Origin: Curtobacterium sp. UNCCL20
Lineage (GTDB): Bacteria > Actinomycetota > Actinomycetes > Actinomycetales > Microbacteriaceae
DNA length: 64,000 bases
Assembly: GCF_900101675.1 (NCBI RefSeq)
Contig: NZ_FNKG01000002.1
Span: forward strand, 81,005-145,004
Reading direction: 5' to 3'
The position numbers and the translations under genes are program-made. Below are positions 1-64,000 of this stretch, in pieces. The notes beneath the pieces are model-generated. The model ran no database searches. It saw only the letters and a list, made by a program, of their open reading frames with translations, and was not told where the DNA came from. Position 1 is the first letter of the stretch, and every line of letters begins with the position of its first letter.

Positions 1-859
1 AGCCGTGCAGGGTCACCGGAGCGCCCCGAGCGGCGCGGGCGAGTGCCGACCGTGCGACCCCGTCGCCGTAGACGTCGACCTGCACACGGTCGCCGAACGA
101 CTGCGCGGCGCGGACGAGCACGTCCGGACGTTTCTCCGGCGACAGCCGACCAACCCACACGATCCGGAGGGGCTCGTCCGGTCGCAGTGTGCGGACCTCG
201 GCAGCGTCGATCGCCTCCAGCACGGACGACTCGATGCCGTTCGTCAAGACGGTCACGGGCGTCCGGACCCCGCGGTCGACGAGCTTCGCGGCGAAGTGCG
301 CGGACGGCACCACGACGTGGGCGCTGGCCCGGGACTGCGCGAGCATCACCCGCCACATCCGTCGGCCGGTCCGCGTCGCGGTGTACGGGGTGTCCGCTGC
401 CACCCGGATGCCCGCGGCGCTGACCTGCCGTCCGTGCAGCCACGCCAGCAGGACGGTCGTCACGGCGGGGACCGGCAGGACGTTCCGCGTGTAGACGTCG
501 ATCCGGCCGTGCATCGTGTGCACGACCGGGATGCCGAGGTCGTGGGCGGCCCGGAGACCGCCGAGGGCGGCGAACATCTCCGAGTGGGTGTGCACGACGT
601 CGATCCGGCGCTGGGCGAACTCGCGGCGGAGGACGGCCCGCAGCCGCCCCGGTGACCAGGCGAACGGGTACCCGTCCGGCCGGAAGACGCCGGAGACGGG
701 GAGCGCCACGACGCCCGGGTCGGTGGACGGCCCGGCCAGCGGGCAGAAGACGACCGCCTCGTGTCCGGCGTCGCGGAGGCTCTCGGCCAGGGCCCGCACG
801 GCGGTCTGGACGCCGCCGAGCGTCGGCAGGTAGTAGTCGGTGACGAGGGCGATCCGCAC
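1..859 (-). CDS. GT4-family glycosyltransferase (3' end outside window)
   Basis: Transfers a sugar from a nucleotide-sugar donor, probably to a lipid or glycan at the inner membrane face. The reading frame starts with the residues VRIALVTDYYLPTLGGVQTA, the classic N-terminal Rossmann start of GT4 enzymes (GGVQ loop), followed by HTHSEMFAALGG and HTMHGR, and later IVWVGRLSPEKRPDVL, the start of the C-terminal donor-binding domain. About 286 codons are present and the donor E-x7-E motif region is missing because the gene runs off the window. Start GTG at 857-859 is chosen because a TAGGCT hexamer lies 7 nt upstream. It is divergent from the OleD-like/KAS III module, so it may glycosylate that module's product (inference). 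Family confidence high, substrate unknown. Confidence 0.88.
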   Translation of the reverse strand, partial: MRIALVTDYYLPTLGGVQTAVRALAESLRDAGHEAVVFCPLAGPSTDPGVVALPVSGVFRPDGYPFAWSPGRLRAVLRREFAQRRIDVVHTHSEMFAALGGLRAAHDLGIPVVHTMHGRIDVYTRNVLPVPAVTTVLLAWLHGRQVSAAGIRVAADTPYTATRTGRRMWRVMLAQSRASAHVVVPSAHFAAKLVDRGVRTPVTVLTNGIESSVLEAIDAAEVRTLRPDEPLRIVWVGRLSPEKRPDVLVRAAQSFGDRVQVDVYGDGVARSALARAARGAPVTLHG

Positions 860-872
860 ACGAGCGAGCCTA
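860..872 (-). promoter_or_regulatory. -10 element of a leaderless promoter
   Basis: On the minus strand TAGGCT (872 to 867) is followed by 7 nt and then the GTG of the glycosyltransferase. There is no Shine-Dalgarno sequence. The spacing fits transcription starting at or next to the start codon, as is common in actinomycetes. Confidence 0.5.
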
Positions 873-974
873 GGGCGCGGCCGAGACGGACCGCCGAGAC
901 GGACGGCCGCGGCGGACGGCAGCGACCTGCGGCGGGGACGAGTCGCCGGTGGCGTGGCCCGCTCCGGTGCCGCC

Positions 975-987
975 TAGGATCGGGGAC
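975..987 (+). promoter_or_regulatory. -10 element of a leaderless promoter
   Basis: TAGGAT at 975-980 lies 7 nt before the ATG at 988, with no ribosome binding site. This decides the start of the reductase at 988 rather than the upstream in-frame GTG at 949. Confidence 0.55.
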
Positions 988-1980
988 ATGGGGGAGAGTG
1001 CGCTCGTCACGGGCGCCAGCGGGTTCCTCGGCGGCCACGTCGTCCGGGACCTGCGGGCGCACGGCTACGCGGTGACGGCTGCGGGACGTCGAGCAGAGGC
1101 GCTGCCCGACGGGCCGACGTTCGTGGGCGACCTCGACGCCCTCGCCGGTGCCGACGTCGCGGCGGACGTCGTCGTGCACTGCGCCGCGCTGTCCTCGCCC
1201 TGGGGTCGCTGGTCGGAGTTCGAGCACGCGAACGTCACCGGGACGGCGCGGGTCCTGGAGTACGCCCGCCGCGTCGGAGCACGGCGCCTGGTGCACGTCT
1301 CGTCGCCCGGCATCTACGCGGCACCCCGCGACCGGCTCGCCATCCGCGAGCACGAGGTCGATCCGAGCCGCCCCATGAACCACTACATCCGTTCGAAGCT
1401 GCACGCCGAGGCGCTGCTCCGAGCCGCGTCCGCCGACCCCACCGGGCCCGAGGTCGTCGTGCTCCGCCCCCGCGGCATCATCGGGGCCGGTGATCCCGGC
1501 CTCGTGCCGAGGCTGCTCCGGGTGCACGAGCGCGTCGGCGTCCCGCTCCTGCACGGCGGTCGTGGGCTCGTCGACCTCACCGCGGTGGAGAACGTGGCGC
1601 TCGCCGTCCGGCTCGCCGCCGAGGTGCCCGGCGCGGCGGGCACGGCGTTCAACATCACGAACGGCGATCCCCGGCCGTTCGTGTCGCTGCTCGACCAGCT
1701 GCTCACCGGGCTCGGCCTGCCGCTCCGCCACCGTCGCCTGCCGGCCGAACTCGTGTACGGCGTGGCCGGGGTGCTCGAGGCCGTGTGCGGAGTCCTCCCC
1801 GGACGCCCGGAGCCGCCCGTGACCCGGTACACGGTGTCGACGATCACGCACTCGCAGACCCTCGACATCAGCCGCGCGCGGGAGGTCCTCGGCTACGAGC
1901 CCGTCGTGACGGTCGACGAGAGCCTGGCGAGCTACGCCGAGGCGTACTCCGCGACCCCCGGCGGTGCTGCCCGTGGGTAG
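988..1980 (+). CDS. NAD(P)-dependent epimerase/reductase, OleD-like (extended SDR)
   Basis: An extended short-chain dehydrogenase of 330 residues. The N-terminus carries the nucleotide-binding GASGFLGGH glycine motif and the active-site YIRSK (Y-x3-K) lies near residue 130. The second half closely resembles the OleD at 57909-58880: both have TNGDPRP/TNGEPRP and an EPP-[VM]-TR-[YF] segment followed by a similar C-terminal end. OleD reduces a beta-keto acid to a beta-hydroxy acid, so a keto-reduction in lipid synthesis is likely, though 3-beta-HSD-like sterol/sugar epimerases are alternatives. First gene of a tight three-gene unit: the next gene overlaps by 17 nt. Reductase fold is sure; the OleD-type role is inference. 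Confidence 0.85.
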   Translation: MGESALVTGASGFLGGHVVRDLRAHGYAVTAAGRRAEALPDGPTFVGDLDALAGADVAADVVVHCAALSSPWGRWSEFEHANVTGTARVLEYARRVGARRLVHVSSPGIYAAPRDRLAIREHEVDPSRPMNHYIRSKLHAEALLRAASADPTGPEVVVLRPRGIIGAGDPGLVPRLLRVHERVGVPLLHGGRGLVDLTAVENVALAVRLAAEVPGAAGTAFNITNGDPRPFVSLLDQLLTGLGLPLRHRRLPAELVYGVAGVLEAVCGVLPGRPEPPVTRYTVSTITHSQTLDISRAREVLGYEPVVTVDESLASYAEAYSATPGGAARG

Positions 1981-2857
1981 CCTCCGCGCGATCGCGTGCG
2001 GCTGGACCACGCACGGCGTGCACCAGCTGCTCCGCGGCGCTCCGCGTGAGCGCCGGGTCTTCCCGGCGAACGCCTTCCTGTACGAGGAGGGCGAGCGCCG
2101 GGTGCTGTTCGACACCGGGTACGCGCCGTTCCCGTGGCGCACCGGGCTGGCCGGCTGGGCGTACCGGCGCCTCCTGCCGCCGACGGTCCCCGCGGGCGCG
2201 AGCATCGGCGAGCAGCTCGACGCGGACACCGTGACCCACGTCGTCCTGTCGCACCTGCACCCGGACCACATCGGCGGTCTCGGGGCGTTCCCGCACGCCA
2301 CCGTGGTCGTGACGGAAGCCGTCCGCCGGACGATCGCGTCGCCGACGCTGCGCGCGGGTGTGCTCGACGGACTGCTGCCCACCGGGCTCGCACCGCGCCT
2401 CCAGGTCGTCCCGGAGACGGCGTTCCGGACCCGCGGGACGGACGCAGCCACGGACACTTCCGCGACCGCCGCCCTCCGCACCGCCGACCTGTTCGGCGAC
2501 GGCGCCTACCGGCTCGTCGACCTGCCCGGCCACGCTGCCGGGCACGTCGGCGCGCTCGTCGAGGGCCGGGCACTGCTCGCCGGCGACGCCGCGTGGGGAC
2601 GCGACCTGCTCGGCGAGGAGCACCGCATCCGCGCGGTGCCGCGCGCCGTCGCGCACGACGACGCCGCCCAGGCCGCGACCGCACGCCTGCTGCTGGACGT
2701 CGAACGGCAAGGCGTGCGACTGCTCTTCAGTCATGACGACCACCGGACGGACGTCGACATGCTCAGCAGCGACGACGCGGCTGACGACGAACCGGCCGCC
2801 CACGCGGCGGACGACGACCCGGCCGACCACGCGGCCGACGAAGGGGGACCATCATGA
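1964..2857 (+). CDS. MBL-fold metallo-hydrolase
   Basis: Metallo-beta-lactamase-fold hydrolase of 297 residues. The metal motif HLHPDH (H-x-H-x-D-H) lies near residue 91, followed by GHAAGHVG with a further metal His, LLAGDAAW with the bridging Asp, and FSHDDH near the end. Family members hydrolyse thioesters, lactones and phosphoesters, so in this unit a thioesterase or lactonase acting on the KAS III product is plausible (inference). The last 30 residues form an Asp/Ala-rich acidic tail with repeated DDEPAAHAADDDPADHAADE-like text. The GTG at 1964 overlaps the reductase gene; GTG 1973 is an alternative. The stop overlaps the KAS III start by 4 nt, indicating translational coupling. Confidence 0.85.
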   Translation: MLPVGSLRAIACGWTTHGVHQLLRGAPRERRVFPANAFLYEEGERRVLFDTGYAPFPWRTGLAGWAYRRLLPPTVPAGASIGEQLDADTVTHVVLSHLHPDHIGGLGAFPHATVVVTEAVRRTIASPTLRAGVLDGLLPTGLAPRLQVVPETAFRTRGTDAATDTSATAALRTADLFGDGAYRLVDLPGHAAGHVGALVEGRALLAGDAAWGRDLLGEEHRIRAVPRAVAHDDAAQAATARLLLDVERQGVRLLFSHDDHRTDVDMLSSDDAADDEPAAHAADDDPADHAADEGGPS

Positions 2858-3795
2858 GGAGTTGCCGCATCAGCGGGTGGGGGACGTACCTGCCGGAGAC
2901 CACGGTGACGTTCCCGTCGCGGTCAGGCGAGGTCACGCGGTACCGCATCGCGGACGACGTCTCGCAGCTCGACATGCTCGCCACCGCCGCCGCGGACGCG
3001 ATCCGCCGCGCGGGGCTCGAGCCCGAGGACGTCGACTGCGTCATCGCCGCGTGCGCCGCCGGCGTGCAGCCGATCCCGTGCACCGCCGCCCTCGTCATGG
3101 AGCGCGTCGCACCCGGAGCACGAGCCGCCGCCCTCGACGTCAACTCGACCTGCACGAGCTTCATCACCGCCGTCGACATCGCGTCGCGCTACCTGGCGGA
3201 CGGGGAGTACGAACGGATCCTCATCGTGTCTGGGGACGTCGGGACACGCTTCCTCGACCCGGAGCAGCGCGAGTCGTTCGAGCTGTTCTCCGACGCCGCC
3301 GCGGCGGTCGTGCTGACCCGTGGCGACGCCGGGCAGGGGGTCCTCGCGAACCTGCAGCAGACGTGGCCGGAGCACGCCCACGACACCGAGCTCCGTGGCG
3401 GGTTGTCGCGGTTCCCGGCGCACGACTACGCGGACGGCGACCCGGCCGACTACCGGTTCGACATGCACGGCCGCCGGGCGCTGATGGGCATGCTCACGGT
3501 CCTGCCGCCGTTCTTCGACCGGTTCTTCGAGAAGGCGGGGTTCGGGCTCGAGGACGTCGACCTGGTGGTCCCGCACCAGGCGAGCGGCGCGCTCGGCATC
3601 GCGATGCGACGCATCGGCATCCCGCGGGACGCCTACGTCGACGCGGTCGCCGAGTACGGGAACATGGTGTCGTCCTCGGTGCCGTTCACGCTGGCGCGGT
3701 GCCTCGACGACGGTCGGGTCGGGCCCGGGGACACCGTGCTGCTGTGCGGTACGGCTGCGGGCCTCACCGCGAACGCGCTGGCGCTGCGGCTCTAG
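2854..3795 (+). CDS. KAS III-like condensing enzyme (3-oxoacyl-ACP synthase III family)
   Basis: Thiolase-fold enzyme of 313 residues. The catalytic triad is complete: C100 in DVNSTCTSF, H241 in VVPHQAS and N270 in YGNMVSSS. This predicts acyl transfer onto Cys and either decarboxylative condensation (FabH-like), head-to-head condensation (OleA-like) or acyl transfer. The position of the OleA catalytic Glu (LEPS in the OleA of this window) reads PIPCTA here, so OleA chemistry is not assured. It starts with ATG overlapping the MBL-fold stop, preceded by a GGGGGA ribosome site, and is followed by a strong hairpin terminator. The gene is not in a fab operon, so a role in a dedicated lipid or secondary product is more likely than bulk fatty acid initiation (inference). 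Confidence 0.85.
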   Translation: MRSCRISGWGTYLPETTVTFPSRSGEVTRYRIADDVSQLDMLATAAADAIRRAGLEPEDVDCVIAACAAGVQPIPCTAALVMERVAPGARAAALDVNSTCTSFITAVDIASRYLADGEYERILIVSGDVGTRFLDPEQRESFELFSDAAAAVVLTRGDAGQGVLANLQQTWPEHAHDTELRGGLSRFPAHDYADGDPADYRFDMHGRRALMGMLTVLPPFFDRFFEKAGFGLEDVDLVVPHQASGALGIAMRRIGIPRDAYVDAVAEYGNMVSSSVPFTLARCLDDGRVGPGDTVLLCGTAAGLTANALALRL

Positions 3796-3806
3796 ACGGG
3801 ACGAAC

Positions 3807-3854
3807 GACGGCCTGGAGGCGCGTGCCGGGGCCGCCACGTGCCTCCAGGCCGTC
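3807..3854. terminator. Hairpin terminator between convergent genes
   Basis: Arms 3807-3825 and 3836-3854 pair over 19 bp with one G-U pair and a 10-nt loop. The core is CCTGGAGGC. It sits between the plus-strand KAS III gene and the minus-strand gene ending at 3898, so it can serve both. It belongs to a hairpin family repeated in the window. Confidence 0.75.
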
Positions 3855-3897
3855 ACCGGTCCCGTTCACGGCGGAGCGACCGGATCACGCAGACGGG

Positions 3898-4260
3898 TCA
3901 GCGGTGCGTGGTGCGGCGGTGCGTCGGCCGGCGGTGCCCGAACAGGGCGGCCAGCAGCCGCGCGAAGCGGGGCTCGGGTGCGGGCTTCGGCTCGATCGCC
4001 TGCGTGGGCGTCCGGAACGCGAGGTCGTGCAGCATGTTGCGCTTGGAGCCGTCCCAGTTCGCGAAGAGGTAGGCGCCCCCGAGGAACGACATGCTCCGGA
4101 CCGGGGTGCGCTTCCACGAGTCGGCGCGCACGTAGTACCCGGCGTGCCCGGCGTGGATGTGCTGGATCACGGTGTCGACGTCGATGACGCTGGTGGTCGT
4201 CACGACGGCGGTGATGCCCGTTCGGTCACGGGCGACGTACTCGATGAGGTGTTCAGTCAC
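3898..4260 (-). CDS. Small protein, possibly DUF3892-like
   Basis: A 120-residue protein of unknown function. The N-terminal 80 residues have the spacing of DUF3892-type domains: a basic segment with ITAV, then VIQHIHAGHAGYYVR (I-x2-I-x-A-G followed by Y-x-V), VRSM, GGAYLFANWD and NMLHDL. The C-terminal 30 residues are basic (RFARLLAALFGHRRPTHRRT) and may bind nucleic acid or lipids. GTG start at 4258-4260 without a clear ribosome site. It stands alone between the KAS III terminator and the lipoprotein gene. The DUF assignment is from pattern only. Confidence 0.6.
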   Translation of the reverse strand: MTEHLIEYVARDRTGITAVVTTTSVIDVDTVIQHIHAGHAGYYVRADSWKRTPVRSMSFLGGAYLFANWDGSKRNMLHDLAFRTPTQAIEPKPAPEPRFARLLAALFGHRRPTHRRTTHR

Positions 4261-4333
4261 GAGGGGCTCTTGATCGCAGTTCGCGTTCGTCGCACGGAGG
4301 GGAACGCACGACGAGGCTTGGCCGGAATCGTCA

Positions 4334-4348
4334 TTGCTTCCGAAGCAA
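4334..4348. promoter_or_regulatory. Inverted repeat upstream of lipoprotein gene
   Basis: TTGCTTC / GAAGCAA with a single central base lies in the only AT-rich stretch between the divergent genes, about 45 nt before the lipoprotein start. It could be an operator or part of a promoter; no partner is identified. Confidence 0.35.
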
Positions 4349-4394
4349 AGAATACGCCGTGAATCCCGGGGAGGGCGAGGAGGAACCTGTCCGG

Positions 4395-4988
4395 ATGCGC
4401 ATCTCGAACACCACCGGGGGAATCCTGTTCGCCGCGGCGCTCGCCGTCGCCCTGACCGGCTGCAGCGGTGGGACCACCAGCTCCGCTCCGACGGTCACCG
4501 AGACCGTCACCGCCTCGCCGACCAGGGCCGCCGGATCCGACGCCACACCGACTCCCACACCGACACCCACTCCGACCTGTGGACCGTCCGACGGTGCCGC
4601 TGCCGCCGCTCCGGCGATCGCAGCGCTGCCCCTGCCCTCCGGTCTCGAGAGCGCATCGTGGGACGCGGGCAGCGCCGACGTGTCCGGGTACGACGCCTGC
4701 GCGCCGCTGTCCTGGGCGACCGTCACCCTCGACCACGCCACGGGCAGCTCGCCGGTCGCGATCCTGCTCTTCCACCAGGGGCGGTACCTCGGGACGGCCA
4801 CCAAGGAGCAGTACGCGTACGAACCGGACATCACGCGGACGACACCGTCGGCGATCGCCGTCACCTACCACTACCCGGAGCAGGGCGAGCCGCTCGCCGA
4901 CCCGAGCGGTCGGGTGGACGCGACCTTCACGTGGGACGACGCCGCCGGTCGCGTGACGATGACGGGCGACACCCCGCCGGTCGGGTGA
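4395..4988 (+). CDS. LppP/LprE-like lipoprotein
   Basis: Exported lipoprotein of 197 residues. The start ATG 4395 is preceded by GAGGAGGAA; a signal peptide ends in the lipobox VALTGC. A Thr/Pro-rich linker (about five TP pairs) follows. The globular part has the features of the mycobacterial LppP/LprE family: YDACAPLSW near the start, LLFHQGRYLGTAT in the middle, then VTYHYPEQGEPLADPSG and a final TWDDAAGRVTMTG. The molecular role of the family is not established. It stands alone, with its stop 16 nt from the convergent AraC gene. Confidence 0.8.
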   Translation: MRISNTTGGILFAAALAVALTGCSGGTTSSAPTVTETVTASPTRAAGSDATPTPTPTPTPTCGPSDGAAAAAPAIAALPLPSGLESASWDAGSADVSGYDACAPLSWATVTLDHATGSSPVAILLFHQGRYLGTATKEQYAYEPDITRTTPSAIAVTYHYPEQGEPLADPSGRVDATFTWDDAAGRVTMTGDTPPVG

Positions 4989-5004
4989 TGCCCCGTCGAG
5001 GCGC

Positions 5005-5385
5005 TCAAGCAGGCGCACCGTCGGTGTGCGGTCGCTCGAGCGTCTCGGCAGGGTGCTCGCCGAACCGTCCCGCGTAGGCGGTGGAGAACCGGCCGAGGTG
5101 CCGGAACCCCCACTGCCGGGCGATCGTCGCGACCGTGCCGCCCTCGGGTCCGGCCGACCGGAGCGCGAGGCGGACCCGGTCGAAGCGCTCCTCGCGGAGC
5201 GCGGCCATCGGCGTGGTTCCCCGCACCTGGAGGAACGCGTCGTGCAACTCGCGCGCACCGATCCCGATCCCGCCGCAGACCGCGGCGAGCGTGACGGGCT
5301 CGTCGCAGTGCGCCGCGAAGTACGCCTCGGCCAGGCACACGGTCGCCGCAGCAGTGCAGCGGTCCGGCTCGCCGGGGGTCGTCAT
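5005..5385 (-). CDS. AraC-type HTH regulator (DNA-binding domain only)
   Basis: A 126-residue protein made almost entirely of a two-helix-turn-helix AraC domain: TLAAVCGGIGIGARELHDAF is the first helix-turn-helix and IARQWGFRHLGRFSTAYAGRFGEHP the second, including the G-F-x(4)-F-x(3)-F-x(3)-G-x(2)-P signature. There is no obvious ligand domain. ATG overlaps the stop of the upstream 112-residue gene by 4 nt, so the two are co-translated and the upstream protein may be its effector partner (inference). Confidence 0.82.
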   Translation of the reverse strand: MTTPGEPDRCTAAATVCLAEAYFAAHCDEPVTLAAVCGGIGIGARELHDAFLQVRGTTPMAALREERFDRVRLALRSAGPEGGTVATIARQWGFRHLGRFSTAYAGRFGEHPAETLERPHTDGAPA

Positions 5386-5720
5386 CGGTCACCCGCGTCG
5401 TGCGCCGCGCACCGGCGGCCGCCGCACTGGTGCTCGAAGTACTCGTGGGCTGCCTGCAGCGACGACGTGTGCTGTCGCTCGTGCAGTGCCGCCATCAGGG
5501 TGCAGTCGAACCCGTCGGCAGTGCGCTCCACGAACCCGATGAGCATCTCCGGGTCGCCCCACGCGGCAGCCGCGTCGACGACCCGCCAGCAGGTCGCATC
5601 GACCGGCTGGACCCGGACGTCGGCCGAGTCCGTCGAGGACAACGCGCGGATCCGGTCGGTGTGGACGACCTGCTGCCAGGTGCGCTCCGCGTCGGTCTGC
5701 ATGGCCGGCTGCTGTCTCAT
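5382..5720 (-). CDS. Conserved-looking protein of unknown function
   Basis: A 112-residue acidic protein that I do not recognise. It is Trp- and His-containing (TCWRVVDAAAAWGDPEMLIGF, then ALHERQHTSSLQAAHEYFEHQC) and ends CGGRRCAAHDAGDR with three Cys in the last 20 residues. A strong AGGAGG site precedes ATG 5718-5720. It is translationally coupled to the AraC-type gene downstream and divergent from another AraC-type gene, so a signalling role linked to those regulators is plausible but unproven. Confidence 0.65.
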   Translation of the reverse strand: MRQQPAMQTDAERTWQQVVHTDRIRALSSTDSADVRVQPVDATCWRVVDAAAAWGDPEMLIGFVERTADGFDCTLMAALHERQHTSSLQAAHEYFEHQCGGRRCAAHDAGDR

Positions 5721-5856
5721 CGTTCCTCCTGCTCGACGTGCGACGCCTCCCTCGGCGCCGGACCAGACGCATTCAGTATCGGCGCGACGTTTTCTGTCTG
5801 ACAGGGGTTGACAATCGTCCGCGGAGTGGGGGTGAGGGCGGACAGGGTGAGGTGCC

Positions 5857-5868
5857 TACGCTGAGGGG
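5857..5868 (+). promoter_or_regulatory. -10 element of a leaderless promoter
   Basis: TACGCT at 5857-5862 is followed by 6 nt and the ATG at 5869. The intervening GAGGGG directly abuts the ATG, too close to act as a ribosome site, which supports a leaderless start. Confidence 0.5.
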
Positions 5869-6702
5869 ATGACCCCGGAGCGCGACGGCGAACACCGTCT
5901 CCCACGTGCGGTCCGGGACGCCGTCCAGCTCCTCCGGGAACGCGCCCGGAGCCACGTGTCGATCACGGACGTCGCCGCCGCCGTCGGTCTCTCCCCGAGG
6001 AGTCTGCAGAAGGCGTTCCGGACGGAGATGGGGCAGACACCGGGGGAGTACCTCCGATCAGTCCGGCTCGACGGCGTCCGCCGCGAACTGCAGGCGATGG
6101 CGTCCGCGCCGGACCGTGAGCGGATCGCCGACGTCGCGCAGCGGTGGCAGTTCAGCAACGCCGGTCGGATGGCCGCCGCCTACCGTGCCGCCTACGGCGT
6201 GCCGCCCTCGGTCGCACTTCGCTTCTTCGAGCCGGACGAGCGGGGACCGGACTCGTCGGGCCGCCAGCGCTTCCGTCTCGTGCTCGACTGCGAGATCGAC
6301 GTCGACGACCTCGACGCCGCGCTCGACAGCGCGCAGCAGGGTGCAGCGGAGACGTCGTGGCAGGGGTACCGGCCGGACGGCGGTGCCGAGGGCGTGGTGG
6401 CGTTCGTGCTCGCCAACGCGGTCCGGCGCGCGGCGGCCCAGACGGAGGGCGTTGAGCTGCTGGCGGTCGACCCGATGGTGCGGTTGCCGGACGAGCTCGG
6501 GGCGTACGAGGCGGCGGAGCTGCCGCCGTGGCGTCCGAACCCGCCGGGTCGTGCCGCGGCGGGCCCGCCGGCTCGTGCCGCGGCGACCCCGCCTCGTCGC
6601 GACACAGCGGCCCCGCCGGGTCGTGCCGCCGCGGCCCCGCCCGCCGACTCCGGAACCCCCGGAGTACGCTCGGGGGCCAGCAGGGAAGGCGCGCATGAAT
6701 GA
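5869..6702 (+). CDS. AraC-type HTH regulator with C-terminal extension and repeat tail
   Basis: A 277-residue regulator with the DNA-binding domain at the N-terminus (residues about 10-115): ITDVAAAVGLSPRSLQKAF and IADVAQRWQFSNAGRMAAAY followed by YGVPPS. A second domain (about 140-225, from RFRLVLDCEIDVDDLDAAL) is not recognised. The tail is low complexity, four 8-residue units of the type PPGRAAAG encoded by a 24-bp tandem repeat. Its stop overlaps the first GAF-ANTAR gene by 8 nt, so it heads an operon with two GAF-ANTAR proteins and probably controls the same stress or signalling response. Confidence 0.82.
   Translation: MTPERDGEHRLPRAVRDAVQLLRERARSHVSITDVAAAVGLSPRSLQKAFRTEMGQTPGEYLRSVRLDGVRRELQAMASAPDRERIADVAQRWQFSNAGRMAAAYRAAYGVPPSVALRFFEPDERGPDSSGRQRFRLVLDCEIDVDDLDAALDSAQQGAAETSWQGYRPDGGAEGVVAFVLANAVRRAAAQTEGVELLAVDPMVRLPDELGAYEAAELPPWRPNPPGRAAAGPPARAAATPPRRDTAAPPGRAAAAPPADSGTPGVRSGASREGAHE
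6541..6636 (+). repeat. 24-bp tandem repeat, four units
   Basis: Four imperfect 24-bp units inside the 3' part of the AraC-type gene, each encoding PP-x-x-AAA-like octapeptides. Unit boundaries are 6541, 6565, 6589 and 6613. Copy-number change would keep the reading frame. Confidence 0.75.
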
Positions 6703-7405
6703 CGCATTCGAGCGTGCGTACCGTGCGCTGGCATCCACCGACGTCCCGGACGACGAGCTCAGTCGCCCGTTCGTCGACGTGCTCCCGATCGGTGGCGTGT
6801 CCGTCTCCGCCTTCGGTTCCATCGGGGCGAGTGAGACGATCTCTGCGAGCGACGACGTCGCGTTCCGCATCGACGAGATCCAGTTCGACCTGACCGAGGG
6901 ACCCTGTTGGACGGCGCTCGCCAACGAGGCCCCGGTGCTCGAAGAGGACATCGCCGCGCGCCCGAACCCCGGCTGGCCGGCGTTCAACGACGCCCTCCGC
7001 GAAGAACCGGTCGGCGCGGTCTTCGCCTTCCCGATCGTGTTCGGGCCGTTCCCGCTCGGTGCGGTCGACGTCTACGCGCCGCGGCCGCATTCGCTGCACC
7101 CCGCCCAGGTGCAGCAGGTCGTGACCCTGTCGTCCGCCGTCGGTCGCCGAGTCCTCCGCCGGGCGCTCCGCGCGATCGACGACGAGGGCATCGTCGAGGA
7201 CCGCAGCCCGTTCTCCCGGCGGGTGGTGCACCAGGCGACCGGGGTGGTGCTCGCCCAGCTCGACATCAGCCCGGACGACGCGTACCTGCTCATCCAGGGG
7301 CATGCCTTCGCGCGACGGACGTCGATGCGGCAGGTTGCGGAGGAGATCCTCGACGGCGCGGTCCGGTTCGAGAAGCACGGCGGTCTGATCGAGGAGGCCC
7401 GATGA
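6695..7405 (+). CDS. GAF and ANTAR domain protein
   Basis: A 236-residue signalling protein. The N-terminal ~150 residues form a GAF sensor domain (ISASDDVAFRIDEIQFDLTEGPCW, then FAFPIVFGPFPLGAVDVY). The C-terminal ~55 residues form an ANTAR domain (RVVHQATGVVLAQLDISPDDAYLLIQGHA), an RNA-binding antiterminator module. It would sense a small ligand or redox state and bind paired hexaloop RNA hairpins. The ATG lies within the end of the AraC-type gene with AGGGAAGG upstream, and the stop overlaps the next GAF-ANTAR gene by 4 nt. No kinase or receiver domain is nearby, so signalling is probably direct. Confidence 0.88.
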   Translation: MNDAFERAYRALASTDVPDDELSRPFVDVLPIGGVSVSAFGSIGASETISASDDVAFRIDEIQFDLTEGPCWTALANEAPVLEEDIAARPNPGWPAFNDALREEPVGAVFAFPIVFGPFPLGAVDVYAPRPHSLHPAQVQQVVTLSSAVGRRVLRRALRAIDDEGIVEDRSPFSRRVVHQATGVVLAQLDISPDDAYLLIQGHAFARRTSMRQVAEEILDGAVRFEKHGGLIEEAR

Positions 7406-8115
7406 CGACGGACGAACGCGAGATGCACATCGTGGAGGCGTTCGCGACCCTCGCGGACACCCTCGTCGAGGGGTACGACGTGGTGGAGCTGCTGCAGACC
7501 CTCGTCGAGACGTGCACCGACGTCCTCGACGTGGACGCCGCCGGCATCATGCTCGCCAACGACGACCAGGAGCTCGAGGTGGTCGCGTCGACGTCCGAGA
7601 CGAGTCGGCTCATCGAGGTGCTCCAGCTCGACGCCGAGGCCGGCCCCTGCATGACCTCGTTCGCAACCGGTCGCGCGGTCGCGTGCCCCGACATCGCCGA
7701 GGCGCCGCCGGAGTGGCAGGCCTTCCGGGCGGGTGCCCTCGACCTCGGCATCCGGTCCGTGCACGCCGTGCCGCTCCGCCTGCGGACCACGGTGATCGGC
7801 ACGCTCAACCTGTTCGGCGTCGCCGTCGGCGGCCTCGCCGAGGCGCACCTCCGGATCGCTCGGGCACTCGCCGACGTCGCCACCATCGGGATCCTGCACG
7901 AGCGCACCCTGCGCGAGCAGGAGATCGTGCGGTCGCAGCTGCAGCGGACCATCGGCTCGCGCGAGGTCATCGAGCAGGCGAAGGGTGTCGTCTCACACCT
8001 CCGCGGCGTCTCGATCGACGACGCCTTCGCGGTCATCCGCTCGTACGCGGTCGACCACCACGAGCCGCTGTCCGAGGTGGCCCGCGCGATCGTGGAGCGC
8101 CGGCTGACGCCCTGA
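7402..8115 (+). CDS. GAF and ANTAR domain protein (second copy)
   Basis: A 237-residue paralogue-type protein with the same architecture. The GAF domain spans roughly residues 20-165 (VLDVDAAGIMLAN, EAGPCMTSFATGRAVACPDI, VHAVPLRLRTTVIGTLNLF) and the ANTAR helices cover about 180-235 (SREVIEQAKGVVSHLRGVSIDDAF). This copy has the canonical EQAKG of ANTAR domains, while the upstream copy has HQATG. Final gene of the AraC-GAF/ANTAR-GAF/ANTAR operon. The two may form a heteromeric RNA-binding sensor (inference). Confidence 0.9.
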   Translation: MTTDEREMHIVEAFATLADTLVEGYDVVELLQTLVETCTDVLDVDAAGIMLANDDQELEVVASTSETSRLIEVLQLDAEAGPCMTSFATGRAVACPDIAEAPPEWQAFRAGALDLGIRSVHAVPLRLRTTVIGTLNLFGVAVGGLAEAHLRIARALADVATIGILHERTLREQEIVRSQLQRTIGSREVIEQAKGVVSHLRGVSIDDAFAVIRSYAVDHHEPLSEVARAIVERRLTP

Positions 8116-8122
8116 GCACGCT

Positions 8123-8144
8123 GGAACCGCGGGACACTGGTTCC
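8123..8144. promoter_or_regulatory. Dyad abutting the YeiH-type start codon
   Basis: GGAACC (8123-8128) and GGTTCC (8139-8144) form an inverted repeat with a 10-nt spacer that ends exactly at the ATG of the exporter gene. It could be an operator or a translational-control hairpin. Confidence 0.4.
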
Positions 8145-9200
8145 ATGCAACCCTCTCGTCCGGCGGTCGCCGCGGTCCTCCCCGGGCTCACACTCGCCGT
8201 CGCCATCGGACTCGTCGCCACGCTCGTGGGCACCGCCGTCCCCGTCGTCGGCGGGCCGGTGCCCGCCGTCGTCATCGGCGCGGTCGTCGGCTGGCTCGTC
8301 CGCCGACGGTGGCACGGCGACCTCGGCACGCTGCAGCCCGGTGTGAAGTTCGCGTCGAGCCGCGTGCTGCAGTTCGCGGTCGTCCTGCTCGGCGCGCAAC
8401 TGTCCATCGGCGAGGTCCTCCGCATCGGCGGGCAGACGCTCCCCGTCATGCTCAGCACCCTGGTCGTCTGTCTCGTCGCAGCGTGGGGGCTCGGCCGCCT
8501 GCTCCGGGTGTCGGGTCCGCTCCGCACGCTCATCGGCGTCGGGACCGGCATCTGCGGAGCGTCCGCGATCGCCGCCGTCACGCCCGTGATCGGTGCCGTC
8601 AGCGCCGACGTCGCCTACGCGATGTCCACGATCTTCCTCTGCAACATCGCAGCCGTCTTCGTCTTCCCCCTGCTCGGCCACGCGCTCGGTCTCAGCCAGC
8701 ACGCCTTCGGCGTCTTCGCGGGCACCGCCGTCAACGACACCTCGTCGGTCGTCGCCACGGCGACGGTCTACGGTCGCCAAGCGACCGACACCGCCGTGGT
8801 CGTGAAGCTGGTCCGGACGCTCATGATCATCCCGATCGTGGTCGGGTTGGCCGGCCTGGAGGCGCGACGCACCGCCCGCACGGAGCGCACCGCCGCCACG
8901 GGGCCGGGTGGCGGGCCGGGTGGGGTGTTCCGCGTGTTCCGGTTGGTCCCGTGGTTCCTCATCGGGTTCCTCGTGGTGGTGCTGCTCCGGACCGTCGGCG
9001 TGCTCCCCGCTGCGGCCGCCCCCGGGTTCGCCACCGCCGCGACGTTCCTCATCACGGTGGCGCTCGCGGCGATCGGTGTCTCGACGGACTTCGGTGCACT
9101 CCGCCGCGCGGGGTTCCGGCCGATGTTGCTCGGCATCGCGCTGTGGGTGCTCGTGGCGGCGACGAGCCTCGGGGCGCAGGCGGTCTTCGGCCTGCTCTGA
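8145..9200 (+). CDS. YeiH/UPF0324-family putative sulfate exporter
   Basis: An integral membrane protein of 351 residues with about ten hydrophobic segments. Family signatures visible are LGAQLSIGEVL, GVGTGICGASAIAAVTPVI and GTAVNDTSSVVATA, which are the conserved GxGxCGASAI and AVNDTSxV motifs of YeiH-type proteins (Cons_hypoth698). These are annotated as putative sulfate or anion exporters; the substrate is not proven. It starts 29 nt after the second GAF-ANTAR gene on the same strand, so it may be the output gene of that sensor operon (inference). Confidence 0.85.
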   Translation: MQPSRPAVAAVLPGLTLAVAIGLVATLVGTAVPVVGGPVPAVVIGAVVGWLVRRRWHGDLGTLQPGVKFASSRVLQFAVVLLGAQLSIGEVLRIGGQTLPVMLSTLVVCLVAAWGLGRLLRVSGPLRTLIGVGTGICGASAIAAVTPVIGAVSADVAYAMSTIFLCNIAAVFVFPLLGHALGLSQHAFGVFAGTAVNDTSSVVATATVYGRQATDTAVVVKLVRTLMIIPIVVGLAGLEARRTARTERTAATGPGGGPGGVFRVFRLVPWFLIGFLVVVLLRTVGVLPAAAAPGFATAATFLITVALAAIGVSTDFGALRRAGFRPMLLGIALWVLVAATSLGAQAVFGLL

Positions 9201-9216
9201 GCGGCGGCGGGCGCGC

Positions 9217-10206
9217 TCAGCGCGACACCGCCTCCGGCACCGCCCCGCCCCAACCGTTGAATCCGCCGAACACGACCTGCACCGGGACGGCCTGCGCCCG
9301 GTCGGCCACGTACCGGTACACGCCACCCGGACGCCCGAGCCACAGCACCCGCGCTGGCGTCGCGCCCGTCGCCGCCGTCCGGAGTTCCACCACGTACTGT
9401 CCGGAGGGGATCTGGAACTGCGCGATCTGCTCGCTGTCGAGCAGCGTCGAGAACCGGGTCGAGAACGACGCCCCGGTCGTCGCGTTCGTCACCATGACGG
9501 TCGCGCCACTGAGCTGCGCCGACGGGCTGCGCGACGCGGAGGCCGCGAAGACGGCCAGGTCGTAGTCACTGTGCGCGTAGTGCCGCGACAGGGTCACCTG
9601 CGATGCCGGGAGCGCCCCACGCTGCTCGTACACCCGGGTCTTCCAGACGGCAGGCGACGCCGTGCCACTGGCGTACGCCTCGATGCGGTACTTCCCGGTG
9701 CTCAACCCGACGAACCGGTACTGGCCCGCACTGTCCGAGGACGTCCGGAACACCTGCGAGGTGTCCTCGTTCCAGGCGTACATCAGGCGTCCGGCGGCGG
9801 GGCCTGTGGGGCCGACCACACCGCCTTGCACGGTGGCGCCGATCACGAGCGGCACGGTCACCGCGACCGTCGCACCACCGCGGACCGCGATGCCCGAGCG
9901 GAGTCCGGGAGCGTAGGTCCCCGTTCCGTGCGGCGGGAGCTGCCGTGTCGTCACGGTGACGGTGTCCGGGGCGGGGATGCCGGTGAACGTCGCGGTGCCG
10001 TCTCCGTCAGTGGTGGCGTTCCCGACGACGGTGTCCACGCCGATCGCCGCGAGTTCGACGTCCGCCAGCCGGATCGCGGTGCCGTCAGGCGTCGCGAGCT
10101 GGACGGTGATCGTTCCCGACCCCGCCGCGGACGCTGGCGGTGCCAGACCGACCAGCGCGGCTGCTGCCAGCGCCACGATCAGCGTCGTCCCCGTGATCAG
10201 TCGCAT
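9217..10206 (-). CDS. Secreted protein with carboxypeptidase-regulatory-like / SpaA-type domains
   Basis: An exported protein of 329 residues: a signal peptide (MRLITGTTLIVALAAAALVG) ending near ASAAG, followed by beta-rich repeats typical of prealbumin-like carboxypeptidase-regulatory folds: a first unit around GTITVQLATPDGTAIRLADV, a second around GATVQGGVVGPTG with GQYRFVGLSTGKYRIEAYAS, and a third near GATVMVTNATTGASF. No catalytic motif and no sorting signal are seen, so it is likely secreted. ATG 10204-10206. It converges on the exporter gene with only 16 nt between stops. Function unknown; binding or adhesion is the usual guess. Confidence 0.75.
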   Translation of the reverse strand: MRLITGTTLIVALAAAALVGLAPPASAAGSGTITVQLATPDGTAIRLADVELAAIGVDTVVGNATTDGDGTATFTGIPAPDTVTVTTRQLPPHGTGTYAPGLRSGIAVRGGATVAVTVPLVIGATVQGGVVGPTGPAAGRLMYAWNEDTSQVFRTSSDSAGQYRFVGLSTGKYRIEAYASGTASPAVWKTRVYEQRGALPASQVTLSRHYAHSDYDLAVFAASASRSPSAQLSGATVMVTNATTGASFSTRFSTLLDSEQIAQFQIPSGQYVVELRTAATGATPARVLWLGRPGGVYRYVADRAQAVPVQVVFGGFNGWGGAVPEAVSR

Positions 10207-10354
10207 CGCGTTCCCCGCCCGCCGGTCGTCCGTTGCGTCGGACTGTACGCGTCGGGGGGCGGGGCGGAACGGTCTTGTGGTGCTTGTTCGCGGGGGCGTC
10301 GCACTCGCGGTCCGCGACGCTCCGGGACCCCGTGGGTTCGCGTCGCCTGCCCAC

Positions 10355-10589
10355 GGGAGCCATCGTCCACCCGGATCGTGGCGCGCAGTTCACGTCGTGA
10401 CTGCTGCGACTGGCCAACCCGTGCGGAGCTGGCGTCGGCGATGTTCGAGCGGATCGAAGCGTTCTGCAACCGCACTCGCCGCCACTCCCCCCGGGCCTGC
10501 TCCTCACCCCTCGAGTTCGAGAATCTCCGCAACGCCGCCGAAACCGCGGCACGATCAACACAAAGAACGTGTCCGGGAAACCCGGGACA
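10355..10589 (+). pseudogene. Degenerate IS3-family transposase (OrfB) remnant
   Basis: Two fragments in different frames match the C-terminal half of IS3-type OrfB. The segment IVHPDRGAQFTS (about 10362-10397), equivalent to the HSDRGSQYTS motif of the integrase core, ends at a TGA. The segment MFERIEAFCNRTRRHS with SPLEFE (about 10441-10530) is equivalent to the family's IE-x-FYN-x-RRHS end. The catalytic Asp and Glu cores upstream are missing. A near-palindrome TGTCCGGG...CCCGGGACA at 10570-10589 may be the old right inverted end. The stretch 10590-10837 holds no convincing gene. Confidence 0.7.
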
Positions 10590-10837
10590 GATCAAGCCGC
10601 TCCGACGCCGCCCCCGCGCAGTCGGTTCTTCTGGGAGCGTTGGGCGGTTGTCCGGGAGTCCACCTCCTGCGCGTGCTTCGTCGTGGGCCCATGACCTCGC
10701 CGACGAAGAAGCGACGGACGACGTCGCCCGGGGCGTTCACCTCGGCCCGTACAGGTCGGCGGATCGTCTTCGCGGCCACGGGGCGCCACCGTCGTTCCCA
10801 TGCGGCCTGTCGCGCTTGATGGATGGCCCGGGAGGCA

Positions 10838-12394
10838 CTACTGCCGATCGGGTCGGATGCCAGCGCGGCGGGCGAGTTCTGCGGCTTCGTGTCGGGAGTT
10901 GACGTTCAACTTCCGGTAGAGCCGCTGCGCCGCCGTTTTGACGGTGTTCGGGCTGATGAACAGGTCCGCGGCGATCTGCGGGAAGGATGCGCGGGTGGTG
11001 AGCAGCCCGAGGATCTGCCGTTCGCGGTCGGTGAGGGACCCCAACGCCATGGGTGTCGCTGCGGTTTCATTCTGCGCGGTGACCGGCACTGGGACGCCGG
11101 TGCTCTCGGTGAAGTGGGCGAGCACGTCGGGTGGGAGCAGCCGGTACGGGGTGGTCATGCCCTCTGCTTGCAGGATCGCGGCTCCGCGTTCGAAGTGCTG
11201 CCGGGCGAGCCTGTGGTCTTCGAGGGCGAGCGCGGCGACGGCTGAGACGAGGAGCGCATTGCTTCGGACCCGGGGTGTTCCGGCGAGCTCCGCGGGGGCA
11301 CGTGCGAAGTCGAGGACCTCCGCGAACGCGCCCCGGGTGTACGCCTCAACCGCGTCGAGCAGGCCGTCGTACGGCGTCGGCTGGGTGGGGGAGAGGGATG
11401 CGTCGCCGATGCCGAGGGTGAGTTTCGCGGCGCGGAGGTAGCGGGCGTCGACGGGGCCGAGCTGGTCGGCGCGGTGCCGGTCGAGTTCTTCGGCGACCTC
11501 GTTCTCGACGAGGGTGGCTTCTGCGGGCTCGGCGGAGTGGAAGGCCCGCAGCCAGAGCGCAGCAGCCCAGTACTCACCGATGGGGTAGGCACGGAGCCGG
11601 GCGAGCTCGACGCCGGCTGCCTGCCGGTCGTCGCGCTCGAGGGCGATCAACGCCGCCGCGAGGTGGTTGACCGCTTCATATCGGGCATTCGGCACTCCGG
11701 CCGCCCAGGCACGCTCCAGCCACTCCGCGGCGAGGTTCGGGCGGCCCCGCTCGGCGTGGAACCACGCGAGACTCCCGGCGGCCCGCCGGGCAATCTGGGG
11801 TTGGTCCGTCACGATGGCCGCATGGTGTGCTTCCTCGTACTCGAAGGACGCTCCATCCGTGTCGGAGGCCTCGAGTGCGCGTCCCCACTGCACGAACAGG
11901 TGTGGCAGGTTGCCCTTCGCGTCCTCGAGGTCAGCGGCCTGTGCCGGGTCGGCGGCTGCGTCGGCGAGTCGGCGCCTCGCCTCCTGTGCTGCGTCCCGTG
12001 CCCTGGCGACGTCGCCGTGGGTGCGGGCGTTCGCTGCGGTGCTGGTGAGCAGGATCAGCTGTTCGGGGATCCGGCCGCCCTCCGGGATCGGAAACGCCGG
12101 AAGTCGGCCGTCCCGGTCGAACCGATGCGGGTCGGTGTTCCCGGCGACTTGACGGAGGTAGCTCGCTGCGACGACGAGTCCGGAGTTCTCCAGCAGTACT
12201 TTCCCCGGGAGCGCCCCGATCGCGTCGAGGAGCTGCTGCGGCGCCGTGGCGGCGTACTCGTCCCAGTGCAGGCCGATGAGCGCCGTCGCCTGCTCCCAAC
12301 CCGCACCGTGCCCGACGGCCACGACTTGCTGCGCGAGGCCGGCGGGCACCCCGGATGACGAGGCCGGACCTGGGCTGCCGTCGGTCGGTTGCAT
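10838..12394 (-). CDS. LuxR-type transcriptional regulator with TPR-like sensor region
   Basis: A 518-residue regulator. The C-terminal ~60 residues are a LuxR helix-turn-helix: LTDRERQILGLLTTRASFPQ, then LFISPNTVKTAAQRLYRKLNVNSR. The preceding ~430 residues are Ala-rich alpha-helical hairpins resembling TPR-type repeats. No ATPase P-loop is present, which separates it from the MalT/LAL class. ATG at 12392-12394 with GAGGAG 6 nt upstream is preferred over upstream starts. It is divergent from the giant cell-wall protein gene with about 265 bp between them, so it is the best candidate regulator of that adhesin (inference). Confidence 0.82.
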   Translation of the reverse strand: MQPTDGSPGPASSSGVPAGLAQQVVAVGHGAGWEQATALIGLHWDEYAATAPQQLLDAIGALPGKVLLENSGLVVAASYLRQVAGNTDPHRFDRDGRLPAFPIPEGGRIPEQLILLTSTAANARTHGDVARARDAAQEARRRLADAAADPAQAADLEDAKGNLPHLFVQWGRALEASDTDGASFEYEEAHHAAIVTDQPQIARRAAGSLAWFHAERGRPNLAAEWLERAWAAGVPNARYEAVNHLAAALIALERDDRQAAGVELARLRAYPIGEYWAAALWLRAFHSAEPAEATLVENEVAEELDRHRADQLGPVDARYLRAAKLTLGIGDASLSPTQPTPYDGLLDAVEAYTRGAFAEVLDFARAPAELAGTPRVRSNALLVSAVAALALEDHRLARQHFERGAAILQAEGMTTPYRLLPPDVLAHFTESTGVPVPVTAQNETAATPMALGSLTDRERQILGLLTTRASFPQIAADLFISPNTVKTAAQRLYRKLNVNSRHEAAELARRAGIRPDRQ

Positions 12395-12658
12395 GGGTCT
12401 CCTCGGATAGGTGCCTCGGCTGCGTCGGGCTCGCTGCGAAGAGTGGTCATACCGTGCTCGGTTCACTTTCTAGCGCATCTCACCGGTTGACCAAAATCCG
12501 CAATCCGCGGACTCGTGGCCCCTGTGTGGGGGTGATTTCGTCAGCGATGGGGTGGTTTCGGGGAGGCATTGTCCCCCCGTCTCTGGGCGACCACTCAACC
12601 TGGCTGAAAACTGTGAGCGCCGGTTTCTTGCCGGACCGCGCTGGCCCTTGTCTCGGGC
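12395..12658. other. Divergent intergenic region between LuxR regulator and surface protein
   Basis: About 264 bp without a gene. It is less GC-rich than its surroundings and contains TTGACC at 12487-12492 and a G/C-run near 12560-12580. No convincing -35/-10 pair with standard spacing could be assigned on either strand. Confidence 0.4.
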
Positions 12659-15600
12659 GTGGGCGGAACTGTTGACAAGTTGGGGATCAGGTTGAAGCTG
12701 AACTGGCCAGGAACGCGACACCGCGCTCCGGATAACAATCGCAGAGCGTTGCTACCGAAGCTGCGGTCGCCGCGGCTTCGCTTCGCAGCATCCATCGGGG
12801 CGCTCGCACTCGTTGCGTCGGTGCTTGGCGGCACCGCTGTCCTGACGTCGCAGCAGCCCGCGCAGGCAGCTCCCGGGAGCCCAGGGACGCCGTCGGCACC
12901 GACCACGGTGTTCACTGAGAACTTCGAGAACGGCGTCGCCAACACGCCGGTCGGGCTTGCGGCGTACACCGGTGCTACTGGCCAGAAGTACACCGCGGAC
13001 AATGCCTGGCTCACCAGCTGTAACGGTCAAGTGCGGAACATGAACACGCCGTACACGACCTTGGGTAACTGCTCAGACACCTCCTTCACGTCGAATATTG
13101 GGCAGCTGGCATACGCGCTCGGCGCGCACACCGGGGCCGCGACGCCTGCCGCGAACCACGCAGTCACCGCTTACACAGAGAACAACCCGGGCGTCAATGC
13201 GACGGAGTTCCAGACGGCAACCGGTATCCCGCTGGCGTCCGCCTCGGGCCGCTTCCTCACCTTTAGCGTCGACACGGCAGCGGTGAACTGCAACGCGTCT
13301 GCGCCGTTGTACCAGTTCGCGTTCCTTAACGGCTCGGGCGCTGCGACGAACGTCGGCGGTGTCCTCAACGCATGTACGTCGACGAAGACCGTCGCTGTCC
13401 CGGCCTACGGCACGCTCGGTGCCCGCAACGTCAACGTTGGTACGTACACCTCCAACGGGTCCGTTCTTTTCAATGGGGCCACGCTGGGTATCCGGATGCA
13501 GAACGCGAACGGCTCCGGCGGGGGCAACGATGCTGCGTTTGACAACATCCGCGTCATCGACGTGACGCCGCAGCTGGACAAGGCGTTCAGCCCGACCGCC
13601 GTGCAGACCGGTGGCACGTCAACGCTGACGTTCACGGTGACGAACACCAGTGAGCTGGCGTCCAAGAACGGTTGGTCGTTCACCGACAACCTCCCGGCGG
13701 GCCTCACCCTCGCCAACTCGACCGTCGGCGGCACCTGTGACGCCGACACGGCAGCGACGGCGGGCGGCACGTCCATCGCCATCACGAACGGCAACCTCAC
13801 CGCGGGCGAGCGGTCCTGCACGATCACGGTGGAGGTGACCTCACCGACGGCTGGTTCCTTCACGAACGGTCCGGACAACGTCACAACCGTTGGTCTGAAC
13901 GAGCCCGGCACCAGCACCGTCACGTTCTCCGACCCGTCGTACACGGTGTCGAAGACGGCATCCACCGCCGTGGTCCACCCCGGTGGCACCGTCGATTACA
14001 CGGTCACGGTGAAGAACACCGGCAACTGGGCATACACCGCGCAGAATCCAGCATCGTTCACCGATGACCTGTCGAAGGTCCTCGACGACGCCCAGATCAC
14101 CAGCGGTCCGGACAACGGCGCAACGGTCACCGGGAACACCTTGTCCTGGTCCGGCCCCCTCGCCGCTGGCGGAACGCAGACGATCAAGTACACCGTCACC
14201 GTCGACAGCCCGGACGCCGGCGACGGTGTCCTCACCAACGCCGTCGCGCCAGATGGGGACAGCGGCGGCACGTGCGACCCGGAGAGCTCCTGCACGACCA
14301 CCACGCAGGTGCAGTCGTACTCGGTCGTGAAGAAGGCCGACGCCGACGAGGTCGTCCCCGGTGACACCGTGAAGTACACGGTGACCGTGACGAACACCGG
14401 CCAGGTCGACTACACCGAGGCCAGCCCGGCGTCGTTCACCGACGACCTGTCTTCCGTGCTGGACGACGCCACGTACAACGACGACGCCTCGGGTGGGGCG
14501 AGCGTCACCGGGAACACGCTGACCTGGTCCGGGCCCCTCGCGGTCGGTGACACCGCCACTGTCACGTACACCGTGACGGTCAACGACCCGATCACCGGCG
14601 ACTCGCACCTGGACAACGCCGTCGTCACCCCGCCGAACACCGGCGGTGACTGCCCGGTGAATTCCGACAACCCGGCCTGTGAGGTCCTCATCCCCTCCGG
14701 TTCGTTCACGGTCGCGAAGACGGCGTCGACGGCCGAGGTCACCGCGGGCGACACCGTCACCTACAAGGTGGTCGTGACGAACACGGGTGCTCGTGACTAC
14801 ACCGATGCGAAGCCCGCTTCCTTCCAGGACGACCTGACTCGTGTCCTCGACGACGCGAAGATCACCGACGGGCCTGACAACGGCGCCACCGTGGCCGGGA
14901 ACACGCTGTCCTGGTCCGGTCCGCTCGCCATCGGTCAGACCGTCACGATCACGTACACGATCACCGTCGACAGCCCGGACACCGGGGACAACGTGATCGC
15001 GAACACCGTCCGTGCGACCGGCCCTGGCGGGTCGTGCGACCCGGACGGGGACTGCTCGACGACCACGAACGTGCGCGCCTTCACCGTCGTGAAGACGTCC
15101 TCGCCAGCTGGTGAGGTGCACCCGGGCGACATGGTGACGTACACGGTCACCGTGAAGAACACCGGCACCGCCGCGTTCACCACCGCCGACCCGGCATCGT
15201 TCACCGACGACCTGTCGAAGGTCACCGATGACGCCACGATCACCGACGGCCCCGACAACGGCGCCACGATCACCGGGAACACCCTCGGCTGGTCCGGGGT
15301 GCTCGGCGTCGGTGACACGATCACCGTCACGTACGTCGCGACGGTGAACACCCCGGACACCGGTGACCACGTCCTCACCAACGCTGCAGTCCCGGGCGAC
15401 GGTGGCGTTTGCGAGACCGAGGGCGATTGCTCCACAACCAACCCGGTCGGCAGCTACGAGATCAAGAAGACCTCGTCCACGGGAGGCCTCGTGCACCCCG
15501 GTGACACGCTCACCTACACGGTGACGGTGACGAACACCGGCGCGGTCGCTTACACGACCGACAAGCCGGCGACGATCACCGATGACCTGTCGAAGGTCCT

Positions 15601-17146
15601 CGACGACGCCACCTACGTCGACGGTTCCGCCACCAACGGTGCGACGATCACGGGCACGACCCTGACGTGGTCGGGTCCGCTCGCGGTCGACGGCACGCAG
15701 ACGATCACCTACCAGGTGAAGGCCGGACCCGCCGGCACTGGCGATGGCACCCTCACCAACAAGGTCGTGGGCGACCCCGACAAGGGTGGGTCCTGCGACC
15801 CGGAGGCTGAGTGCACCACCACCGACGTGCTGCAGGCGTACACGGTCGTGAAGAAGGCCGACGCGACCGAGGTCGTCGCCGGATCCAAGGTCACCTACAC
15901 GATCACCGTGACGAACACCGGGAAGGCTGCCTACACGGTTGCCGCTCCCGCGACGTTCACCGATGACCTGTCGAAGGTCCTCGACGACGCCACGTACAAC
16001 GGTGACGCCTCCAACGGTGCGGCGTACGACGCGCCGACGCTGTCCTGGTCCGGTCCGCTCGCGGTCGGCGCGACGGAGACCTTCACGTACTCGGTCACGG
16101 TGAACACCCCGGACAATGGCGACAAGGTCCTCGACAACGCCGTGGTCACGCCGCCGAACGTGGGTGGCGGTTGCACGGAGAACTCGGACAACCCGGACTG
16201 CCGCTCGATCATCCCGTCCGGCTCGTTCACGGTCACCAAGACCGCTGACACGAAGACCGTCAAGCCTGGTGGGAAGGTCGCCTACACGGTGACCGTCGCG
16301 AACACCGGCAAGACCGAGTACACCGCCGAGAAGCCGGCGTCGTTCCGCGACGACCTGACCAACGTCCTCGACGACGCCACCTACAACGGTGACGCCACGC
16401 AGGGTGCGACGGTCGACGGGGCCACGCTGACCTGGTCGGGCCCGCTCAAGGTGGGCCAGACGGTGAAGATCACCTACTCCGTAACGGTCGACAAGAAGGA
16501 CCCGGGGAACCTGAACCTCGTCAACGCCGTCGTCCCGACCGGCCCCGGGGGCACCTGTGACCCGGACGGCTCGTGCATGACGCACACGCCGGTGCGCTCG
16601 TTCACCGTCACCAAAACGGTTTCCACCACCGACGCGGTCAAGCCCGGTGACAAGGTCGGCTACACGGTCACGGTGAAGAACACCGGCCGGGTGGCGTTCA
16701 CCACGGCGGACCCGGCGTCGTTCGTCGACGACATGTCCGACGTGCTGGATGACGCCACCTACAACGGTGACGCCACCCAGGGGGCGAAGCTGACCGGGAC
16801 GACCGTGAACTGGGTCGGTCCGCTCGAGGTCGGCGAGACCGTCAAGGTGACGTACTCGGTGACGGTGAAGGCCGCCGGCTCCGGCAACGGTGCCCTGGTG
16901 AACACGGTCGACCCGCCCGTTGACGGCTCCTGCGACCCCGACGGGACCTGCAAGACGGACACGGACATCATCGTCCCGCCGGGTGCGAACCCGCCGGCCG
17001 TGACACCTCCGGGTCTGGCGTTCACCGGCATGGAGCTCGTCGGCCCCGGCATCGCCCTGGCGCTGCTGCTCCTCGCCCTCGGTGGCGGGCTGCTGATCGT
17101 CCGACGCCGCCGCAACCAGGACGGTGACGTACAGGACAACGCCTGA
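12659..17146 (+). CDS. Giant repeat-containing cell-wall protein with LAFTG sorting signal
   Basis: A 1495-residue exported surface protein. A long basic N-region precedes a hydrophobic signal segment (IGALALVASVLGGTAVL) and a likely cleavage after QPAQA. Residues about 80-300 form a Cys-containing lectin-like head, followed by a DUF11-type domain (from TPQLDKAFSPTAVQTGG) and then eight ~127-residue repeats (VVKKADA..VPGDTVKYTV.. type). Each repeat has a conserved Lys near its start, FTDDL in the middle, L-x-NAV near the end and a C-x(4-8)-C pair. The C-terminus is LAFTG, a membrane segment and RRRR, the signal of class E sortases. Start is uncertain: GTG 12659 gives the full frame, but no ribosome site is clear; TTG 12677 is possible. 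Confidence 0.85.
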   Translation: MGGTVDKLGIRLKLNWPGTRHRAPDNNRRALLPKLRSPRLRFAASIGALALVASVLGGTAVLTSQQPAQAAPGSPGTPSAPTTVFTENFENGVANTPVGLAAYTGATGQKYTADNAWLTSCNGQVRNMNTPYTTLGNCSDTSFTSNIGQLAYALGAHTGAATPAANHAVTAYTENNPGVNATEFQTATGIPLASASGRFLTFSVDTAAVNCNASAPLYQFAFLNGSGAATNVGGVLNACTSTKTVAVPAYGTLGARNVNVGTYTSNGSVLFNGATLGIRMQNANGSGGGNDAAFDNIRVIDVTPQLDKAFSPTAVQTGGTSTLTFTVTNTSELASKNGWSFTDNLPAGLTLANSTVGGTCDADTAATAGGTSIAITNGNLTAGERSCTITVEVTSPTAGSFTNGPDNVTTVGLNEPGTSTVTFSDPSYTVSKTASTAVVHPGGTVDYTVTVKNTGNWAYTAQNPASFTDDLSKVLDDAQITSGPDNGATVTGNTLSWSGPLAAGGTQTIKYTVTVDSPDAGDGVLTNAVAPDGDSGGTCDPESSCTTTTQVQSYSVVKKADADEVVPGDTVKYTVTVTNTGQVDYTEASPASFTDDLSSVLDDATYNDDASGGASVTGNTLTWSGPLAVGDTATVTYTVTVNDPITGDSHLDNAVVTPPNTGGDCPVNSDNPACEVLIPSGSFTVAKTASTAEVTAGDTVTYKVVVTNTGARDYTDAKPASFQDDLTRVLDDAKITDGPDNGATVAGNTLSWSGPLAIGQTVTITYTITVDSPDTGDNVIANTVRATGPGGSCDPDGDCSTTTNVRAFTVVKTSSPAGEVHPGDMVTYTVTVKNTGTAAFTTADPASFTDDLSKVTDDATITDGPDNGATITGNTLGWSGVLGVGDTITVTYVATVNTPDTGDHVLTNAAVPGDGGVCETEGDCSTTNPVGSYEIKKTSSTGGLVHPGDTLTYTVTVTNTGAVAYTTDKPATITDDLSKVLDDATYVDGSATNGATITGTTLTWSGPLAVDGTQTITYQVKAGPAGTGDGTLTNKVVGDPDKGGSCDPEAECTTTDVLQAYTVVKKADATEVVAGSKVTYTITVTNTGKAAYTVAAPATFTDDLSKVLDDATYNGDASNGAAYDAPTLSWSGPLAVGATETFTYSVTVNTPDNGDKVLDNAVVTPPNVGGGCTENSDNPDCRSIIPSGSFTVTKTADTKTVKPGGKVAYTVTVANTGKTEYTAEKPASFRDDLTNVLDDATYNGDATQGATVDGATLTWSGPLKVGQTVKITYSVTVDKKDPGNLNLVNAVVPTGPGGTCDPDGSCMTHTPVRSFTVTKTVSTTDAVKPGDKVGYTVTVKNTGRVAFTTADPASFVDDMSDVLDDATYNGDATQGAKLTGTTVNWVGPLEVGETVKVTYSVTVKAAGSGNGALVNTVDPPVDGSCDPDGTCKTDTDIIVPPGANPPAVTPPGLAFTGMELVGPGIALALLLLALGGGLLIVRRRRNQDGDVQDNA
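13937..16978 (+). repeat. Eight tandem ~380-bp coding repeats
   Basis: Units begin near 13937, 14315 and 14699 and continue at about 380 bp to 16978, each encoding one DUF11/DUF7507-like beta-sandwich of about 127 residues. DNA identity between units is high enough (for example the repeated text around accgatgacctgtcgaagg) to allow recombination. Units 2 and 6 share a variant ending with C-x8-C and IIPS/LIPS, unlike the C-x4-C of the other six, so the array may have grown by duplicating a multi-unit block. Confidence 0.85.
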
Positions 17147-17150
17147 CGGT

Positions 17151-17206
17151 TTCAGGGCCCGGCCGGAACGGACGCCACACACCGTTCCGCTCCGGCCGGC
17201 CCTGAA
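17151..17206 (+). terminator. Hairpin terminator after the surface-protein gene
   Basis: Left arm 17151-17171 and right arm 17182-17206 pair with a small bulge, with a 10-nt loop. It starts 5 nt after the stop. The following stretch to 17400 holds no gene. Confidence 0.65.
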
Positions 17207-17400
17207 TCACCGCCGCCACACCTGATCCTGGCGGCGGTGCCGACCTCAGGACCAGACGCCTGAGGACCGGGACCACGGTCCCACCCGATCGGCGGGTCGC
17301 CCCTGAGCGGCCCGCCGATCGTCCTCTCTCCACCCCTACCTCGGCCCCGACCCCGTGGGCCGTCCGGATCCTCCTGACTTCCTCGCCGTTGGAGGCGTTC

Positions 17401-17739
17401 ATGACCGACCCGCACCAGCACAGCGCCCCCTACAACCAGCCGTTCCCGCCGCCGCAACAGGTGATCGTCGGCTACCAGCTGGGGGCGCCGAAGGGGCTGA
17501 GCATCACGAGCATGATCCTCGGCCTGGTGTCCGTCGTTGCCGGGTTCACATTCCTCGTGCCGGTCGTCGGCCTCATCCTCGGCATCGTCGGTCTCCGGAA
17601 GGAACCCGCCGGCCGTGGCATGGCGATCACCGGACTGGTCCTCAACGGCCTCTTCGTCCTCGGTTGGGCGACGGTGATCATCCTGTTCGTCGTCGTCGGG
17701 CTCGGTGCCGCGGCGACCGCCCCCACGTACCAGCCGTAG
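17401..17739 (+). CDS. Small DUF4190-type membrane protein
   Basis: A 112-residue membrane protein: a hydrophilic Pro/Gln-rich N-terminus (HQHSAPYNQPFPPPQQ), then SITSMILGLVSVVAGFTFLV and a second hydrophobic helix after RGMAITGLVLNGL. This two-helix SIxSLILGI...G-x-A-I-x-G-x-VLN pattern is the DUF4190 family. ATG 17401 has GGAGG at ideal spacing. Function unknown; it may act with the membrane proteins that follow or in envelope homeostasis. Confidence 0.78.
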   Translation: MTDPHQHSAPYNQPFPPPQQVIVGYQLGAPKGLSITSMILGLVSVVAGFTFLVPVVGLILGIVGLRKEPAGRGMAITGLVLNGLFVLGWATVIILFVVVGLGAAATAPTYQP

Positions 17740-17749
17740 CCGAGGGCGC

Positions 17750-18145
17750 ATGCTGCAGCGGAAGAGCGGACGCCCGCGGGACCACGGACGGGAAGCAGCA
17801 CTCCGGCTGGTGTTCGCTGACACCTGGTCCTGGACGAAGCTCGCCTCCCTGATCTCCTTCGTGATCGCCGCCGTCGAACTGCTGGCCACCTTCTTCGGCT
17901 GGAACCTGATCCTGAGTACGCATGCGCTGCAGCCGGTCGATCAGCTCCTCCACGACGTCACCGGCGACCGGACTTTCTCATTGCAGGCGGCGTTGTCACT
18001 GCCGACCGTGCTCCGCTTCGCGGTCCCGGTCGCGGGGCTGACCTTCTTCGTCGGCACGGTCCTGGGGGCGGTGTCCGCGATCCTCTACAACCTCATCGTG
18101 CACATCACGGGCGGCGTCACCGTCCGACTGGGACCCGAGCGATGA
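17750..18145 (+). CDS. DUF3566-like membrane protein
   Basis: A 131-residue protein with two membrane helices. The order of elements matches DUF3566: a conserved W-S-W-T-K-L-A-S-L-I-SF start, one helix, an extracytoplasmic loop with LQPVDQLLHDVTGD, a second helix, and the ILYNLIVHITGGVTVRL end. In mycobacteria a DUF3566 protein is linked to cell-wall growth near gyrA. ATG 17750 is 10 nt after the previous stop, and its own stop overlaps the next start by 4 nt, so it belongs to one operon with the following HTH-like gene. Confidence 0.72.
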   Translation: MLQRKSGRPRDHGREAALRLVFADTWSWTKLASLISFVIAAVELLATFFGWNLILSTHALQPVDQLLHDVTGDRTFSLQAALSLPTVLRFAVPVAGLTFFVGTVLGAVSAILYNLIVHITGGVTVRLGPER

Positions 18146-18762
18146 GGACGGTTTCCCAACCCGACCCGACGGCCATCTTGCTCACCAGCGCGGACATACT
18201 GCCCGTTGTTCGCAGCGCGCGGGAACAGGCAGCCCTGCGGGCCCTGCTGCAGGCGGCGACGGCTGCCGAACAAGCCGCACGCGGCACCAGCCGGCGAGAC
18301 GCGTACCGCACGAACCGATCGCTCATCGCAGCGTCCCGCGCGCTCGGGTTGACGCTCGCAGAGCTCGCCGCCGCGCTCGGGGTGTCCGAAGGGCAAGTCC
18401 GGAGCCGGAGCAACGTCCTCACCAGGGTGTTGCCCAGCAGCATGCTGGCGCTGGTCCCGGTGCTGATCCCCGCGGCCGTCAGCGCCGGCCTGTGGCGGCG
18501 CCCCCCGCTCGCGGAAGAACCGTGGGACCCGCGGGAGCTGATCGCCTGGTACCTCAGTGCCGCCCGCAGCGACCCACCAACCGGGCCTGCCGCTGAGCGC
18601 GTCACCCTCGCCCCGCACCTACCGGGGCCGCTCGAACCCGCCATCCCATCAGCCGTGACGCCGCAGCGTCACTGTCGACCAGGACACCCACATGACCGCG
18701 CACAAGCTCCGCATGGCGGCCCTCGCCGCACGACCCCGGCGCCTGCTGAAGCACGCCACTGA
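18142..18762 (+). CDS. Unknown protein with HTH-like segment
   Basis: A 206-residue protein with no family that I recognise. Residues about 25-95 are helical, containing RGTSRRDAYRTNRSLIAASR and then LTLAELAAALGVSEGQVRSR, which looks like a helix-turn-helix. A hydrophobic stretch (SMLALVPVLIPAAVSAGLW) follows, then PPLAEEPWDPRELIAWYLSA. The last 40 residues are Pro/His/Arg-rich and may not be conserved. A degenerate paralogue lies just downstream at 18847-19243. ATG overlaps the upstream stop. Possible DNA-binding or membrane-associated regulator. Confidence 0.6.
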   Translation: MRTVSQPDPTAILLTSADILPVVRSAREQAALRALLQAATAAEQAARGTSRRDAYRTNRSLIAASRALGLTLAELAAALGVSEGQVRSRSNVLTRVLPSSMLALVPVLIPAAVSAGLWRRPPLAEEPWDPRELIAWYLSAARSDPPTGPAAERVTLAPHLPGPLEPAIPSAVTPQRHCRPGHPHDRAQAPHGGPRRTTPAPAEARH

Positions 18763-18850
18763 CCCCGCCGAACGCGACCTCGCCGCCGCGATCGAGCACC
18801 TCCGCCACCCGCACCAGCCCGTCCGACCGCACCCTGATTCCCGACCATGA
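18692..18850 (+). CDS. Possible small 52-residue protein
   Basis: An ATG frame of 52 residues (MTAHKLRMAALAARPRRLLK...) with an AGGA 8 nt upstream, overlapping the end of the 18142 gene in another frame. Its stop overlaps the ATG at 18847 by 4 nt. The basic composition and coupling suggest it could be real, but high GC makes chance frames common. Confidence 0.3.
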   Translation: MTAHKLRMAALAARPRRLLKHATDPAERDLAAAIEHLRHPHQPVRPHPDSRP

Positions 18851-19243
18851 GTGACCCGGTCTCCGCGTTCGCCCCGATCCTGCGGACGCTCCTCCTCGCC
18901 GCGCATGCGACGGAACGCACCGCCCAAGGCTCTTCCGCCGCGACGCGTTCCGCGCGACCAGGCACCTGCTCGGCGGCTGCAAGGCGGCCGGTATGCCGCC
19001 GAAGCCCTCGCAGACCCCTGCCAGGTGCGCCGCGAATCGGTCACCACACGGCGGAGCGTGAACGGTCTCATCCCCGTCACGACGTTCGTGGAGTACTCCG
19101 GCCTCGAGCTCGACCATCTCACCGCATGGCAGCACGTCGGACTGCTGCCCGCCGCTACGACCGACCACCGGTTTCCGGCATCAGCTCTGATCGCGGCCGT
19201 CCTCACCGACGCCGCCGCCGGGGCGGTAGGAAGGACACCATGA
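18847..19243 (+). pseudogene. Frame-broken paralogue of the 18142 gene
   Basis: Three frames must be joined to follow homology to the neighbour. MSDPVSAFAPILRTLLLAAH with ATERTAQGS (frame of 18847) aligns with VVRSAREQAALRALLQAATA. Next RRDAFRATRHLLGGCKAAG (another frame, about 18944-19000) aligns with RRDAYRTNRSLIAASRALG. Then EALADPCQVRRESVTTRRS through VEYSGLELDHLTAWQHVGLL and FPASALIAAVLTDAAAG (frame of 18851) continues to the stop at 19241-19243. Two indels are needed, so it is an eroded duplicate, a programmed oddity or a sequencing error. The last third alone looks like a MerR-like HTH piece. Confidence 0.55.
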
Positions 19244-19731
19244 CCAAGGGGAACCACTCAGGCGTGCGGGGCCGCTCGGAGGCCTCGGTGAGGAGACGAC
19301 GTGACTGGCTGCGGAACCCGATCGTCTGGGGGTTCGTCGTCATCGTCGTCGGCGTGGTCGTCGGGCTGCTCACCATCTCGGCCGCGGTGCGGTACGACGG
19401 GCCGTCAGACATCACCTGCTCCCGGCAATTCGGGGGGAACTCATCGTGGGTCAGTTGCGAAGACAGCGCTTACAACGCGGCAGCCACCGGCGCCCTCCTC
19501 GGTGATACGTCGGAGGTCACGGTCCGCTCGGACGCGCTCCTCTGGACTGCCAGGATCGCCTTCCTGCCGGCCGCGGTCCTGCTCATCGTCACCGTGCTCA
19601 GCCTCGGCAGGATGGCGATCACGGGCGGGGCTCACCTGATCCGGGGCCGACTTCGGCGCCGACATCAGGACCGGCGCGACCGGGAACGGTGGGAAGCCCG
19701 CGCCACCCGCAAACGCACCACACGCGATTGA
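19240..19731 (+). CDS. Two-helix membrane protein, unknown
   Basis: A 163-residue protein with a basic cytoplasmic start (SVRRRRDWLRNP), a membrane helix IVWGFVVIVVGVVVGLLTI, an extracytoplasmic loop with two Cys (DITCSRQF and WVSCEDSAYNAAATGAL) likely disulfide-bonded, a second helix around ARIAFLPAAVLLIVTVLSL and a basic tail. ATG 19240 has AGGAAGGA upstream. It is the last gene of the set downstream of the cell-wall protein and ends before a strong hairpin. I do not recognise a family. Confidence 0.65.
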   Translation: MTKGNHSGVRGRSEASVRRRRDWLRNPIVWGFVVIVVGVVVGLLTISAAVRYDGPSDITCSRQFGGNSSWVSCEDSAYNAAATGALLGDTSEVTVRSDALLWTARIAFLPAAVLLIVTVLSLGRMAITGGAHLIRGRLRRRHQDRRDRERWEARATRKRTTRD

Positions 19732-19800
19732 CCACCGGTCGGGCCACGTGCCCTCCCGTCGACGGCCTCGCCTCGCGGCGGTTTCCGCGGACACCACGCG

Positions 19801-19822
19801 GGCCGTGGCCCTCGCCACGGCC
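19801..19822. terminator. Bidirectional hairpin terminator
   Basis: GGCCGTGGC / GCCACGGCC with a 4-nt CCTC loop, perfect 9-bp stem, between the plus-strand membrane gene (stop 19731) and the minus-strand bioY (stop 19855). Confidence 0.7.
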
Positions 19823-19854
19823 GGGCAGCAGCGCGGCCCTGCCGGGATGCTCGG

Positions 19855-20448
19855 TCAGTCGCGGCGTCGGCGCAGCACCGCCGTCCAGCCGAGCCGGATG
19901 ACCGCGGCACCGATGAGCGCCTTCGCGATCCCACCGACAACGAACGGGTACAGGCCGTACTCCAGCGTCTGCTGCAGGTCCGTGCCGAGCACCACGGCGA
20001 GCCAGACCATCCCGACGGCGAACGTCACGACGGTGCCGAGCGCGAAGGACAGCAGCGCCGTGCGCCAGGTGCGGTCGCCGAACCGCCCGGCGACCCAGCC
20101 GACGAGGGCCGCGGCCGCGATGAACCCGACGACGTAGCCGCCGGAGGCCCCGAGCAGGACCCCCGCTCCGAAGGCGCCGTCGGCGTACACGGGCAGCCCC
20201 ACCAGCCCGAGGAGTGCGTAGAGCGCCATCGAGAGCGCACCGCGACGGGCACCGAGCGCGCTGCCGATGAGCAGGACGGCGAGCGTCTGCCCGGTGATCG
20301 GCACCGGCCAGAGCGGGACGGACACCTGCGCGGCCACTGCGGTGAGGGCAGCGCCGGCGATGACGAGGGCCGTGCTGGTGACGGCACTGCGGGGGACGAG
20401 CGCGTCGGCGAGCGGTCGAGTGGTGGTGGACAGGGCGGTGGTGGTCAT
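19855..20448 (-). CDS. bioY: Biotin transporter BioY (ECF S component)
   Basis: Membrane substrate-binding component for biotin uptake, 197 residues with six hydrophobic helices. BioY marks are VSVPLWPVPITGQTLAVLL (the P-V-P-x-T-x-Q-T-x-A-V-L motif), GARRGALSMALYALLGLVGLP and GASGGYVVGF. No bioM/bioN ATPase or T component is adjacent, so it works alone or with a shared ECF module. It lies at the 3' end of the operon encoding the biotin-dependent carboxylase at 23000-26707, which suggests biotin supply for that enzyme. The 5' flank is a GGAC/GGTC repeat. Confidence 0.9.
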   Translation of the reverse strand: MTTTALSTTTRPLADALVPRSAVTSTALVIAGAALTAVAAQVSVPLWPVPITGQTLAVLLIGSALGARRGALSMALYALLGLVGLPVYADGAFGAGVLLGASGGYVVGFIAAAALVGWVAGRFGDRTWRTALLSFALGTVVTFAVGMVWLAVVLGTDLQQTLEYGLYPFVVGGIAKALIGAAVIRLGWTAVLRRRRD

Positions 20449-20471
20449 GGGTGACTGCTTTCGTCGGGGGC

Positions 20472-20550
20472 CGGTCGGACGAACGAACGGACGGTCGGAC
20501 GGACGGACGGACGGACGGTCGGACGGTCGGACGGTCGGACGGTCGGACCG
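20472..20550. repeat. GGAC/GGTC tetranucleotide repeat
   Basis: About 80 bp built from GGAC and GGTC units fills the gap between the tetR stop and bioY. The copies are close to perfect and include 8-bp GGTCGGAC steps. The tetR-proximal end can fold (GACGGTCGGACCGTC). It may attenuate bioY or vary in length. Confidence 0.8.
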
Positions 20551-21243
20551 TCAGACGGTCACGGAGGCGAGGAGGGCATCGGCCTCCTGCAGTGCGGACG
20601 CGATCGCCGGGGCGTCGAGGCCGCAGACGCGCAAGCACGTGGCGACGATGGCGTCCCGGTCCGCGTCGTCGACGTCGCCCTCGCGTCGGATCTGGATGAC
20701 GGTCTCGGCGAGCTGGATGAGCAGCGCGCCGAGCCGGTCGGCCGTCACGGTCGTGCCGACGTCGGGCGTCGCCGCCGCTGCGCCGAGCCGACCGTAGGTG
20801 TCCTGCAGGGCGCGGCGTTCGACGCGGAACTCGTCGTAGCGCTCGCCCTGCACCTCGGGCAGGAGGTACAGCGTGCCGACGTTGTGCGGGGTCCGGACGA
20901 GTGTCTCGACGTCGGCGGTCACCAGGGCGGCGAGGGCACCGGCGGCGCTCGCGGAGTCCGGGACGAGCTGCTCGACGCCGCGCACCACCTCGAGGCTCGG
21001 GCGCACCGAGGTCGTCAGCAGTTCGACGAGCACGTCGTCCTTGCCGGCGAAGTGGTAGTACAGCGAGGCCTGCCGGATGCCGACCCGCTCGGCGATGGAC
21101 CGGGTCGAGGTCGCGCTGAAGCCGTTCTCGACGAACAGCGCGGCGGCGGCGTCGAGGATCTGGTCACGGGGACTCAGCTCGGAGCTGCTGTTCGGCACGG
21201 CCCGAGGGCGACCGACTCGGGACGGGCGGTCGTCGTGCGGCAT
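20551..21243 (-). CDS. TetR-family regulator
   Basis: A 230-residue regulator. The HTH is near the N-terminus: SPRDQILDAAAALFVENGF, STRSIAERVGIRQASLYYHF and AGKDDVLVELL are typical TetR_N. The ligand domain is unassigned. ATG 21241-21243 is chosen because GGAGG lies about 9 nt upstream. It sits 26 nt downstream of allophanate hydrolase on the same strand and 102 nt upstream of bioY, so it probably controls the nitrogen operon and/or bioY. Confidence 0.87.
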   Translation of the reverse strand: MPHDDRPSRVGRPRAVPNSSSELSPRDQILDAAAALFVENGFSATSTRSIAERVGIRQASLYYHFAGKDDVLVELLTTSVRPSLEVVRGVEQLVPDSASAAGALAALVTADVETLVRTPHNVGTLYLLPEVQGERYDEFRVERRALQDTYGRLGAAAATPDVGTTVTADRLGALLIQLAETVIQIRREGDVDDADRDAIVATCLRVCGLDAPAIASALQEADALLASVTV

Positions 21244-21269
21244 GGCCCCATCCTCCCAGTCGGGCGCCG

Positions 21270-26703
<5,434 letters not shown>

Positions 26704-26707
<4 letters not shown>

Positions 26708-27396
26708 GGCTGGACCACGATCATGCGCAGCGGGGTGCAGGAGAAGTCGTTGCAGGGGTTGTTCATCTGCGGGCAGTTGGACACGATGACGAGCACGTCG
26801 CGTTCGGCGCGGACCGCGACGCGCTTGCCGGGGGCGCTCATGCCGTCGACGATGCCGAGGGCGCCGTCGGCCTCGACCGGCACGTTCATGAACCAGTTGA
26901 GGTTCGACACCAGGTCGCGGACGCCGAGACCGTGTCGTGCCGCCTCGGCGAGGAAGTTCTCGCGGCACCCGTGCTGGTACTGCGTGTGGTGGCCGTACCG
27001 GAGCGTGTTCGACTCCTTCGAGCAGGCGCCGCCGATGGTGTCCTGGCGGTCGATCTCGTTGCCGACGACGGTCATCAGCGGCCGGCCCTCGTTCGACATG
27101 AGGACGGTGCCGGTGCGGACGTAGGCGTTGCCCTGGGCGGCGAGGGTGTCCGGGACGCTGTAGCGCTCGTCGGTGTCCGTCGCGTCGTAGACCAGGCAGT
27201 CGGCGCTCTGGTTGCCGCCGACGTCGACGATGGTGAGGACCTGGCCGGCCCGCACCACGGCGGACCAGGGGGCGAGGGGGGCCACCCGGTCGTCGCGGAC
27301 GAAGGTCCCCGGGACGAGCGACTCGCTCCAGTCGAGCACGGCGTCCGGCGCGTGGACGGCTCCGACCGGGACGGTCGAGTGCAGGGTGGTGGGCAT
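26704..27396 (-). CDS. UAAP2 (DUF1989), predicted carboxyguanidine deiminase subunit
   Basis: A 230-residue urea-amidolyase-associated protein. DUF1989 marks are VDVGGNQSADCLVYDA, GNAYVRTGTVLMSNEGRPL, CSKESN and YQHGCRENF, rich in Cys and His that can bind a metal; the end has NCPQMNNPCNDFSCTPLRM. In Pseudomonas syringae the UAAP pair converts carboxyguanidine to allophanate. It lies between UAAP1 (1-nt overlap, TGATG) and the carboxylase (GTGA overlap). The paired order supports one complex with UAAP1. Confidence 0.88.
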
Positions 27397-28235
27397 CACA
27401 GACCTCGGGCTTCCGCGTAGTCGACGGTGTTCAGGTAGGCGCGGGTGCGCTCGGGCGTCGCCCTGGAGCGCTCGTCGTCGGCCGTGGTCGGGGCCCCTCG
27501 CCAGGCGTGCACACGCAGGGGACCGACCACGTAGTCCGGTCGGGGGTCGAGCGGGTGCGCGACGTTCGCGACGAGGACGAGCAGGGGGAGCTCGGCCACG
27601 AACGTGACGTGGCGCCCCGGTCCGGCGGACCCGATCGGCTCGAGGACGCCCTCGGGGTCGACCCGGACACCCTGGAAGAACGACACGCTCGGCGGCAGGT
27701 CCCGCTTGGTCAGACCGTGTTTCGCGGCGGCCTTCACCAGGAGGGAGCGCCCGCTCGGCGAGGGACCCTCGGGCGCCGCGCTCCCGTACTTCCGCTCGTT
27801 CCAGGCGTCGGTCGAGGTGCCGCAGAACGCGTCGTGCCGGCCGGAGGTGTCCTCGAGCACGGTGGCGAGCGCGCGTCCGTCGCCGCTCAGCAGCGGCGAC
27901 CCGGCGCCGAGGTACGCCTGCCACGGGATCTTCTGGGTGTCCGCGACGTTGAGGCGCTCCCACGGCTCGAGCGCGTTCAGCACGACGAGGTTGGCGCACG
28001 CGTCACCCGTCGGGTCGTCGAACCGGAACCGGGTGCCGCGGGCGAGGACACGGTGCGTGTACCCGCCCGGGGCGACGGTCTCCGCCCAGACGAGCTGGGT
28101 GGGGTCGACACCCTCGGGCGCGAAGGGCGACGTGGTCGCGGGCAGGTACGGCATGTACTCGGACTGCGAGCCGGCCTGCGCGCGGGCGTCGGAACGCGCG
28201 GCGAGGACGCTGTCGGTCTGGTGGAGGTCACGCAT
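27396..28235 (-). CDS. UAAP1 (DUF1989), predicted carboxyguanidine deiminase subunit
   Basis: A 279-residue partner of UAAP2. It shares the DUF1989 pattern (THRVLARGTRFRFDDPTGDA, NVADTQKIPWQAYL, SGDGRALATVLEDTSGRHDAFCGT, ERKYG, KRDLPPSVSFFQGVRVDPEG). The metal-binding candidates are the His/Cys in GRHDAFCG. ATG 28233-28235, 24 nt after the permease stop. Expected to act with UAAP2 between carboxylase and allophanate hydrolase. Confidence 0.87.
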   Translation of the reverse strand: MRDLHQTDSVLAARSDARAQAGSQSEYMPYLPATTSPFAPEGVDPTQLVWAETVAPGGYTHRVLARGTRFRFDDPTGDACANLVVLNALEPWERLNVADTQKIPWQAYLGAGSPLLSGDGRALATVLEDTSGRHDAFCGTSTDAWNERKYGSAAPEGPSPSGRSLLVKAAAKHGLTKRDLPPSVSFFQGVRVDPEGVLEPIGSAGPGRHVTFVAELPLLVLVANVAHPLDPRPDYVVGPLRVHAWRGAPTTADDERSRATPERTRAYLNTVDYAEARGL

Positions 28236-28259
28236 GGTGGTCCTTCGTGGTGGTGTCGG

Positions 28260-29852
28260 TCAGGCTTCGACGATCGCGGGCACCGACGCCGTGGAGGGCA
28301 CCTCGGCGAGGGTGATCGGCCCGTGCGTGCGGTGCCGCCAGCTCGACCACGCCCACCCGACGAGGAGCACCCCGCCGATGAAGAGCAGCGCGCTGTACTG
28401 CAGCCACCAGGAGTGCCCGGTGAGGTCGTAGATCTCCGGGCGGGGCCAGATGAGGTTCACCGCCATGCCGATCTGGAACGCCACGGCGACGGCGTTCAGC
28501 GGGATGCCCCAGCGGCCGAGCGTGAAGAGCGGCTTGCCGTCCTCGTCGACGCCGGCCGGGAAGCCCTCGCGGCGCAGCCGGATGCGCTGCACCAGCAGGG
28601 GACCGGTGACACCGAGGTAGGCCAGGTAGAGCATCGCGATGCAGAGGCTCGACAGTGCGGTGAAGATGGCGGACTGGCCGATGTTCACGGCGAGGGCGAG
28701 TCCGGCGCCGACACCGACGACGATCGACGCGGCGATCGGGGTGCCGGTCCGCGGCGACACCTTGGCGAGGGTGCGGTGGAACGGCAGTGCCTTCTCGCGG
28801 GCCATCGAGTAGACCATGCGTGCACCGGCGGTCTGCACGGCGAGGGTGCAGGCGAACACGGCGACCGCGACCGTGCAGAGGAGGAGCCGGCCGAAGACGT
28901 CGCCGAGCGTCGAGGTGATCACCCAGGCGAGGCCCTGCGTCGCCAGCTTGCCGTCGGTCAGGCTGGGGGCGGCGACGAGCGCGCCGATGATGAGCAGTCC
29001 GCCGCCGAGGCCCGAGACGGTCAGCGCACGGACGATCGTCTTCGGCGTGGTCCGGCGGGGGTTGTGCGTCTCCTCGGCGAGTTCACCGGCCGAGTCGAAC
29101 CCGACCATGACGTACGCCGCCATCAGCGACGACGCCAGGAACGCCCAGGTGTAGGGTTCGGTGCTCGTCGAGCCCGCCGTGGTGAAGACCACCGCGGGGC
29201 TGCGGTGCGGCAGCAGGAACAGCGCGGCGATCAGGACGACGACGCCGACGATCTCCACCGCGACGCCGAAGCTCGTCACGCGGGCCATCAACCGCACGCT
29301 CAGGATGTTGACGACGGTCGTGACGACGAGCATCAGGAGGCCGAGGACGACGGCGTTCGCGGCACCCGTCGGGGACGCCAGCGACGGGTCCGCCCCCGCG
29401 CCCCCGACGAGCTGGAACCCGCTCCAGATCGCCGGGAGCACCGCCTGCACGGCGATCGCGGCGACGGCGACGGTGAGGACCTGGCCGATGATCATCGTCC
29501 AGCCGGTGAACCAGCCGAAGCGGGCGCCGGCCAGACGGCTCGACCACTGGAAGATCGCGCCGGAGATCGGCCACCGGGCGGCGAGCTGGGCGAAGTTCAG
29601 GGCGACGAGGAGTTGACCGCCGAAGACGAGTGGCCACGCCCAGAAGAACGCGGCGCCGCCGAGTCCGAACCCGAGGCCGAACAGCTGGAAGACGGTGGTG
29701 AGGATGGAGACGAACGAGAACCCCGCGGCGAACGACGAGAACGACCCGACGCCGCGGTGGAGTTCCTGCTCGTAGCCGATGCGCGCGAGGTTCTGCGCGT
29801 CGGGGGTGGTCGCGGTGCGCGGAGCGTGGAGCGGTGACTGCCGAGTACGCAT
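28260..29852 (-). CDS. APC-family amino acid/polyamine-type permease
   Basis: An inner-membrane permease of 530 residues with about twelve helices, first gene of the carboxylase operon. APC features are GVGSFSSFAAGFSFVSILT, FAQLAARWPISGAIFQWSSR near helix 3, VGFDSAGELAEETHNPRRT (the conserved F-D-x-A-x-E loop) and MVYSMAREKALPFHR. Members next to UAAP/urea carboxylase genes are usually called urea-amidolyase-linked permeases; the substrate is likely guanidine, urea precursor or an amine (inference). ATG 29850-29852 is chosen, with GAAAGG upstream. A 20-bp dyad lies 23 nt before the start. Confidence 0.85.
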   Translation of the reverse strand: MRTRQSPLHAPRTATTPDAQNLARIGYEQELHRGVGSFSSFAAGFSFVSILTTVFQLFGLGFGLGGAAFFWAWPLVFGGQLLVALNFAQLAARWPISGAIFQWSSRLAGARFGWFTGWTMIIGQVLTVAVAAIAVQAVLPAIWSGFQLVGGAGADPSLASPTGAANAVVLGLLMLVVTTVVNILSVRLMARVTSFGVAVEIVGVVVLIAALFLLPHRSPAVVFTTAGSTSTEPYTWAFLASSLMAAYVMVGFDSAGELAEETHNPRRTTPKTIVRALTVSGLGGGLLIIGALVAAPSLTDGKLATQGLAWVITSTLGDVFGRLLLCTVAVAVFACTLAVQTAGARMVYSMAREKALPFHRTLAKVSPRTGTPIAASIVVGVGAGLALAVNIGQSAIFTALSSLCIAMLYLAYLGVTGPLLVQRIRLRREGFPAGVDEDGKPLFTLGRWGIPLNAVAVAFQIGMAVNLIWPRPEIYDLTGHSWWLQYSALLFIGGVLLVGWAWSSWRHRTHGPITLAEVPSTASVPAIVEA

Positions 29853-29874
29853 GGCTGCAGACCTTTCGAGGGAG

Positions 29875-29894
29875 TACCTGTCGGGTGACAGGTA
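29875..29894. promoter_or_regulatory. 20-bp operator-like dyad upstream of the permease
   Basis: TACCTGTC GGGT GACAGGTA: perfect 8-bp arms with a 4-nt spacer in the leader of the carboxylase operon. It could be a site for the GntR or TetR protein encoded next door, or a transcript hairpin. Confidence 0.6.
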
Positions 29895-29991
29895 ATGCCT
29901 CAAGTGTTCTGCGCAGCCGTGTCGCCGCCGTTTCCCTCGTGTTTCGAGTGGGTGTCGGACGGCCGTCCCGTGTAAACGTCCTGCGTCGCGG

Positions 29992-30885
29992 TCACACGAT
30001 CCGGGAGTCGATCACCGCCCGGTCGCCCCGGTACCGCGAGAAGCCGTACTCCACCGGCGTCCCGTCGGCGAGGCACATGAGCCGCTCGATGTGGAAGATC
30101 GCCTGCCCCGGATCGATGTCCAGGAGGTCCGCCGTCCACTGGTCCGCGTTCACCGTGCTGAGGAGGAGCCGACGGGCGACCGGGCGCTCGCCGACCCGCC
30201 GGACGAGGACGTCCGGGACGTACTCGGTGAGCGGCGCGGACACCAGGTCGGGGAACCGCTCCTGCGGCACCCAGCTCGTCCGCACCCGGCTCGGCTCACC
30301 GTCGAACGAGATGAGGCTCTCGACGAAGTACGCACCGCTGCCGGTCATCTCGAGGTTCCGCCGCACGGTCTCCGGCGCGGGGACGAGCTGGACGCACAGG
30401 TGCACGATGCTGAGGCGCGGGGAGTCGAACACGCTGCCGCCGGCGTGCTCGCCGTAGATCGTGACCTCCTCGGTGGTGCGGGCCAGGCTGACCGACGCCA
30501 CCGGCCGCACCCCGAACGTGCCGGACCGCGGGGCCCGGGTGAGCAGTCGCTGCTCCTTGAGCAGCGTCAGGGCCGCGCGGAGCACGTTCCGCGTCGTGCC
30601 GTACAGGTCGAGGAGCTCCCACTCGTACGGCAGCGGCCCGGTGAACCGGCCGGCGACGATGTCCGCCCGGATGAGGTCGGACACCTGCCGAGCCGCGTCC
30701 GACCGACGGTTGAACCCGATCCAGTGCCCGGGCGCGACGGCGCCGATCCCCATGTCCGTCCACGGCGGAGTCGGACGGCGCAGGTCGACGTGGTCGTGGC
30801 CGGGGTCCAGGTGGCGGTCCTGGTCCTGGTGGCGGTCGTCGTCGGCGGATCCGTCCACGTGGTCGGTCGGTGCGGTGTCGGTCAC
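29992..30885 (-). CDS. GntR-family regulator with UTRA-type ligand domain
   Basis: A 297-residue regulator. The winged HTH lies around residues 65-135 (VSDLIRADIVAGRFTG, EWELLDLYGTTRNVLRAAL, LLKEQRLLTRAPRSGTFG). The C-terminal part resembles UTRA (SGAYFVESLISFDGEP, STVNADQWTADLLDIDPGQ, IERLMCLADGTPVEYGFSRY). The first ~45 residues are unusual, rich in His and Asp (DDDRHQDQDRHLDPGHDH). GTG 30883-30885 overlaps the TetR stop by 4 nt. Located between the two nitrogen operons, it could coordinate them. Confidence 0.85.
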   Translation of the reverse strand: MTDTAPTDHVDGSADDDRHQDQDRHLDPGHDHVDLRRPTPPWTDMGIGAVAPGHWIGFNRRSDAARQVSDLIRADIVAGRFTGPLPYEWELLDLYGTTRNVLRAALTLLKEQRLLTRAPRSGTFGVRPVASVSLARTTEEVTIYGEHAGGSVFDSPRLSIVHLCVQLVPAPETVRRNLEMTGSGAYFVESLISFDGEPSRVRTSWVPQERFPDLVSAPLTEYVPDVLVRRVGERPVARRLLLSTVNADQWTADLLDIDPGQAIFHIERLMCLADGTPVEYGFSRYRGDRAVIDSRIV

Positions 30886-31502
30886 GAGGCCATCCCCACG
30901 GTCGTGGTGTCGCCGGTCCAGCCGGCCCACCGGAGGAACTCTCGGGCGAGCCGCACCGGGTAGTCGGGCGCCTGGATGTCGAGGGACACGAACACCCGGC
31001 GGTAGAAGGTCGGTCCGCCCAGCAGGTCGACGGCGATCCCGAGGTCGACGTCGGGCCGGAGGTCCCCGGCGTCCATCGCCCGCTGCAGCATCGCGTTCAC
31101 CCGGACCCGGCGGTCGAGGTGCCAGGCGGCGACGGCCTCGGCCACCCGGGGTTCGTGCGACGCGAGCTCGACGATGAGCGGCAGCGCACGGCCGACCGGC
31201 GTCGCGACGAGGGCGTGCACCCAGCCGCGGGTCAGTCCGAGCACGCCCTCGTGGATCGGCGCGTCGAGGACGGTCGGGATCGTCTCCTCCATCAGCCGGA
31301 TCGCGGTCTCGGTGAGCAGGACGTCCTTGCTGGGCCAGCGCCGGTAGATGGTGGCGGCACCGACCCCGGCGGCGTCCGCTACGGCCCGGATCGTGAACGC
31401 GCGGGGATCGCCCGCGGCCAGGATCGCGACGCATGCGGTGTACACGGCCTCGTCGACAGCGGCGCTCCGCGGGCGTCCGCGCACCGGCGCCTCGGTGGTC
31501 AC
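30882..31502 (-). CDS. TetR-family regulator
   Basis: A 206-residue regulator with HTH text FTIRAVADAAGVGAATIYRR followed by WPSKDVLLTETAIRLMEE, and a helical ligand domain ending LAREFLRWAGW. GTG 31500-31502 overlaps the isochorismatase-like gene's stop by 4 nt; its own stop overlaps GntR. It is in the RutA operon and is likely an autoregulator of it (inference). Confidence 0.87.
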   Translation of the reverse strand: MTTEAPVRGRPRSAAVDEAVYTACVAILAAGDPRAFTIRAVADAAGVGAATIYRRWPSKDVLLTETAIRLMEETIPTVLDAPIHEGVLGLTRGWVHALVATPVGRALPLIVELASHEPRVAEAVAAWHLDRRVRVNAMLQRAMDAGDLRPDVDLGIAVDLLGGPTFYRRVFVSLDIQAPDYPVRLAREFLRWAGWTGDTTTVGMAS

Positions 31503-32122
31503 GCGGCGCTCCAGTGCTCGAGGACACGGTCCATGTCCCACACCTCGCCGATCTTCGCGGCGATGTCGAACAGGTTCGCCTCGTGCACGCTGGGCAGCCG
31601 GTCGCCGACGGCCTGGCGCACCACGATCGGCACGAAGCCGTGCTGCATCGCGTCGGTCGCGGTCGCCCGGATGCAACCGCTGGTGGACAGGCCCGCGATG
31701 AACAGGGTGTCGACCCCGCGGGCGACGAGGTCGGCGGCGAGCGACGTGCCGAAGAACGCGCTCGGGTACTGCTTCGGCACGAGCGTGTCCCCGTCGACGG
31801 GTGCGAGCCCGTCGATGAACGCCCCGGTCGAGGTGCCGGGCAGGTACGCCGTCAGCGCGGGCACCTTCCGGAAGAACACGCCGGCGTTCGACCCGTCCGC
31901 CGACAGCGCCATCGTCGTGACGGCGACGTGCACGCCCGCGGTCCGCGCCGCCGCGGTGAGTTCCCGCATCCGTTCGACCGGCTCCTCGACACCCGCGTAC
32001 AGCCCGCAGGCGGGGTCGATGTACGCGTTCACCGGGTCGACCACGACGAGCGCGGCCCGCCGACCCGGTTGCAGGGCGCCGGTGTACCCGGCCGAGGCGT
32101 AGTCGTCGTGGTCGTCCGTCAT
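31499..32122 (-). CDS. Isochorismatase-like cysteine hydrolase (N-carbamoylsarcosine amidase type)
   Basis: A 207-residue C-N hydrolase. The triad is visible: Asp in LVVVDPVNAY, Lys in VPKQYPSAFFGT and nucleophile Cys in STSGCIRATATDAM. The PKxYxSAFFGT and GDRLPSVHEANLFDIAAKIG segments match N-carbamoylsarcosine/maleamate amidohydrolases better than classical RutB. Likely removes a carbamoyl or amide group from a ring-opened ureide produced by the RutA-like enzyme. It lies in the same operon as a nitrilase and an amidase. Confidence 0.85.
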   Translation of the reverse strand: MTDDHDDYASAGYTGALQPGRRAALVVVDPVNAYIDPACGLYAGVEEPVERMRELTAAARTAGVHVAVTTMALSADGSNAGVFFRKVPALTAYLPGTSTGAFIDGLAPVDGDTLVPKQYPSAFFGTSLAADLVARGVDTLFIAGLSTSGCIRATATDAMQHGFVPIVVRQAVGDRLPSVHEANLFDIAAKIGEVWDMDRVLEHWSAA

Positions 32123-32153
32123 CGGGTCCTGCTTCCGTCGTGGGCTGGGATGG

Positions 32154-33611
32154 TCATGCGGAGGTCCCCGTCCCGGGGACCGGACCCGCTGCTTCGGGCC
32201 GGAGCGGTGCCTCCCGGTCCGGTGGTCCGAACGGGCCGAACGCGACGATCAGCGCCCCCAGGGCCGCGCACCCCGCGAACGTCAGTGCGGCCGCACGGAC
32301 GCCGTCGACGAAGGCCTGGACGTCCGCGGCCGGCAGGCCGAGCAGGCTGCCGTCGTACGCCGCCGCCTGCTGGGCGGCCGACAGGCCACCGGTGGCGATG
32401 GCCAGGCCAAGCGCCGTCGAGAACAGGAAGCCCGCGTTCTGCAGCGCCGAGCGGATCGCGTTCGCGATGCCGCGGCGGTGCTCCGGCACCCGCGTCATCA
32501 GCGCCGACGTGCTCGGCGTCATGAAGACCCCCGTCCCCACACCCACCGCACCGAGCCCCGCCGCCGTGACCGCGTACGCGTCGTCGTCGGCGAGGGACAC
32601 CGCGAGCACCGCTGCCCCGATCGCGATGAGGAGCATCCCGATCGTGGACAGCGTCCGCGCCGGGACGTGCCGCGCGAGGACGCCGGCGCTCGCCGCGGCG
32701 ACCGTCGTCCCGATCGGGGTCGGCAGCACCCACAGCGCGGCCTCGACGGCGTCCTTGCCGCCCACCGCCTGGAACGACAGGGACGCCAGCAGCACCAGGG
32801 CGTAGCTCGACAGCGCGCAGAGGCCGGCCGCCGAGAAGAGCGTGATGGTCGCGCGGTCGCGGAAGATCGCCGGGTCCACCAGGGGGTGTCGGACCCGGCG
32901 CTGGGTCCAGACGAACAGTGCCCCGAGCAGCACCGCCCCGGACGCCATCGCCACGACGGGCGCGGCCGTCCAACCCGACGACCCGCCCACCGACACGGCA
33001 CCGACGAGCAGGCCCACGGCCGCCACGGACAGGACCGAACCGGGGACGTCGAGGCGCTCGCCGGAGCGGGGCCGGGTCGTCCGGGGGATGAGCCGGAGCG
33101 ACCAGACGAGCCCCGCGAGCGAGACCGGTACCCCGGCGAGGAAGATCCAGCGCCAGCCGATCGACTCGGCGACGAGGCCGCCGACCACCGGCCCGATCAC
33201 CTGTCCGACGGCGGCGACGGTGGCGTTCAGCCCGAGCCCGAGGGACAGGATCGACTCCGGGAACACGTCCGTGAGCAGGGCGGTCGTGTTCGTCACGATC
33301 GCGGCCGCGCCGACGCCCTGCACGAGCCGGGCACCGAGCAGGACGGCGGCGTCCGGCGCGAACCCGCAGGCGAGCGAGGCGAGGAGGAAGACGAGGATGC
33401 CCGCGATGTAGAGCCGCCGCCGTCCGACGAGGTCGGCGATCCGGCCGAACACCAGGATGAGCGTGGTCGTGGTGAGCATGTAGCTGAGGAGGACCCAGCT
33501 GGACTGCAGTGCGCTCGCATCGAGGTCGCGGCTGACGTCGGGGAGCGCAACGAGCAGTGCGCTGGAGGAGATGAAGACGAGGACGACGCTGAGGCTCGAC
33601 GCGCAGAGCAC
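32154..33611 (-). CDS. MFS transporter, DHA2-like
   Basis: A 485-residue major-facilitator protein with about 14 hydrophobic helices. Motif A is GRIADLVGRRRLYI; GARLVQGVGAAAIVTNT and GLNATVAAVGQVIGPVVGG (motif C-like) are typical for drug/proton antiporters of the DHA2 group. Could export a toxic intermediate or product of the ureide operon. The GTG at 33609-33611 gives an unusually short N-terminus; in-frame text upstream to 33654 (GVRRRAWQ) looks coding, but no start codon is seen there. Confidence 0.82.
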   Translation of the reverse strand: MLCASSLSVVLVFISSSALLVALPDVSRDLDASALQSSWVLLSYMLTTTTLILVFGRIADLVGRRRLYIAGILVFLLASLACGFAPDAAVLLGARLVQGVGAAAIVTNTTALLTDVFPESILSLGLGLNATVAAVGQVIGPVVGGLVAESIGWRWIFLAGVPVSLAGLVWSLRLIPRTTRPRSGERLDVPGSVLSVAAVGLLVGAVSVGGSSGWTAAPVVAMASGAVLLGALFVWTQRRVRHPLVDPAIFRDRATITLFSAAGLCALSSYALVLLASLSFQAVGGKDAVEAALWVLPTPIGTTVAAASAGVLARHVPARTLSTIGMLLIAIGAAVLAVSLADDDAYAVTAAGLGAVGVGTGVFMTPSTSALMTRVPEHRRGIANAIRSALQNAGFLFSTALGLAIATGGLSAAQQAAAYDGSLLGLPAADVQAFVDGVRAAALTFAGCAALGALIVAFGPFGPPDREAPLRPEAAGPVPGTGTSA

Positions 33612-33654
33612 CTGCCAGGCGCGTCGGCGGACGCCGTCCTCGTCCGTGGTGCGG

Positions 33655-35394
33655 CTACTGATCGGTCGACCCTCTCGTGGCGGATGCCGGGGGCACCCTG
33701 CGGTGGTGGTCGGTGACCGACTCGAACGCGGCGGCGGCGGAGAGCACGAGCCGGTCGTCCCACGGTCGGGCGACGAGCTGCACCCCGATCGGCAGGCCGT
33801 CCGGCGCCGTGCCCGCGGGCATCATCAGCGCCGGGAAGCCGACGTAGTCGAAGAGCCGGGTGTTCCGCGGGACGACCTCGTGCAGGTTGAACCGTTCGCC
33901 GTCCACCGCCATCGTCAGGTCGTCGAGCCGCGGAGCGGTCGCACCGATGCCCGGCGTGAGCACGACGTCCACTCCGGCCTCGTCCATCCGGGCGACCATC
34001 GCGGCCTGCACGAGCGGCCGTCGGCGGAGGGCACGGAGGTAGTCGGCGGCCGTCGGGGTGAAGGCCACGTCGAAGCGCGCCCGGGTCCCGGCGTCGAAGA
34101 GGTCCGCGGTCGCGGCGTTCGCCTCCTGGTTCGCGGCGAGCTCGCCGTAGAAGACGGTCCAGCACTCCGCGTCGATCGCCTCGACGTCGTCGAACTCGAT
34201 CGGCACGATCGTCGCGCCGAGTCCCCGGAACCGCTCGGTCGCGGCGGTTGCCGCGTCGAGTACGGCGGCGTCCACCCGCTCGGTGAACCACGTCCGCGGG
34301 ACGCCGATCCGGAGCCCCCGCACCCGCTCGGGCGCCGCCTCGACGAGCGGGACGGCGGTGTGGGCCGTCGGGTCCTGTCCGTCGCCACCGGCGATCACGG
34401 CGAGGACGAGCGCGAGGTCCTCGGCACTCCTGGCCATCGGACCGACGTGGTCGAGGGTCCACGACAGGCTCGCGACACCAGTACGCGGCACGAGTCCGTA
34501 GGTCGGCTTGATCCCCGTCGTGCCGCAGAGCGCCGACGGCACCCGGATCGATCCGCCGGTGTCCGATCCGAGCGCCAGCGGGACGATGCGGGCCGCGAGC
34601 GCCGAGCCGGAGCCCGTCGACGATCCACCCGTCCAGCGGGAGGGGTCCCAGGGGTTCCGGACGGCCCCGTAGCGGGCGTTGTGCGGACCGCCGCAGGCGA
34701 ACTCGGTTGTCGCCGCCGTGAACACCGGGATCGCGCCCGCTGCACGGAGGCGGGCGACGACGGTCGCGTCGGCCGGAGCCACGCGGTCGCCGGTCTGCAG
34801 CGAGCCGCTCGTGACGACCGTGTCGGCGACGTCGATGATGTCCTTGACCGCGAACGGCACGCCCTCGAGCGGGCGGGGATCGCCGGCGGCCCAGCGACGG
34901 TCGGACTCCGCGGCTGCCTCGGCGGCGCCGTCGACCAGGCGGAGGACGGCGTCGGACCAGACGGCGTCGCTCGTCCAGTGCGGCGCGAGGGCCGCCAGGA
35001 CGGCGCCCGGGGTGGTGGTCCCGGCACGGAAGGCGGCGAGGAGCTCGGTCACGGACGCCGCGGCCGGGTCGAGCGCGACGGCCGCTGCGTCGACGGGGGT
35101 TCCGCCGGCGGTGGTCGTGACGGTCGACGCGGTGTCGCCGACCGCGGTCGGCGCCGCGTCGATCGCCGCGGTCGGCGCCGCATCGACCGGTGCGCTCGGC
35201 ACTGCGTCGACCGGTGCGGTCGGCGCCGCATCGATCGCCGCCCCCAGGAGCCGGGCGAACAGCTGCTGGCTGTGGCCCGGTTCGGCGGGGAGCGACGACG
35301 GCGACGCGGGCAGCGGGTTCGCCCGACTGTCCGCGAGCGCCTGGTCGAGCTGGGGCGCGATGGTGCCGCGCACCACGGCGAACACGTCCGTCAC
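33655..35394 (-). CDS. Amidase-signature hydrolase with N-terminal repeat linker
   Basis: A 579-residue amidase. The Ser-cisSer-Lys core is complete: FAVKDIIDVADT (Lys), WTGGSSTGSGSAL (cis-Ser) and LGSDTGGSIRVPSALCG (nucleophile). The first ~110 residues are an extra domain: a helical start (VFAVVRGTIAPQLDQALADS) then a linker made of four octapeptides like IDAAPTAP, encoded by a 24-bp repeat. It may hydrolyse an amide intermediate downstream of RutA. GTG overlaps the nitrilase stop by 4 nt. Amidase class sure, substrate unknown. Confidence 0.88.
   Translation of the reverse strand: MTDVFAVVRGTIAPQLDQALADSRANPLPASPSSLPAEPGHSQQLFARLLGAAIDAAPTAPVDAVPSAPVDAAPTAAIDAAPTAVGDTASTVTTTAGGTPVDAAAVALDPAAASVTELLAAFRAGTTTPGAVLAALAPHWTSDAVWSDAVLRLVDGAAEAAAESDRRWAAGDPRPLEGVPFAVKDIIDVADTVVTSGSLQTGDRVAPADATVVARLRAAGAIPVFTAATTEFACGGPHNARYGAVRNPWDPSRWTGGSSTGSGSALAARIVPLALGSDTGGSIRVPSALCGTTGIKPTYGLVPRTGVASLSWTLDHVGPMARSAEDLALVLAVIAGGDGQDPTAHTAVPLVEAAPERVRGLRIGVPRTWFTERVDAAVLDAATAATERFRGLGATIVPIEFDDVEAIDAECWTVFYGELAANQEANAATADLFDAGTRARFDVAFTPTAADYLRALRRRPLVQAAMVARMDEAGVDVVLTPGIGATAPRLDDLTMAVDGERFNLHEVVPRNTRLFDYVGFPALMMPAGTAPDGLPIGVQLVARPWDDRLVLSAAAAFESVTDHHRRVPPASATRGSTDQ
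35144..35239 (-). repeat. 24-bp tandem repeat in the amidase gene
   Basis: Four 24-bp units (35144, 35168, 35192, 35216) encode A-[IV]-D-A-[AV]-P-[TS]-A octapeptides in the N-terminal linker. Units 1 and 4 share the GATCGCC end and units 2 and 3 the GACCGGT end. Confidence 0.85.
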
Positions 35395-36296
35395 GCCGGC
35401 ACCGCCGCGTAGGCCCCGGCGAGGTACTGGAAGACGCCGGGCTGCCGGTCGCGGCCGAGCGGGAAGTCGTGCCGTGCGGCGGCGACCTCGCCCACGTCGA
35501 CCGTCGCCCGGATGACGTGCCCGGCCTCGTGCGGCGGCGCCGAGACGACGAGCTCGCCCCGCGGCGTCACGATCGACGACCGGCCGAAGTAGCTGACGGT
35601 CTTGCCGTCGACGGTCTCCTCGCCGGCGCGGTTCGGCGCGATCACCCAGGTCTGCGTCTCGAGCGCGCGGACCTGCAGCTCCTGCGTGAACAGCGTCTCG
35701 CGGAAGCCCATCGACGACACGAGCACGAGCATCACCTCGGCGCCGGCCGCGCGGGACGCCAGCCAGTACTCCGGGAAGCTTCGGTCGTAGCAGATGAGCA
35801 TGCCGAACCGGGTGCCGAGGGCGTCGAACACGACCGGCCCCGACCCGGCGGCGAAGTAGTGCTTCTCGTCGACGGCGGACAGCTCGTTGGTGGGGATCGA
35901 CGTCTTCCGGTAGCTCGGGACGGAGTCACCGTGCACGTCGGTCCCGTGCACCAGGGTGCCGTCGGCGTCGATGAGCACGGCGCTGTTGTACTGTGCGTCG
36001 CCGGCGTCCTCGTAGAGGCCGAACACGACGGCTGTCCGGAGCCGCTTCGCGGCCTCGGCGAACCGGGCGGTGGCCGGACCGGGGACGGGCTGCGCCCAGG
36101 CCTTCCGGCTGTCGTTCACGACGCCGCAGAAGTAGGGCGTCGTGCTCAGCTCGGGGAAGACGACGAGGTCGGCGCCCTCGGCGGCCTGCTCGAACAGCGC
36201 GAGGAGCTCGTCGAGCGCGGCGTCGCCGTCGGCGGGCGTCTGCCCGGCCTGGACGACCGCGACCTCGAGGACCGGGGCGGTGCTGCCGGCGCTCAT
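35391..36296 (-). CDS. Nitrilase-superfamily N-carbamoyl/amide hydrolase
   Basis: A 301-residue carbon-nitrogen hydrolase. Catalytic Glu in [12 protein letters not shown], Lys in [10 protein letters not shown] and Cys in [13 protein letters not shown] form the Glu-Lys-Cys triad. The YRKTxIP...ICYDRxFPE pattern is that of beta-ureidopropionase and N-carbamoyl-amino-acid hydrolases rather than true nitrilases. Predicted to cleave the carbamoyl group of ureido acids arising from pyrimidine opening. ATG 36294-36296 overlaps the RutA stop. Confidence 0.87.
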
Positions 36297-37405
36297 GCGG
36301 TGACCGCGGCCGTCGACGCTGCGGGGACGGTGGACACGACGTCCTGGCGGGTCTGCATCAGCGGCTGGATGCGCGTGCCGAAGTCGTCCATGCCCTGCAG
36401 GAAGTCGTCGAACACGAGCATGATGCCCTTGGTGCCCGCGACGTCGGCAGCCTCGTCGAGCATCGCCGCGACGTGCTCGTAGGAGCCCACCAGCGTGCCC
36501 ATGTTCATGTTCACGGCACCCTCGGGCAGCGAGATCCGCTTCGCGGTGTTGCCCTCCTCGCCGTTCTTGTCGGTGAGGGCCTGGCCGGTCATCCACGAGA
36601 TGGCCTCGACGTCGACACCGTCGCTGTAGCGCTCCCACTTCGCCTGCGCGGCTTCGTCGGTCTCGTCCGCGATGACCATGAACAGGACGTAGGAGCCGAC
36701 GTCACGGCCGGTCTTCTCCCGCGCGGCGAGGAGTGCCTCGTTCTGCTCGGCGTACGCGGTCGGGGTGTTCACGCCCACCCCCATCGAGAAGTTGTAGTCC
36801 GAGTACTCGGCGGCGAACGCCATGCCCTGGGACGACTGCCCGGCGGAGACGATCGGGATGTGCGACGTCGGCTTCGGCAGCATCCGGCAGTCGTCCATCG
36901 TGAAGTACTCGCCGTGGAAGTTGCTGACGCCGTCCTCCCACAGCTCCTTCATCACCTGCATGTACTCGGTCTGGTAGGCGTAGCGGCGCTTGAAGTGCAC
37001 TTCGTCGCCCGGCCAGAGCCCCATCTGGTCGTACTCCGCCTTCTGCCACCCGGCGACGAGGTTCAGGCCGAACCGTCCGTGCGAGATGGAGTCGATCGTG
37101 GCGGCCATCCGCGCGGCGATCGCCGGTGGGATGGTGAGGACGGCGGTGGTGGCGAAGAGCCGGATGCGCTCGGTGCGGGCAGCGAGGCCGGCCATCAGGG
37201 TGAAGGACTCGAGGTTCTCGTCCCAGAATCCGCTCGGACCACCGAAGCCGCGGAGCTTGATCATCGACAGGGCGAAGTCGAAGCCGTACGACTCGGCCTT
37301 CTGCACGATCTCGAGGTTGAGGTCGAACGACGGCTTGTACTGCGGCGACGCGGTCGAGATGAGCCAACCGTTGCTGCCGATCGGGATGAAGACTCCGATG
37401 TCCAT
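36293..37405 (-). CDS. rutA: Pyrimidine oxygenase RutA-like flavin monooxygenase
   Basis: FMN-dependent luciferase-fold enzyme of 370 residues. In E. coli RutA opens the uracil ring at N3-C4 with O2 and reduced FMN. Near-identical blocks are visible along the whole length: [87 protein letters not shown] and [12 protein letters not shown]. The C-terminal ~15 residues ([13 protein letters not shown]) are an Ala/Thr tail. It lies 47 nt downstream of a ribose-type ABC importer and upstream of three C-N hydrolases; reduced flavin would come from the divergent reductases. Confidence 0.92.
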
Positions 37406-37452
37406 GGGGGACTCGCTTTCTGTGTGGGTTCGGGGAGGGAGGAGGGTCAGGG

Positions 37453-38490
37453 TCAGGAGCGCTTCGCGGCGGCCTTCGCGGCGCTCGCCACGGAGTGCCG
37501 CCGGATCGTCTGCGAGACCGCGACGGCGACGATGAGCGCCCCGCCGTAGAACAGCTGCTGGACGAAGTTGTCGGCGCCGAGCATCTGCAGCCCGACGACG
37601 CCGGAGAACAGGAAGTAGACGGCGATGAAGGTGCCGATCGCGTTGAAGCGGCCGGGGATGATCGCGGTCGCACCGAGGTAGCAGGCGGCGAACGCGGGAA
37701 GCAGGAACGATTGCCCGCTCGAGGGGTCCGCACCGCCGAGCGTCCCGGCGTAGACGACCCCGGCAACCGCCGCGGTGAGGCCGGCGCCGACGAACGCGCC
37801 GACCCGGAGCCGCCGGACGTTCAGACCGGACAGCTCGGCGACGGTGCGACCGGTGCCGACGAAGAGCAGGCGCCGGCCGACCGGGGTGGCGCTCAGCACG
37901 ACCAGGACGACGACGGTGGCGATGACCCCGTAGACGAAGGCGAGCGGGAGCCCGGCGAGGCCGCGCCAGCCGACCGTGGCCTGCACGAGCGCGGGGTCGA
38001 TGCCGGTCACCGACGACGACGCGCTCATCCACTGGATCAGCCCGATCATGAACGTCGACGTGCCGAGGGTGACGATGAAGGAGTCGATGCGGAACCCCAC
38101 CGTGAGCAGGCCGTTCACGAGCCCGACGACCACGCCGATCACGAGCCCGACCAGGATCGCGGGCAGCAGCGGCACGTCCATCTTCGCGTTGAGGACGGCG
38201 ATCGACATCGCGGAGAGCGACATCGTCGAGGCGCCGGACAGGTCGAACTCGCCGGCGGTCAGGGGGAACAGGAACCCGAGCGCCAGGATCAGCAGCACGG
38301 ACTGCGACCCGAGGATGTTCTGCAGGTTGCCGAGCGTCGGGTACGTGTCCGGCAGCGCGACGCTGAACCCGATCACGATGACGAGCCAGGCACCGAGCAG
38401 TGCGTAGCGCTCGGTGTGCCCCCACGAGAAGCGCGGGCGGGTGGGACGGACGATCGAGGTCTCGAGGACCGGTTCGGCGGTGGTGGACAT
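37453..38490 (-). CDS. ABC transporter permease, ribose/nucleoside (RbsC) type
   Basis: A 345-residue inner-membrane permease with about ten helices. BPD_transp_2 signatures are [19 protein letters not shown], the segment [16 protein letters not shown] and [20 protein letters not shown], followed by [20 protein letters not shown]. Partner of the ATPase at 38490-40100 and lipoprotein at 40097-41338. Substrate is likely a nucleobase, nucleoside or related ureide, judged from RutA downstream (inference). ATG overlaps the ATPase stop by 1 nt. Confidence 0.88.
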
Positions 38491-40100
38491 CAGGCGTTCT
38501 CCTTGACGGGGGAGGAGTCGACGGGGGAGGTGAGGGGAGCGGCGGACTCGACGAGGCTGGCGACGACCGCGGCGGGCTCGACGAGGCTGGCGACGACCGC
38601 GGCGGCGATGACGTCGCGGTCGATCCGGTCCCCGGTGAGCACGTCGTGCACGCGGCCGTGGGCGAGGACCACGACGCGGTCGCACATCTGCGCGAGCTGG
38701 TCGTAGTCGGTGGAGGCGCACACGATCGAGACGCCGCGTTCGGCACTCCGCCGGAGCATCGCGAAGATCGCGGCCCGGGCACCGACGTCGATGCCCTGCG
38801 TCGGTTCCTGCAGCAGCACGAGCCGCGGGTCGTCCTGCATCCACTTCGCCAGGACGGCCTTCTGCTGGTTGCCGCCGGACAGTGTCCCGAACAGTGCGCT
38901 CGGGTCGGCGGGACGGACGTCGTAGTCGCGGACGAGGCCGGCGACGTGTGCCCGCTCGCGTGCGGGCGAGAGGCCGAACAGCCCGCGCAGGCGGCCGAGC
39001 ACGGGGAGCGTGACGTTCTGCTCGACCGACAGGGTCAGCGCACCGCCCTCGCGCTTGCGGTCCGCGGGGACGTAGACGACGCCGCGGCCGATCGACGCCC
39101 CCGGCGAGGTGCGCGCCAGGTCGACGGTGCGCTCGTGCACGGTCAGGGAACCGGTCGCGGGGCGGGCGCCGTACAGGCCGGGGAGGACGTCCTCGACGCC
39201 GGAGCCCGCCAGGCCGGTGATGCCCACGACCTCACCGTCGGCGACGTCGAACGACAACCCCTCGACGACGCCGACGTGCAGGTCGCCGACGCGGACGACG
39301 GCGTCGCCGGTGGCGGCCGGACGGGGAGACCGTGCGGCCGCTCCGTCGAGGCCCCGGCCGACGATGAGGGCGACGAGCTCGTCGGCGGTGGTGGTCGCGG
39401 TGTCCCGGTGGGCCTGCACCCGGCCGGCGCGGAGGACGGTGACGCGGTCGGCGTGCTCGAGGACCTCGGACATGTCGTGCGACACGAGGAGTGCCGAGGT
39501 CCGGCCGTCGGACACCAGTTCCTTCACGACGCGGAAGAGCAGGTCGGCGTCCTCCTTCGGCAGGAACACGGTCGGTTCGTCGAGCACGATGAGCGCCCGC
39601 TCCCCGCCGAGTTCGGCGACCGCGCGGAGGATCGCGACGAGGGCCTTCTGGGTGTCCGTGAGCTCCTCGACGCGGGCTCGCGGGTCGATGTCCACGCCGT
39701 ACCGGGCGAACAGCTCGGCGGCTGCCCGGTGCTCGGCGCCCCATCGGACGAAGGGCCCGCGGCCGGCCACGACGGTGGCGAGCCGGAGGTTCTCGGTCAC
39801 GCTGAGCGAGGGCACGAGCGCCAGGTCCTGGTGGACGAAGCTGATGCCGACGCGGCGGAAGTACCCGGGTGGCACCGGCAGCGGGAGCAGGGCGCCGCGG
39901 ACCTCGATCGTCGCCCCCGGCTCCGGCGCGTACGTGCCGGAGAGGACCTTGATCAGGGTCGACTTGCCCGAGCCGTTCTCGCCGAGCAGCGCGTGCACCT
40001 GTCCGGGCCGGACCTCGAGCTCGACGTCGTCGAGTGCGGTGAGTCCGCCGAAGCGCTTGGTGAGCCCGCTGATCCGCAGCACCGGTGCCGTGGCGGTCAC
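38490..40100 (-). CDS. ABC transporter ATP-binding protein with two ATPase domains (RbsA type)
   Basis: A 536-residue cytoplasmic ATPase with two tandem domains. The first has Walker [13 protein letters not shown] and a Walker B region [15 protein letters not shown]; its signature LTDTQKA is degenerate. The second starts near 265 with [16 protein letters not shown] as a degenerate Walker A, and keeps [14 protein letters not shown] and [13 protein letters not shown]. That asymmetry is normal in sugar and nucleoside importers. Near the C-terminus VVASLVE is duplicated by a 30-bp DNA repeat (38547-38606). GTG 40098-40100 overlaps the binding-protein stop by 4 nt. Confidence 0.9.
38547..38606 (-). 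repeat. 30-bp direct repeat, two copies
   Basis: Two adjacent copies (38547-38576 and 38577-38606), nearly identical, in the 3' end of the ATPase gene duplicate the residues VVASLVE with AA. Confidence 0.8.
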
Positions 40101-41338
40101 TTCGCCGGTCCCCAGATCTTCTCGTACCCGGTCTTGTAGGCGTCGCCGTAGCCCTTGCTCGGCACCGGCGGCGTCCCGGTCTCGTCGACGTTGTCCTTCG
40201 TGAAGACCTTGAGCGGGGTCTGCTCGTTCCCGTCCTCGACGATCGGCGTGCCGGTGAGCACACGCCCGGCCTGGTCGAGCGTGGCGTAGGCGAGCCACTC
40301 CATGTTCTCGCCGATGTCCATCGTCATGACGCTGCCGTCCTGCAGGATCTTGAGGACCGCCGGGGTGCCGTTGTACGAGGACGTGTGCACCTGGCCGGTC
40401 TTGCCCGCAGCCGTCACCCCGGCCTCGACGAACAGTGCCATCGAGTCGTAGACCGGCAGGACGTAGTCGAGGTTCGGGTCGGACTGGATCGCGGACTGCA
40501 CGGTCGACGAGATCTTCGTCGCCCAGTCGGACACCGGCACGTTCGTGACCTTCACCTTGCAGCCGGAGCACTGCGCGGAGAACTCGGACTGCATCGCCTT
40601 CACGATCCCGTCCGACGGTGGGACCTCGGACGACGTGATGATGAGGACGTCGCCCGTGCCCTTGGTCTCCTTGATGGCCCAGTCGGCGTTGAGCTTCGCG
40701 GCCTCGTGGAACGGTGCGGTGACCTGGGCGGCGACGAGCGGCTGGAGCTGCGCGGGGAGCGACTCACCGGTCTGGTACGTGTGGCTGATCAGCACCGGGA
40801 TGCCCGCCGCCTTCGCCCGCTTGAGCGCCGGGACGATGAGCTCACCGTTGACGCCCTGGGCGAGGACGATGATGTCGGCCTTCCGGCTGATCGCCTGGTC
40901 GATGCCCGCGGACTGCTCGGTCGGGGTGCCCTGGTTCGTGTACTCGATCCACTTGGCGCCGTACTGCTCCGCGAGCTTCTCGCCAGCCTGGTCGACCGAC
41001 ACGATGAACGGCACGGCGGACGAGTTCGGGATGTTGAAGATCGTCTTGCCGGCGATCTTCGACATGTCGAACGGCTTGCCCTCGAACGTGAACTCGGGGT
41101 CGACGCTCGCCGCCTTGATCTGGCTGGTGGCGTGTTCCACCCCGGCGGAGTCGTCCGACGACCCGGTCGAGGCGGTGGACGTGGCCGAGCAGGCGGACAG
41201 GAACAGCACGCCGCTCAGGGCGGCTGCGACGAGCGCGGGACGGACGAGCGCAGCACGGAGGAGCGCGGGGCGGACGAGCGCGGGGCGGACGAGCGCGGGA
41301 CGGGCCGGCTGCGTTCGGGACGGTGCGGGGGACGACAT
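40097..41338 (-). CDS. ABC transporter substrate-binding lipoprotein
   Basis: A 413-residue exported lipoprotein of the periplasmic-binding/LacI type 1 fold. The signal peptide ends with the lipobox LSAC near residue 50 and is preceded by an unusual n-region of five RPALV-like units from a 15-bp repeat. The mature part has GKTIFNIPNSSAVPFIVSVD, GIDQAISRKADIIVLAQGVN and GIPVLISHTYQTGES, as in ribose/autoinducer-type binding proteins. First gene of the RutA operon. Ligand unknown, probably a nucleobase or ureide. Confidence 0.87.
   Translation of the reverse strand: MSSPAPSRTQPARPALVRPALVRPALLRAALVRPALVAAALSGVLFLSACSATSTASTGSSDDSAGVEHATSQIKAASVDPEFTFEGKPFDMSKIAGKTIFNIPNSSAVPFIVSVDQAGEKLAEQYGAKWIEYTNQGTPTEQSAGIDQAISRKADIIVLAQGVNGELIVPALKRAKAAGIPVLISHTYQTGESLPAQLQPLVAAQVTAPFHEAAKLNADWAIKETKGTGDVLIITSSEVPPSDGIVKAMQSEFSAQCSGCKVKVTNVPVSDWATKISSTVQSAIQSDPNLDYVLPVYDSMALFVEAGVTAAGKTGQVHTSSYNGTPAVLKILQDGSVMTMDIGENMEWLAYATLDQAGRVLTGTPIVEDGNEQTPLKVFTKDNVDETGTPPVPSKGYGDAYKTGYEKIWGPAK
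41228..41302 (-). repeat. 15-bp tandem repeat in a signal-peptide coding region
   Basis: Five 15-bp units (41228, 41243, 41258, 41273, 41288) encode [RA]-[PA]-AL-[VL] pentapeptides in the n-region of the binding-protein signal peptide. Confidence 0.85.
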
Positions 41339-41996
41339 CGGTCGGAGACCTCCAGGACGGGTGGAGCGAGGAACGAGCGGGGAGCGGGACGGGGGTGCGG
41401 GGACGACGAACACCCCGCAGCGCGGGGTGGGCGTGACGAGCGGGTCGGAGGCCGCGTCACGCGGTCCGGGAGCACCACCGGATGCGGTGGTGGGGAACGC
41501 TCCGCCGGCGGCGAGGCGTCCGGGTGACGGGGCCGCTGCAGTGGGGCTGATGCGAATGTAACCGTCCGCGGGACCCGGCAGGGCGGTGCCCGGTAACGGT
41601 CCTGTTAGGCGTTTGTTTCGCTGGTGTTAGGCCACCGACGCTGGACCGCCGGAACCGCACCGTTCCGCGCGGTTCGGGCTGGTGCTCTTCCGCCGCCTCG
41701 GCCCGGCCCGCTGCGGATCCGCACGGTTCCGCGGCGGCGGTGGGTGGGCGAAACACGCCGGACGCAATCGTGTCGACTTCCGGTAACGGGTCTCTCACAA
41801 ATCGGTCGAGCCGAGGGTCGACGGTGCTGGCGGAATGCAGGACGCGGCCCCGGACACCGAGCCGCTGACCGGGGCATTCCGCGCGCGGCGGTCCGACGGG
41901 CGCTGGCGTAACCCACCCGACACGGAGCCGCCACGGAGGCGAAACGAGCGGAGGGTGGACTGCATCCACACCACCCCCGACCGCAGGAGCACACCG
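41339..41996. promoter_or_regulatory. Divergent control region of the RutA operon
   Basis: A 658-bp gap between the ABC binding-protein start and the FMN reductase start. It contains two direct TGTTAGGC repeats (41603-41610 and 41625-41632, 22 bp apart) and two similar CCGGTAACGG-like sites (about 41590 and 41780). GTGGACTGCATCCAC at 41955-41969 can fold just before the reductase ribosome site. Frames seen here are short and unconvincing. Candidate sites for the operon's TetR or GntR. Confidence 0.45.
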
Positions 41997-42512
41997 ATGA
42001 TCACCACCGTCGTCGCCGGCAACCCCAAGCCGGCCTCGCGGACGCTCGACGCCGCCACGGTCGTCCTCGAACGGCTCACCGGTCGCGCCCCGGACAACGT
42101 CGTCGACGTGATCGGCCTCGGCCCAGGCCTCCTCGGCTGGGGCGACGAGGCCGTCGCGGCCGCGGTCCGCACCGTCGCCGCGTCCGACCTCGTCGTCGTG
42201 GCCTCACCCACCTTCAAGGCGACCTACACCGGCGTCCTCAAGCTCTTCCTCGACCAGTTCGCGACCGGTGACGGCCTCGCGGGCGTCGTCGCGGTGCCGC
42301 TCATGCTCGGCGCCGGACCCGCACACGCCCTCGCCCCCGAGGTGTTCCTCAAACCCGTCCTCGTCGAGCTCGGCGCGACCGTGCCGGCACCGGCCCTGTA
42401 CCTCAACGACAAGCACTACTCGGAGCCCGCGTCGACGGAGGCCTGGGTCGCGCGCTGGCGCGACGTCCTCCTCGGCGCGGTCACGAGCCTCCCGGAAGGA
42501 ACCCGCTCATGA
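41997..42512 (+). CDS. NAD(P)H-dependent FMN reductase (SsuE/MsuE type)
   Basis: A 171-residue flavodoxin-fold reductase that supplies reduced FMN. The start TVVAGNPKPASRTLDAA is the phosphate-binding loop of the family and ASPTFKATYTGVLKLFLDQF is its conserved second motif (P-x-Y-x-x-x-xS/TG-x-LK). AGGAG at 41985-41989 precedes ATG 41997. Divergent from the RutA operon and overlapping a RutF-like gene by 4 nt, so it most likely feeds the RutA monooxygenase. Confidence 0.88.
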   Translation: MITTVVAGNPKPASRTLDAATVVLERLTGRAPDNVVDVIGLGPGLLGWGDEAVAAAVRTVAASDLVVVASPTFKATYTGVLKLFLDQFATGDGLAGVVAVPLMLGAGPAHALAPEVFLKPVLVELGATVPAPALYLNDKHYSEPASTEAWVARWRDVLLGAVTSLPEGTRS

Positions 42513-43012
42513 TCAGCCCCTACTCGACCGACGCCCCCGACCTCACCGCCCTCCGCCAGGCCTTCTCCGGCTTCCCGTGCGGGGTCGCCGCGCTCTCCGC
42601 GATCGTCGACGACGAGCCGACCGTGCTCGTCGCGTCGTCGTTCACGGTGGGGGTCTCGCAGGACCCGCCGCTCGTGATGTTCGCGGTGCAGCACACGTCC
42701 ACGACGTGGCCGGTGCTCGCCGGCGCGGAGACGATCGGCGTCTCGATCCTCGGCGAGGGGCACGCGCAGGTGACGCGCCAGCTCGCGTCGAAGGACAAGT
42801 CCGTGCGCTTCGTCGGTGTCGACACGACGGTGTCCGAACGCGGGTCCGTGTTCCTCGAGGGGGCGCCCATCTGGCTCGAGTGCTCCGTGGAGCACACCTA
42901 CCCTGCCGGTGACCACGACATCGTCGTGCTGCGGGTCCTCGGGCTCATGTCCGACTTCGCGCACAGCCCGCTGGTCTGGCACCGGTCCGCCTTCGCGACG
43001 CTGAGCGCCTGA
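42509..43012 (+). CDS. Flavin reductase, RutF-like
   Basis: A 167-residue FMN-binding split-barrel flavin reductase. Typical text is RQAFSGFPCGVAALSAIVDD, LVASSFTVGVSQDPPLVMF, STTWPVLAGAETIGVSIL and GAPIWLECSVEHTYPAGDHD with final SPLVWHRSAF. RutF regenerates reduced FMN for RutA. The presence of two flavin reductases for one monooxygenase is redundant; one may serve another oxygenase. ATG overlaps the previous stop. Ends before a strong hairpin. Confidence 0.88.
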   Translation: MISPYSTDAPDLTALRQAFSGFPCGVAALSAIVDDEPTVLVASSFTVGVSQDPPLVMFAVQHTSTTWPVLAGAETIGVSILGEGHAQVTRQLASKDKSVRFVGVDTTVSERGSVFLEGAPIWLECSVEHTYPAGDHDIVVLRVLGLMSDFAHSPLVWHRSAFATLSA

Positions 43013-43028
43013 CGGCGCGGGGCAGGCA

Positions 43029-43083
43029 GACGGGAGGCCCGGAGCACGTGAGCGGTCCGCTCACGTGATCCGGGCCTCCCGTC
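43029..43083. terminator. Long bidirectional hairpin terminator
   Basis: Arms 43029-43055 and 43057-43083 pair over 27 bp with one mismatch and a one-base centre. It lies between the convergent flavin reductase and ABC permease genes. Contains CGGGAGGCCCGGA. Confidence 0.8.
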
Positions 43084-43117
43084 CAGTGCCCCCGGTGCGT
43101 CGGCGACGCAACCCGCG

Positions 43118-44194
43118 TCAGCCGCGCAGCGCCTCCGCCAGCTTCACCCGGCTGCCGGTGCGCAGCAGCGCGTTCTCGTAGATCCGCGCGCCGATGACGA
43201 CCACCAGCACCACCGAGGCCGCGACGATGACGAGGGACAGGACCGGTTCCCACCACGCCGCCGTCCCGAGGAAGATCCGCATCGGCATGCCGATCGGCGC
43301 GCTGAACGGCACGTAGGACATCACGCCGAGGATCGTCGGGTTGTTGTAGGCCACGATGATCAGCAGGTACGGGATCATCACGAGCATCATCACCGGGGTG
43401 GTGACGCTGCCGACGTCCTCCTGGCGGGACACGAGCACGGCGGCGGCGGCGAACAGCGAGGCGATGAGGACGAAGCCGATCGCGAAGAACCCGACGAACC
43501 ACAGCATGCTCGGGCCGAGGACGGTGAACATGTTGTCCTGACCGGTGACCGCCAGCGTCACCGCTGCCGCGATCGCCACCGCCACGATCTGCGCGAACGC
43601 CATCACGCTGTTGCCGAGGACCTTGCCGGCGAGGAGCGCCCGGGCCGGGATCGCCGCCATCAGGATCTCCACGACGCGGGTGGACTTCTCCTCCACCACG
43701 CTCTGCGCGATCGACTGGCCGAACGTCACCGCGGAGGCGAAGTACACCACGCCGAACGCCAGCGCCACGATGTAGATGAGTCCACCGGGGATCGCGTTCG
43801 GGTCGAGCAGCTCGATCCGCGGGGTGACGCTCAGCGCCGACACCACGTCGGTCGGGGCGTCGTCGAGCCCGACGACCTTGTAGCCGAGCGGGTCGTCCGA
43901 CGGCAGGACCGCGGCGTCGACGTCGCCGCTCGTCACGAGCCGTTCCGCGGCGGCGGCGGTCGGCGCCTCCGTCACGTCGAGGCCCTTGCTCGTCGGGAGC
44001 TGCACGCCGTCGACGACCGCGACCGGGGTGGTGTCGCCCGCCGTGGCCTTGCTGACGACGCCGCCGACGACGATGGACGCGACGACCATGAGCACGAGGA
44101 TGCACGCCGAGACGATGAACGCCTTGCTGCGGACCCGGGCCTGGATCTCGCGGGCGGAGACGAGTCGCACCGCCTGCACGAAGGAGCTGTTCAC
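43118..44194 (-). CDS. ABC-2 type exporter permease (NatB-like)
   Basis: A 358-residue membrane protein. One helix near the N-terminus (KAFIVSACILVLMVVASIVV), a large extracytoplasmic domain (about 50-165), then five or six helices; VEEKSTRVVEILMAAIPARA is the characteristic ABC-2 NatB cytoplasmic motif and VLVSRQEDVGSVTTPVMML follows. Works with the ATPase at 44191-45072, possibly in ion or drug efflux. GTG 44192-44194 overlaps the ATPase stop by 4 nt. Confidence 0.88.
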   Translation of the reverse strand: MNSSFVQAVRLVSAREIQARVRSKAFIVSACILVLMVVASIVVGGVVSKATAGDTTPVAVVDGVQLPTSKGLDVTEAPTAAAAERLVTSGDVDAAVLPSDDPLGYKVVGLDDAPTDVVSALSVTPRIELLDPNAIPGGLIYIVALAFGVVYFASAVTFGQSIAQSVVEEKSTRVVEILMAAIPARALLAGKVLGNSVMAFAQIVAVAIAAAVTLAVTGQDNMFTVLGPSMLWFVGFFAIGFVLIASLFAAAAVLVSRQEDVGSVTTPVMMLVMIPYLLIIVAYNNPTILGVMSYVPFSAPIGMPMRIFLGTAAWWEPVLSLVIVAASVVLVVVIGARIYENALLRTGSRVKLAEALRG

Positions 44195-45072
44195 CGCACG
44201 ACCTCCCGGAAGACCTCGCTGAGCCGCGGCACCCGCGGCGAGAACGAACCGACCGTGCCGTGCTGGACGGCACGCTGCAGGACCCGCTGGGCGGTGGCGT
44301 CGTCCGCTTCGAACAGGGCGTAGCCGCCGTCGAACTCGCGGACGGTGACGCCGGGTTCCGCGCGGAGCCAGGCGACGTCGCCGTCGACCAGGAGCTCCCA
44401 CGCGGCCGGACCGGCCTGCTTCCGGAGCTCGTCCTGCGGACCGGCGGCGCGGATCGTGCCGTCGGCGATGACCACGACGTCGTCGCAGAGTCGCTCGACG
44501 ACGTCCAGCTGGTGGCTCGAGAACAGCACCGGAGCGCCGCCCGCCGCGGACTCGCGGAGGACGTTCAGCACGACGTCGACCGCCATCGGGTCGAGGCCCG
44601 AGAACGGCTCGTCGAGGACCAGGACCTCGGGGTCGTGGGCCAGCGCCGCGGCGACCTGCACGCGCTGCTGGTTGCCGAGCGAGAGCTTCTCGACCGGGTC
44701 GGTGGCGTGCTGCGCGAGGCCGAGCCGGTCGAGGAGGTCGGTCGTGCGGGCAGCGGCGGCGCGCTTGTCGACGCCGTGCAGCCTGGCGAAGTAGGTGATC
44801 TGTTCGGCGACGGGCATCTTCGGGTACAGCCCACGCTCCTCTGGCATGTAGCCGAAACGGCGCCGGTCGGCCGGACCGATCCGGGTGCCGTCGATGGACA
44901 CGGTGCCGGAGTCGGCCTGCAGCACGCCCAGCAGGATCCGCATCGTGGTGGTCTTCCCGGCGCCGTTGCCGCCGACGAACCCGGTGAGCCGACCGCGGCC
45001 GACGGTGAAGGTCACGTCGTCGAGCACCCGGCGGTCGCCGTACTGCTTGGTCACCCCTTGGATGGTGAGCAT
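44191..45072 (-). CDS. ABC exporter ATP-binding protein (NatA-like)
   Basis: A 293-residue ATPase. Walker A is GGNGAGKTTTM, the signature is LSLGNQQRVQVAAALAHDP, Walker B is LVLDEPFSGLDP and the switch His lies in LFSSHQLDVVERL. The final ~80 residues are the DUF4162-like extension of NatA/DrrA-type subunits (WELLVDGDVAWLRAEPGV). AGGGGA precedes ATG 45070-45072. A TAGCGT about 40 nt upstream is a candidate -10. Located behind a DesK/DesR-like two-component system that may control it. Confidence 0.9.
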   Translation of the reverse strand: MLTIQGVTKQYGDRRVLDDVTFTVGRGRLTGFVGGNGAGKTTTMRILLGVLQADSGTVSIDGTRIGPADRRRFGYMPEERGLYPKMPVAEQITYFARLHGVDKRAAAARTTDLLDRLGLAQHATDPVEKLSLGNQQRVQVAAALAHDPEVLVLDEPFSGLDPMAVDVVLNVLRESAAGGAPVLFSSHQLDVVERLCDDVVVIADGTIRAAGPQDELRKQAGPAAWELLVDGDVAWLRAEPGVTVREFDGGYALFEADDATAQRVLQRAVQHGTVGSFSPRVPRLSEVFREVVR

Positions 45073-45426
45073 CTCGTTCCCCTGTCCCGGCGGTGTGCAC
45101 CGCCTGCCGTCGACGCTATTGGGACGGGTGCCCGGGGTGCCTCCGGCGGAGGACGGGTCTTCGGGGCTGCCCGGGGTCGGCCGGCTCCACCGCGAGGGGG
45201 AGGAGCGTGGGCGGACCTCGCACGGTGCGTGGTTGGTGGCCGGGTGTGGCGTGGTGGCGTGGATCGCACGGTGCCGGGTCCGTCAACCGGTGCGAGGTTG
45301 GTGGCCCCGTGCGCCGTTGCAGCGCCGCACGGGGCGATCAGCCTCGCACGGGCTGAGCAAGGCCGCACGGTGCGGTGTCGGCCGACGTCGCACGGGCTGA
45401 GCAAGGCCGCACCGTGCGAGCGGGGG
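45073..45426. repeat. Intergenic repeat-rich stretch
   Basis: No gene. Two 25-bp copies starting with TCGCACGGGCTGAGCAAGG at 45344-45368 and 45388-45412, two GGTTGGTGGCC copies (45231-45241, 45296-45306) and several GCACGG/CCGTGC hairpin pieces. The part nearest 45427 likely ends transcription of the response-regulator gene. Confidence 0.6.
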
Positions 45427-46161
45427 TCAGCGGGCGACGCCGTGCTCGAACGCCCAGACGACGGCCTGGATCCGGTCGCGCAGCCCGGTCTTCTGCAGCA
45501 CGTTCGACACGTGGGTCTTCACGGTGGCCTCGCCGACGAAGAGCTCGGCCGCGATCTCCGCGTTGCTCAGGCCCCGGGCGAGCAGCCGCAGCACCTCGGA
45601 CTCGCGCTCCGTCAGGCCGACCTCGGCGAGTGCGGCGTCGCCGACCGCGGTGCCGGGCAGCGCGGACGCCGACGGAGATGCCGACGCGGCGGACAACGAG
45701 GACGCCGACGCCGACGCCGCCGCCGCTGACGCCGCCGTCGCGCGACTGATCACGCGCCGGGTCACGTCCGGTGCGAGCAGTGCGTCCCCCGCCGCGACCG
45801 TGCGGACGGCGTCGATCAGCCGTTCGGGGGAGGCGTTCTTCAGCAGGAACCCGCTCGCTCCGGCCTCGAGCGCCTGGAAGAGGGCGTCGTCGTGGTCGAA
45901 CGTCGTGAGGACGAGCACCGCCGGGGGATCCGGGAGCGCTGCGATCCGCCGCGCTGCCTCGAGCCCGTCGACTCCCGGCATCTGCACGTCGAGGCACACC
46001 ACGTCCGGACGCCAGGCACGGACGGCCTCGACCGCCTCGGCGCCGTCGGCTGCCTCGGCGACCACCCGGAAGCCCGGCTCGGACTCGAGGATCACGCGGA
46101 ACCCGGCGCGGACGAGCACTTGGTCGTCCGCCAGCACGATCGTCAGCTCGTCGGCAGCCAT
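45427..46161 (-). CDS. LuxR/NarL-type response regulator
   Basis: A 244-residue response regulator. The receiver domain has the acidic pocket DD (residues 12-13), phospho-acceptor Asp in VVCLDVQMPG near residue 58, Thr in VLTTFDHDD and Lys in FLLKNASPE. The LuxR HTH (LTERESEVLRLLARGLSNAE) covers the C-terminal 60 residues. The linker is a long Ala/Ser-rich low-complexity stretch (about 145-175). Paired with the kinase at 46143-47396 with a 19-nt overlap. Candidate target: the adjacent NatAB-like exporter. Confidence 0.92.
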   Translation of the reverse strand: MAADELTIVLADDQVLVRAGFRVILESEPGFRVVAEAADGAEAVEAVRAWRPDVVCLDVQMPGVDGLEAARRIAALPDPPAVLVLTTFDHDDALFQALEAGASGFLLKNASPERLIDAVRTVAAGDALLAPDVTRRVISRATAASAAAASASASSLSAASASPSASALPGTAVGDAALAEVGLTERESEVLRLLARGLSNAEIAAELFVGEATVKTHVSNVLQKTGLRDRIQAVVWAFEHGVAR

Positions 46162-47396
46162 GCCCGCACCAGGTACCCTCCGCGGGCGCGCGGCCCGATC
46201 TCGATCCGACCGCCCACCGCGGTGACGCGCTCGCGCATCCCCACGTGGCCGAGCCCGCTGCCGGACGTGTTCCGGGGAGCGGTTCCGCCGCGGCCGTCGT
46301 CGGCCACCTCGACCTCGACGCCGTCGTCGAGGTACCGCACGCGGAGGTCCGCGCGGGCGCTCGGGCCGGCGTGCTTGAGCACGTTCGTCACCGCTTCCTG
46401 CGCGATCCGGTACGCCACCGAGGACACCGTCGGCGGGACGTCACGGGCATCGCCGACGACGACGTACTCGGTCGGGTGCCCGGCCGTCCGTGCGGACTCG
46501 GCGAGCTCCCCGATCCGCCCGAGACCCTCGGTGCTCGGGGCGCCGCGGTCCTCGTCGTCGGAGCGCAGGGTGCCGAGCATCCGGCGGAGCTCCTCGACGG
46601 CGGTCCGGGCGCTCTCCTCGACGACGCCGAGCGAGGCCGTCGCCTGCTCGGGGTCGCGGCCGATCACGCGGCGAGCGGCCCCGGCCTGCACGCCCATCAG
46701 GGACACGTGGTGGGCCACGACGTCGTGGAGTTCGCGGGCGATCCGCACGCGCTCGAGCGTGACCGCCTGCGCCGCCGACCGTTCGCGCTCGGCAGCGAGT
46801 TCCGCGGTGCGCTGGTCGAGCTCGTGGCGCGCCACGGCCGACGTCCACGCCCGGTTGCCCGCGTACCAGGCGGCGCCGAAGTACACGACGTTGATGACGA
46901 TGTTGATGAGGGAGTACGCGATCACCGGCGGGATGATCGAGCCTCCGTCGTTCGGCAGCGCGTTCGGGACGGCCCAGCCGAACGAGATCGCGATGAACAG
47001 CCACGCGAACATCCCGCCGATGACGACCCAGCGGACGGCCTCGGCGCGGACACGGTCGGAGCACCAGGCGCCGACCGTGTAGAGCGCGATGAACAGCGTG
47101 AAGTTGATGACGAAGAGCTCGGGGACGTGGAACACCTGCGTCGACGCGAAGGCCAGCGCCGAGACGATCGCGACGGTCATCGGGTACCGGCGCCGGAACG
47201 CGATCGGAGCGGCGTTCGCGGTGATCACCAGCGCCGAGACCCACCACGCGGCCTGGTCGTCGCCGTAGGTGCCGGCCGCGCTGTACAGCACCGTCGAGAG
47301 CGTCAGCCCGCCGAGGAGCACCAGTGCGAGGACGGCGTCCTGCCGCAGCTCACGCCGCCCCACCGGCAGTCGCGACCACTCCGTGCTCGTCCCCAT
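46143..47396 (-). CDS. Sensor histidine kinase (HisKA_3, DesK-like)
   Basis: A 417-residue membrane kinase. About five or six N-terminal helices form the sensor; no large outer domain is present. The HisKA_3 motif RIARELHDVVAHHVSLMGVQ holds the phospho-His, and the ATPase end has QEAVTNVLKHAGPSA (N box), VADDGRGG and GSGLGHVGMRERV. Start ATG 47394-47396 is set by a -10 hexamer 7 nt upstream. Works with the downstream response regulator; stimulus unknown, membrane stress plausible. Confidence 0.92.
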   Translation of the reverse strand: MGTSTEWSRLPVGRRELRQDAVLALVLLGGLTLSTVLYSAAGTYGDDQAAWWVSALVITANAAPIAFRRRYPMTVAIVSALAFASTQVFHVPELFVINFTLFIALYTVGAWCSDRVRAEAVRWVVIGGMFAWLFIAISFGWAVPNALPNDGGSIIPPVIAYSLINIVINVVYFGAAWYAGNRAWTSAVARHELDQRTAELAAERERSAAQAVTLERVRIARELHDVVAHHVSLMGVQAGAARRVIGRDPEQATASLGVVEESARTAVEELRRMLGTLRSDDEDRGAPSTEGLGRIGELAESARTAGHPTEYVVVGDARDVPPTVSSVAYRIAQEAVTNVLKHAGPSARADLRVRYLDDGVEVEVADDGRGGTAPRNTSGSGLGHVGMRERVTAVGGRIEIGPRARGGYLVRAWLPTS

Positions 47397-47409
47397 GTCG
47401 ACAACGCTA
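47397..47409 (-). promoter_or_regulatory. -10 element of a leaderless promoter
   Basis: TAGCGT (minus strand, 47409 to 47404) followed by 7 nt and the kinase ATG, without a ribosome site. Confidence 0.55.
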
Positions 47410-47438
47410 GCGGGTGCGGTCGGCGGGGCGGTGGTCGA

Positions 47439-47492
47439 CCTGGAGGCACGGTGCAGGTGACCGACGTCGGTCACCTGCACCGTGCCTTCAGG
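47439..47492 (-). terminator. Long perfect-centre hairpin terminator
   Basis: Arms 47439-47465 and 47466-47492 pair with one mismatch. It separates the MFS gene (stop 47511) from the downstream kinase promoter and carries the CCTGGAGGCACG core of the window's hairpin family. Confidence 0.75.
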
Positions 47493-47510
47493 CCGGTGCG
47501 CGACCCGCGT

Positions 47511-48779
47511 TCAGCCGTCGGCGTCCGTCGGCGACGCGACCCGCACCCGCGGCGGCAGCCCCGCCACCGCCGCCCGCCATGCCCACGCGGCACCGGCGAA
47601 CACGGCCGCGGTGACCGCCCAGAGCACCCACGGCACGTCCGTGTCGAGGAGCCCGAGCATCAGCGGGAACAGCGCCATGCCGACGGAGCTCGCGGTCTGG
47701 AACACCCCGATCGCGCGGCCGCGGATCCGGGGGTGCGGCGCCTCGGCCATCACCGCGTTCGCCGCCGGCAGCACGAGCATGTCCGCCACCGCGAGCAGCA
47801 CGCCCACGCTGACGACGTACGACCAGGCGGCGACACCGTCGAGTGGCGGGAGCACGATCAGCGGGACGACGCTCAGACCGGTCAGCCCCGCGCCGACCGC
47901 CACCAGGACGCCCCGGTCGAGACCGGCGACCCACCGGGTGACCGACGTCTGCAGACACGCGGCGAGTCCGGTGGCGACGGCGAACTGGACGGGGGCGACG
48001 GCCGCGGGCAGGTGCCAGCGCTCGACGAACAGGACGCTGAGCGCGACGTTCGGCAGCACCATCGCGGGCCCGATGAGGAACTGCCCGAGCGTGATGAGGC
48101 GCATCGACCGGTCGGCGGCGAACTCACGCAGGGTGCCGGTCCGGAGGTCCTCGAGGTCACGGGCCGCCGTCGCAGCGGGAGCCGTGCCGCCGGTGCGCTG
48201 GGTGGCGAACACGATCGCGGCGGCGACGCTCGTGACGACGTTCGCCAGCACGAGCCAGCGCAACCCGTCGTGGCCGCCGCCCGCGAGGACGACCGCGGCG
48301 ACCACGGCACCGGCGCCGAGAGCCGCGGCCTTGGTGGCCTCGAGGAAGGCGAACCACTGCTCGAACGGCCGACCCGCCGACAGGTCGTGGACGTACGCGG
48401 TCCACGACGTCCAGTAGAGCCGTTCGGACGCGTTCGCCAGGAAGATCGCGGCGAAGACCACGACCGGGTCGTGCGCGACGAGGTAGAGCGTGAACCCGGC
48501 GGCGGACAGCAGGTTGTTCGTGACCATCGACGCCCGCGCGCCGAACCGGTCGGTGAGCACTCCGCCGAGGAGCCCCACCGGCAGCGCCAGCAGCGACGCC
48601 GCGGTCGAGAGCAGGCCGATCACGGCGAGCGAGAGGTCGGTGGTCAGGGTGAAGTAGACGATGGTCAGCGGCAGCGTGAGGCCGGCGCCGATCGTGTCGA
48701 CGAGGACCGCGGCGGTGATGAAGCGGTGCTCGGTGAGCGTGGCGAACGAGGCCCGGAAACGGGCGCGGATGGAGAACAC
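47511..48779 (-). CDS. MFS transporter
   Basis: A 422-residue major-facilitator protein with twelve helices. Motif A is GGVLTDRFGARASM between helices 2 and 3; the central loop has AARDLEDLRTGTLREF, and helix 11-12 text is FQTASSVGMALFPLMLGLL. Resembles multidrug/unknown-substrate exporters. GTG 48777-48779, no clear ribosome site. Alone between the YCII gene and the two-component system. Confidence 0.83.
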   Translation of the reverse strand: MFSIRARFRASFATLTEHRFITAAVLVDTIGAGLTLPLTIVYFTLTTDLSLAVIGLLSTAASLLALPVGLLGGVLTDRFGARASMVTNNLLSAAGFTLYLVAHDPVVVFAAIFLANASERLYWTSWTAYVHDLSAGRPFEQWFAFLEATKAAALGAGAVVAAVVLAGGGHDGLRWLVLANVVTSVAAAIVFATQRTGGTAPAATAARDLEDLRTGTLREFAADRSMRLITLGQFLIGPAMVLPNVALSVLFVERWHLPAAVAPVQFAVATGLAACLQTSVTRWVAGLDRGVLVAVGAGLTGLSVVPLIVLPPLDGVAAWSYVVSVGVLLAVADMLVLPAANAVMAEAPHPRIRGRAIGVFQTASSVGMALFPLMLGLLDTDVPWVLWAVTAAVFAGAAWAWRAAVAGLPPRVRVASPTDADG

Positions 48780-49018
48780 GGGGAATCCCTCGGAGTCGTC
48801 GCGCGGCGTCGGTGCCGCGCGGGCGTACTGGAAGCGCGCGGACGGTGTGGTCCGCGTGGAGGGGGAGCCGGCTCAGGTGCCGGCTCAGCGCTTCGTTGCC
48901 ATGACTCCGCTTGTCGTCGGGGTTCGGGTGCGTGGGCATCCGCACGCGTGTTCGTGAGCGGTGCTCGCCGTCACGCTACCGCAGGAGTAGCCTCCCGCCA
49001 ACGAGCAGGGGAGACACC

Positions 49019-49357
49019 ATGCAGTTCCTCGTCAACGTCATCGACGACGGTCAGGCCGAGGCCGCCGGCCGCACCGAGTCCGGCACCCAGGCCGAGATGG
49101 ACGCGGTGGACGCGTTCAACCGGGGGCTGGGCGACGCGATCCTCTTCGCCGCCGGGGTCTCCGCACCGTCGGACGGCATCGTGATCGACGGTCGCGGCGG
49201 CGATTCGCAGTCGACGCCGGGGCTGGTGTCCAGTGCAGCGGAGTTCGTCGCCGGGTTCTGGGTCATGGAGCTGCCGGATGCCGAGACCGCTCGGCGCGTG
49301 GCGACGGAGGCGTCGGCGGCGTGCAACCGGAAGATCGAGCTGCGGCCACTCCTCTGA
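49019..49357 (+). CDS. YCII-related protein
   Basis: A 112-residue protein with the DGBP/YCII fold: start MQFLVNVIDDGQAEAAG, then MDAVDAFNRGLGDAILFAAG, SDGIVIDGRGG and FVAGFWVMELPDAETARRVA. Such proteins are small dimeric enzymes or domains of unknown substrate. AGGGGAG precedes ATG. The last 95 bp overlap the convergent MFS gene, so the two are antisense to each other. Confidence 0.82.
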   Translation: MQFLVNVIDDGQAEAAGRTESGTQAEMDAVDAFNRGLGDAILFAAGVSAPSDGIVIDGRGGDSQSTPGLVSSAAEFVAGFWVMELPDAETARRVATEASAACNRKIELRPLL

Positions 49358-50564
49358 CCCGTGCTCCGGCGGCACCCGCGGCTGCACCGGCCGTCACCAC
49401 GGCGCCGGCAGCGAACGTCGCGAGCGTGCCGACGGCACCGATGAGTCCTCCGGCCGCGGCCGCTCCGACGGCCTGGCCGAGGACGAGCGCCACGAACAGC
49501 ATCGACGTGCCGGCGGACGCCCGCTCCGGAGCGATCTCGGTCGTCCAGGTGATCAGCGACCCGGTCGCCGCCGTGTAGCCCCAGCCGAACACCGCGCAGG
49601 CGAGCAGGGCGAGCGTCGTCGACTGCGGCGCGAGTCCGAGTGCGAGCACGGCGACCGCCACCGATCCGGCCGTGGCCGTCCACAGCGTGCGTGCGCGGAG
49701 GCCGCTCGTCCACCGCGCCGTGACGACCACGGCGGCACCGCCCAGTCCGAGCGCGATCCACGCGGACACCGACACGACGACCGGAGCGCCGGCCTCGACG
49801 AGTGCAGAGCGTCCGTACGTCCAGACGACGGCCGAGCCGGCGCCGAACAGCACGGCGAGGACGAGGACCCGGCGGTGCGCGACGAGCCACCGTCGGGCCG
49901 ACGAGGGCGCCGGTGAGGGCGCGGGCGCGGGCGCGAGTGCGGGCGCGGGTGCGGGCGAGGGCGGGGCCGACGGCGCGCGGGTCGGGGTGTCACGAGTGTC
50001 GGATGTGCCGCGGGACGCACCGAGCAGGACGGCACCGACGACGATGGCGAACGCACCCGACCACGCCCACGCCGTCCGCCAGTCGGGCAGCAGGACGAGT
50101 GCGAGGACCCCGGCGGCGACGAGCCCCGGCCCGGTCCCCGCGTTGACGACCGCCTGCGCCCGGCCCTGCGCGGCGTCCGGGACCTGCCGCGCGACGAGTG
50201 CGACGAGCGCGGGCGAGGCGAGTCCGGCGGCTGCGGACCCGATCACCGACCACGCCCCGAACGCCGGCGGCCCGGCGGCGGTGGCCATCCCGAGCGCCCC
50301 GGCCCCGGCGACGAGGGCAGCGGCGGCGACGAGCACCCGGGGGACCCGAGCCGCCAGCAGGAGCCCGGCGACCGCTCCGACGCAGTACACGGCCGAGGCG
50401 CCCGACGAGATCCACCCCGCAGCGCCGGCTCCGAGTCCGAGGTCCCGCTGGACGTCCGGCAGGAACAGCCCGTACGCCAACCGCACCAGCCCGTAGGTCG
50501 CCGCGATCAGTCCCAGCCCGCTCGCGAGGAGGACACCCTGCCGAGACAAAAACGATCGTTTCAC
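49263..50564 (-). CDS. MFS transporter (Bcr/CflA or CynX-like)
   Basis: A 433-residue transporter of twelve helices. The beginning LLASGLGLIAATYGLVRLAY with FLPDVQRDLGLGAGAAGWIS is typical of YbfB/arabinose-like MFS. The central loop holds a Pro-Ala run (about 25 residues with PAP repeats) encoded by GGGCGC-like hexamers. The C-terminal tail (ARSSGCTPPTPPSPRAERSR) reads through the convergent YCII gene and may be non-essential. GTG 50562-50564 overlaps an operator-like palindrome and is divergent from its likely TetR repressor. Confidence 0.83.
   Translation of the reverse strand: MKRSFLSRQGVLLASGLGLIAATYGLVRLAYGLFLPDVQRDLGLGAGAAGWISSGASAVYCVGAVAGLLLAARVPRVLVAAAALVAGAGALGMATAAGPPAFGAWSVIGSAAAGLASPALVALVARQVPDAAQGRAQAVVNAGTGPGLVAAGVLALVLLPDWRTAWAWSGAFAIVVGAVLLGASRGTSDTRDTPTRAPSAPPSPAPAPALAPAPAPSPAPSSARRWLVAHRRVLVLAVLFGAGSAVVWTYGRSALVEAGAPVVVSVSAWIALGLGGAAVVVTARWTSGLRARTLWTATAGSVAVAVLALGLAPQSTTLALLACAVFGWGYTAATGSLITWTTEIAPERASAGTSMLFVALVLGQAVGAAAAGGLIGAVGTLATFAAGAVVTAGAAAGAAGARVRGVAAARSSGCTPPTPPSPRAERSRHPAAP
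50550..50561. promoter_or_regulatory. Palindrome AAACGATCGTTT, candidate TetR operator
   Basis: A perfect 12-bp palindrome inside codons 2-5 of the MFS gene, 27 bp from the tetR start. TetR-family proteins usually bind such sites, and its location would block transcription of both genes. Confidence 0.6.
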
Positions 50565-50577
50565 TTTTGAGAGCCTA
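50565..50577 (-). promoter_or_regulatory. -10 element of the MFS gene (leaderless)
   Basis: TAGGCT on the minus strand (50577 to 50572), 7 nt before GTG 50564. Confidence 0.6.
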
Positions 50578-50587
50578 GGGTGCTGGC
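50576..50587 (+). promoter_or_regulatory. -10 element of the tetR gene (leaderless)
   Basis: TAGGGT at 50576-50581, 6 nt before ATG 50588. It overlaps the opposite -10 by sharing the bases at 50576-50577. Confidence 0.6.
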
Positions 50588-51211
50588 ATGGTCATGCGTC
50601 CAGGAACCGAGCAGAAGCTCCTCGACGCCGCCGAGGAACTCTTCTTCACCCGGGGCATCGCCGCGACGCCGATCGACGCCGTCCTCGAGCGCGCCGGTGT
50701 CTCGAGCGCCACGCTCTACCGCGGGTACGCGAGCAAGGAGGCCCTCGTCGCCGCCACACTCGAGCGACGGCACGACGACTGGCTGACGACGTGGGACCGC
50801 GCGCTCGTGTCGGCGGACGACGACCGAGGTCGCTTGCTCTCCGTGTTCGACGCGCTCGACGCCTACCGGGCAACACCGTCCGGGTCCCGGTGGTGCGCGT
50901 TCCTCGGCACCGCGGCCGAGTACGCGGACACCCCGAGCGAGGTCCGTGCAGTGCTCGACCTCGAGACGGCGACCCTTCGTACCCGACTCACCGCGCACGC
51001 CGCGGCCGTGCTCGACGCGCGGGAGGGACGCGCCGCCGCGCTCGCCGACCAGCTGGTGCTCGTCGTGTCGGGCTACCTCGCGATGCGCCTCCGCGACCCG
51101 GCGCTCGGCACCGAGACGGCCCGGGCGCTCGCCGGCGTCCTGGTCGACGTGGCCGGCGGCGACGACCCGGACCACGTCCTGCGCGTCCTCACACGAGACG
51201 ACTCCGCTTGA
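50588..51211 (+). CDS. TetR-family regulator
   Basis: A 207-residue regulator with HTH text GTEQKLLDAAEELFFTRGI, TPIDAVLERAGVSSATLYRG and YASKEALVAATLERR. Ligand domain from about residue 75. It is divergent from the MFS transporter with a 23-bp gap, the typical layout of a repressor and its efflux target. A TTGACA overlaps its stop codon and may belong to the promoter of the next gene. Confidence 0.9.
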   Translation: MVMRPGTEQKLLDAAEELFFTRGIAATPIDAVLERAGVSSATLYRGYASKEALVAATLERRHDDWLTTWDRALVSADDDRGRLLSVFDALDAYRATPSGSRWCAFLGTAAEYADTPSEVRAVLDLETATLRTRLTAHAAAVLDAREGRAAALADQLVLVVSGYLAMRLRDPALGTETARALAGVLVDVAGGDDPDHVLRVLTRDDSA

Positions 51212-51237
51212 CAGGTGTTCCACCCGACGGGACTCGG

Positions 51238-51250
51238 TACCGTGCCCGGT
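51238..51250 (+). promoter_or_regulatory. -10 element of a leaderless leader ORF
   Basis: TACCGT at 51238-51243 lies 7 nt before GTG 51251. A TTGACA at 51208-51213 is too far (24 nt) to be its ideal -35. Confidence 0.5.
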
Positions 51251-51319
51251 GTGCAGCGACTCTCCTCGACGCTCGTGACGGAGCGCGTGACCCCCGACGG
51301 CACCGCCCCCCTCGCATGA
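51251..51319 (+). CDS. Putative 22-residue leader peptide
   Basis: GTG frame encoding VQRLSSTLVTERVTPDGTAP and LA, whose TGA overlaps the ATG of the esterase-like gene by 4 nt. The position of the -10 element fits the GTG better than the downstream ATG, so ribosomes may enter here and reach the esterase-like gene by coupling. It could be a real leader peptide or a chance frame. Confidence 0.4.
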   Translation: MQRLSSTLVTERVTPDGTAPLA

Positions 51320-52221
51320 GCGGGTCCCGCGCGGCGCGGATCACCCGCCGCTCACTGATCGGTGCCGGCGTCGCGGTCGTCGCCGCCGGAGCCGTCGGTG
51401 AGGCCGTCAACCTCCGCCTGCTCCCCGGCCGCTCGACGATGTACCGCGTGCTCGGACTCGACGGCCCGGCCGGCACCATCCCCGACGTCGACCCGGTGCC
51501 GACCATCTCGGGCAGCTTCACGTCGGCGTCCCGCGGAGGTCGTCAGGTCGGCTGGACGATCGCCGCACCGCCCGCGGAGGCCCCGCTGCCCGTGGTCGTC
51601 GCGCTGCACGGCTACGGCGACGACCACTCCGCGTTCTTCGGCGACTCGCTCGGCTACGACCGCTTCCTCGCCGCGCACGTCACCCACGGCGGCGCACCCT
51701 TCGCGATCGCGTCCGTCGACGGCGGCAACCGGTACTGGCACCGACGCGCCGACGGGGACGATCCCGCCGCGATGGTCGTCGACGAGTTCGTCCCGCTCCT
51801 CGCACGCAGCGGGTACGACACGTCGCGGCTCGGCTTCACCGGCTACTCGATGGGCGGGTACGGCGCACTGCACCTCGGAGGCGTCCTCGGAGAATCCCGC
51901 GTCCGGGTGGTCTCCGGGGTCAGCCCGGCGCTCTGGACGGCGGCCGGCGAAACCGCGCGGGGCGCCTTCGACGACGCGGCGGACTTCCGCGCGAACACCG
52001 TGCTCGGTCGGCAGCGCGCACTCGACGGCGTCGCGGTCCAGGTCGACTGCGGCACGGGTGACGGCTTCGAACCCGCCGTGCACACGTACGTCGACGGCTT
52101 CCCGAAGCGGCCGTCCAGCGGCTTCTCCGCCACGTTCTCGGCCGGCGGCCACACGCGCGCCTACTGGCGCCGGACGGCGCCGTCCCAGCTCGCGTTCCTG
52201 GCCCGCCACCTGCAATCCTGA
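51316..52221 (+). CDS. Tat-exported alpha/beta-hydrolase (esterase / mycolyltransferase-like)
   Basis: A 301-residue exported protein. The N-terminus ARITRRSLIGAGVAVVAAGA carries a twin-arginine signal. The hydrolase fold shows an oxyanion region VVVALHGYGDDHSAF, nucleophile Ser in GYSMGGYGAL, an Asp/Glu region around VQVDCGTGDGFEP and catalytic His in SAGGHTRAYWRR. Related to the esterase D/antigen 85-like fold; the substrate is unknown. No ribosome site is near the ATG, and translation may depend on the overlapping leader frame. Confidence 0.82.
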   Translation: MSGSRAARITRRSLIGAGVAVVAAGAVGEAVNLRLLPGRSTMYRVLGLDGPAGTIPDVDPVPTISGSFTSASRGGRQVGWTIAAPPAEAPLPVVVALHGYGDDHSAFFGDSLGYDRFLAAHVTHGGAPFAIASVDGGNRYWHRRADGDDPAAMVVDEFVPLLARSGYDTSRLGFTGYSMGGYGALHLGGVLGESRVRVVSGVSPALWTAAGETARGAFDDAADFRANTVLGRQRALDGVAVQVDCGTGDGFEPAVHTYVDGFPKRPSSGFSATFSAGGHTRAYWRRTAPSQLAFLARHLQS

Positions 52222-52237
52222 CCAGGGCACGGGCTCT

Positions 52238-52295
52238 GGCCTGGAGGCACGACCAGCGTCCGCCCGTCCGCCCACCCGACCCGCGCCTCCGGTCC
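52238..52295. terminator. Hairpin between convergent genes
   Basis: Arms 52238-52251 and 52282-52295 pair with two mismatches and one wobble around a 30-nt loop; the CCTGGAGGCACG core is shared with other terminators here. Between the esterase-like gene and the rimB-like gene. Confidence 0.5.
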
Positions 52296-52313
52296 GACCG
52301 CCGTCACCGAGTG

Positions 52314-52796
52314 TCAGACGCGCCCGCGGTTGCGCCGCCGGATCTCCTTCGGCGCGCGCCCGGCCATGAAGGACCGTGCGGGGTCGACGAGGAAGCCCTG
52401 TCGGAGGGCCTCTCGGCCGACGAGCATCCGGAAGCCCATCTGGTCGCGGTTGCTCAGGGTGACCTCGGCCTCGAACACACGGCCCGCCAGGGTCATCGTC
52501 GTGAGGACCACGATGCGCTCCTGGGTGTGGCCCGTCGAGCTACGGACGGTGCGTCGGTCGTGCACGGGGCACTCGATCGTGACCGCGTCCGCGTCGGTGT
52601 CCTGCCACGGGTGCACCGAGAACCGGACCCGGTCGCCGGGCAGTTCCTCGAGGTCGAACGCGTGCAGCGCCGAGCTGCGGGCACCGGTGTCGAGCTTCAC
52701 CTTGATCCACGGGATGCCGAGGTCGGGCAGCCCAGCCCACTCCCGCCAGCCGGCGACGACGAGACCGCCGTCGGGGGACTTCGGAGCGCGGGCCAT
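52314..52796 (-). CDS. RimB-like retropepsin-fold protease (RimK-associated)
   Basis: A 160-residue protein of the Zn_protease/RimB family (PF05618). The active-site Asp lies in VKLDTGARSSALHA near residue 36, and the end has SNRDQMGFRMLVGREALRQG. RimB is an aspartic protease that removes the glutamate tail added by RimK to ribosomal protein S6. Divergent from rimK at 52881 with an 84-bp gap. ATG 52794-52796 has a CAGGAT 6 nt upstream, so the start may be leaderless. Confidence 0.85.
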   Translation of the reverse strand: MARAPKSPDGGLVVAGWREWAGLPDLGIPWIKVKLDTGARSSALHAFDLEELPGDRVRFSVHPWQDTDADAVTIECPVHDRRTVRSSTGHTQERIVVLTTMTLAGRVFEAEVTLSNRDQMGFRMLVGREALRQGFLVDPARSFMAGRAPKEIRRRNRGRV

Positions 52797-52880
52797 GTGC
52801 CCATCCTGTCGCATGCTTGGATGGAGCGTCGCCGTCGACACCTCCACCGCCCGTCCCCACAGCCCCGCGGAGCAGCACCG

Positions 52881-54059
52881 ATGAAACTCGCCATCCTGTC
52901 GCGTGCCCCGCACGCGTACTCGACCGAGCGCCTCCGGGCGGCGGCGATCGACCGCGGGCACGAGGTGAAGGTCCTCAACACCCTGCGGTTCGCGATCGAC
53001 CTGTCCGGCGAGGACCCCGACCTGCTCTACCGCGGCAAGCTCCTCAGCGACTACGACGCCGTCCTGCCCCGCATCGGCAACTCGATCACGTACTACGGCA
53101 CCGCGGTGGTGCGGCAGTTCGAGCAGATGGACGTCTACACGCCGAACACGGCGACGGGCATCACGAACTCGCGCGACAAGCTCCGGGCGAACCAGATCCT
53201 GTCCCGGCACCACATCGGCATGCCGGCGACGACGTTCGTGAACAGCCGGGCCGACGTCCGCGGCGCGATCGAGCGCGTCGGCGGAGCACCCGTCGTCATC
53301 AAGCTGCTCGAGGGGACGCAGGGCATCGGCGTGATCCTGGCGCCGGAGGAGAAGGTCGCCGAGTCGATCGTCGAGACCCTGCACTCGACGAAGCAGAACG
53401 TCCTCATCCAGTCCTTCATCTCGGAGAGCCGTGGCAGGGACATCCGCGCCCTCGTCGTCGGCGACCGGGTGGTCGCGGCGATGCGTCGGAGTGCCTCCGG
53501 GGACGAGTTCCGGTCGAACGTGCACCGCGGCGGGACGGTCGAGAAGGTCACGCTGACACCCGAGTACGAGGAGGCGGCTGTCCGCTCCGCGCAGATCATG
53601 GGCCTGCGCGTCGCGGGCGTCGACATGCTCGAGGGCAACGACGGGCCCCTCGTGATGGAGGTCAACTCGTCCCCCGGGCTCGAGGGCATCGAGCGCGCCA
53701 CCGGCCTCGACGTCGCGGGGGCGATCATCGACTTCATCGGCAACCAGGTCGCGTTCCCGGAGATCGACGTCCGGCAGCGGCTGACGGTCTCGACGGGCTA
53801 CGGCGTCGCCGAACTCCTCGTGCACACCAACGCGGACCTGGTCGGGAAGACGATCAAGGAGTCCGGGCTGTGGGACCGGGACATCACCGTCCTGACCCTG
53901 CACCGGGGCGCGACCGTGATCCCGAACCCCCGCAGCGGCGTCGAGCTGCAGGCCAGCGACCGGCTGCTGTGCTTCGGCAAGCTCGAGGAGATGCGGTCGA
54001 TGGTGCCGGACCGTCGACGTCGCCGGAGCAAGGTCCGGAAGCTCCCGAAGGACGCCTGA
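52881..54059 (+). CDS. rimK: RimK-type glutamate ligase with C-terminal RCK_C-like domain
   Basis: A 392-residue ATP-grasp ligase that adds glutamate to the S6 C-terminus in the classical system. The N-terminal domain starts MKLAILSRAPHAYSTERLRA; the ATP-grasp core (about 105-295) has APVVIKLLEGTQGIGVILA, RGRDIRALVVGDRVVAAMRR, RSNVHRGG and MEVNSSPGLEGIERATGLD. Residues about 305-375 form an additional TrkA-C-like domain (STGYGVAELLVHTNADLVGK, then SGLWDRDITVLTLHRG and SGVELQASDRLLCFG), absent from E. coli RimK. Such domains bind small ligands, so activity may be ligand-controlled. Confidence 0.88.
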   Translation: MKLAILSRAPHAYSTERLRAAAIDRGHEVKVLNTLRFAIDLSGEDPDLLYRGKLLSDYDAVLPRIGNSITYYGTAVVRQFEQMDVYTPNTATGITNSRDKLRANQILSRHHIGMPATTFVNSRADVRGAIERVGGAPVVIKLLEGTQGIGVILAPEEKVAESIVETLHSTKQNVLIQSFISESRGRDIRALVVGDRVVAAMRRSASGDEFRSNVHRGGTVEKVTLTPEYEEAAVRSAQIMGLRVAGVDMLEGNDGPLVMEVNSSPGLEGIERATGLDVAGAIIDFIGNQVAFPEIDVRQRLTVSTGYGVAELLVHTNADLVGKTIKESGLWDRDITVLTLHRGATVIPNPRSGVELQASDRLLCFGKLEEMRSMVPDRRRRRSKVRKLPKDA

Positions 54060-54118
54060 CACCGCCGGTCCAGCAGTCCCGGATCGCGCTTCCAGGCTGG
54101 ATGGGGAAGTATGTATCG

Positions 54119-55201
54119 GTGACGATCATGACGGAACGGCCGGTGGACCAGGCGACGAGCAGCGATGCGGAGCAGCCCGGCAACGCCACGGCGAAGCACC
54201 AGAACGTGTCGCTGCTGTCCGTGGCGACGACCACGGCCGACCGCGTGACGACCTCTGCGGACATCGAAGCTCGACTCCGCGGGGTGCTCCGACGGCTCCG
54301 GTTGCCGATGGGTCTGCTCGAACGCGTCGCCGGTGTCACCGAGCGCCGCAACTGGGGCGAGGGCCAGACCTTCCAGGACGCCGCGATCGACGCGGGCCGC
54401 CGTGCGATGGCCGAGGCCGGGGTCCGCCCCGAGGACATCGGGCTCCTCATCAACACCTCGGTGACCCGCCCGCACCTCGAGCCGTCGGTCGCCGTGCGCC
54501 TGCACCACGGCCTCGGGCTGCCGTCGTCCGCGATCAACTTCGACATCGCGAACGCGTGCCTCGGGTTCGTCAACGCGATGAGCGTCGCCGCGGGCATGAT
54601 CGACTCCGGCCAGATCAAGTACGCGCTGGTGGTGGACGGCGAGGACGCCGACCAGGTCCAGCTCAACACGATCGACCGCCTCAACCAGGGCGGCCGGAAC
54701 CGCAAGGACTTCATGAGCGAGTTCGCGAGCCTGACCCTCGGGTCCGGGGCCGCGGCCGCCGTGCTCGGCCCGTCCGACGTCCACCCGGAGGGGCACCGCA
54801 TCGTCGGCGGCGTCACCCGGGCTGCGACGCAGTGGTACGACCTCTGCGTCGGCAGCGTCGACGGCATGTTCACCGACGCGAAGATGCTGCTGAAGGGCGG
54901 CATGGAGCTCGTCGTCGCCGCCTGGAACGAGGCCCGTGCGCACTTCGACTGGGCCGACATGGACCGGTACGTGCTGCACCAGGTCTCCGACGTGCACACG
55001 AACGCCTTCGTCGAGGCGATCGGCATCCCGCGCGACAAGGTCCCGACGACGTACCAGCGGTTCGGCAACGTCGGCCCCGCATCGATCCCGATCACCCTCG
55101 CGGACGAGGTCGCCCGAGGCGGCATCACCCGCGGCGACCGGGTGTTCCTGGGCGGTGTGGGTTCCGGCATCAACACGGCGATGATGGAACTGCGCTGGTG
55201 A
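54119..55201 (+). CDS. oleA: OleA, head-to-head acyl-CoA condensing thiolase
   Basis: Condenses two acyl-CoAs head to head into a beta-keto acid, first step of long-chain olefin synthesis. 360 residues from GTG 54119, chosen because GGGGAAG lies 9 nt upstream; ATG 54128 gives 357. The catalytic set of OleA is present: Glu in HLEPS (E121), Cys in NACLGF (C147), His in VLHQVS (H287) and Asn in RFGNVGPAS (N317). GVTRAATQW and GVGSGINTAMMELRW also match the family. Its stop overlaps oleBC by 4 nt. Confidence 0.95.
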   Translation: MTIMTERPVDQATSSDAEQPGNATAKHQNVSLLSVATTTADRVTTSADIEARLRGVLRRLRLPMGLLERVAGVTERRNWGEGQTFQDAAIDAGRRAMAEAGVRPEDIGLLINTSVTRPHLEPSVAVRLHHGLGLPSSAINFDIANACLGFVNAMSVAAGMIDSGQIKYALVVDGEDADQVQLNTIDRLNQGGRNRKDFMSEFASLTLGSGAAAAVLGPSDVHPEGHRIVGGVTRAATQWYDLCVGSVDGMFTDAKMLLKGGMELVVAAWNEARAHFDWADMDRYVLHQVSDVHTNAFVEAIGIPRDKVPTTYQRFGNVGPASIPITLADEVARGGITRGDRVFLGGVGSGINTAMMELRW

Positions 55202-57912
55202 GGTCCGGCCTCCCGCGCGTCGCCGCCGCGAAGGCTCCGGCGACGCTCCCGCCGCCCCTGCCCGGAATCGACCCCGCGTGGTCGCGTCTCGTGACCGTGC
55301 CCGGTCAGGCGGGTGGCGGACCCGGAGGCACGGATCGCCCCGAGCGCACGTGGCACCTCCTCGACACGGCCGGGTCCCTGGCCGCGCTCGGCGCCGAACC
55401 GGTCGGCACGATCCTCTGCGTGCACGGCAACCCGACCTGGTCGTACCTGTGGCGTTCGGTCGCCGCGCGGACGCTCGAGGTCGCCCGCGCCGGTGGTCCC
55501 GCGTGGCGCGTCGTCGCGGTCGACCAGCTCGACATGGGCTTCTCGGAGCGGACCGGGCAGCAGCACGGGCTCGCCGACCGCGTGCGGGACCTCGGCTTCC
55601 TCACCGACGAACTCGGACTCCACGGTCCGGTGGTCAGCCTCGGGCACGACTGGGGCGGCGTGGTCTCCCTCGGCTGGGCGGTCGACCACCCGGACCTCGT
55701 GGTGGCGGTCACGACGTGCAACACGGCCGTGCACCAGCCCGACGACGCCCCGATCCCGGCGCCGTTGCGGCTCGCACTCCGTCCAGAACTCCTCGGTCGT
55801 GCGACCGTCCTGACGCCGGCGTTCCTCGAGACGACCCTGGCGATCGCGCACCCGCGCCTCGACCGGGCGACCGCCGACGCGTACCGGGCGCCGTACCGCG
55901 GTGCCGCTCGTCGCGGCGGGATCGGTGGCTTCGTCGCCGACATCCCCGTCGACGCCGGCCACCCGAGCGCGCCCGAACTCGACCGGATCGCGGCCGGGGT
56001 GGCAGCGCTCGACGTCCCCGCGCTCATCATGTGGGGTCCTCGCGACCCGGTGTTCCTGGAGCGCTACCTCGACGACCTGGTCGAGCGGCTCCCGCAGGCC
56101 GACGTCCACCGCTTCGAGGGCGCCGGGCACCTGCTGCCGGACGACGCGGACGTCGCCGGGACGGTCCTCGACTGGCTGGGCGACCACCTGCCGGACGGGT
56201 ACGCTCCCGCGGGAGCCGAGCCGCGCCTCCCGGCCGCCGCCGACCACGAGCCGGACGTGCGCCGCCCGCTGTGGGCCGCACTCGACGACCTGCGCGAGCG
56301 CGACGACCCCGCGCTCGTCGAGATGGCCGCCGCCGGAGGCCCCCGCACCGTCACGTGGCGTCTGCTCGCCCGCCGTGTCGAGGAGATCGCGACCGGACTC
56401 GTCGACCTCGGCGTCCGACCGGGCGATCGCGTCTCGCTCCTCGTGACGCCCGGAGCCGACCTGACCGCGGTTCTCTACGCCTGCGTCCGCGTCGGCGCGG
56501 TCGTCGTCGTCGCCGATGCCGGACTCGGTCTCGGCGGGTTGACCCGCGCCGTCCGCGGTGCCCGACCCGACTGGATCATCGGCGCGCTGCCCGGTCTCGG
56601 GGCCGCGCGCGCCCTCGGATGGCCCGGGCGCCGGATCTCGACCGTCTCGCTGCCCGGTCCCGCCCGTCGCGCGCTCCGGGTCGAGCACACGCTCACCGAG
56701 GTCGCCCGCCTCGGCCGACAGCGTCTCGCAGCGGGCACCACGCTCCCGGATGCTCCGTCGCCGGACGCACCGGCAGCCGTGCTGTTCACCTCCGGGTCGA
56801 CCGGTCCGGCCAAGGGGGTCGTGTACACGCACGGCCAGCTCGGCGCCGTCCGCGACGCCCTCGCCACCCAGTACGACGTCGGGGTCGGCACCGGACTCGT
56901 CGCCGGGTTCGCACCGTTCGCCCTGCTCGGCCCCGCGCTCGGCGCCCGGTCGGTGGCGCCGGACATGGACGTCACCGCACCCCGGACCCTCACCGCGCAG
57001 GCTGTCGCCGCCTCGGTGGCCGCGGCCGACGCGACCGTGGTCTTCCTGTCGCCCGCGGCGATCGCGAACGTCGTCGCGACGGCGTCCGCGCTGACCCCGG
57101 CGGACCGGGCGGCGCTCGGCCGGGTCCGCCTGTTCCTGTCGGCGGGTGCGCCCGTGTCGGCGGCGCTGCTGACCGCGGCCACCGAGCTGATGCCCAACGC
57201 CAGCGCGCACACCCCCTACGGCATGACCGAGGGGCTGCTCATGACGGACGTCGACCTCGACGGCGTCCGGGCTGCGGCCGACTCGGACGACGACGGCATC
57301 TGCGTCGGCGTCCCGGCGGCGAGCGTCCGGGTGCGCATCGCGCCGCTCGACGATGCCGGGGCGCCGACCGGAGCCCTGACGGACGCGGCGGGTGTGACGG
57401 GCGAGATCGTCGTCGCGGCGCCGCACGTGCGGGACCACTACGACCGGCTGTGGCGGACGAACCGGGTGTCCCGGCTCGGCGTGGACGACCCGCGTGGCCA
57501 CCGCACCGGCGACGTCGGCCACCTCGACGCCTCCGGACGGCTCTGGGTCGAGGGGCGCCTGCAGCACGTCGTCACCACACCGTCCGGGGTCGTCACGCCG
57601 GTCGGGCCGGAGCAGCGCATCGAACGAGTCGACGGCGTCGGCCGGGCGGGCATCGCCGGCATCGGCCCGAGCGGGACGCAGCAGGTCGTCGCCGTCGTCG
57701 AGACGACCGGGCCGCGTCGTGCTCGTCGTCCTGCCCTCGCCACGCCCGCACTCGCCGCGGCCGTCCGGGCAGCCGCCGGAGTGCCGCTCGCCGCAGTCCT
57801 CACCGTGCCCGTCCTGCCGACCGACATCCGGCACAACTCGAAGGTCGACCGCGCCCGGCTGGCTCGCTGGGCGACCTCGGTGCTGTCCGGCGGGCGGATG
57901 GTCCGCCCGTGA
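55198..57912 (+). CDS. oleBC: OleBC fusion: beta-lactone decarboxylase plus beta-lactone synthetase
   Basis: A 904-residue fusion of the two last enzymes. OleB (about 30-330) is a haloalkane-dehalogenase-like alpha/beta hydrolase with CVHGNPTWSYLWR, the nucleophile Asp in SLGHDWGGVVSL and the His in GAGHLLPDD; it decarboxylates the beta-lactone to a cis-olefin. OleC (about 360-900) is an adenylating-fold enzyme with FTSGSTGPAKGVVYTHGQ, TPYGMTEGLLMTDV and GHRTGDVGHLD, closing the beta-hydroxy acid to the lactone. Fused OleBC is known from actinomycetes such as Micrococcus. GTG overlaps the oleA stop, and the end overlaps oleD by 4 nt. Confidence 0.95.
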   Translation: MRSGLPRVAAAKAPATLPPPLPGIDPAWSRLVTVPGQAGGGPGGTDRPERTWHLLDTAGSLAALGAEPVGTILCVHGNPTWSYLWRSVAARTLEVARAGGPAWRVVAVDQLDMGFSERTGQQHGLADRVRDLGFLTDELGLHGPVVSLGHDWGGVVSLGWAVDHPDLVVAVTTCNTAVHQPDDAPIPAPLRLALRPELLGRATVLTPAFLETTLAIAHPRLDRATADAYRAPYRGAARRGGIGGFVADIPVDAGHPSAPELDRIAAGVAALDVPALIMWGPRDPVFLERYLDDLVERLPQADVHRFEGAGHLLPDDADVAGTVLDWLGDHLPDGYAPAGAEPRLPAAADHEPDVRRPLWAALDDLRERDDPALVEMAAAGGPRTVTWRLLARRVEEIATGLVDLGVRPGDRVSLLVTPGADLTAVLYACVRVGAVVVVADAGLGLGGLTRAVRGARPDWIIGALPGLGAARALGWPGRRISTVSLPGPARRALRVEHTLTEVARLGRQRLAAGTTLPDAPSPDAPAAVLFTSGSTGPAKGVVYTHGQLGAVRDALATQYDVGVGTGLVAGFAPFALLGPALGARSVAPDMDVTAPRTLTAQAVAASVAAADATVVFLSPAAIANVVATASALTPADRAALGRVRLFLSAGAPVSAALLTAATELMPNASAHTPYGMTEGLLMTDVDLDGVRAAADSDDDGICVGVPAASVRVRIAPLDDAGAPTGALTDAAGVTGEIVVAAPHVRDHYDRLWRTNRVSRLGVDDPRGHRTGDVGHLDASGRLWVEGRLQHVVTTPSGVVTPVGPEQRIERVDGVGRAGIAGIGPSGTQQVVAVVETTGPRRARRPALATPALAAAVRAAAGVPLAAVLTVPVLPTDIRHNSKVDRARLARWATSVLSGGRMVRP

Positions 57913-58880
57913 GGGTGCTGGTCACCGGCGCGAGCGGGTTCCTCGGACAGGCGACGGCCGCTGCCGTGCGGGACGCCGGCCACGAGGTCCGGACGTTCCA
58001 GCGCCGACCGTCCGGCGTGCCCGGGGTCTCGGACGTCCTCGGCTCGATGACCGACCCCGATGCGCTCGCCCGTGCCGTCGACGGCGTCGAGGCCGTCGTG
58101 CACCTCGCCGCGAAGGTGTCCCTCGCCGGTGATCCGGCCGACTTCGTCCGCGTGAACGTCGACGGGACCCGGGCACTCGTCGACGCCGCCCGTGCCGCCG
58201 GTGTCCGTCGGTTCGTGTTCGTGTCGTCGCCCTCGGTCGCCCACACCGGGTCGTCCCTGGTCGGCGCGGGTGCCGGTCCGGCCGAGCCCGAGCGTGCACG
58301 CGGTGACTACGCCCGCACGAAGGCCGCAGCAGAGCTGATCGCACTCGGTGCCGATGCCCCCGACTTCGCGGTCGTCGCGATCCGCCCGCACCTGGTGTGG
58401 GGGCCCGGCGACACGCAGCTGGTCGGACGGATCGTCGACCGCGCCCGGACCGGTCGCCTGCCGTTGCTCGACTCCGGGGCCGCGCTCATCGACACGCTCT
58501 ACGTCGACAACGCGGCGTCGGCGATGGTCGCTGCGCTGGAGCACGCCGCCGACGAGGGGGTGCACGGGAACGCGTACGTCGTCACCAACGGGGAACCGCG
58601 GCCGGTCGCGGACCTGCTCGCCGGCATCTGCACCGCGTCGGGCGTGCCGGCGCCGCGGCTGCACGTGCCGGCCGGGGTCGCCCGCGCTGCTGGTTCCCTG
58701 GTCGAGGCCGTGTGGCGGGTGCGTCCGGGCGAGGACGAGCCGCCGATGACGCGGTTCCTCGCGGAGCAGCTGTCCACGGCGCACTGGTTCGACCAGCGCC
58801 GGACCCGTCGGGACCTGCAGTGGGCGCCGGCGGTGTCGATCGACGAGGGCCTCGAGCGCCTGGCGGCCGCCGCGCGCTGA
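57909..58880 (+). CDS. oleD: OleD, NADPH-dependent beta-keto acid reductase
   Basis: A 323-residue extended SDR that reduces the OleA product to a beta-hydroxy acid. GASGFLGQAT at the start binds the nucleotide; DYARTK is the Y-x3-K catalytic motif near residue 137, with FVSSPSV supplying Ser. The OleD-type text TNGEPRPVADLL and EPPMTRF is shared with the reductase at 988-1980. GTG 57909 overlaps oleBC by 4 nt; gene order A-BC-D follows an operon. Ends at a 21-bp tandem repeat and a large hairpin. Confidence 0.94.
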   Translation: MRVLVTGASGFLGQATAAAVRDAGHEVRTFQRRPSGVPGVSDVLGSMTDPDALARAVDGVEAVVHLAAKVSLAGDPADFVRVNVDGTRALVDAARAAGVRRFVFVSSPSVAHTGSSLVGAGAGPAEPERARGDYARTKAAAELIALGADAPDFAVVAIRPHLVWGPGDTQLVGRIVDRARTGRLPLLDSGAALIDTLYVDNAASAMVAALEHAADEGVHGNAYVVTNGEPRPVADLLAGICTASGVPAPRLHVPAGVARAAGSLVEAVWRVRPGEDEPPMTRFLAEQLSTAHWFDQRRTRRDLQWAPAVSIDEGLERLAAAAR

Positions 58881-58881
58881 C

Positions 58882-58965
58882 GCGCGCGCTCCGGCGGGCG
58901 CCGCGCGCGCTCCGGCGGGCGCCGCCTGCGCTCCCGCTGTCGCCGCGTGCGCTCCGCCGGGCCCG
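58882..58965. repeat. 21-bp tandem repeat, four units
   Basis: Four 21-bp units follow the oleD stop: 58882-58902 and 58903-58923 are identical, 58924-58944 and 58945-58965 are diverged. GC-only composition with TGCGCTCC cores. The last unit runs into the hairpin. Confidence 0.75.
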
Positions 58966-59035
58966 AGTCTCGCGCTTACCGACAGTTCTCGGGCGATCGG
59001 ACGCGAGAGGTGTCGCTCACGCCGAGACTCGGGCC
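58960..59035. terminator. Large structured intergenic element between convergent genes
   Basis: Outer arms GGCCCGAGTCTCG (58960-58972) and its complement (59023-59035) enclose 50 nt with a second, competing stem TCTCGCG/CGCGAGA and an inner CGACA/TGTCG. It may end oleD transcription or be a repeated non-coding element. Confidence 0.55.
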
Positions 59036-59075
59036 AGCCCAGGCGCTCGCGGCCCAGGCGCGCGGGTGGCGGGGG

Positions 59076-59657
59076 TCAGGCCTGGTCGGCCGCCACGTAG
59101 ACCCAGGCGGTCCAGCCGGAGGTCAGCGTGACCCGGATGCGCTGGTAGTCGGCGACCTCGTAGCGATCGGCGGCACTGAGCTGCCACGGGTGGTCGAGCG
59201 TCAGCGCGGAGCCCTCGACGACGTCCTCGGGCGTACCCCGGCGGAGGATCGGGTGCCGGTCGGACCCGCTCGTCCGGATCACGTCCGGGTCGGTGATCGT
59301 CACCCACTCGAGCCGCCACCCGGGCAGGGCATCGGGGGTGGTCGGAACGTGGCCGCCGAAGAGCTCCTCCTGCACGAGCGGCTGGCGCAGCGTGCCGTAC
59401 GAGAACACCCGCTGCACGGTGCCGGGCACCGGAACTCCGGTGGGGAGCACCGGCTTCGGCGCGAGCGTCGGGGTCGCCGTCCACACGAGGGCGCCCGTGA
59501 GGCCCGTCAACCCGAGGTGGAGCAGCCCGAAGAGGACGAGCACCCCACCCCAGCCGGCACCGGAGAACCCGAGCACGACGACGCCGAGGACGAGGCAGAC
59601 CACCGCGAAGGCACCGAGACCGATGACCCACCGCTGGCCGGGGGAGAGACGCTGCAC
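59076..59657 (-). CDS. Membrane-anchored AIG2/gamma-glutamylcyclotransferase-like protein
   Basis: A 193-residue protein. Two hydrophobic helices at the N-terminus (GLGAFAVVCLVLGVVVLGF and a second around LFGLLHLGLTG) are followed by a GGCT-like domain (about 85-190): VFSYGTLRQPLVQEELFGG, the LPGWRLEW strand and a Y-E-x3-Y-x-R-x-R-V-x-L pattern. The family's catalytic Glu could be in YEVADYQRIRV. GTG 59655-59657 is chosen because TACTCT lies 6 nt upstream. Its convergent partner is oleD. A membrane-linked AIG2 domain is uncommon. Substrate unknown. Confidence 0.72.
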   Translation of the reverse strand: MQRLSPGQRWVIGLGAFAVVCLVLGVVVLGFSGAGWGGVLVLFGLLHLGLTGLTGALVWTATPTLAPKPVLPTGVPVPGTVQRVFSYGTLRQPLVQEELFGGHVPTTPDALPGWRLEWVTITDPDVIRTSGSDRHPILRRGTPEDVVEGSALTLDHPWQLSAADRYEVADYQRIRVTLTSGWTAWVYVAADQA

Positions 59658-59669
59658 GGAGCGAGAGTA
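59658..59669 (-). promoter_or_regulatory. -10 element of a leaderless promoter
   Basis: TACTCT (minus strand, 59669 to 59664) lies 6 nt before the GTG of the AIG2-like gene. Confidence 0.45.
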
Positions 59670-59671
59670 GC

Positions 59672-59729
59672 GGACCGGAGGCACGCCCCACGCGAGCCGA
59701 TCGGCTCAGGTGGGGCGTGCCTCCAGTCC
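59672..59729 (-). terminator. Long hairpin terminator
   Basis: Arms 59672-59700 and 59701-59729 pair with three mismatches over 29 bp and no loop beyond the centre. Downstream of the small gene at 59741 on the minus strand. Contains CCGGAGGCACG. Confidence 0.7.
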
Positions 59730-59740
59730 CGTCGCGGACG

Positions 59741-59932
59741 TCAGCCGTGCAGCCCGGCGGCCTTCGCGATCTTCTTGCCGAGCTTCTTGCGTCCCTTGCG
59801 GGCCCGCGGGTCGTTCCAGATCTTCCGGGCGGTGTCGGCCTTGGACGTCTTGATCACGGGACGGTTGGCACGCGAGCCGAACCAGAAGCCGATGAGGACG
59901 ATCGCGCCGATCACGATGATGCGGTTGCGCAT
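59741..59932 (-). CDS. Small single-helix membrane protein
   Basis: A 63-residue protein: one membrane helix (IIVIGAIVLIGFWFGS) followed by a basic tail (ARKIWNDPRARKGRKKLGKK). Family not recognised, but such small proteins are common next to Asp23/DUF6286 genes. ATG 59930-59932 with AAGGAGCT upstream. Likely part of the envelope-stress set. Confidence 0.65.
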   Translation of the reverse strand: MRNRIIVIGAIVLIGFWFGSRANRPVIKTSKADTARKIWNDPRARKGRKKLGKKIAKAAGLHG

Positions 59933-59968
59933 GTGGAGCTCCTTCGTAGGTGGTGCACGGGGTCGGTC

Positions 59969-60385
59969 TCAGCCGGTGAAGCGGTTCCAGAGCTCGGTGA
60001 CGATCGGCCAGACGTCGCCGGCACGGTCGGCGGACCCGACGGCCACGAGGACGACGGGGAAGACCGTCACGGCGATGCTCACCAGCACGGCGAGCACGAC
60101 CGCGAACGTCGCCGTTGCGGTGTGCCGGCGGGTGAACGCGAGGACGAGCAGCGCGAGGACCACCAGTGCACCGAGCAGGCTGACGAGGGCGACCCGGACG
60201 AACGGGAACGGGACGAGTCCCGCGGTGGTCGCGGTGACGCCGCCGAGGAACCCGACGAGCGGCAGGAACGCGCCGAGTGCGGTGCCGAGGACGAGCACGA
60301 CGCCGATGCCGCTCGCGACCCAGACGCCGCGGGGCCGGGGGCGGCGGACGCGGGTCCGACGGCTCCCGGACCAGGCGGTGGTCAC
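59969..60385 (-). CDS. Multi-helix membrane protein, unknown
   Basis: A 138-residue protein with about four hydrophobic helices after a basic start (RRTRVRRPRPRG). The end, DVWPIVTELWNRFTG, is amphipathic. No family recognised. GTG 60383-60385 overlaps the stop of the Asp23/LEA-like gene by 4 nt; so it is co-translated with the alkaline-shock cluster and may anchor it (inference). Confidence 0.65.
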   Translation of the reverse strand: MTTAWSGSRRTRVRRPRPRGVWVASGIGVVLVLGTALGAFLPLVGFLGGVTATTAGLVPFPFVRVALVSLLGALVVLALLVLAFTRRHTATATFAVVLAVLVSIAVTVFPVVLVAVGSADRAGDVWPIVTELWNRFTG

Positions 60386-61377
60386 GGCTGCTCCGGACGG
60401 TGCTGCGAGGCGTCCGCTGCGGCGTCAACGGCGTCGCCCGCGGCGTCGGCGGCGTCGCTCGCTGCGTCGGCGGCGTCGCCAGCGGCGTCGGCTGCTGCGG
60501 CTGCCCGGTCTGCGGGCGTCGCGTCACGCACGGACTCCACGGTGTCGGCAGCACGCTGGCGCGTGCTCTCGGCCGCGTCGACCACGACGTCCCGTGCCTG
60601 CTCGGCCGCGTCCTTCGCCGACGATGCGGCGTCGGCAGCCTGCTCGGACGCGCGGGCGAGCGAATCGGCGGCGGTGTCCCGGATGCGCTCGGCGGTGTCC
60701 GTCGTGGCCTCGACGGCACGCTTGGTGGTCTCGGCCGTCGCATCGGCGGCCCGCTTCGTGGCGTCGGCAGTGGTGTCGGCGGCGCGCTTCGTGGCGTCGG
60801 CCGTCGCGTCCGCAGCGCGCTTCGTCACGTCAGCCGTCGCCGCAGCGGCCCGCTTGGTCGCGTCCGCCGTGGTCGCAGTGGCCTGCTGGACGGCCTCGCC
60901 GGTGGTCTCGGCAGCGTGCTTGACGGCGTCCGTCGCGGCCTCGGTCGCCCGGCCGAGGGGCGACTGCTCCTCGTCGAACGGACCGTGCACGTCGAGCACA
61001 CGGACGTCGACGGACGCCGGGAGGTCCGACAGCTGACCGGTCGCCGCGGTCACCTGCTTGCGGACCTCCTCCGCGACCTCGAGGACGGGCCGCGGGTAGC
61101 TGACGACGATCGCGACCTGCACGCCGAGCGCGCCGTCGTCCTCGTCGACCTGCACCCCGGCGGTGCCGGCGCTCCGGCCGAGCTGCTTCCGCAGCTGGTC
61201 GGCGGCGCGGGCGGCGATCCCGCCGAGGTGGTGCACGCCGGGCACGCCCAGCGCGGTCTCGGCTGCGGTCCGCGCCACGATCGTCGCGGTGCTCGCGCCG
61301 TCGGGCAGCGGCTCCGTGAGCTCCGCGGGCAGGGGCACCGTGGCCACCTGCGTGTGCGCGTTCGGGTCGTGCTGCAT
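60382..61377 (-). CDS. Asp23-family protein with LEA-like 11-residue repeat tail
   Basis: A 331-residue hybrid. Residues about 25-130 are an Asp23/Gls24-type domain (TIVARTAAETALGVPGVHHL, GVQVAIVVSYPRPVLEVAEE, VDVRVLDVH). Residues about 140-290 are roughly a dozen 11-residue units of the form TKRAADATADA, the pattern of group 3 LEA proteins that form amphipathic helices and protect membranes on drying. The last 45 residues are an Ala/Asp run. ATG 61375-61377 has GAGGAGGA upstream. Probably a membrane or envelope stabilising factor. Confidence 0.78.
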   Translation of the reverse strand: MQHDPNAHTQVATVPLPAELTEPLPDGASTATIVARTAAETALGVPGVHHLGGIAARAADQLRKQLGRSAGTAGVQVDEDDGALGVQVAIVVSYPRPVLEVAEEVRKQVTAATGQLSDLPASVDVRVLDVHGPFDEEQSPLGRATEAATDAVKHAAETTGEAVQQATATTADATKRAAAATADVTKRAADATADATKRAADTTADATKRAADATAETTKRAVEATTDTAERIRDTAADSLARASEQAADAASSAKDAAEQARDVVVDAAESTRQRAADTVESVRDATPADRAAAAADAAGDAADAASDAADAAGDAVDAAADASQHRPEQP

Positions 61378-61410
61378 GGTTCCTCCTCGTTCGGGTTCCG
61401 CCGGAACGCA

Positions 61411-61439
61411 TCGGGGCACCCGACTCGCGGGTGCCCCGA
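61411..61439 (-). terminator. Hairpin terminator after csbD-like gene
   Basis: TCGGGGCACCCG / CGGGTGCCCCGA (61411-61422 and 61428-61439) with a 5-nt loop, perfect 12-bp stem between the CsbD gene and the Asp23/LEA gene on the minus strand. Confidence 0.75.
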
Positions 61440-61454
61440 CACGGTTCGTGCGAC

Positions 61455-61628
61455 CTACTTCTTGAAGACGTCCTTGACGTCCTCGCCGGTCTGCTTGACG
61501 CTCGCGGCGGCCTGGTCCTTCTTGCCCTCGGCGACCTTCTGGTCGTCGTTGGTGACGTTGCCGATGGCCTCCTTCGCCTTGCCGGCGAGGTCCTGGGCAG
61601 CGTTCTTGATCTTGTCGTCGAGTCCCAT
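61455..61628 (-). CDS. CsbD-family stress protein
   Basis: A 57-residue protein: MGLDDKIKNAAQDLAGKAKE, IGNVTNDDQKVAEGKKDQAA, ending GEDVKDVFKK. The G-K-x-K-E-x-x-G-x-x-T-x-x-x-x-x-x-x-E-G-K text is the CsbD (bacterial stress-response) signature. Highly charged, likely unfolded or helical in the cytoplasm. AAAGGA precedes ATG 61626-61628. It has its own hairpin terminator. Usually induced by general stress. Confidence 0.9.
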   Translation of the reverse strand: MGLDDKIKNAAQDLAGKAKEAIGNVTNDDQKVAEGKKDQAAASVKQTGEDVKDVFKK

Positions 61629-61680
61629 GACGGGTCCTTTCGTGGAGCGGGCGCGTGCCCGGTGGATGGTGGTGGTGGGT

Positions 61681-61694
61681 GGGCCTGGAGGCCC
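61681..61694 (-). terminator. Short hairpin
   Basis: GGGCC TGGA GGCCC, a 5-bp stem between the AmaP-like gene (stop 61719) and csbD (start 61628); small member of the CCTGGAGGC hairpin group. Confidence 0.35.
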
Positions 61695-61718
61695 GGGGTT
61701 GCGTCCGGCAGACGGGTG

Positions 61719-62282
61719 TCAGCGGACGCGGGTCGACTTCGCCAGGGCGGAGCGGGTACCGCCGGTGAGGTGCACGAGCACCGGCACCTGACGGCCGAGG
61801 GTGCGGTCGAGGACCGCGACGGCGCGGTCGACGGCGTCGAGGACGGTGACCGCGTCACCGCCGCGTCGCACGGCGACCCGGATCCGGGCGGCGCGCTGCC
61901 GCCGGACGATGTAGGTGTCGACCCGGGAGCCGACGACGTCGCGGACACCGGAGAGCTCGTGGTCGACGACGTCGCGGACGAGGGCGACGTTCACCGTGAC
62001 GGCGTCGTCGCCGGAGCGCTCCCGGACGGCGACGGACGTCCCGCCGCCACCGCGGGTGAACACCCACACGAGGGCGAGCACGATCACGACGGCGCAGGCA
62101 CCGGCGACGATCCACAGGGACGACGCGGGGACGTCGAGGCTGCGGGGGAGGTCGACGTACGAGGAGGTCGCGTCCCGGACGGCGGGCAGGACGCCCGCGC
62201 CGATGACGACGCCCACCACGACGGCGACGAGGCCGAGGACGAGGAGGATGATCCGGTTGAGGGTCCGGTTGCTCTTGGTCAT
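61719..62282 (-). CDS. AmaP-like / alkaline-shock membrane protein
   Basis: A 187-residue protein with two N-terminal helices (LNRIILLVLGLVAVVVGVVI and ASSLWIVAGACAVVIVLALV) and a C-terminal Asp23-like interaction domain (about 90-180; VTVNVALVRDVVDHEL, YIVRRQRAARIRVAVRR). This resembles AmaP, which anchors Asp23 at the membrane in staphylococci. ATG overlaps the DUF6286 stop by 4 nt, part of the same operon. Confidence 0.75.
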   Translation of the reverse strand: MTKSNRTLNRIILLVLGLVAVVVGVVIGAGVLPAVRDATSSYVDLPRSLDVPASSLWIVAGACAVVIVLALVWVFTRGGGGTSVAVRERSGDDAVTVNVALVRDVVDHELSGVRDVVGSRVDTYIVRRQRAARIRVAVRRGGDAVTVLDAVDRAVAVLDRTLGRQVPVLVHLTGGTRSALAKSTRVR

Positions 62283-62854
62283 GCGAGTGTTCCCTTCTCC
62301 TCGACCCGGACGCGGACGCTCCGGCCGAATCGCTCGTCGAGCCCGACGAGACGGTCACGGACGGCGTCCCGCACGACGGCCTCGTCGACCGGCACACCGG
62401 TGACGGGGACCACGCGGACCTCAGTCCGACGGCCGCGGGCGGTCGCGGAGGCGTTGCCCTCCGGGACCCCGGCGGCCATGCCGGCGGCGTTCGCTGCGGT
62501 GGAGGCCACGATCCGGGTGTCGATGATCACGGCACCCCGCTCGTGCTCCACGACGGAGCGGTGCTGGCGGCCGGGCTTCAGGGCGAGGACGATCAGCACC
62601 ACGCCGAGGACGACGAGCACCACGGCCACGACCTCGGCGATCGTGGTGAACGCCGCGTCGGGTCGGAGTGCGGCGTCGACCGCGGTCTGGGGGTCGGCGA
62701 CCAGCGGAGGTCGTCCGATCGCGCGGAGGACCGACTCGGTGCCGATCCAGGCCGCGACGAGGACGAGGACCACGAGCGCCACCGTCACGGCGGTCGACCG
62801 GGAGCGGTGCACGCTCCGGCGACGGATGCGTCGTTCGACGGAACCGTTGCTCAT
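62279..62854 (-). CDS. DUF6286-type membrane protein
   Basis: A 191-residue protein with two helices (AVTVALVVLVLVAAWIGTES and a second around AEVVAVVLVVLGVVLIVLAL) and a C-terminal cytoplasmic domain (VIIDTRIVASTAANAAGMAA, VRVVPVTGVPVDEAVVRDAV). DUF6286 proteins accompany Asp23 and AmaP genes in actinomycetes. Overlaps the next gene by 4 nt; ATG 62852-62854 is 9 nt after the previous stop with an AGGA upstream. Confidence 0.75.
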   Translation of the reverse strand: MSNGSVERRIRRRSVHRSRSTAVTVALVVLVLVAAWIGTESVLRAIGRPPLVADPQTAVDAALRPDAAFTTIAEVVAVVLVVLGVVLIVLALKPGRQHRSVVEHERGAVIIDTRIVASTAANAAGMAAGVPEGNASATARGRRTEVRVVPVTGVPVDEAVVRDAVRDRLVGLDERFGRSVRVRVEEKGTLA

Positions 62855-62863
62855 GCTGTCCTC

Positions 62864-63178
62864 CTAGCGGGTGCGGGACTCGTGCTCGCGCACGATCCCG
62901 GTGAGTTCGATGTGGGCACTGCCGACGCGGCGGCCGGTGAGGTCGCCCACGCGGCCCTTGACCTCCTCGGCGACCCGGGTGGAGCGGCCGACGATGTCGT
63001 CGCCCGCCGCGATCGGGCCGGTGATGTCGAGGGAGAGTGCGCCGGACGCGTCGCCGAGTCCGACCCGCACCCGCTTGGCGGGGGCGCCGAGCCGTTCGGC
63101 TGCGACGGCCCGCGCCAGCGAGGTCAGCGCGCGAGCAGTGATCTCGACGCGGCCCGGGACGTCCGGGCCGGCGTTCAC
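62864..63178 (-). CDS. Short Asp23-like protein
   Basis: A 104-residue protein with the Asp23-like beta/alpha pattern: VEITARALTSLARAVAAERL, VRVGLGDASGALSLDITGPI and STRVAEEVKGRVGDLTGRRV. Predicted cytoplasmic envelope-associated factor. GTG 63176-63178 overlaps the DUF2273 stop by 4 nt. Confidence 0.7.
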   Translation of the reverse strand: MNAGPDVPGRVEITARALTSLARAVAAERLGAPAKRVRVGLGDASGALSLDITGPIAAGDDIVGRSTRVAEEVKGRVGDLTGRRVGSAHIELTGIVREHESRTR

Positions 63179-63366
63179 CGGGAGCTCCGGCGCCCGGTCA
63201 GCACGTCGGCGAGGGCACCGCGGTCGATGCGGCCCGTCACGAGCGCGGCCACGAGGGCCCCGACCGCGCCGAACACGACCACGAGCACGAAGCCCCAGAA
63301 GCCGAACTGCAGTGCGACGACCGCGAGGACGGCGCCGATGAGGGCGCCCATCAGTGTGTTGCTCAT
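63175..63366 (-). CDS. DUF2273-type small membrane protein
   Basis: A 63-residue protein: MSNTLMGALIGAVLAVVALQ, FWGFVLVVVFGAVGALVAAL and a basic tail. Two membrane helices fit DUF2273, which co-occurs with Asp23 genes. ATG overlaps the Asp23 stop by 4 nt. Confidence 0.75.
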   Translation of the reverse strand: MSNTLMGALIGAVLAVVALQFGFWGFVLVVVFGAVGALVAALVTGRIDRGALADVLTGRRSSR

Positions 63367-63833
63367 GCGACTCGCGCTTCCTTCTTCTCGTCGTCGTTGT
63401 CGTCGTCGTCGCCCGGGATGTAGACGTCCTGGACGGTCACGTTGACCTCGGCGACCTCCATGCCGACGATCTGCTCGAGCGCGCGGGCCACGCCGGCGCG
63501 GACGCCGTCGGCGACCTGCTGGAGCGCCACCGGGTACTCGGCGACGATCACGATGTCGGCCGCGACCTGCTTCTCGCCGACCTCGACCTTGACGCCCTGA
63601 CCGAAGTCGCGCTGGCCGATCGCGTCGCGGATGGCGCCGATCGCGCGGGCCGCGCCGTTGCCGAGCGAGTGCACGCCGTTGACCTCGCGGGCGGCGATGC
63701 CGGCGACCTTCGACACGACGGTGTCGTCGATCACGGTCTTGCCCGTGACGCCGGTGGCGCCCGAGTGGGTGCCGGTGCTGCGCGTCGCCGCCGAGGCGGT
63801 GGTGGCCGGGGTGGTGGTCGTGGTGTCAGCCAT
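63363..63833 (-). CDS. Asp23/Gls24 family envelope stress protein
   Basis: A 156-residue protein, first gene of the cluster. After a Thr/Ala-rich tail the Asp23 domain covers about 30-135: VTGKTVIDDTVVSKVAGIAA, EVNGVHSLGN, VKVEVGEKQVAADIVIVAEY and the VEV/VNVTVQDVYIPG strand. An acidic DDDDNDDEKK end follows. Asp23 proteins form membrane-linked filaments that relieve cell-wall stress. GGAAGGAAA precedes ATG 63831-63833. The 167 bp beyond it holds no recognisable gene or promoter. Confidence 0.88.
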   Translation of the reverse strand: MADTTTTTPATTASAATRSTGTHSGATGVTGKTVIDDTVVSKVAGIAAREVNGVHSLGNGAARAIGAIRDAIGQRDFGQGVKVEVGEKQVAADIVIVAEYPVALQQVADGVRAGVARALEQIVGMEVAEVNVTVQDVYIPGDDDDNDDEKKEARVA

Positions 63834-64000
63834 CTGGGTTTCCTTCCGATCGTCCCGCCGGGCGTTCCCAGCGGTTGCTGTTCACGGATGAGACGGGGCT
63901 CACTGGAGGTTCGTCACACACGACTTCTCGGATTCAGCGATCTGTCAGAGAAACGCGTCGATCCCCGGGTTTCCGTACCCCTGGGGGTGCAGCGGTCAGT

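Follow-up and report, generated by a model that had tools for sequence, protein, structure and literature searches.

A proposed ligase-free Curtobacterium branch of an apparently undescribed bacterial gene cassette with a KAS III-like enzyme, an OleD-like reductase and a lactonase-like hydrolase

Near the start of the window, by which we mean the whole stretch of 64,000 nucleotides of Curtobacterium DNA analyzed here, three genes lie on the forward strand and overlap one another. The first (988 to 1980; ATG at 988, TAG ending at 1980) encodes a 330-residue OleD-like extended SDR of the NAD-dependent epimerase/3beta-HSD type, whose best NCBIfam match is OleD (NF042422). It is followed by a lactonase-like MBL-fold metallo-hydrolase (Pfam Lactamase_B) with an acidic low-complexity C-terminal tail; its frame runs from a GTG at either 1964 or 1973 to a TGA ending at 2857, and thus the overlap with the SDR is 17 nt or 8 nt. 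The last gene (2854 to 3795; ATG at 2854, TAG to 3795) shares 4 nt with the MBL stop and encodes a 313-residue KAS III-like condensing enzyme related to MxnB and FabH. The frames bear out the proposal of an earlier note that reductase, MBL and KAS III overlap as one unit; the same note saw kinship between the reductase and the OleD of the window, and the two are indeed 36% identical over residues 6 to 313. Divergent from the trio, on the minus strand, is a GT4 glycosyltransferase (2 to 859; Pfam Glyco_transf_4 and Glycos_transf_1). The window holds the first 286 of its 399 amino acids and the rest lies beyond; the full gene, read from 859, corresponds to L006:10663-11859. Position 860, where the earlier note began, just borders the intergenic region, and the SDR begins at 988.

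Where the KAS gene ends, a very stable hairpin (3795 to 3866, plus strand) folds at -60.1 kcal/mol with a z of -7.55, and its stability was equaled by none of 200 shuffles. It had been taken for a strong terminator. The hairpin itself is real, but it has no U tract (no run of T in the DNA), and a scan across 700 to 4300 predicted no terminator; we regard it as a possible terminator.

The KAS keeps a C-H-N triad, at Cys100 (3151 to 3153), His241 (3574 to 3576) and Asn270 (3661 to 3663), each invariant in the 65 KAS sequences that we label as cassette, a label that includes four loci with KAS alone (L170, L174, L196 and L197). Ile74 (3073 to 3075) stands at the place of OleA Glu117, whose role is treated in parts of PMC7064751 and PMC4578411; all 65 sequences have I, L, M or V there, and the OleA of the window has Glu. 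The OleA search pattern EPxx[AS]x(14,18)DxxNACL, as given in a portion of PMC7158056, matched 1 of 84 sequences, namely the window's OleA, and is missing from the window KAS. A PDB profile search placed MxnB (336 bits) and CorB (326) ahead of the next match (287), with PqsD at 184 and OleA at about 130. By fold, MxnB again led (Z 42.3; next 40.3), CorB (39.5) was tied with FabH, and PqsD reached 39.4; by Foldseek E-value, MxnB (3.2e-31) and Staphylococcus aureus FabH (3.4e-31) were level. Like the KAS, the alpha-pyrone ketosynthases MxnB and CorB have the C-H-N triad and no Glu where OleA and PpyS carry one. However, the branch of the window KAS is without the FabH Trp32 loop, and MxnB, according to part of PMC5724707, serves a type I PKS line, whereas the cassette instead has an SDR and an MBL. 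The best NCBIfam match of four cassette KAS is PRK07204/NF005541 ("beta-ketoacyl-ACP synthase III"), with 240 bits for the window KAS and 303 to 334 for the three others; all four fall below its cut-off of 402, and the function line of the model names no pathway.

By score and tree, the window KAS is not an ordinary FabH. It scores 145.3 bits against a FabH cut-off of 292.1, and the N-terminal loop bearing FabH Trp32 is a gap in it, as throughout the 21 rows of its branch. In our tree, made by a quick method with SH-aLRT as the only support, this 21-row branch has a value of 100 and lies within a group of 59 rows supported at 94, and the separate FabH-like genes of the genome branch elsewhere. 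Plain FabH was therefore rejected on cut-off, tree and missing loop, with the triad kept. The cassette clade is not clean; six labeled rows sit apart from that group of 59, next to two cassette-free rows, and two of the six (L100 and L101, from g395) have SDR and MBL. The tree omits 24 of the 80 loci of the scan described below, mostly near relatives of others, and the missing segment in one long row (L051) may only be incomplete extraction.

For the MBL, the AlphaFold model (mean pLDDT 89) has AHL lactonases as its nearest solved folds (Z about 25). All seven di-metal ligands (HxHxDH, second His, Asp and last His) are invariant in 40 of 40 sequences, with HxHxDH at 2252 to 2269 on the plus strand (H94, H96, D98 and H99, counted from 1973). 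Fold and full ligand set are shared with its best structural matches, the AHL lactonases (AiiA, AiiB, GcL and AhlX) and 4-pyridoxolactonase. The cassette MBL differs three residues past the metal-binding Asp, where 39 of 40 sequences have Trp (Trp208) and one has Phe; five aligned lactonase sequences (two AhlX, two GcL and AiiB) have Tyr. In AiiA the Tyr at this place is catalytic. Curated scores are also far below their cut-offs, at 53 bits for AttM (cut-off 390) and 32 bits for AiiA (cut-off 375).

The three window genes are a subset of an apparently undescribed cassette that joins KAS III, OleD-like SDR and MBL to a PaaK-type adenylating enzyme (TIGR02304). Our searches of open-licence PMC papers turned up none that we recognized as describing this unit. 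We seeded a genome scan with aligned cassette KAS sequences; among the best 80 of 275 relatives, 68 named loci carry KAS, SDR, MBL and ligase, a figure that is not a prevalence; six have KAS, MBL and SDR, two have KAS, SDR and ligase, and four have KAS alone. Some genomes stand under several labels (G805 = L128; G882 = L129 = L099; G222 = L130 = L041; G101 = L199 = L042) and are not independent, and three extractions with internal stops (the MBL of L050 and of L102 and the SDR of L147) were left out of A3. Carriers of the cassette differ greatly from one another and include some E. coli strains, oral streptococci, Fusobacterium, Legionella species, Paenibacillus, actinobacteria and soil bacteria. 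In E. coli, 672 of 5,426 complete genomes match, 671 of them over at least 80% of a seven-gene stretch, or about one in eight. Strains with the seven-gene form include UPEC isolates and 83972.

The window KAS groups with cassette KAS, and the SDR and MBL adjoin it. Conserved gene order, an expectation of the earlier note, was found in 9 of 10 long loci from the genus and family, but the order differs elsewhere. Among five Curtobacterium copies, 30 pairwise dN/dS values range from 0.06 to 0.50 (KAS 0.09 to 0.36); because the block recurs in relatives and has such values, it is not a product of chance. Weaker KAS relatives occur in 55 of 396 genomes of the phylum at E <= 1e-33, the window's own counted, and in 11 loci of this kind with long flanks (L103 to L113) neither the SDR nor the MBL or ligase of the cassette was found at E <= 1e-8. 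A part in anti-phage defence was rejected, since PADLOC gave no match for SDR, MBL, KAS or ligase.

That leaves the fourth partner. In three of three full-cassette relatives scanned, TIGR02304 (NCBIfam "F390 synthetase-related protein") scores 450, 427 and 300 bits, above its cut-off of 252, and the ligase lies between MBL and KAS in two relatives (L041 and L098) and within the same cluster in another (L042). TIGR02304 thus marks the full cassette in relatives, but it models a single protein only and has no match in the window's genome. The ligase likewise had no match in 11 KAS-bearing relatives, and the same query matched in G774, G834, G222 and G101. Over 296 genomes of the phylum TIGR02304 gave no match, with 1 of 14 controls matched (Deinobacterium chartae); because relatives from the protein search do carry it, this sample probably had no ligase carrier. 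The cassette ligase is nearest to phenylacetate-CoA ligases, and the partner missing in the window is this PaaK/F390-like ligase, neither OleC nor OleB. In PMC2649909, a D. psychrophila gene that bears the annotation F390 synthetase is linked to a cluster for fatty acid synthesis, and PMC9823363 lists, for Pseudomonas syringae, a transposon insertion mutant of a "coenzyme F390 synthetase," which need not be the cassette gene.

The link of the GT4 to the unit, also proposed in the earlier note, held up across the genus; GT4 and KAS are together in 14 of 60 congeneric genomes and both missing in 46 (coupling 14/14 versus 0/46). Since the genes are near neighbors, gain or loss as a single island would produce the same pattern. 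Across the scan, 21 of 80 loci have a GT1, GT4 or GT21 within 2.5 kb and 5 of 80 have a sulfotransferase; in E. coli and some others the cassette is accompanied by genes for a fatty acid hydroxylase, a desaturase and PAP2, and ATP-grasp plus GNAT genes are also found. These are lipid or decoration families, but they vary strongly by lineage, and it is not certain that there is a single common product. A patatin-like gene beyond the GT is probably outside the unit; no homologue was found in the 15 actinobacterial loci tried, some of which end near the GT and which include two places that were each counted twice.

We give an even chance to the full proposal that the unit is a Curtobacterium branch of a widespread cassette (KAS III, OleD-like SDR, lactonase-like MBL and PaaK/F390-like ligase) in which the ligase is missing and GT4 has been added. 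We infer all substrates, all reactions and the order of the steps. The KAS would take an acyl chain onto Cys100 and use it in a condensation with another thioester, either malonyl or beta-ketoacyl, with no OleA-type glutamate as base. The SDR could then reduce the resulting ketone to an alcohol, and the di-metal MBL might hydrolyze a thioester or internal lactone. Where the ligase is present, as in most bacteria found, it would re-activate the acid for joining to an amine, an alcohol or a carrier; here, where this step is missing, GT4 may glycosylate the product, imagined as a hydroxy-acyl lipid. The lipid-type route of the earlier note finds support for its reduction, its hydrolysis and the GT4 link, with a chemistry that is conjectural throughout. 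More broadly, the cassette probably builds a decorated lipid. A bolder version, which we hold at a little under even, sees a pan-bacterial lipid pathway, undescribed as a unit, in which a glutamate-free MxnB-like KAS III, an OleD-type reductase, a Trp-type lactonase-fold MBL and a PaaK/F390-like adenylating enzyme together carry out four conserved core steps, as a counterpart to OleABCD that is for the most part not homologous to it. Different lineages would then decorate its product by glycosylation, sulfation, coupling to an amine, or hydroxylation and desaturation, and Curtobacterium would have dropped the ligase.

Four other explanations have to be weighed against this branch-of-a-cassette reading. 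The earlier note had cast the unit as an Ole set with an MBL for OleB and OleC. A related beta-lactone or olefin route would have the KAS as OleA, the SDR as OleD, the MBL in place of OleB and the genome's OleC acting in trans. OleD is the NCBIfam family closest to the SDR, oleABCD sits in the same window (at about L007:3265-7885), and the full cassette matches Ole in its four enzyme types, with a thiolase-fold condensing enzyme, an OleD-related SDR, an adenylating enzyme and a hydrolase; a glycosyltransferase is also present in an ole-type cluster described in part of PMC7064751. Even so, we find this route very unlikely, and the Ole assignment itself did not survive. The KAS has neither the OleA glutamate nor the pattern and scores far higher against MxnB and FabH than against OleA, the SDR reaches 172.5 bits against an OleD cut-off of 580, the cassette ligase is of the PaaK/TIGR02304 type rather than OleC and is missing here, the hydrolase is a metallo-enzyme, and neither oleB nor oleC was seen among the open reading frames of 1 to 4200. 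Least probable of the four is a small fatty acid route, in which the KAS is a variant of FabH supplying special starter units to membrane lipid synthesis and has only loose ties to its neighbors; the triad and the FabH fold would suit it, but score, missing Trp32 loop and the placement of the genome's own FabH-like genes all argue against it, as does the recurrence of the same partners in unrelated phyla.

The PQS system unites in one biosynthetic set a ligase (PqsA), a KAS III (PqsD) and an MBL thioesterase (PqsE). One can envision a comparable arrangement here, in which a PqsD-like KAS extends an activated acid, supplied by a PqsA-like ligase, a PqsE-like MBL acts as thioesterase and the resulting signal molecule is later glycosylated. 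PqsD is among the close solved structures of the KAS. However, the MBL best matches AHL lactonases, the ligase phenylacetate-CoA ligases, and the cassette adds an SDR; we know of no SDR in PQS synthesis, and we consider this arrangement unlikely. That PqsE was not among the 50 MBL structural matches listed has no weight either way. Quite unlikely, in our judgment, is that the Curtobacterium unit is a relic that has lost its ligase and is decaying. The KAS is patchy among congeners (14 of 60), split in two frames in one (G903) and a remnant in another (G025), but every catalytic residue is kept, dN/dS stayed at or below 0.50 in all pairs tried, and ligase-free sets also occur in Naasia, Arthrobacter, Lysobacter and Oscillochloris, so that the three-gene form is a recurrent one.

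If the pathway with a dropped ligase is right, Curtobacterium would therefore accumulate or glycosylate the free acid. The gene set, carried by about one in eight complete E. coli genomes, points to a lipid or a signal, and the ligase-free branch of the window offers a natural way to see what adenylation adds. The organism has both a cassette branch and oleABCD, so the two routes are separable within one organism. Part of PMC7158056 reports olefins in Curtobacterium strains in traces only.

The unit at 988-3795 consists of three overlapping genes on one strand, whose products are an extended SDR, a hydrolase of the MBL fold and a KAS III-like enzyme. On the opposite strand, starting 128 bases from the unit, is a GT4 gene of 399 aa that is complete just beyond the window edge (locus L006). 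All four genes are what the earlier note took them to be. The SDR shares 36% identity with the window's OleD over residues 6-313, and a long hairpin (-60.1 kcal/mol, without a T run) closes the KAS gene. Reading the unit as a modified Ole route, with the MBL in place of OleB and OleC, was misleading about the missing partner: the absent gene is that for a TIGR02304 ligase, with no match in the window's genome at E <= 0.001. Two related loci (L041 and L098) have a gene of ~1.25 kb between MBL and KAS, part of it is visible adjoining KAS at a third (L096), and in a Nocardioides (L042) its place in the cluster is between MBL and SDR. The L041, L098 and L042 products match TIGR02304 ("F390 synthetase-related protein") with 450, 427 and 300 bits, respectively, for a cut-off of 252, and have no Pfam match; phenylacetate-CoA ligases are the best solved relatives.

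The four genes are found together across bacteria. Taking one genome per species and 15 aligned cassette KAS as the query, a scan gave at least 275 relatives; among the best 80, all of them named loci, the four genes were present together at 68, with KAS, MBL and SDR at 6, KAS, SDR and ligase at 2, and KAS alone at 4 (partners within 7 kb of KAS; tblastn, E <= 1e-8). Contig ends cut some of these loci, and the 68 of 80 is not a prevalence, cassette proteins having served as the seed. The association is present in Bacillota, Pseudomonadota, Actinomycetota, Bacteroidota, Bdellovibrionota, Chlamydiota, Verrucomicrobiota, Gemmatimonadota, Chloroflexota and Fusobacteriota; Fusobacterium vincentii has the order SDR-MBL-ligase-KAS, as do relatives of the window unit. 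At 11 loci of weaker KAS relatives (L103-L113), the set was not seen. Of 72,556 plasmid records, 26 carry the ligase and 27 the KAS, 22 being common to both. Annotated stretches of E. coli, Ketogulonicigenium and Paracoccus hold KAS-SDR-MBL-ligase, those of Paenibacillus and Pontibacillus add an ATP-grasp gene, and two Pseudomonas megaplasmids have scattered forms, with the ligase several to ~15 kb away from its partners. A seven-gene form that includes PAP2, fatty acid hydroxylase and desaturase genes is chromosomal in E. coli NRG 857C (L122:4001-10882), between narI and tRNA-Tyr, a position read in this one example. Matches to the form occur in 672 of 5,426 complete E. coli genomes and cover at least 80% of its length in all but one of them (671). 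Our literature search found no paper on this form.

How, then, did the window unit come to have three genes? The ligase was found in 4 of 16 genomes searched (G774, G834, G222 and G101; E <= 1e-10). At the same threshold, it had no match in six congeners (one, G022, only 73% complete), G787, G882, three genomes of another genus (g395), and G201; because the KAS of G201 falls outside the cassette group, 11 KAS-bearing relatives, not 12, are counted as lacking it. Among named loci, the ligase is carried by the records of L133 and L134. It has no match in the records of L132 (Arthrobacter), L180 (Lysobacter) or L203 (Oscillochloris), and no more than a weak match in that of L172 (Lysobacter; 32%, 50 bits); L128, L129 and L130 are the same genomes as G805, G882 and G222 and are not separate cases. 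Both Lysobacter loci read KAS-MBL-SDR-GT21-GT1 with no ligase nearby, a second lineage with a three-gene core and glycosyltransferases. Mapping the ligase state onto the KAS tree takes three changes for 11 actinobacterial rows, and still three with ten outside rows added, all ligase-bearing. Repeated loss of the ligase is the simplest history. The remaining genes look constrained, given dN/dS values (NG86) among five Curtobacterium copies of 0.06-0.23 for SDR, 0.09-0.36 for KAS and 0.22-0.50 for MBL; decay probably occurs too, as is suggested by G903, a congener with KAS in two frames.

Within the genus, the cassette is sporadic. One search found complete KAS in 4 of 35 congeners (79-92% identity) and a short remnant in G025; the nearest named locus, among the best 80 of 275 relatives, is Curtobacterium flaccumfaciens JUb65 (KAS 91% identical). 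Combined searches put KAS in 14 of 60 genomes, our own counted, with the two-piece KAS of G903 taken in and the G025 remnant scored as none. The G903 break (G903:C8:122362-123378) is a pseudogene or an assembly error. A family sample had KAS at E <= 1e-40 in 9 of 198 other genomes, 2 of them congeners. GT4 (E <= 1e-60) is in exactly the same 14 genomes, the other 46 having neither. This shows one inheritance unit and is not evidence of one function, since neighbouring genes can be gained or lost jointly. The earlier note was right to suspect the GT4. The order GT-SDR-MBL-(ligase)-KAS was found at nine of ten genus and family loci with long flanks (L041, L046, L048, L050, L094-L099); in the tenth, L096, the contig ends beyond ligase and KAS. 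At three loci of another genus (L100-L102), the window GT4 has no visible relative, and KAS is divergent.

Is the KAS an OleA, a FabH or something else? Glu117 of X. campestris OleA is described as essential for its condensation (PMC7064751, PMC4578411). That position is Ile in the window KAS and I/L/M/V in all 65 cassette-labelled KAS, in which Cys100, His241 and Asn270 are invariant. An OleA sequence pattern, as given in PMC7158056, matched solely the window's OleA among 84 sequences, and OleA identity was rejected. MxnB and CorB, which form a pyrone from two chains, are likewise presented as lacking the glutamate (PMC4578411, PMC5724707), and the window KAS resembles them in this. A profile search also ranks them first among solved relatives (336 and 326 bits), ahead of FabH proteins (at most 287) and OleA (~130); the best NCBIfam match, PRK07204, scores 240 bits, under its cut-off of 402. 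Fold-search Z scores were 42.3 for MxnB, 40.3 for FabH, 39.5 for CorB and 38.0 for OleA; in Foldseek E-value MxnB has no lead over S. aureus FabH, so the fold search by itself would not decide. FabH Trp32 binds the adenine of CoA. One branch of 21 KAS, the window's among them (SH-aLRT 100; quick tree, without bootstrap), is made up of exactly those cassette-labelled rows without the segment bearing this Trp; with a mean pLDDT of 96.4 for the model, the fold is predicted to be intact without it. Six cassette-labelled rows (L100, L101, L179, L196, L197 and L203) fall outside the main group of 59, beside two cassette-free rows.

For the MBL, all 40 sequences compared keep the full set of seven metal ligands, and AHL lactonases rank first in profile and fold searches, which favours hydrolysis of some lactone or thioester. 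Where the AHL lactonases AhlX, AiiB and GcL have Tyr, 39 of the 40 have Trp. Among the three proteins, the MBL changes fastest, and its C-terminal tail is acidic, of low complexity and low pLDDT (window 2760-2857, ~residues 265-294).

We are confident that the core is one biosynthetic unit, and its product is probably of lipid nature. The core would most likely make a beta-hydroxy-acyl product by condensation, then reduction, then hydrolysis; in most of the bacteria found, the ligase would re-activate this product, with decoration to follow. This exact chemistry is tentative. Going by their family names, the accessory genes speak for a lipid that is decorated. GT4 adjoins all seven actinobacterial loci L128-L134 and three Legionella loci; GT1 is found at streptococcal and Enterococcus loci, and with GT21 at Enterococcus, Lysobacter, Nocardioides and Gemmatimonadetes loci. 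Using queries drawn from some of the same 80 loci (families by Pfam), relatives within 2.5 kb were found at 21 of 80 for glycosyltransferases and 5 of 80, one KAS-only, for sulfotransferases (E <= 1e-12). Other loci have ATP-grasp and GNAT, or PAP2, fatty acid hydroxylase and desaturase. A ~215-aa protein follows GT21 in Fusobacterium (L121:3940-4584) and Enterococcus (L141:3076-3726), the two 38% alike; the Fusobacterium copy has no Pfam or NCBIfam match.

Beyond the unit, three congeners (G028, G017 and G015) lack ~34 kb (window ~9200-43100) between the genes that flank it here, so that the cassette lies ~51 kb from oleABCD in the window and 17-20 kb from it in them. A tRNA-Val gene is at window 43885-43964.
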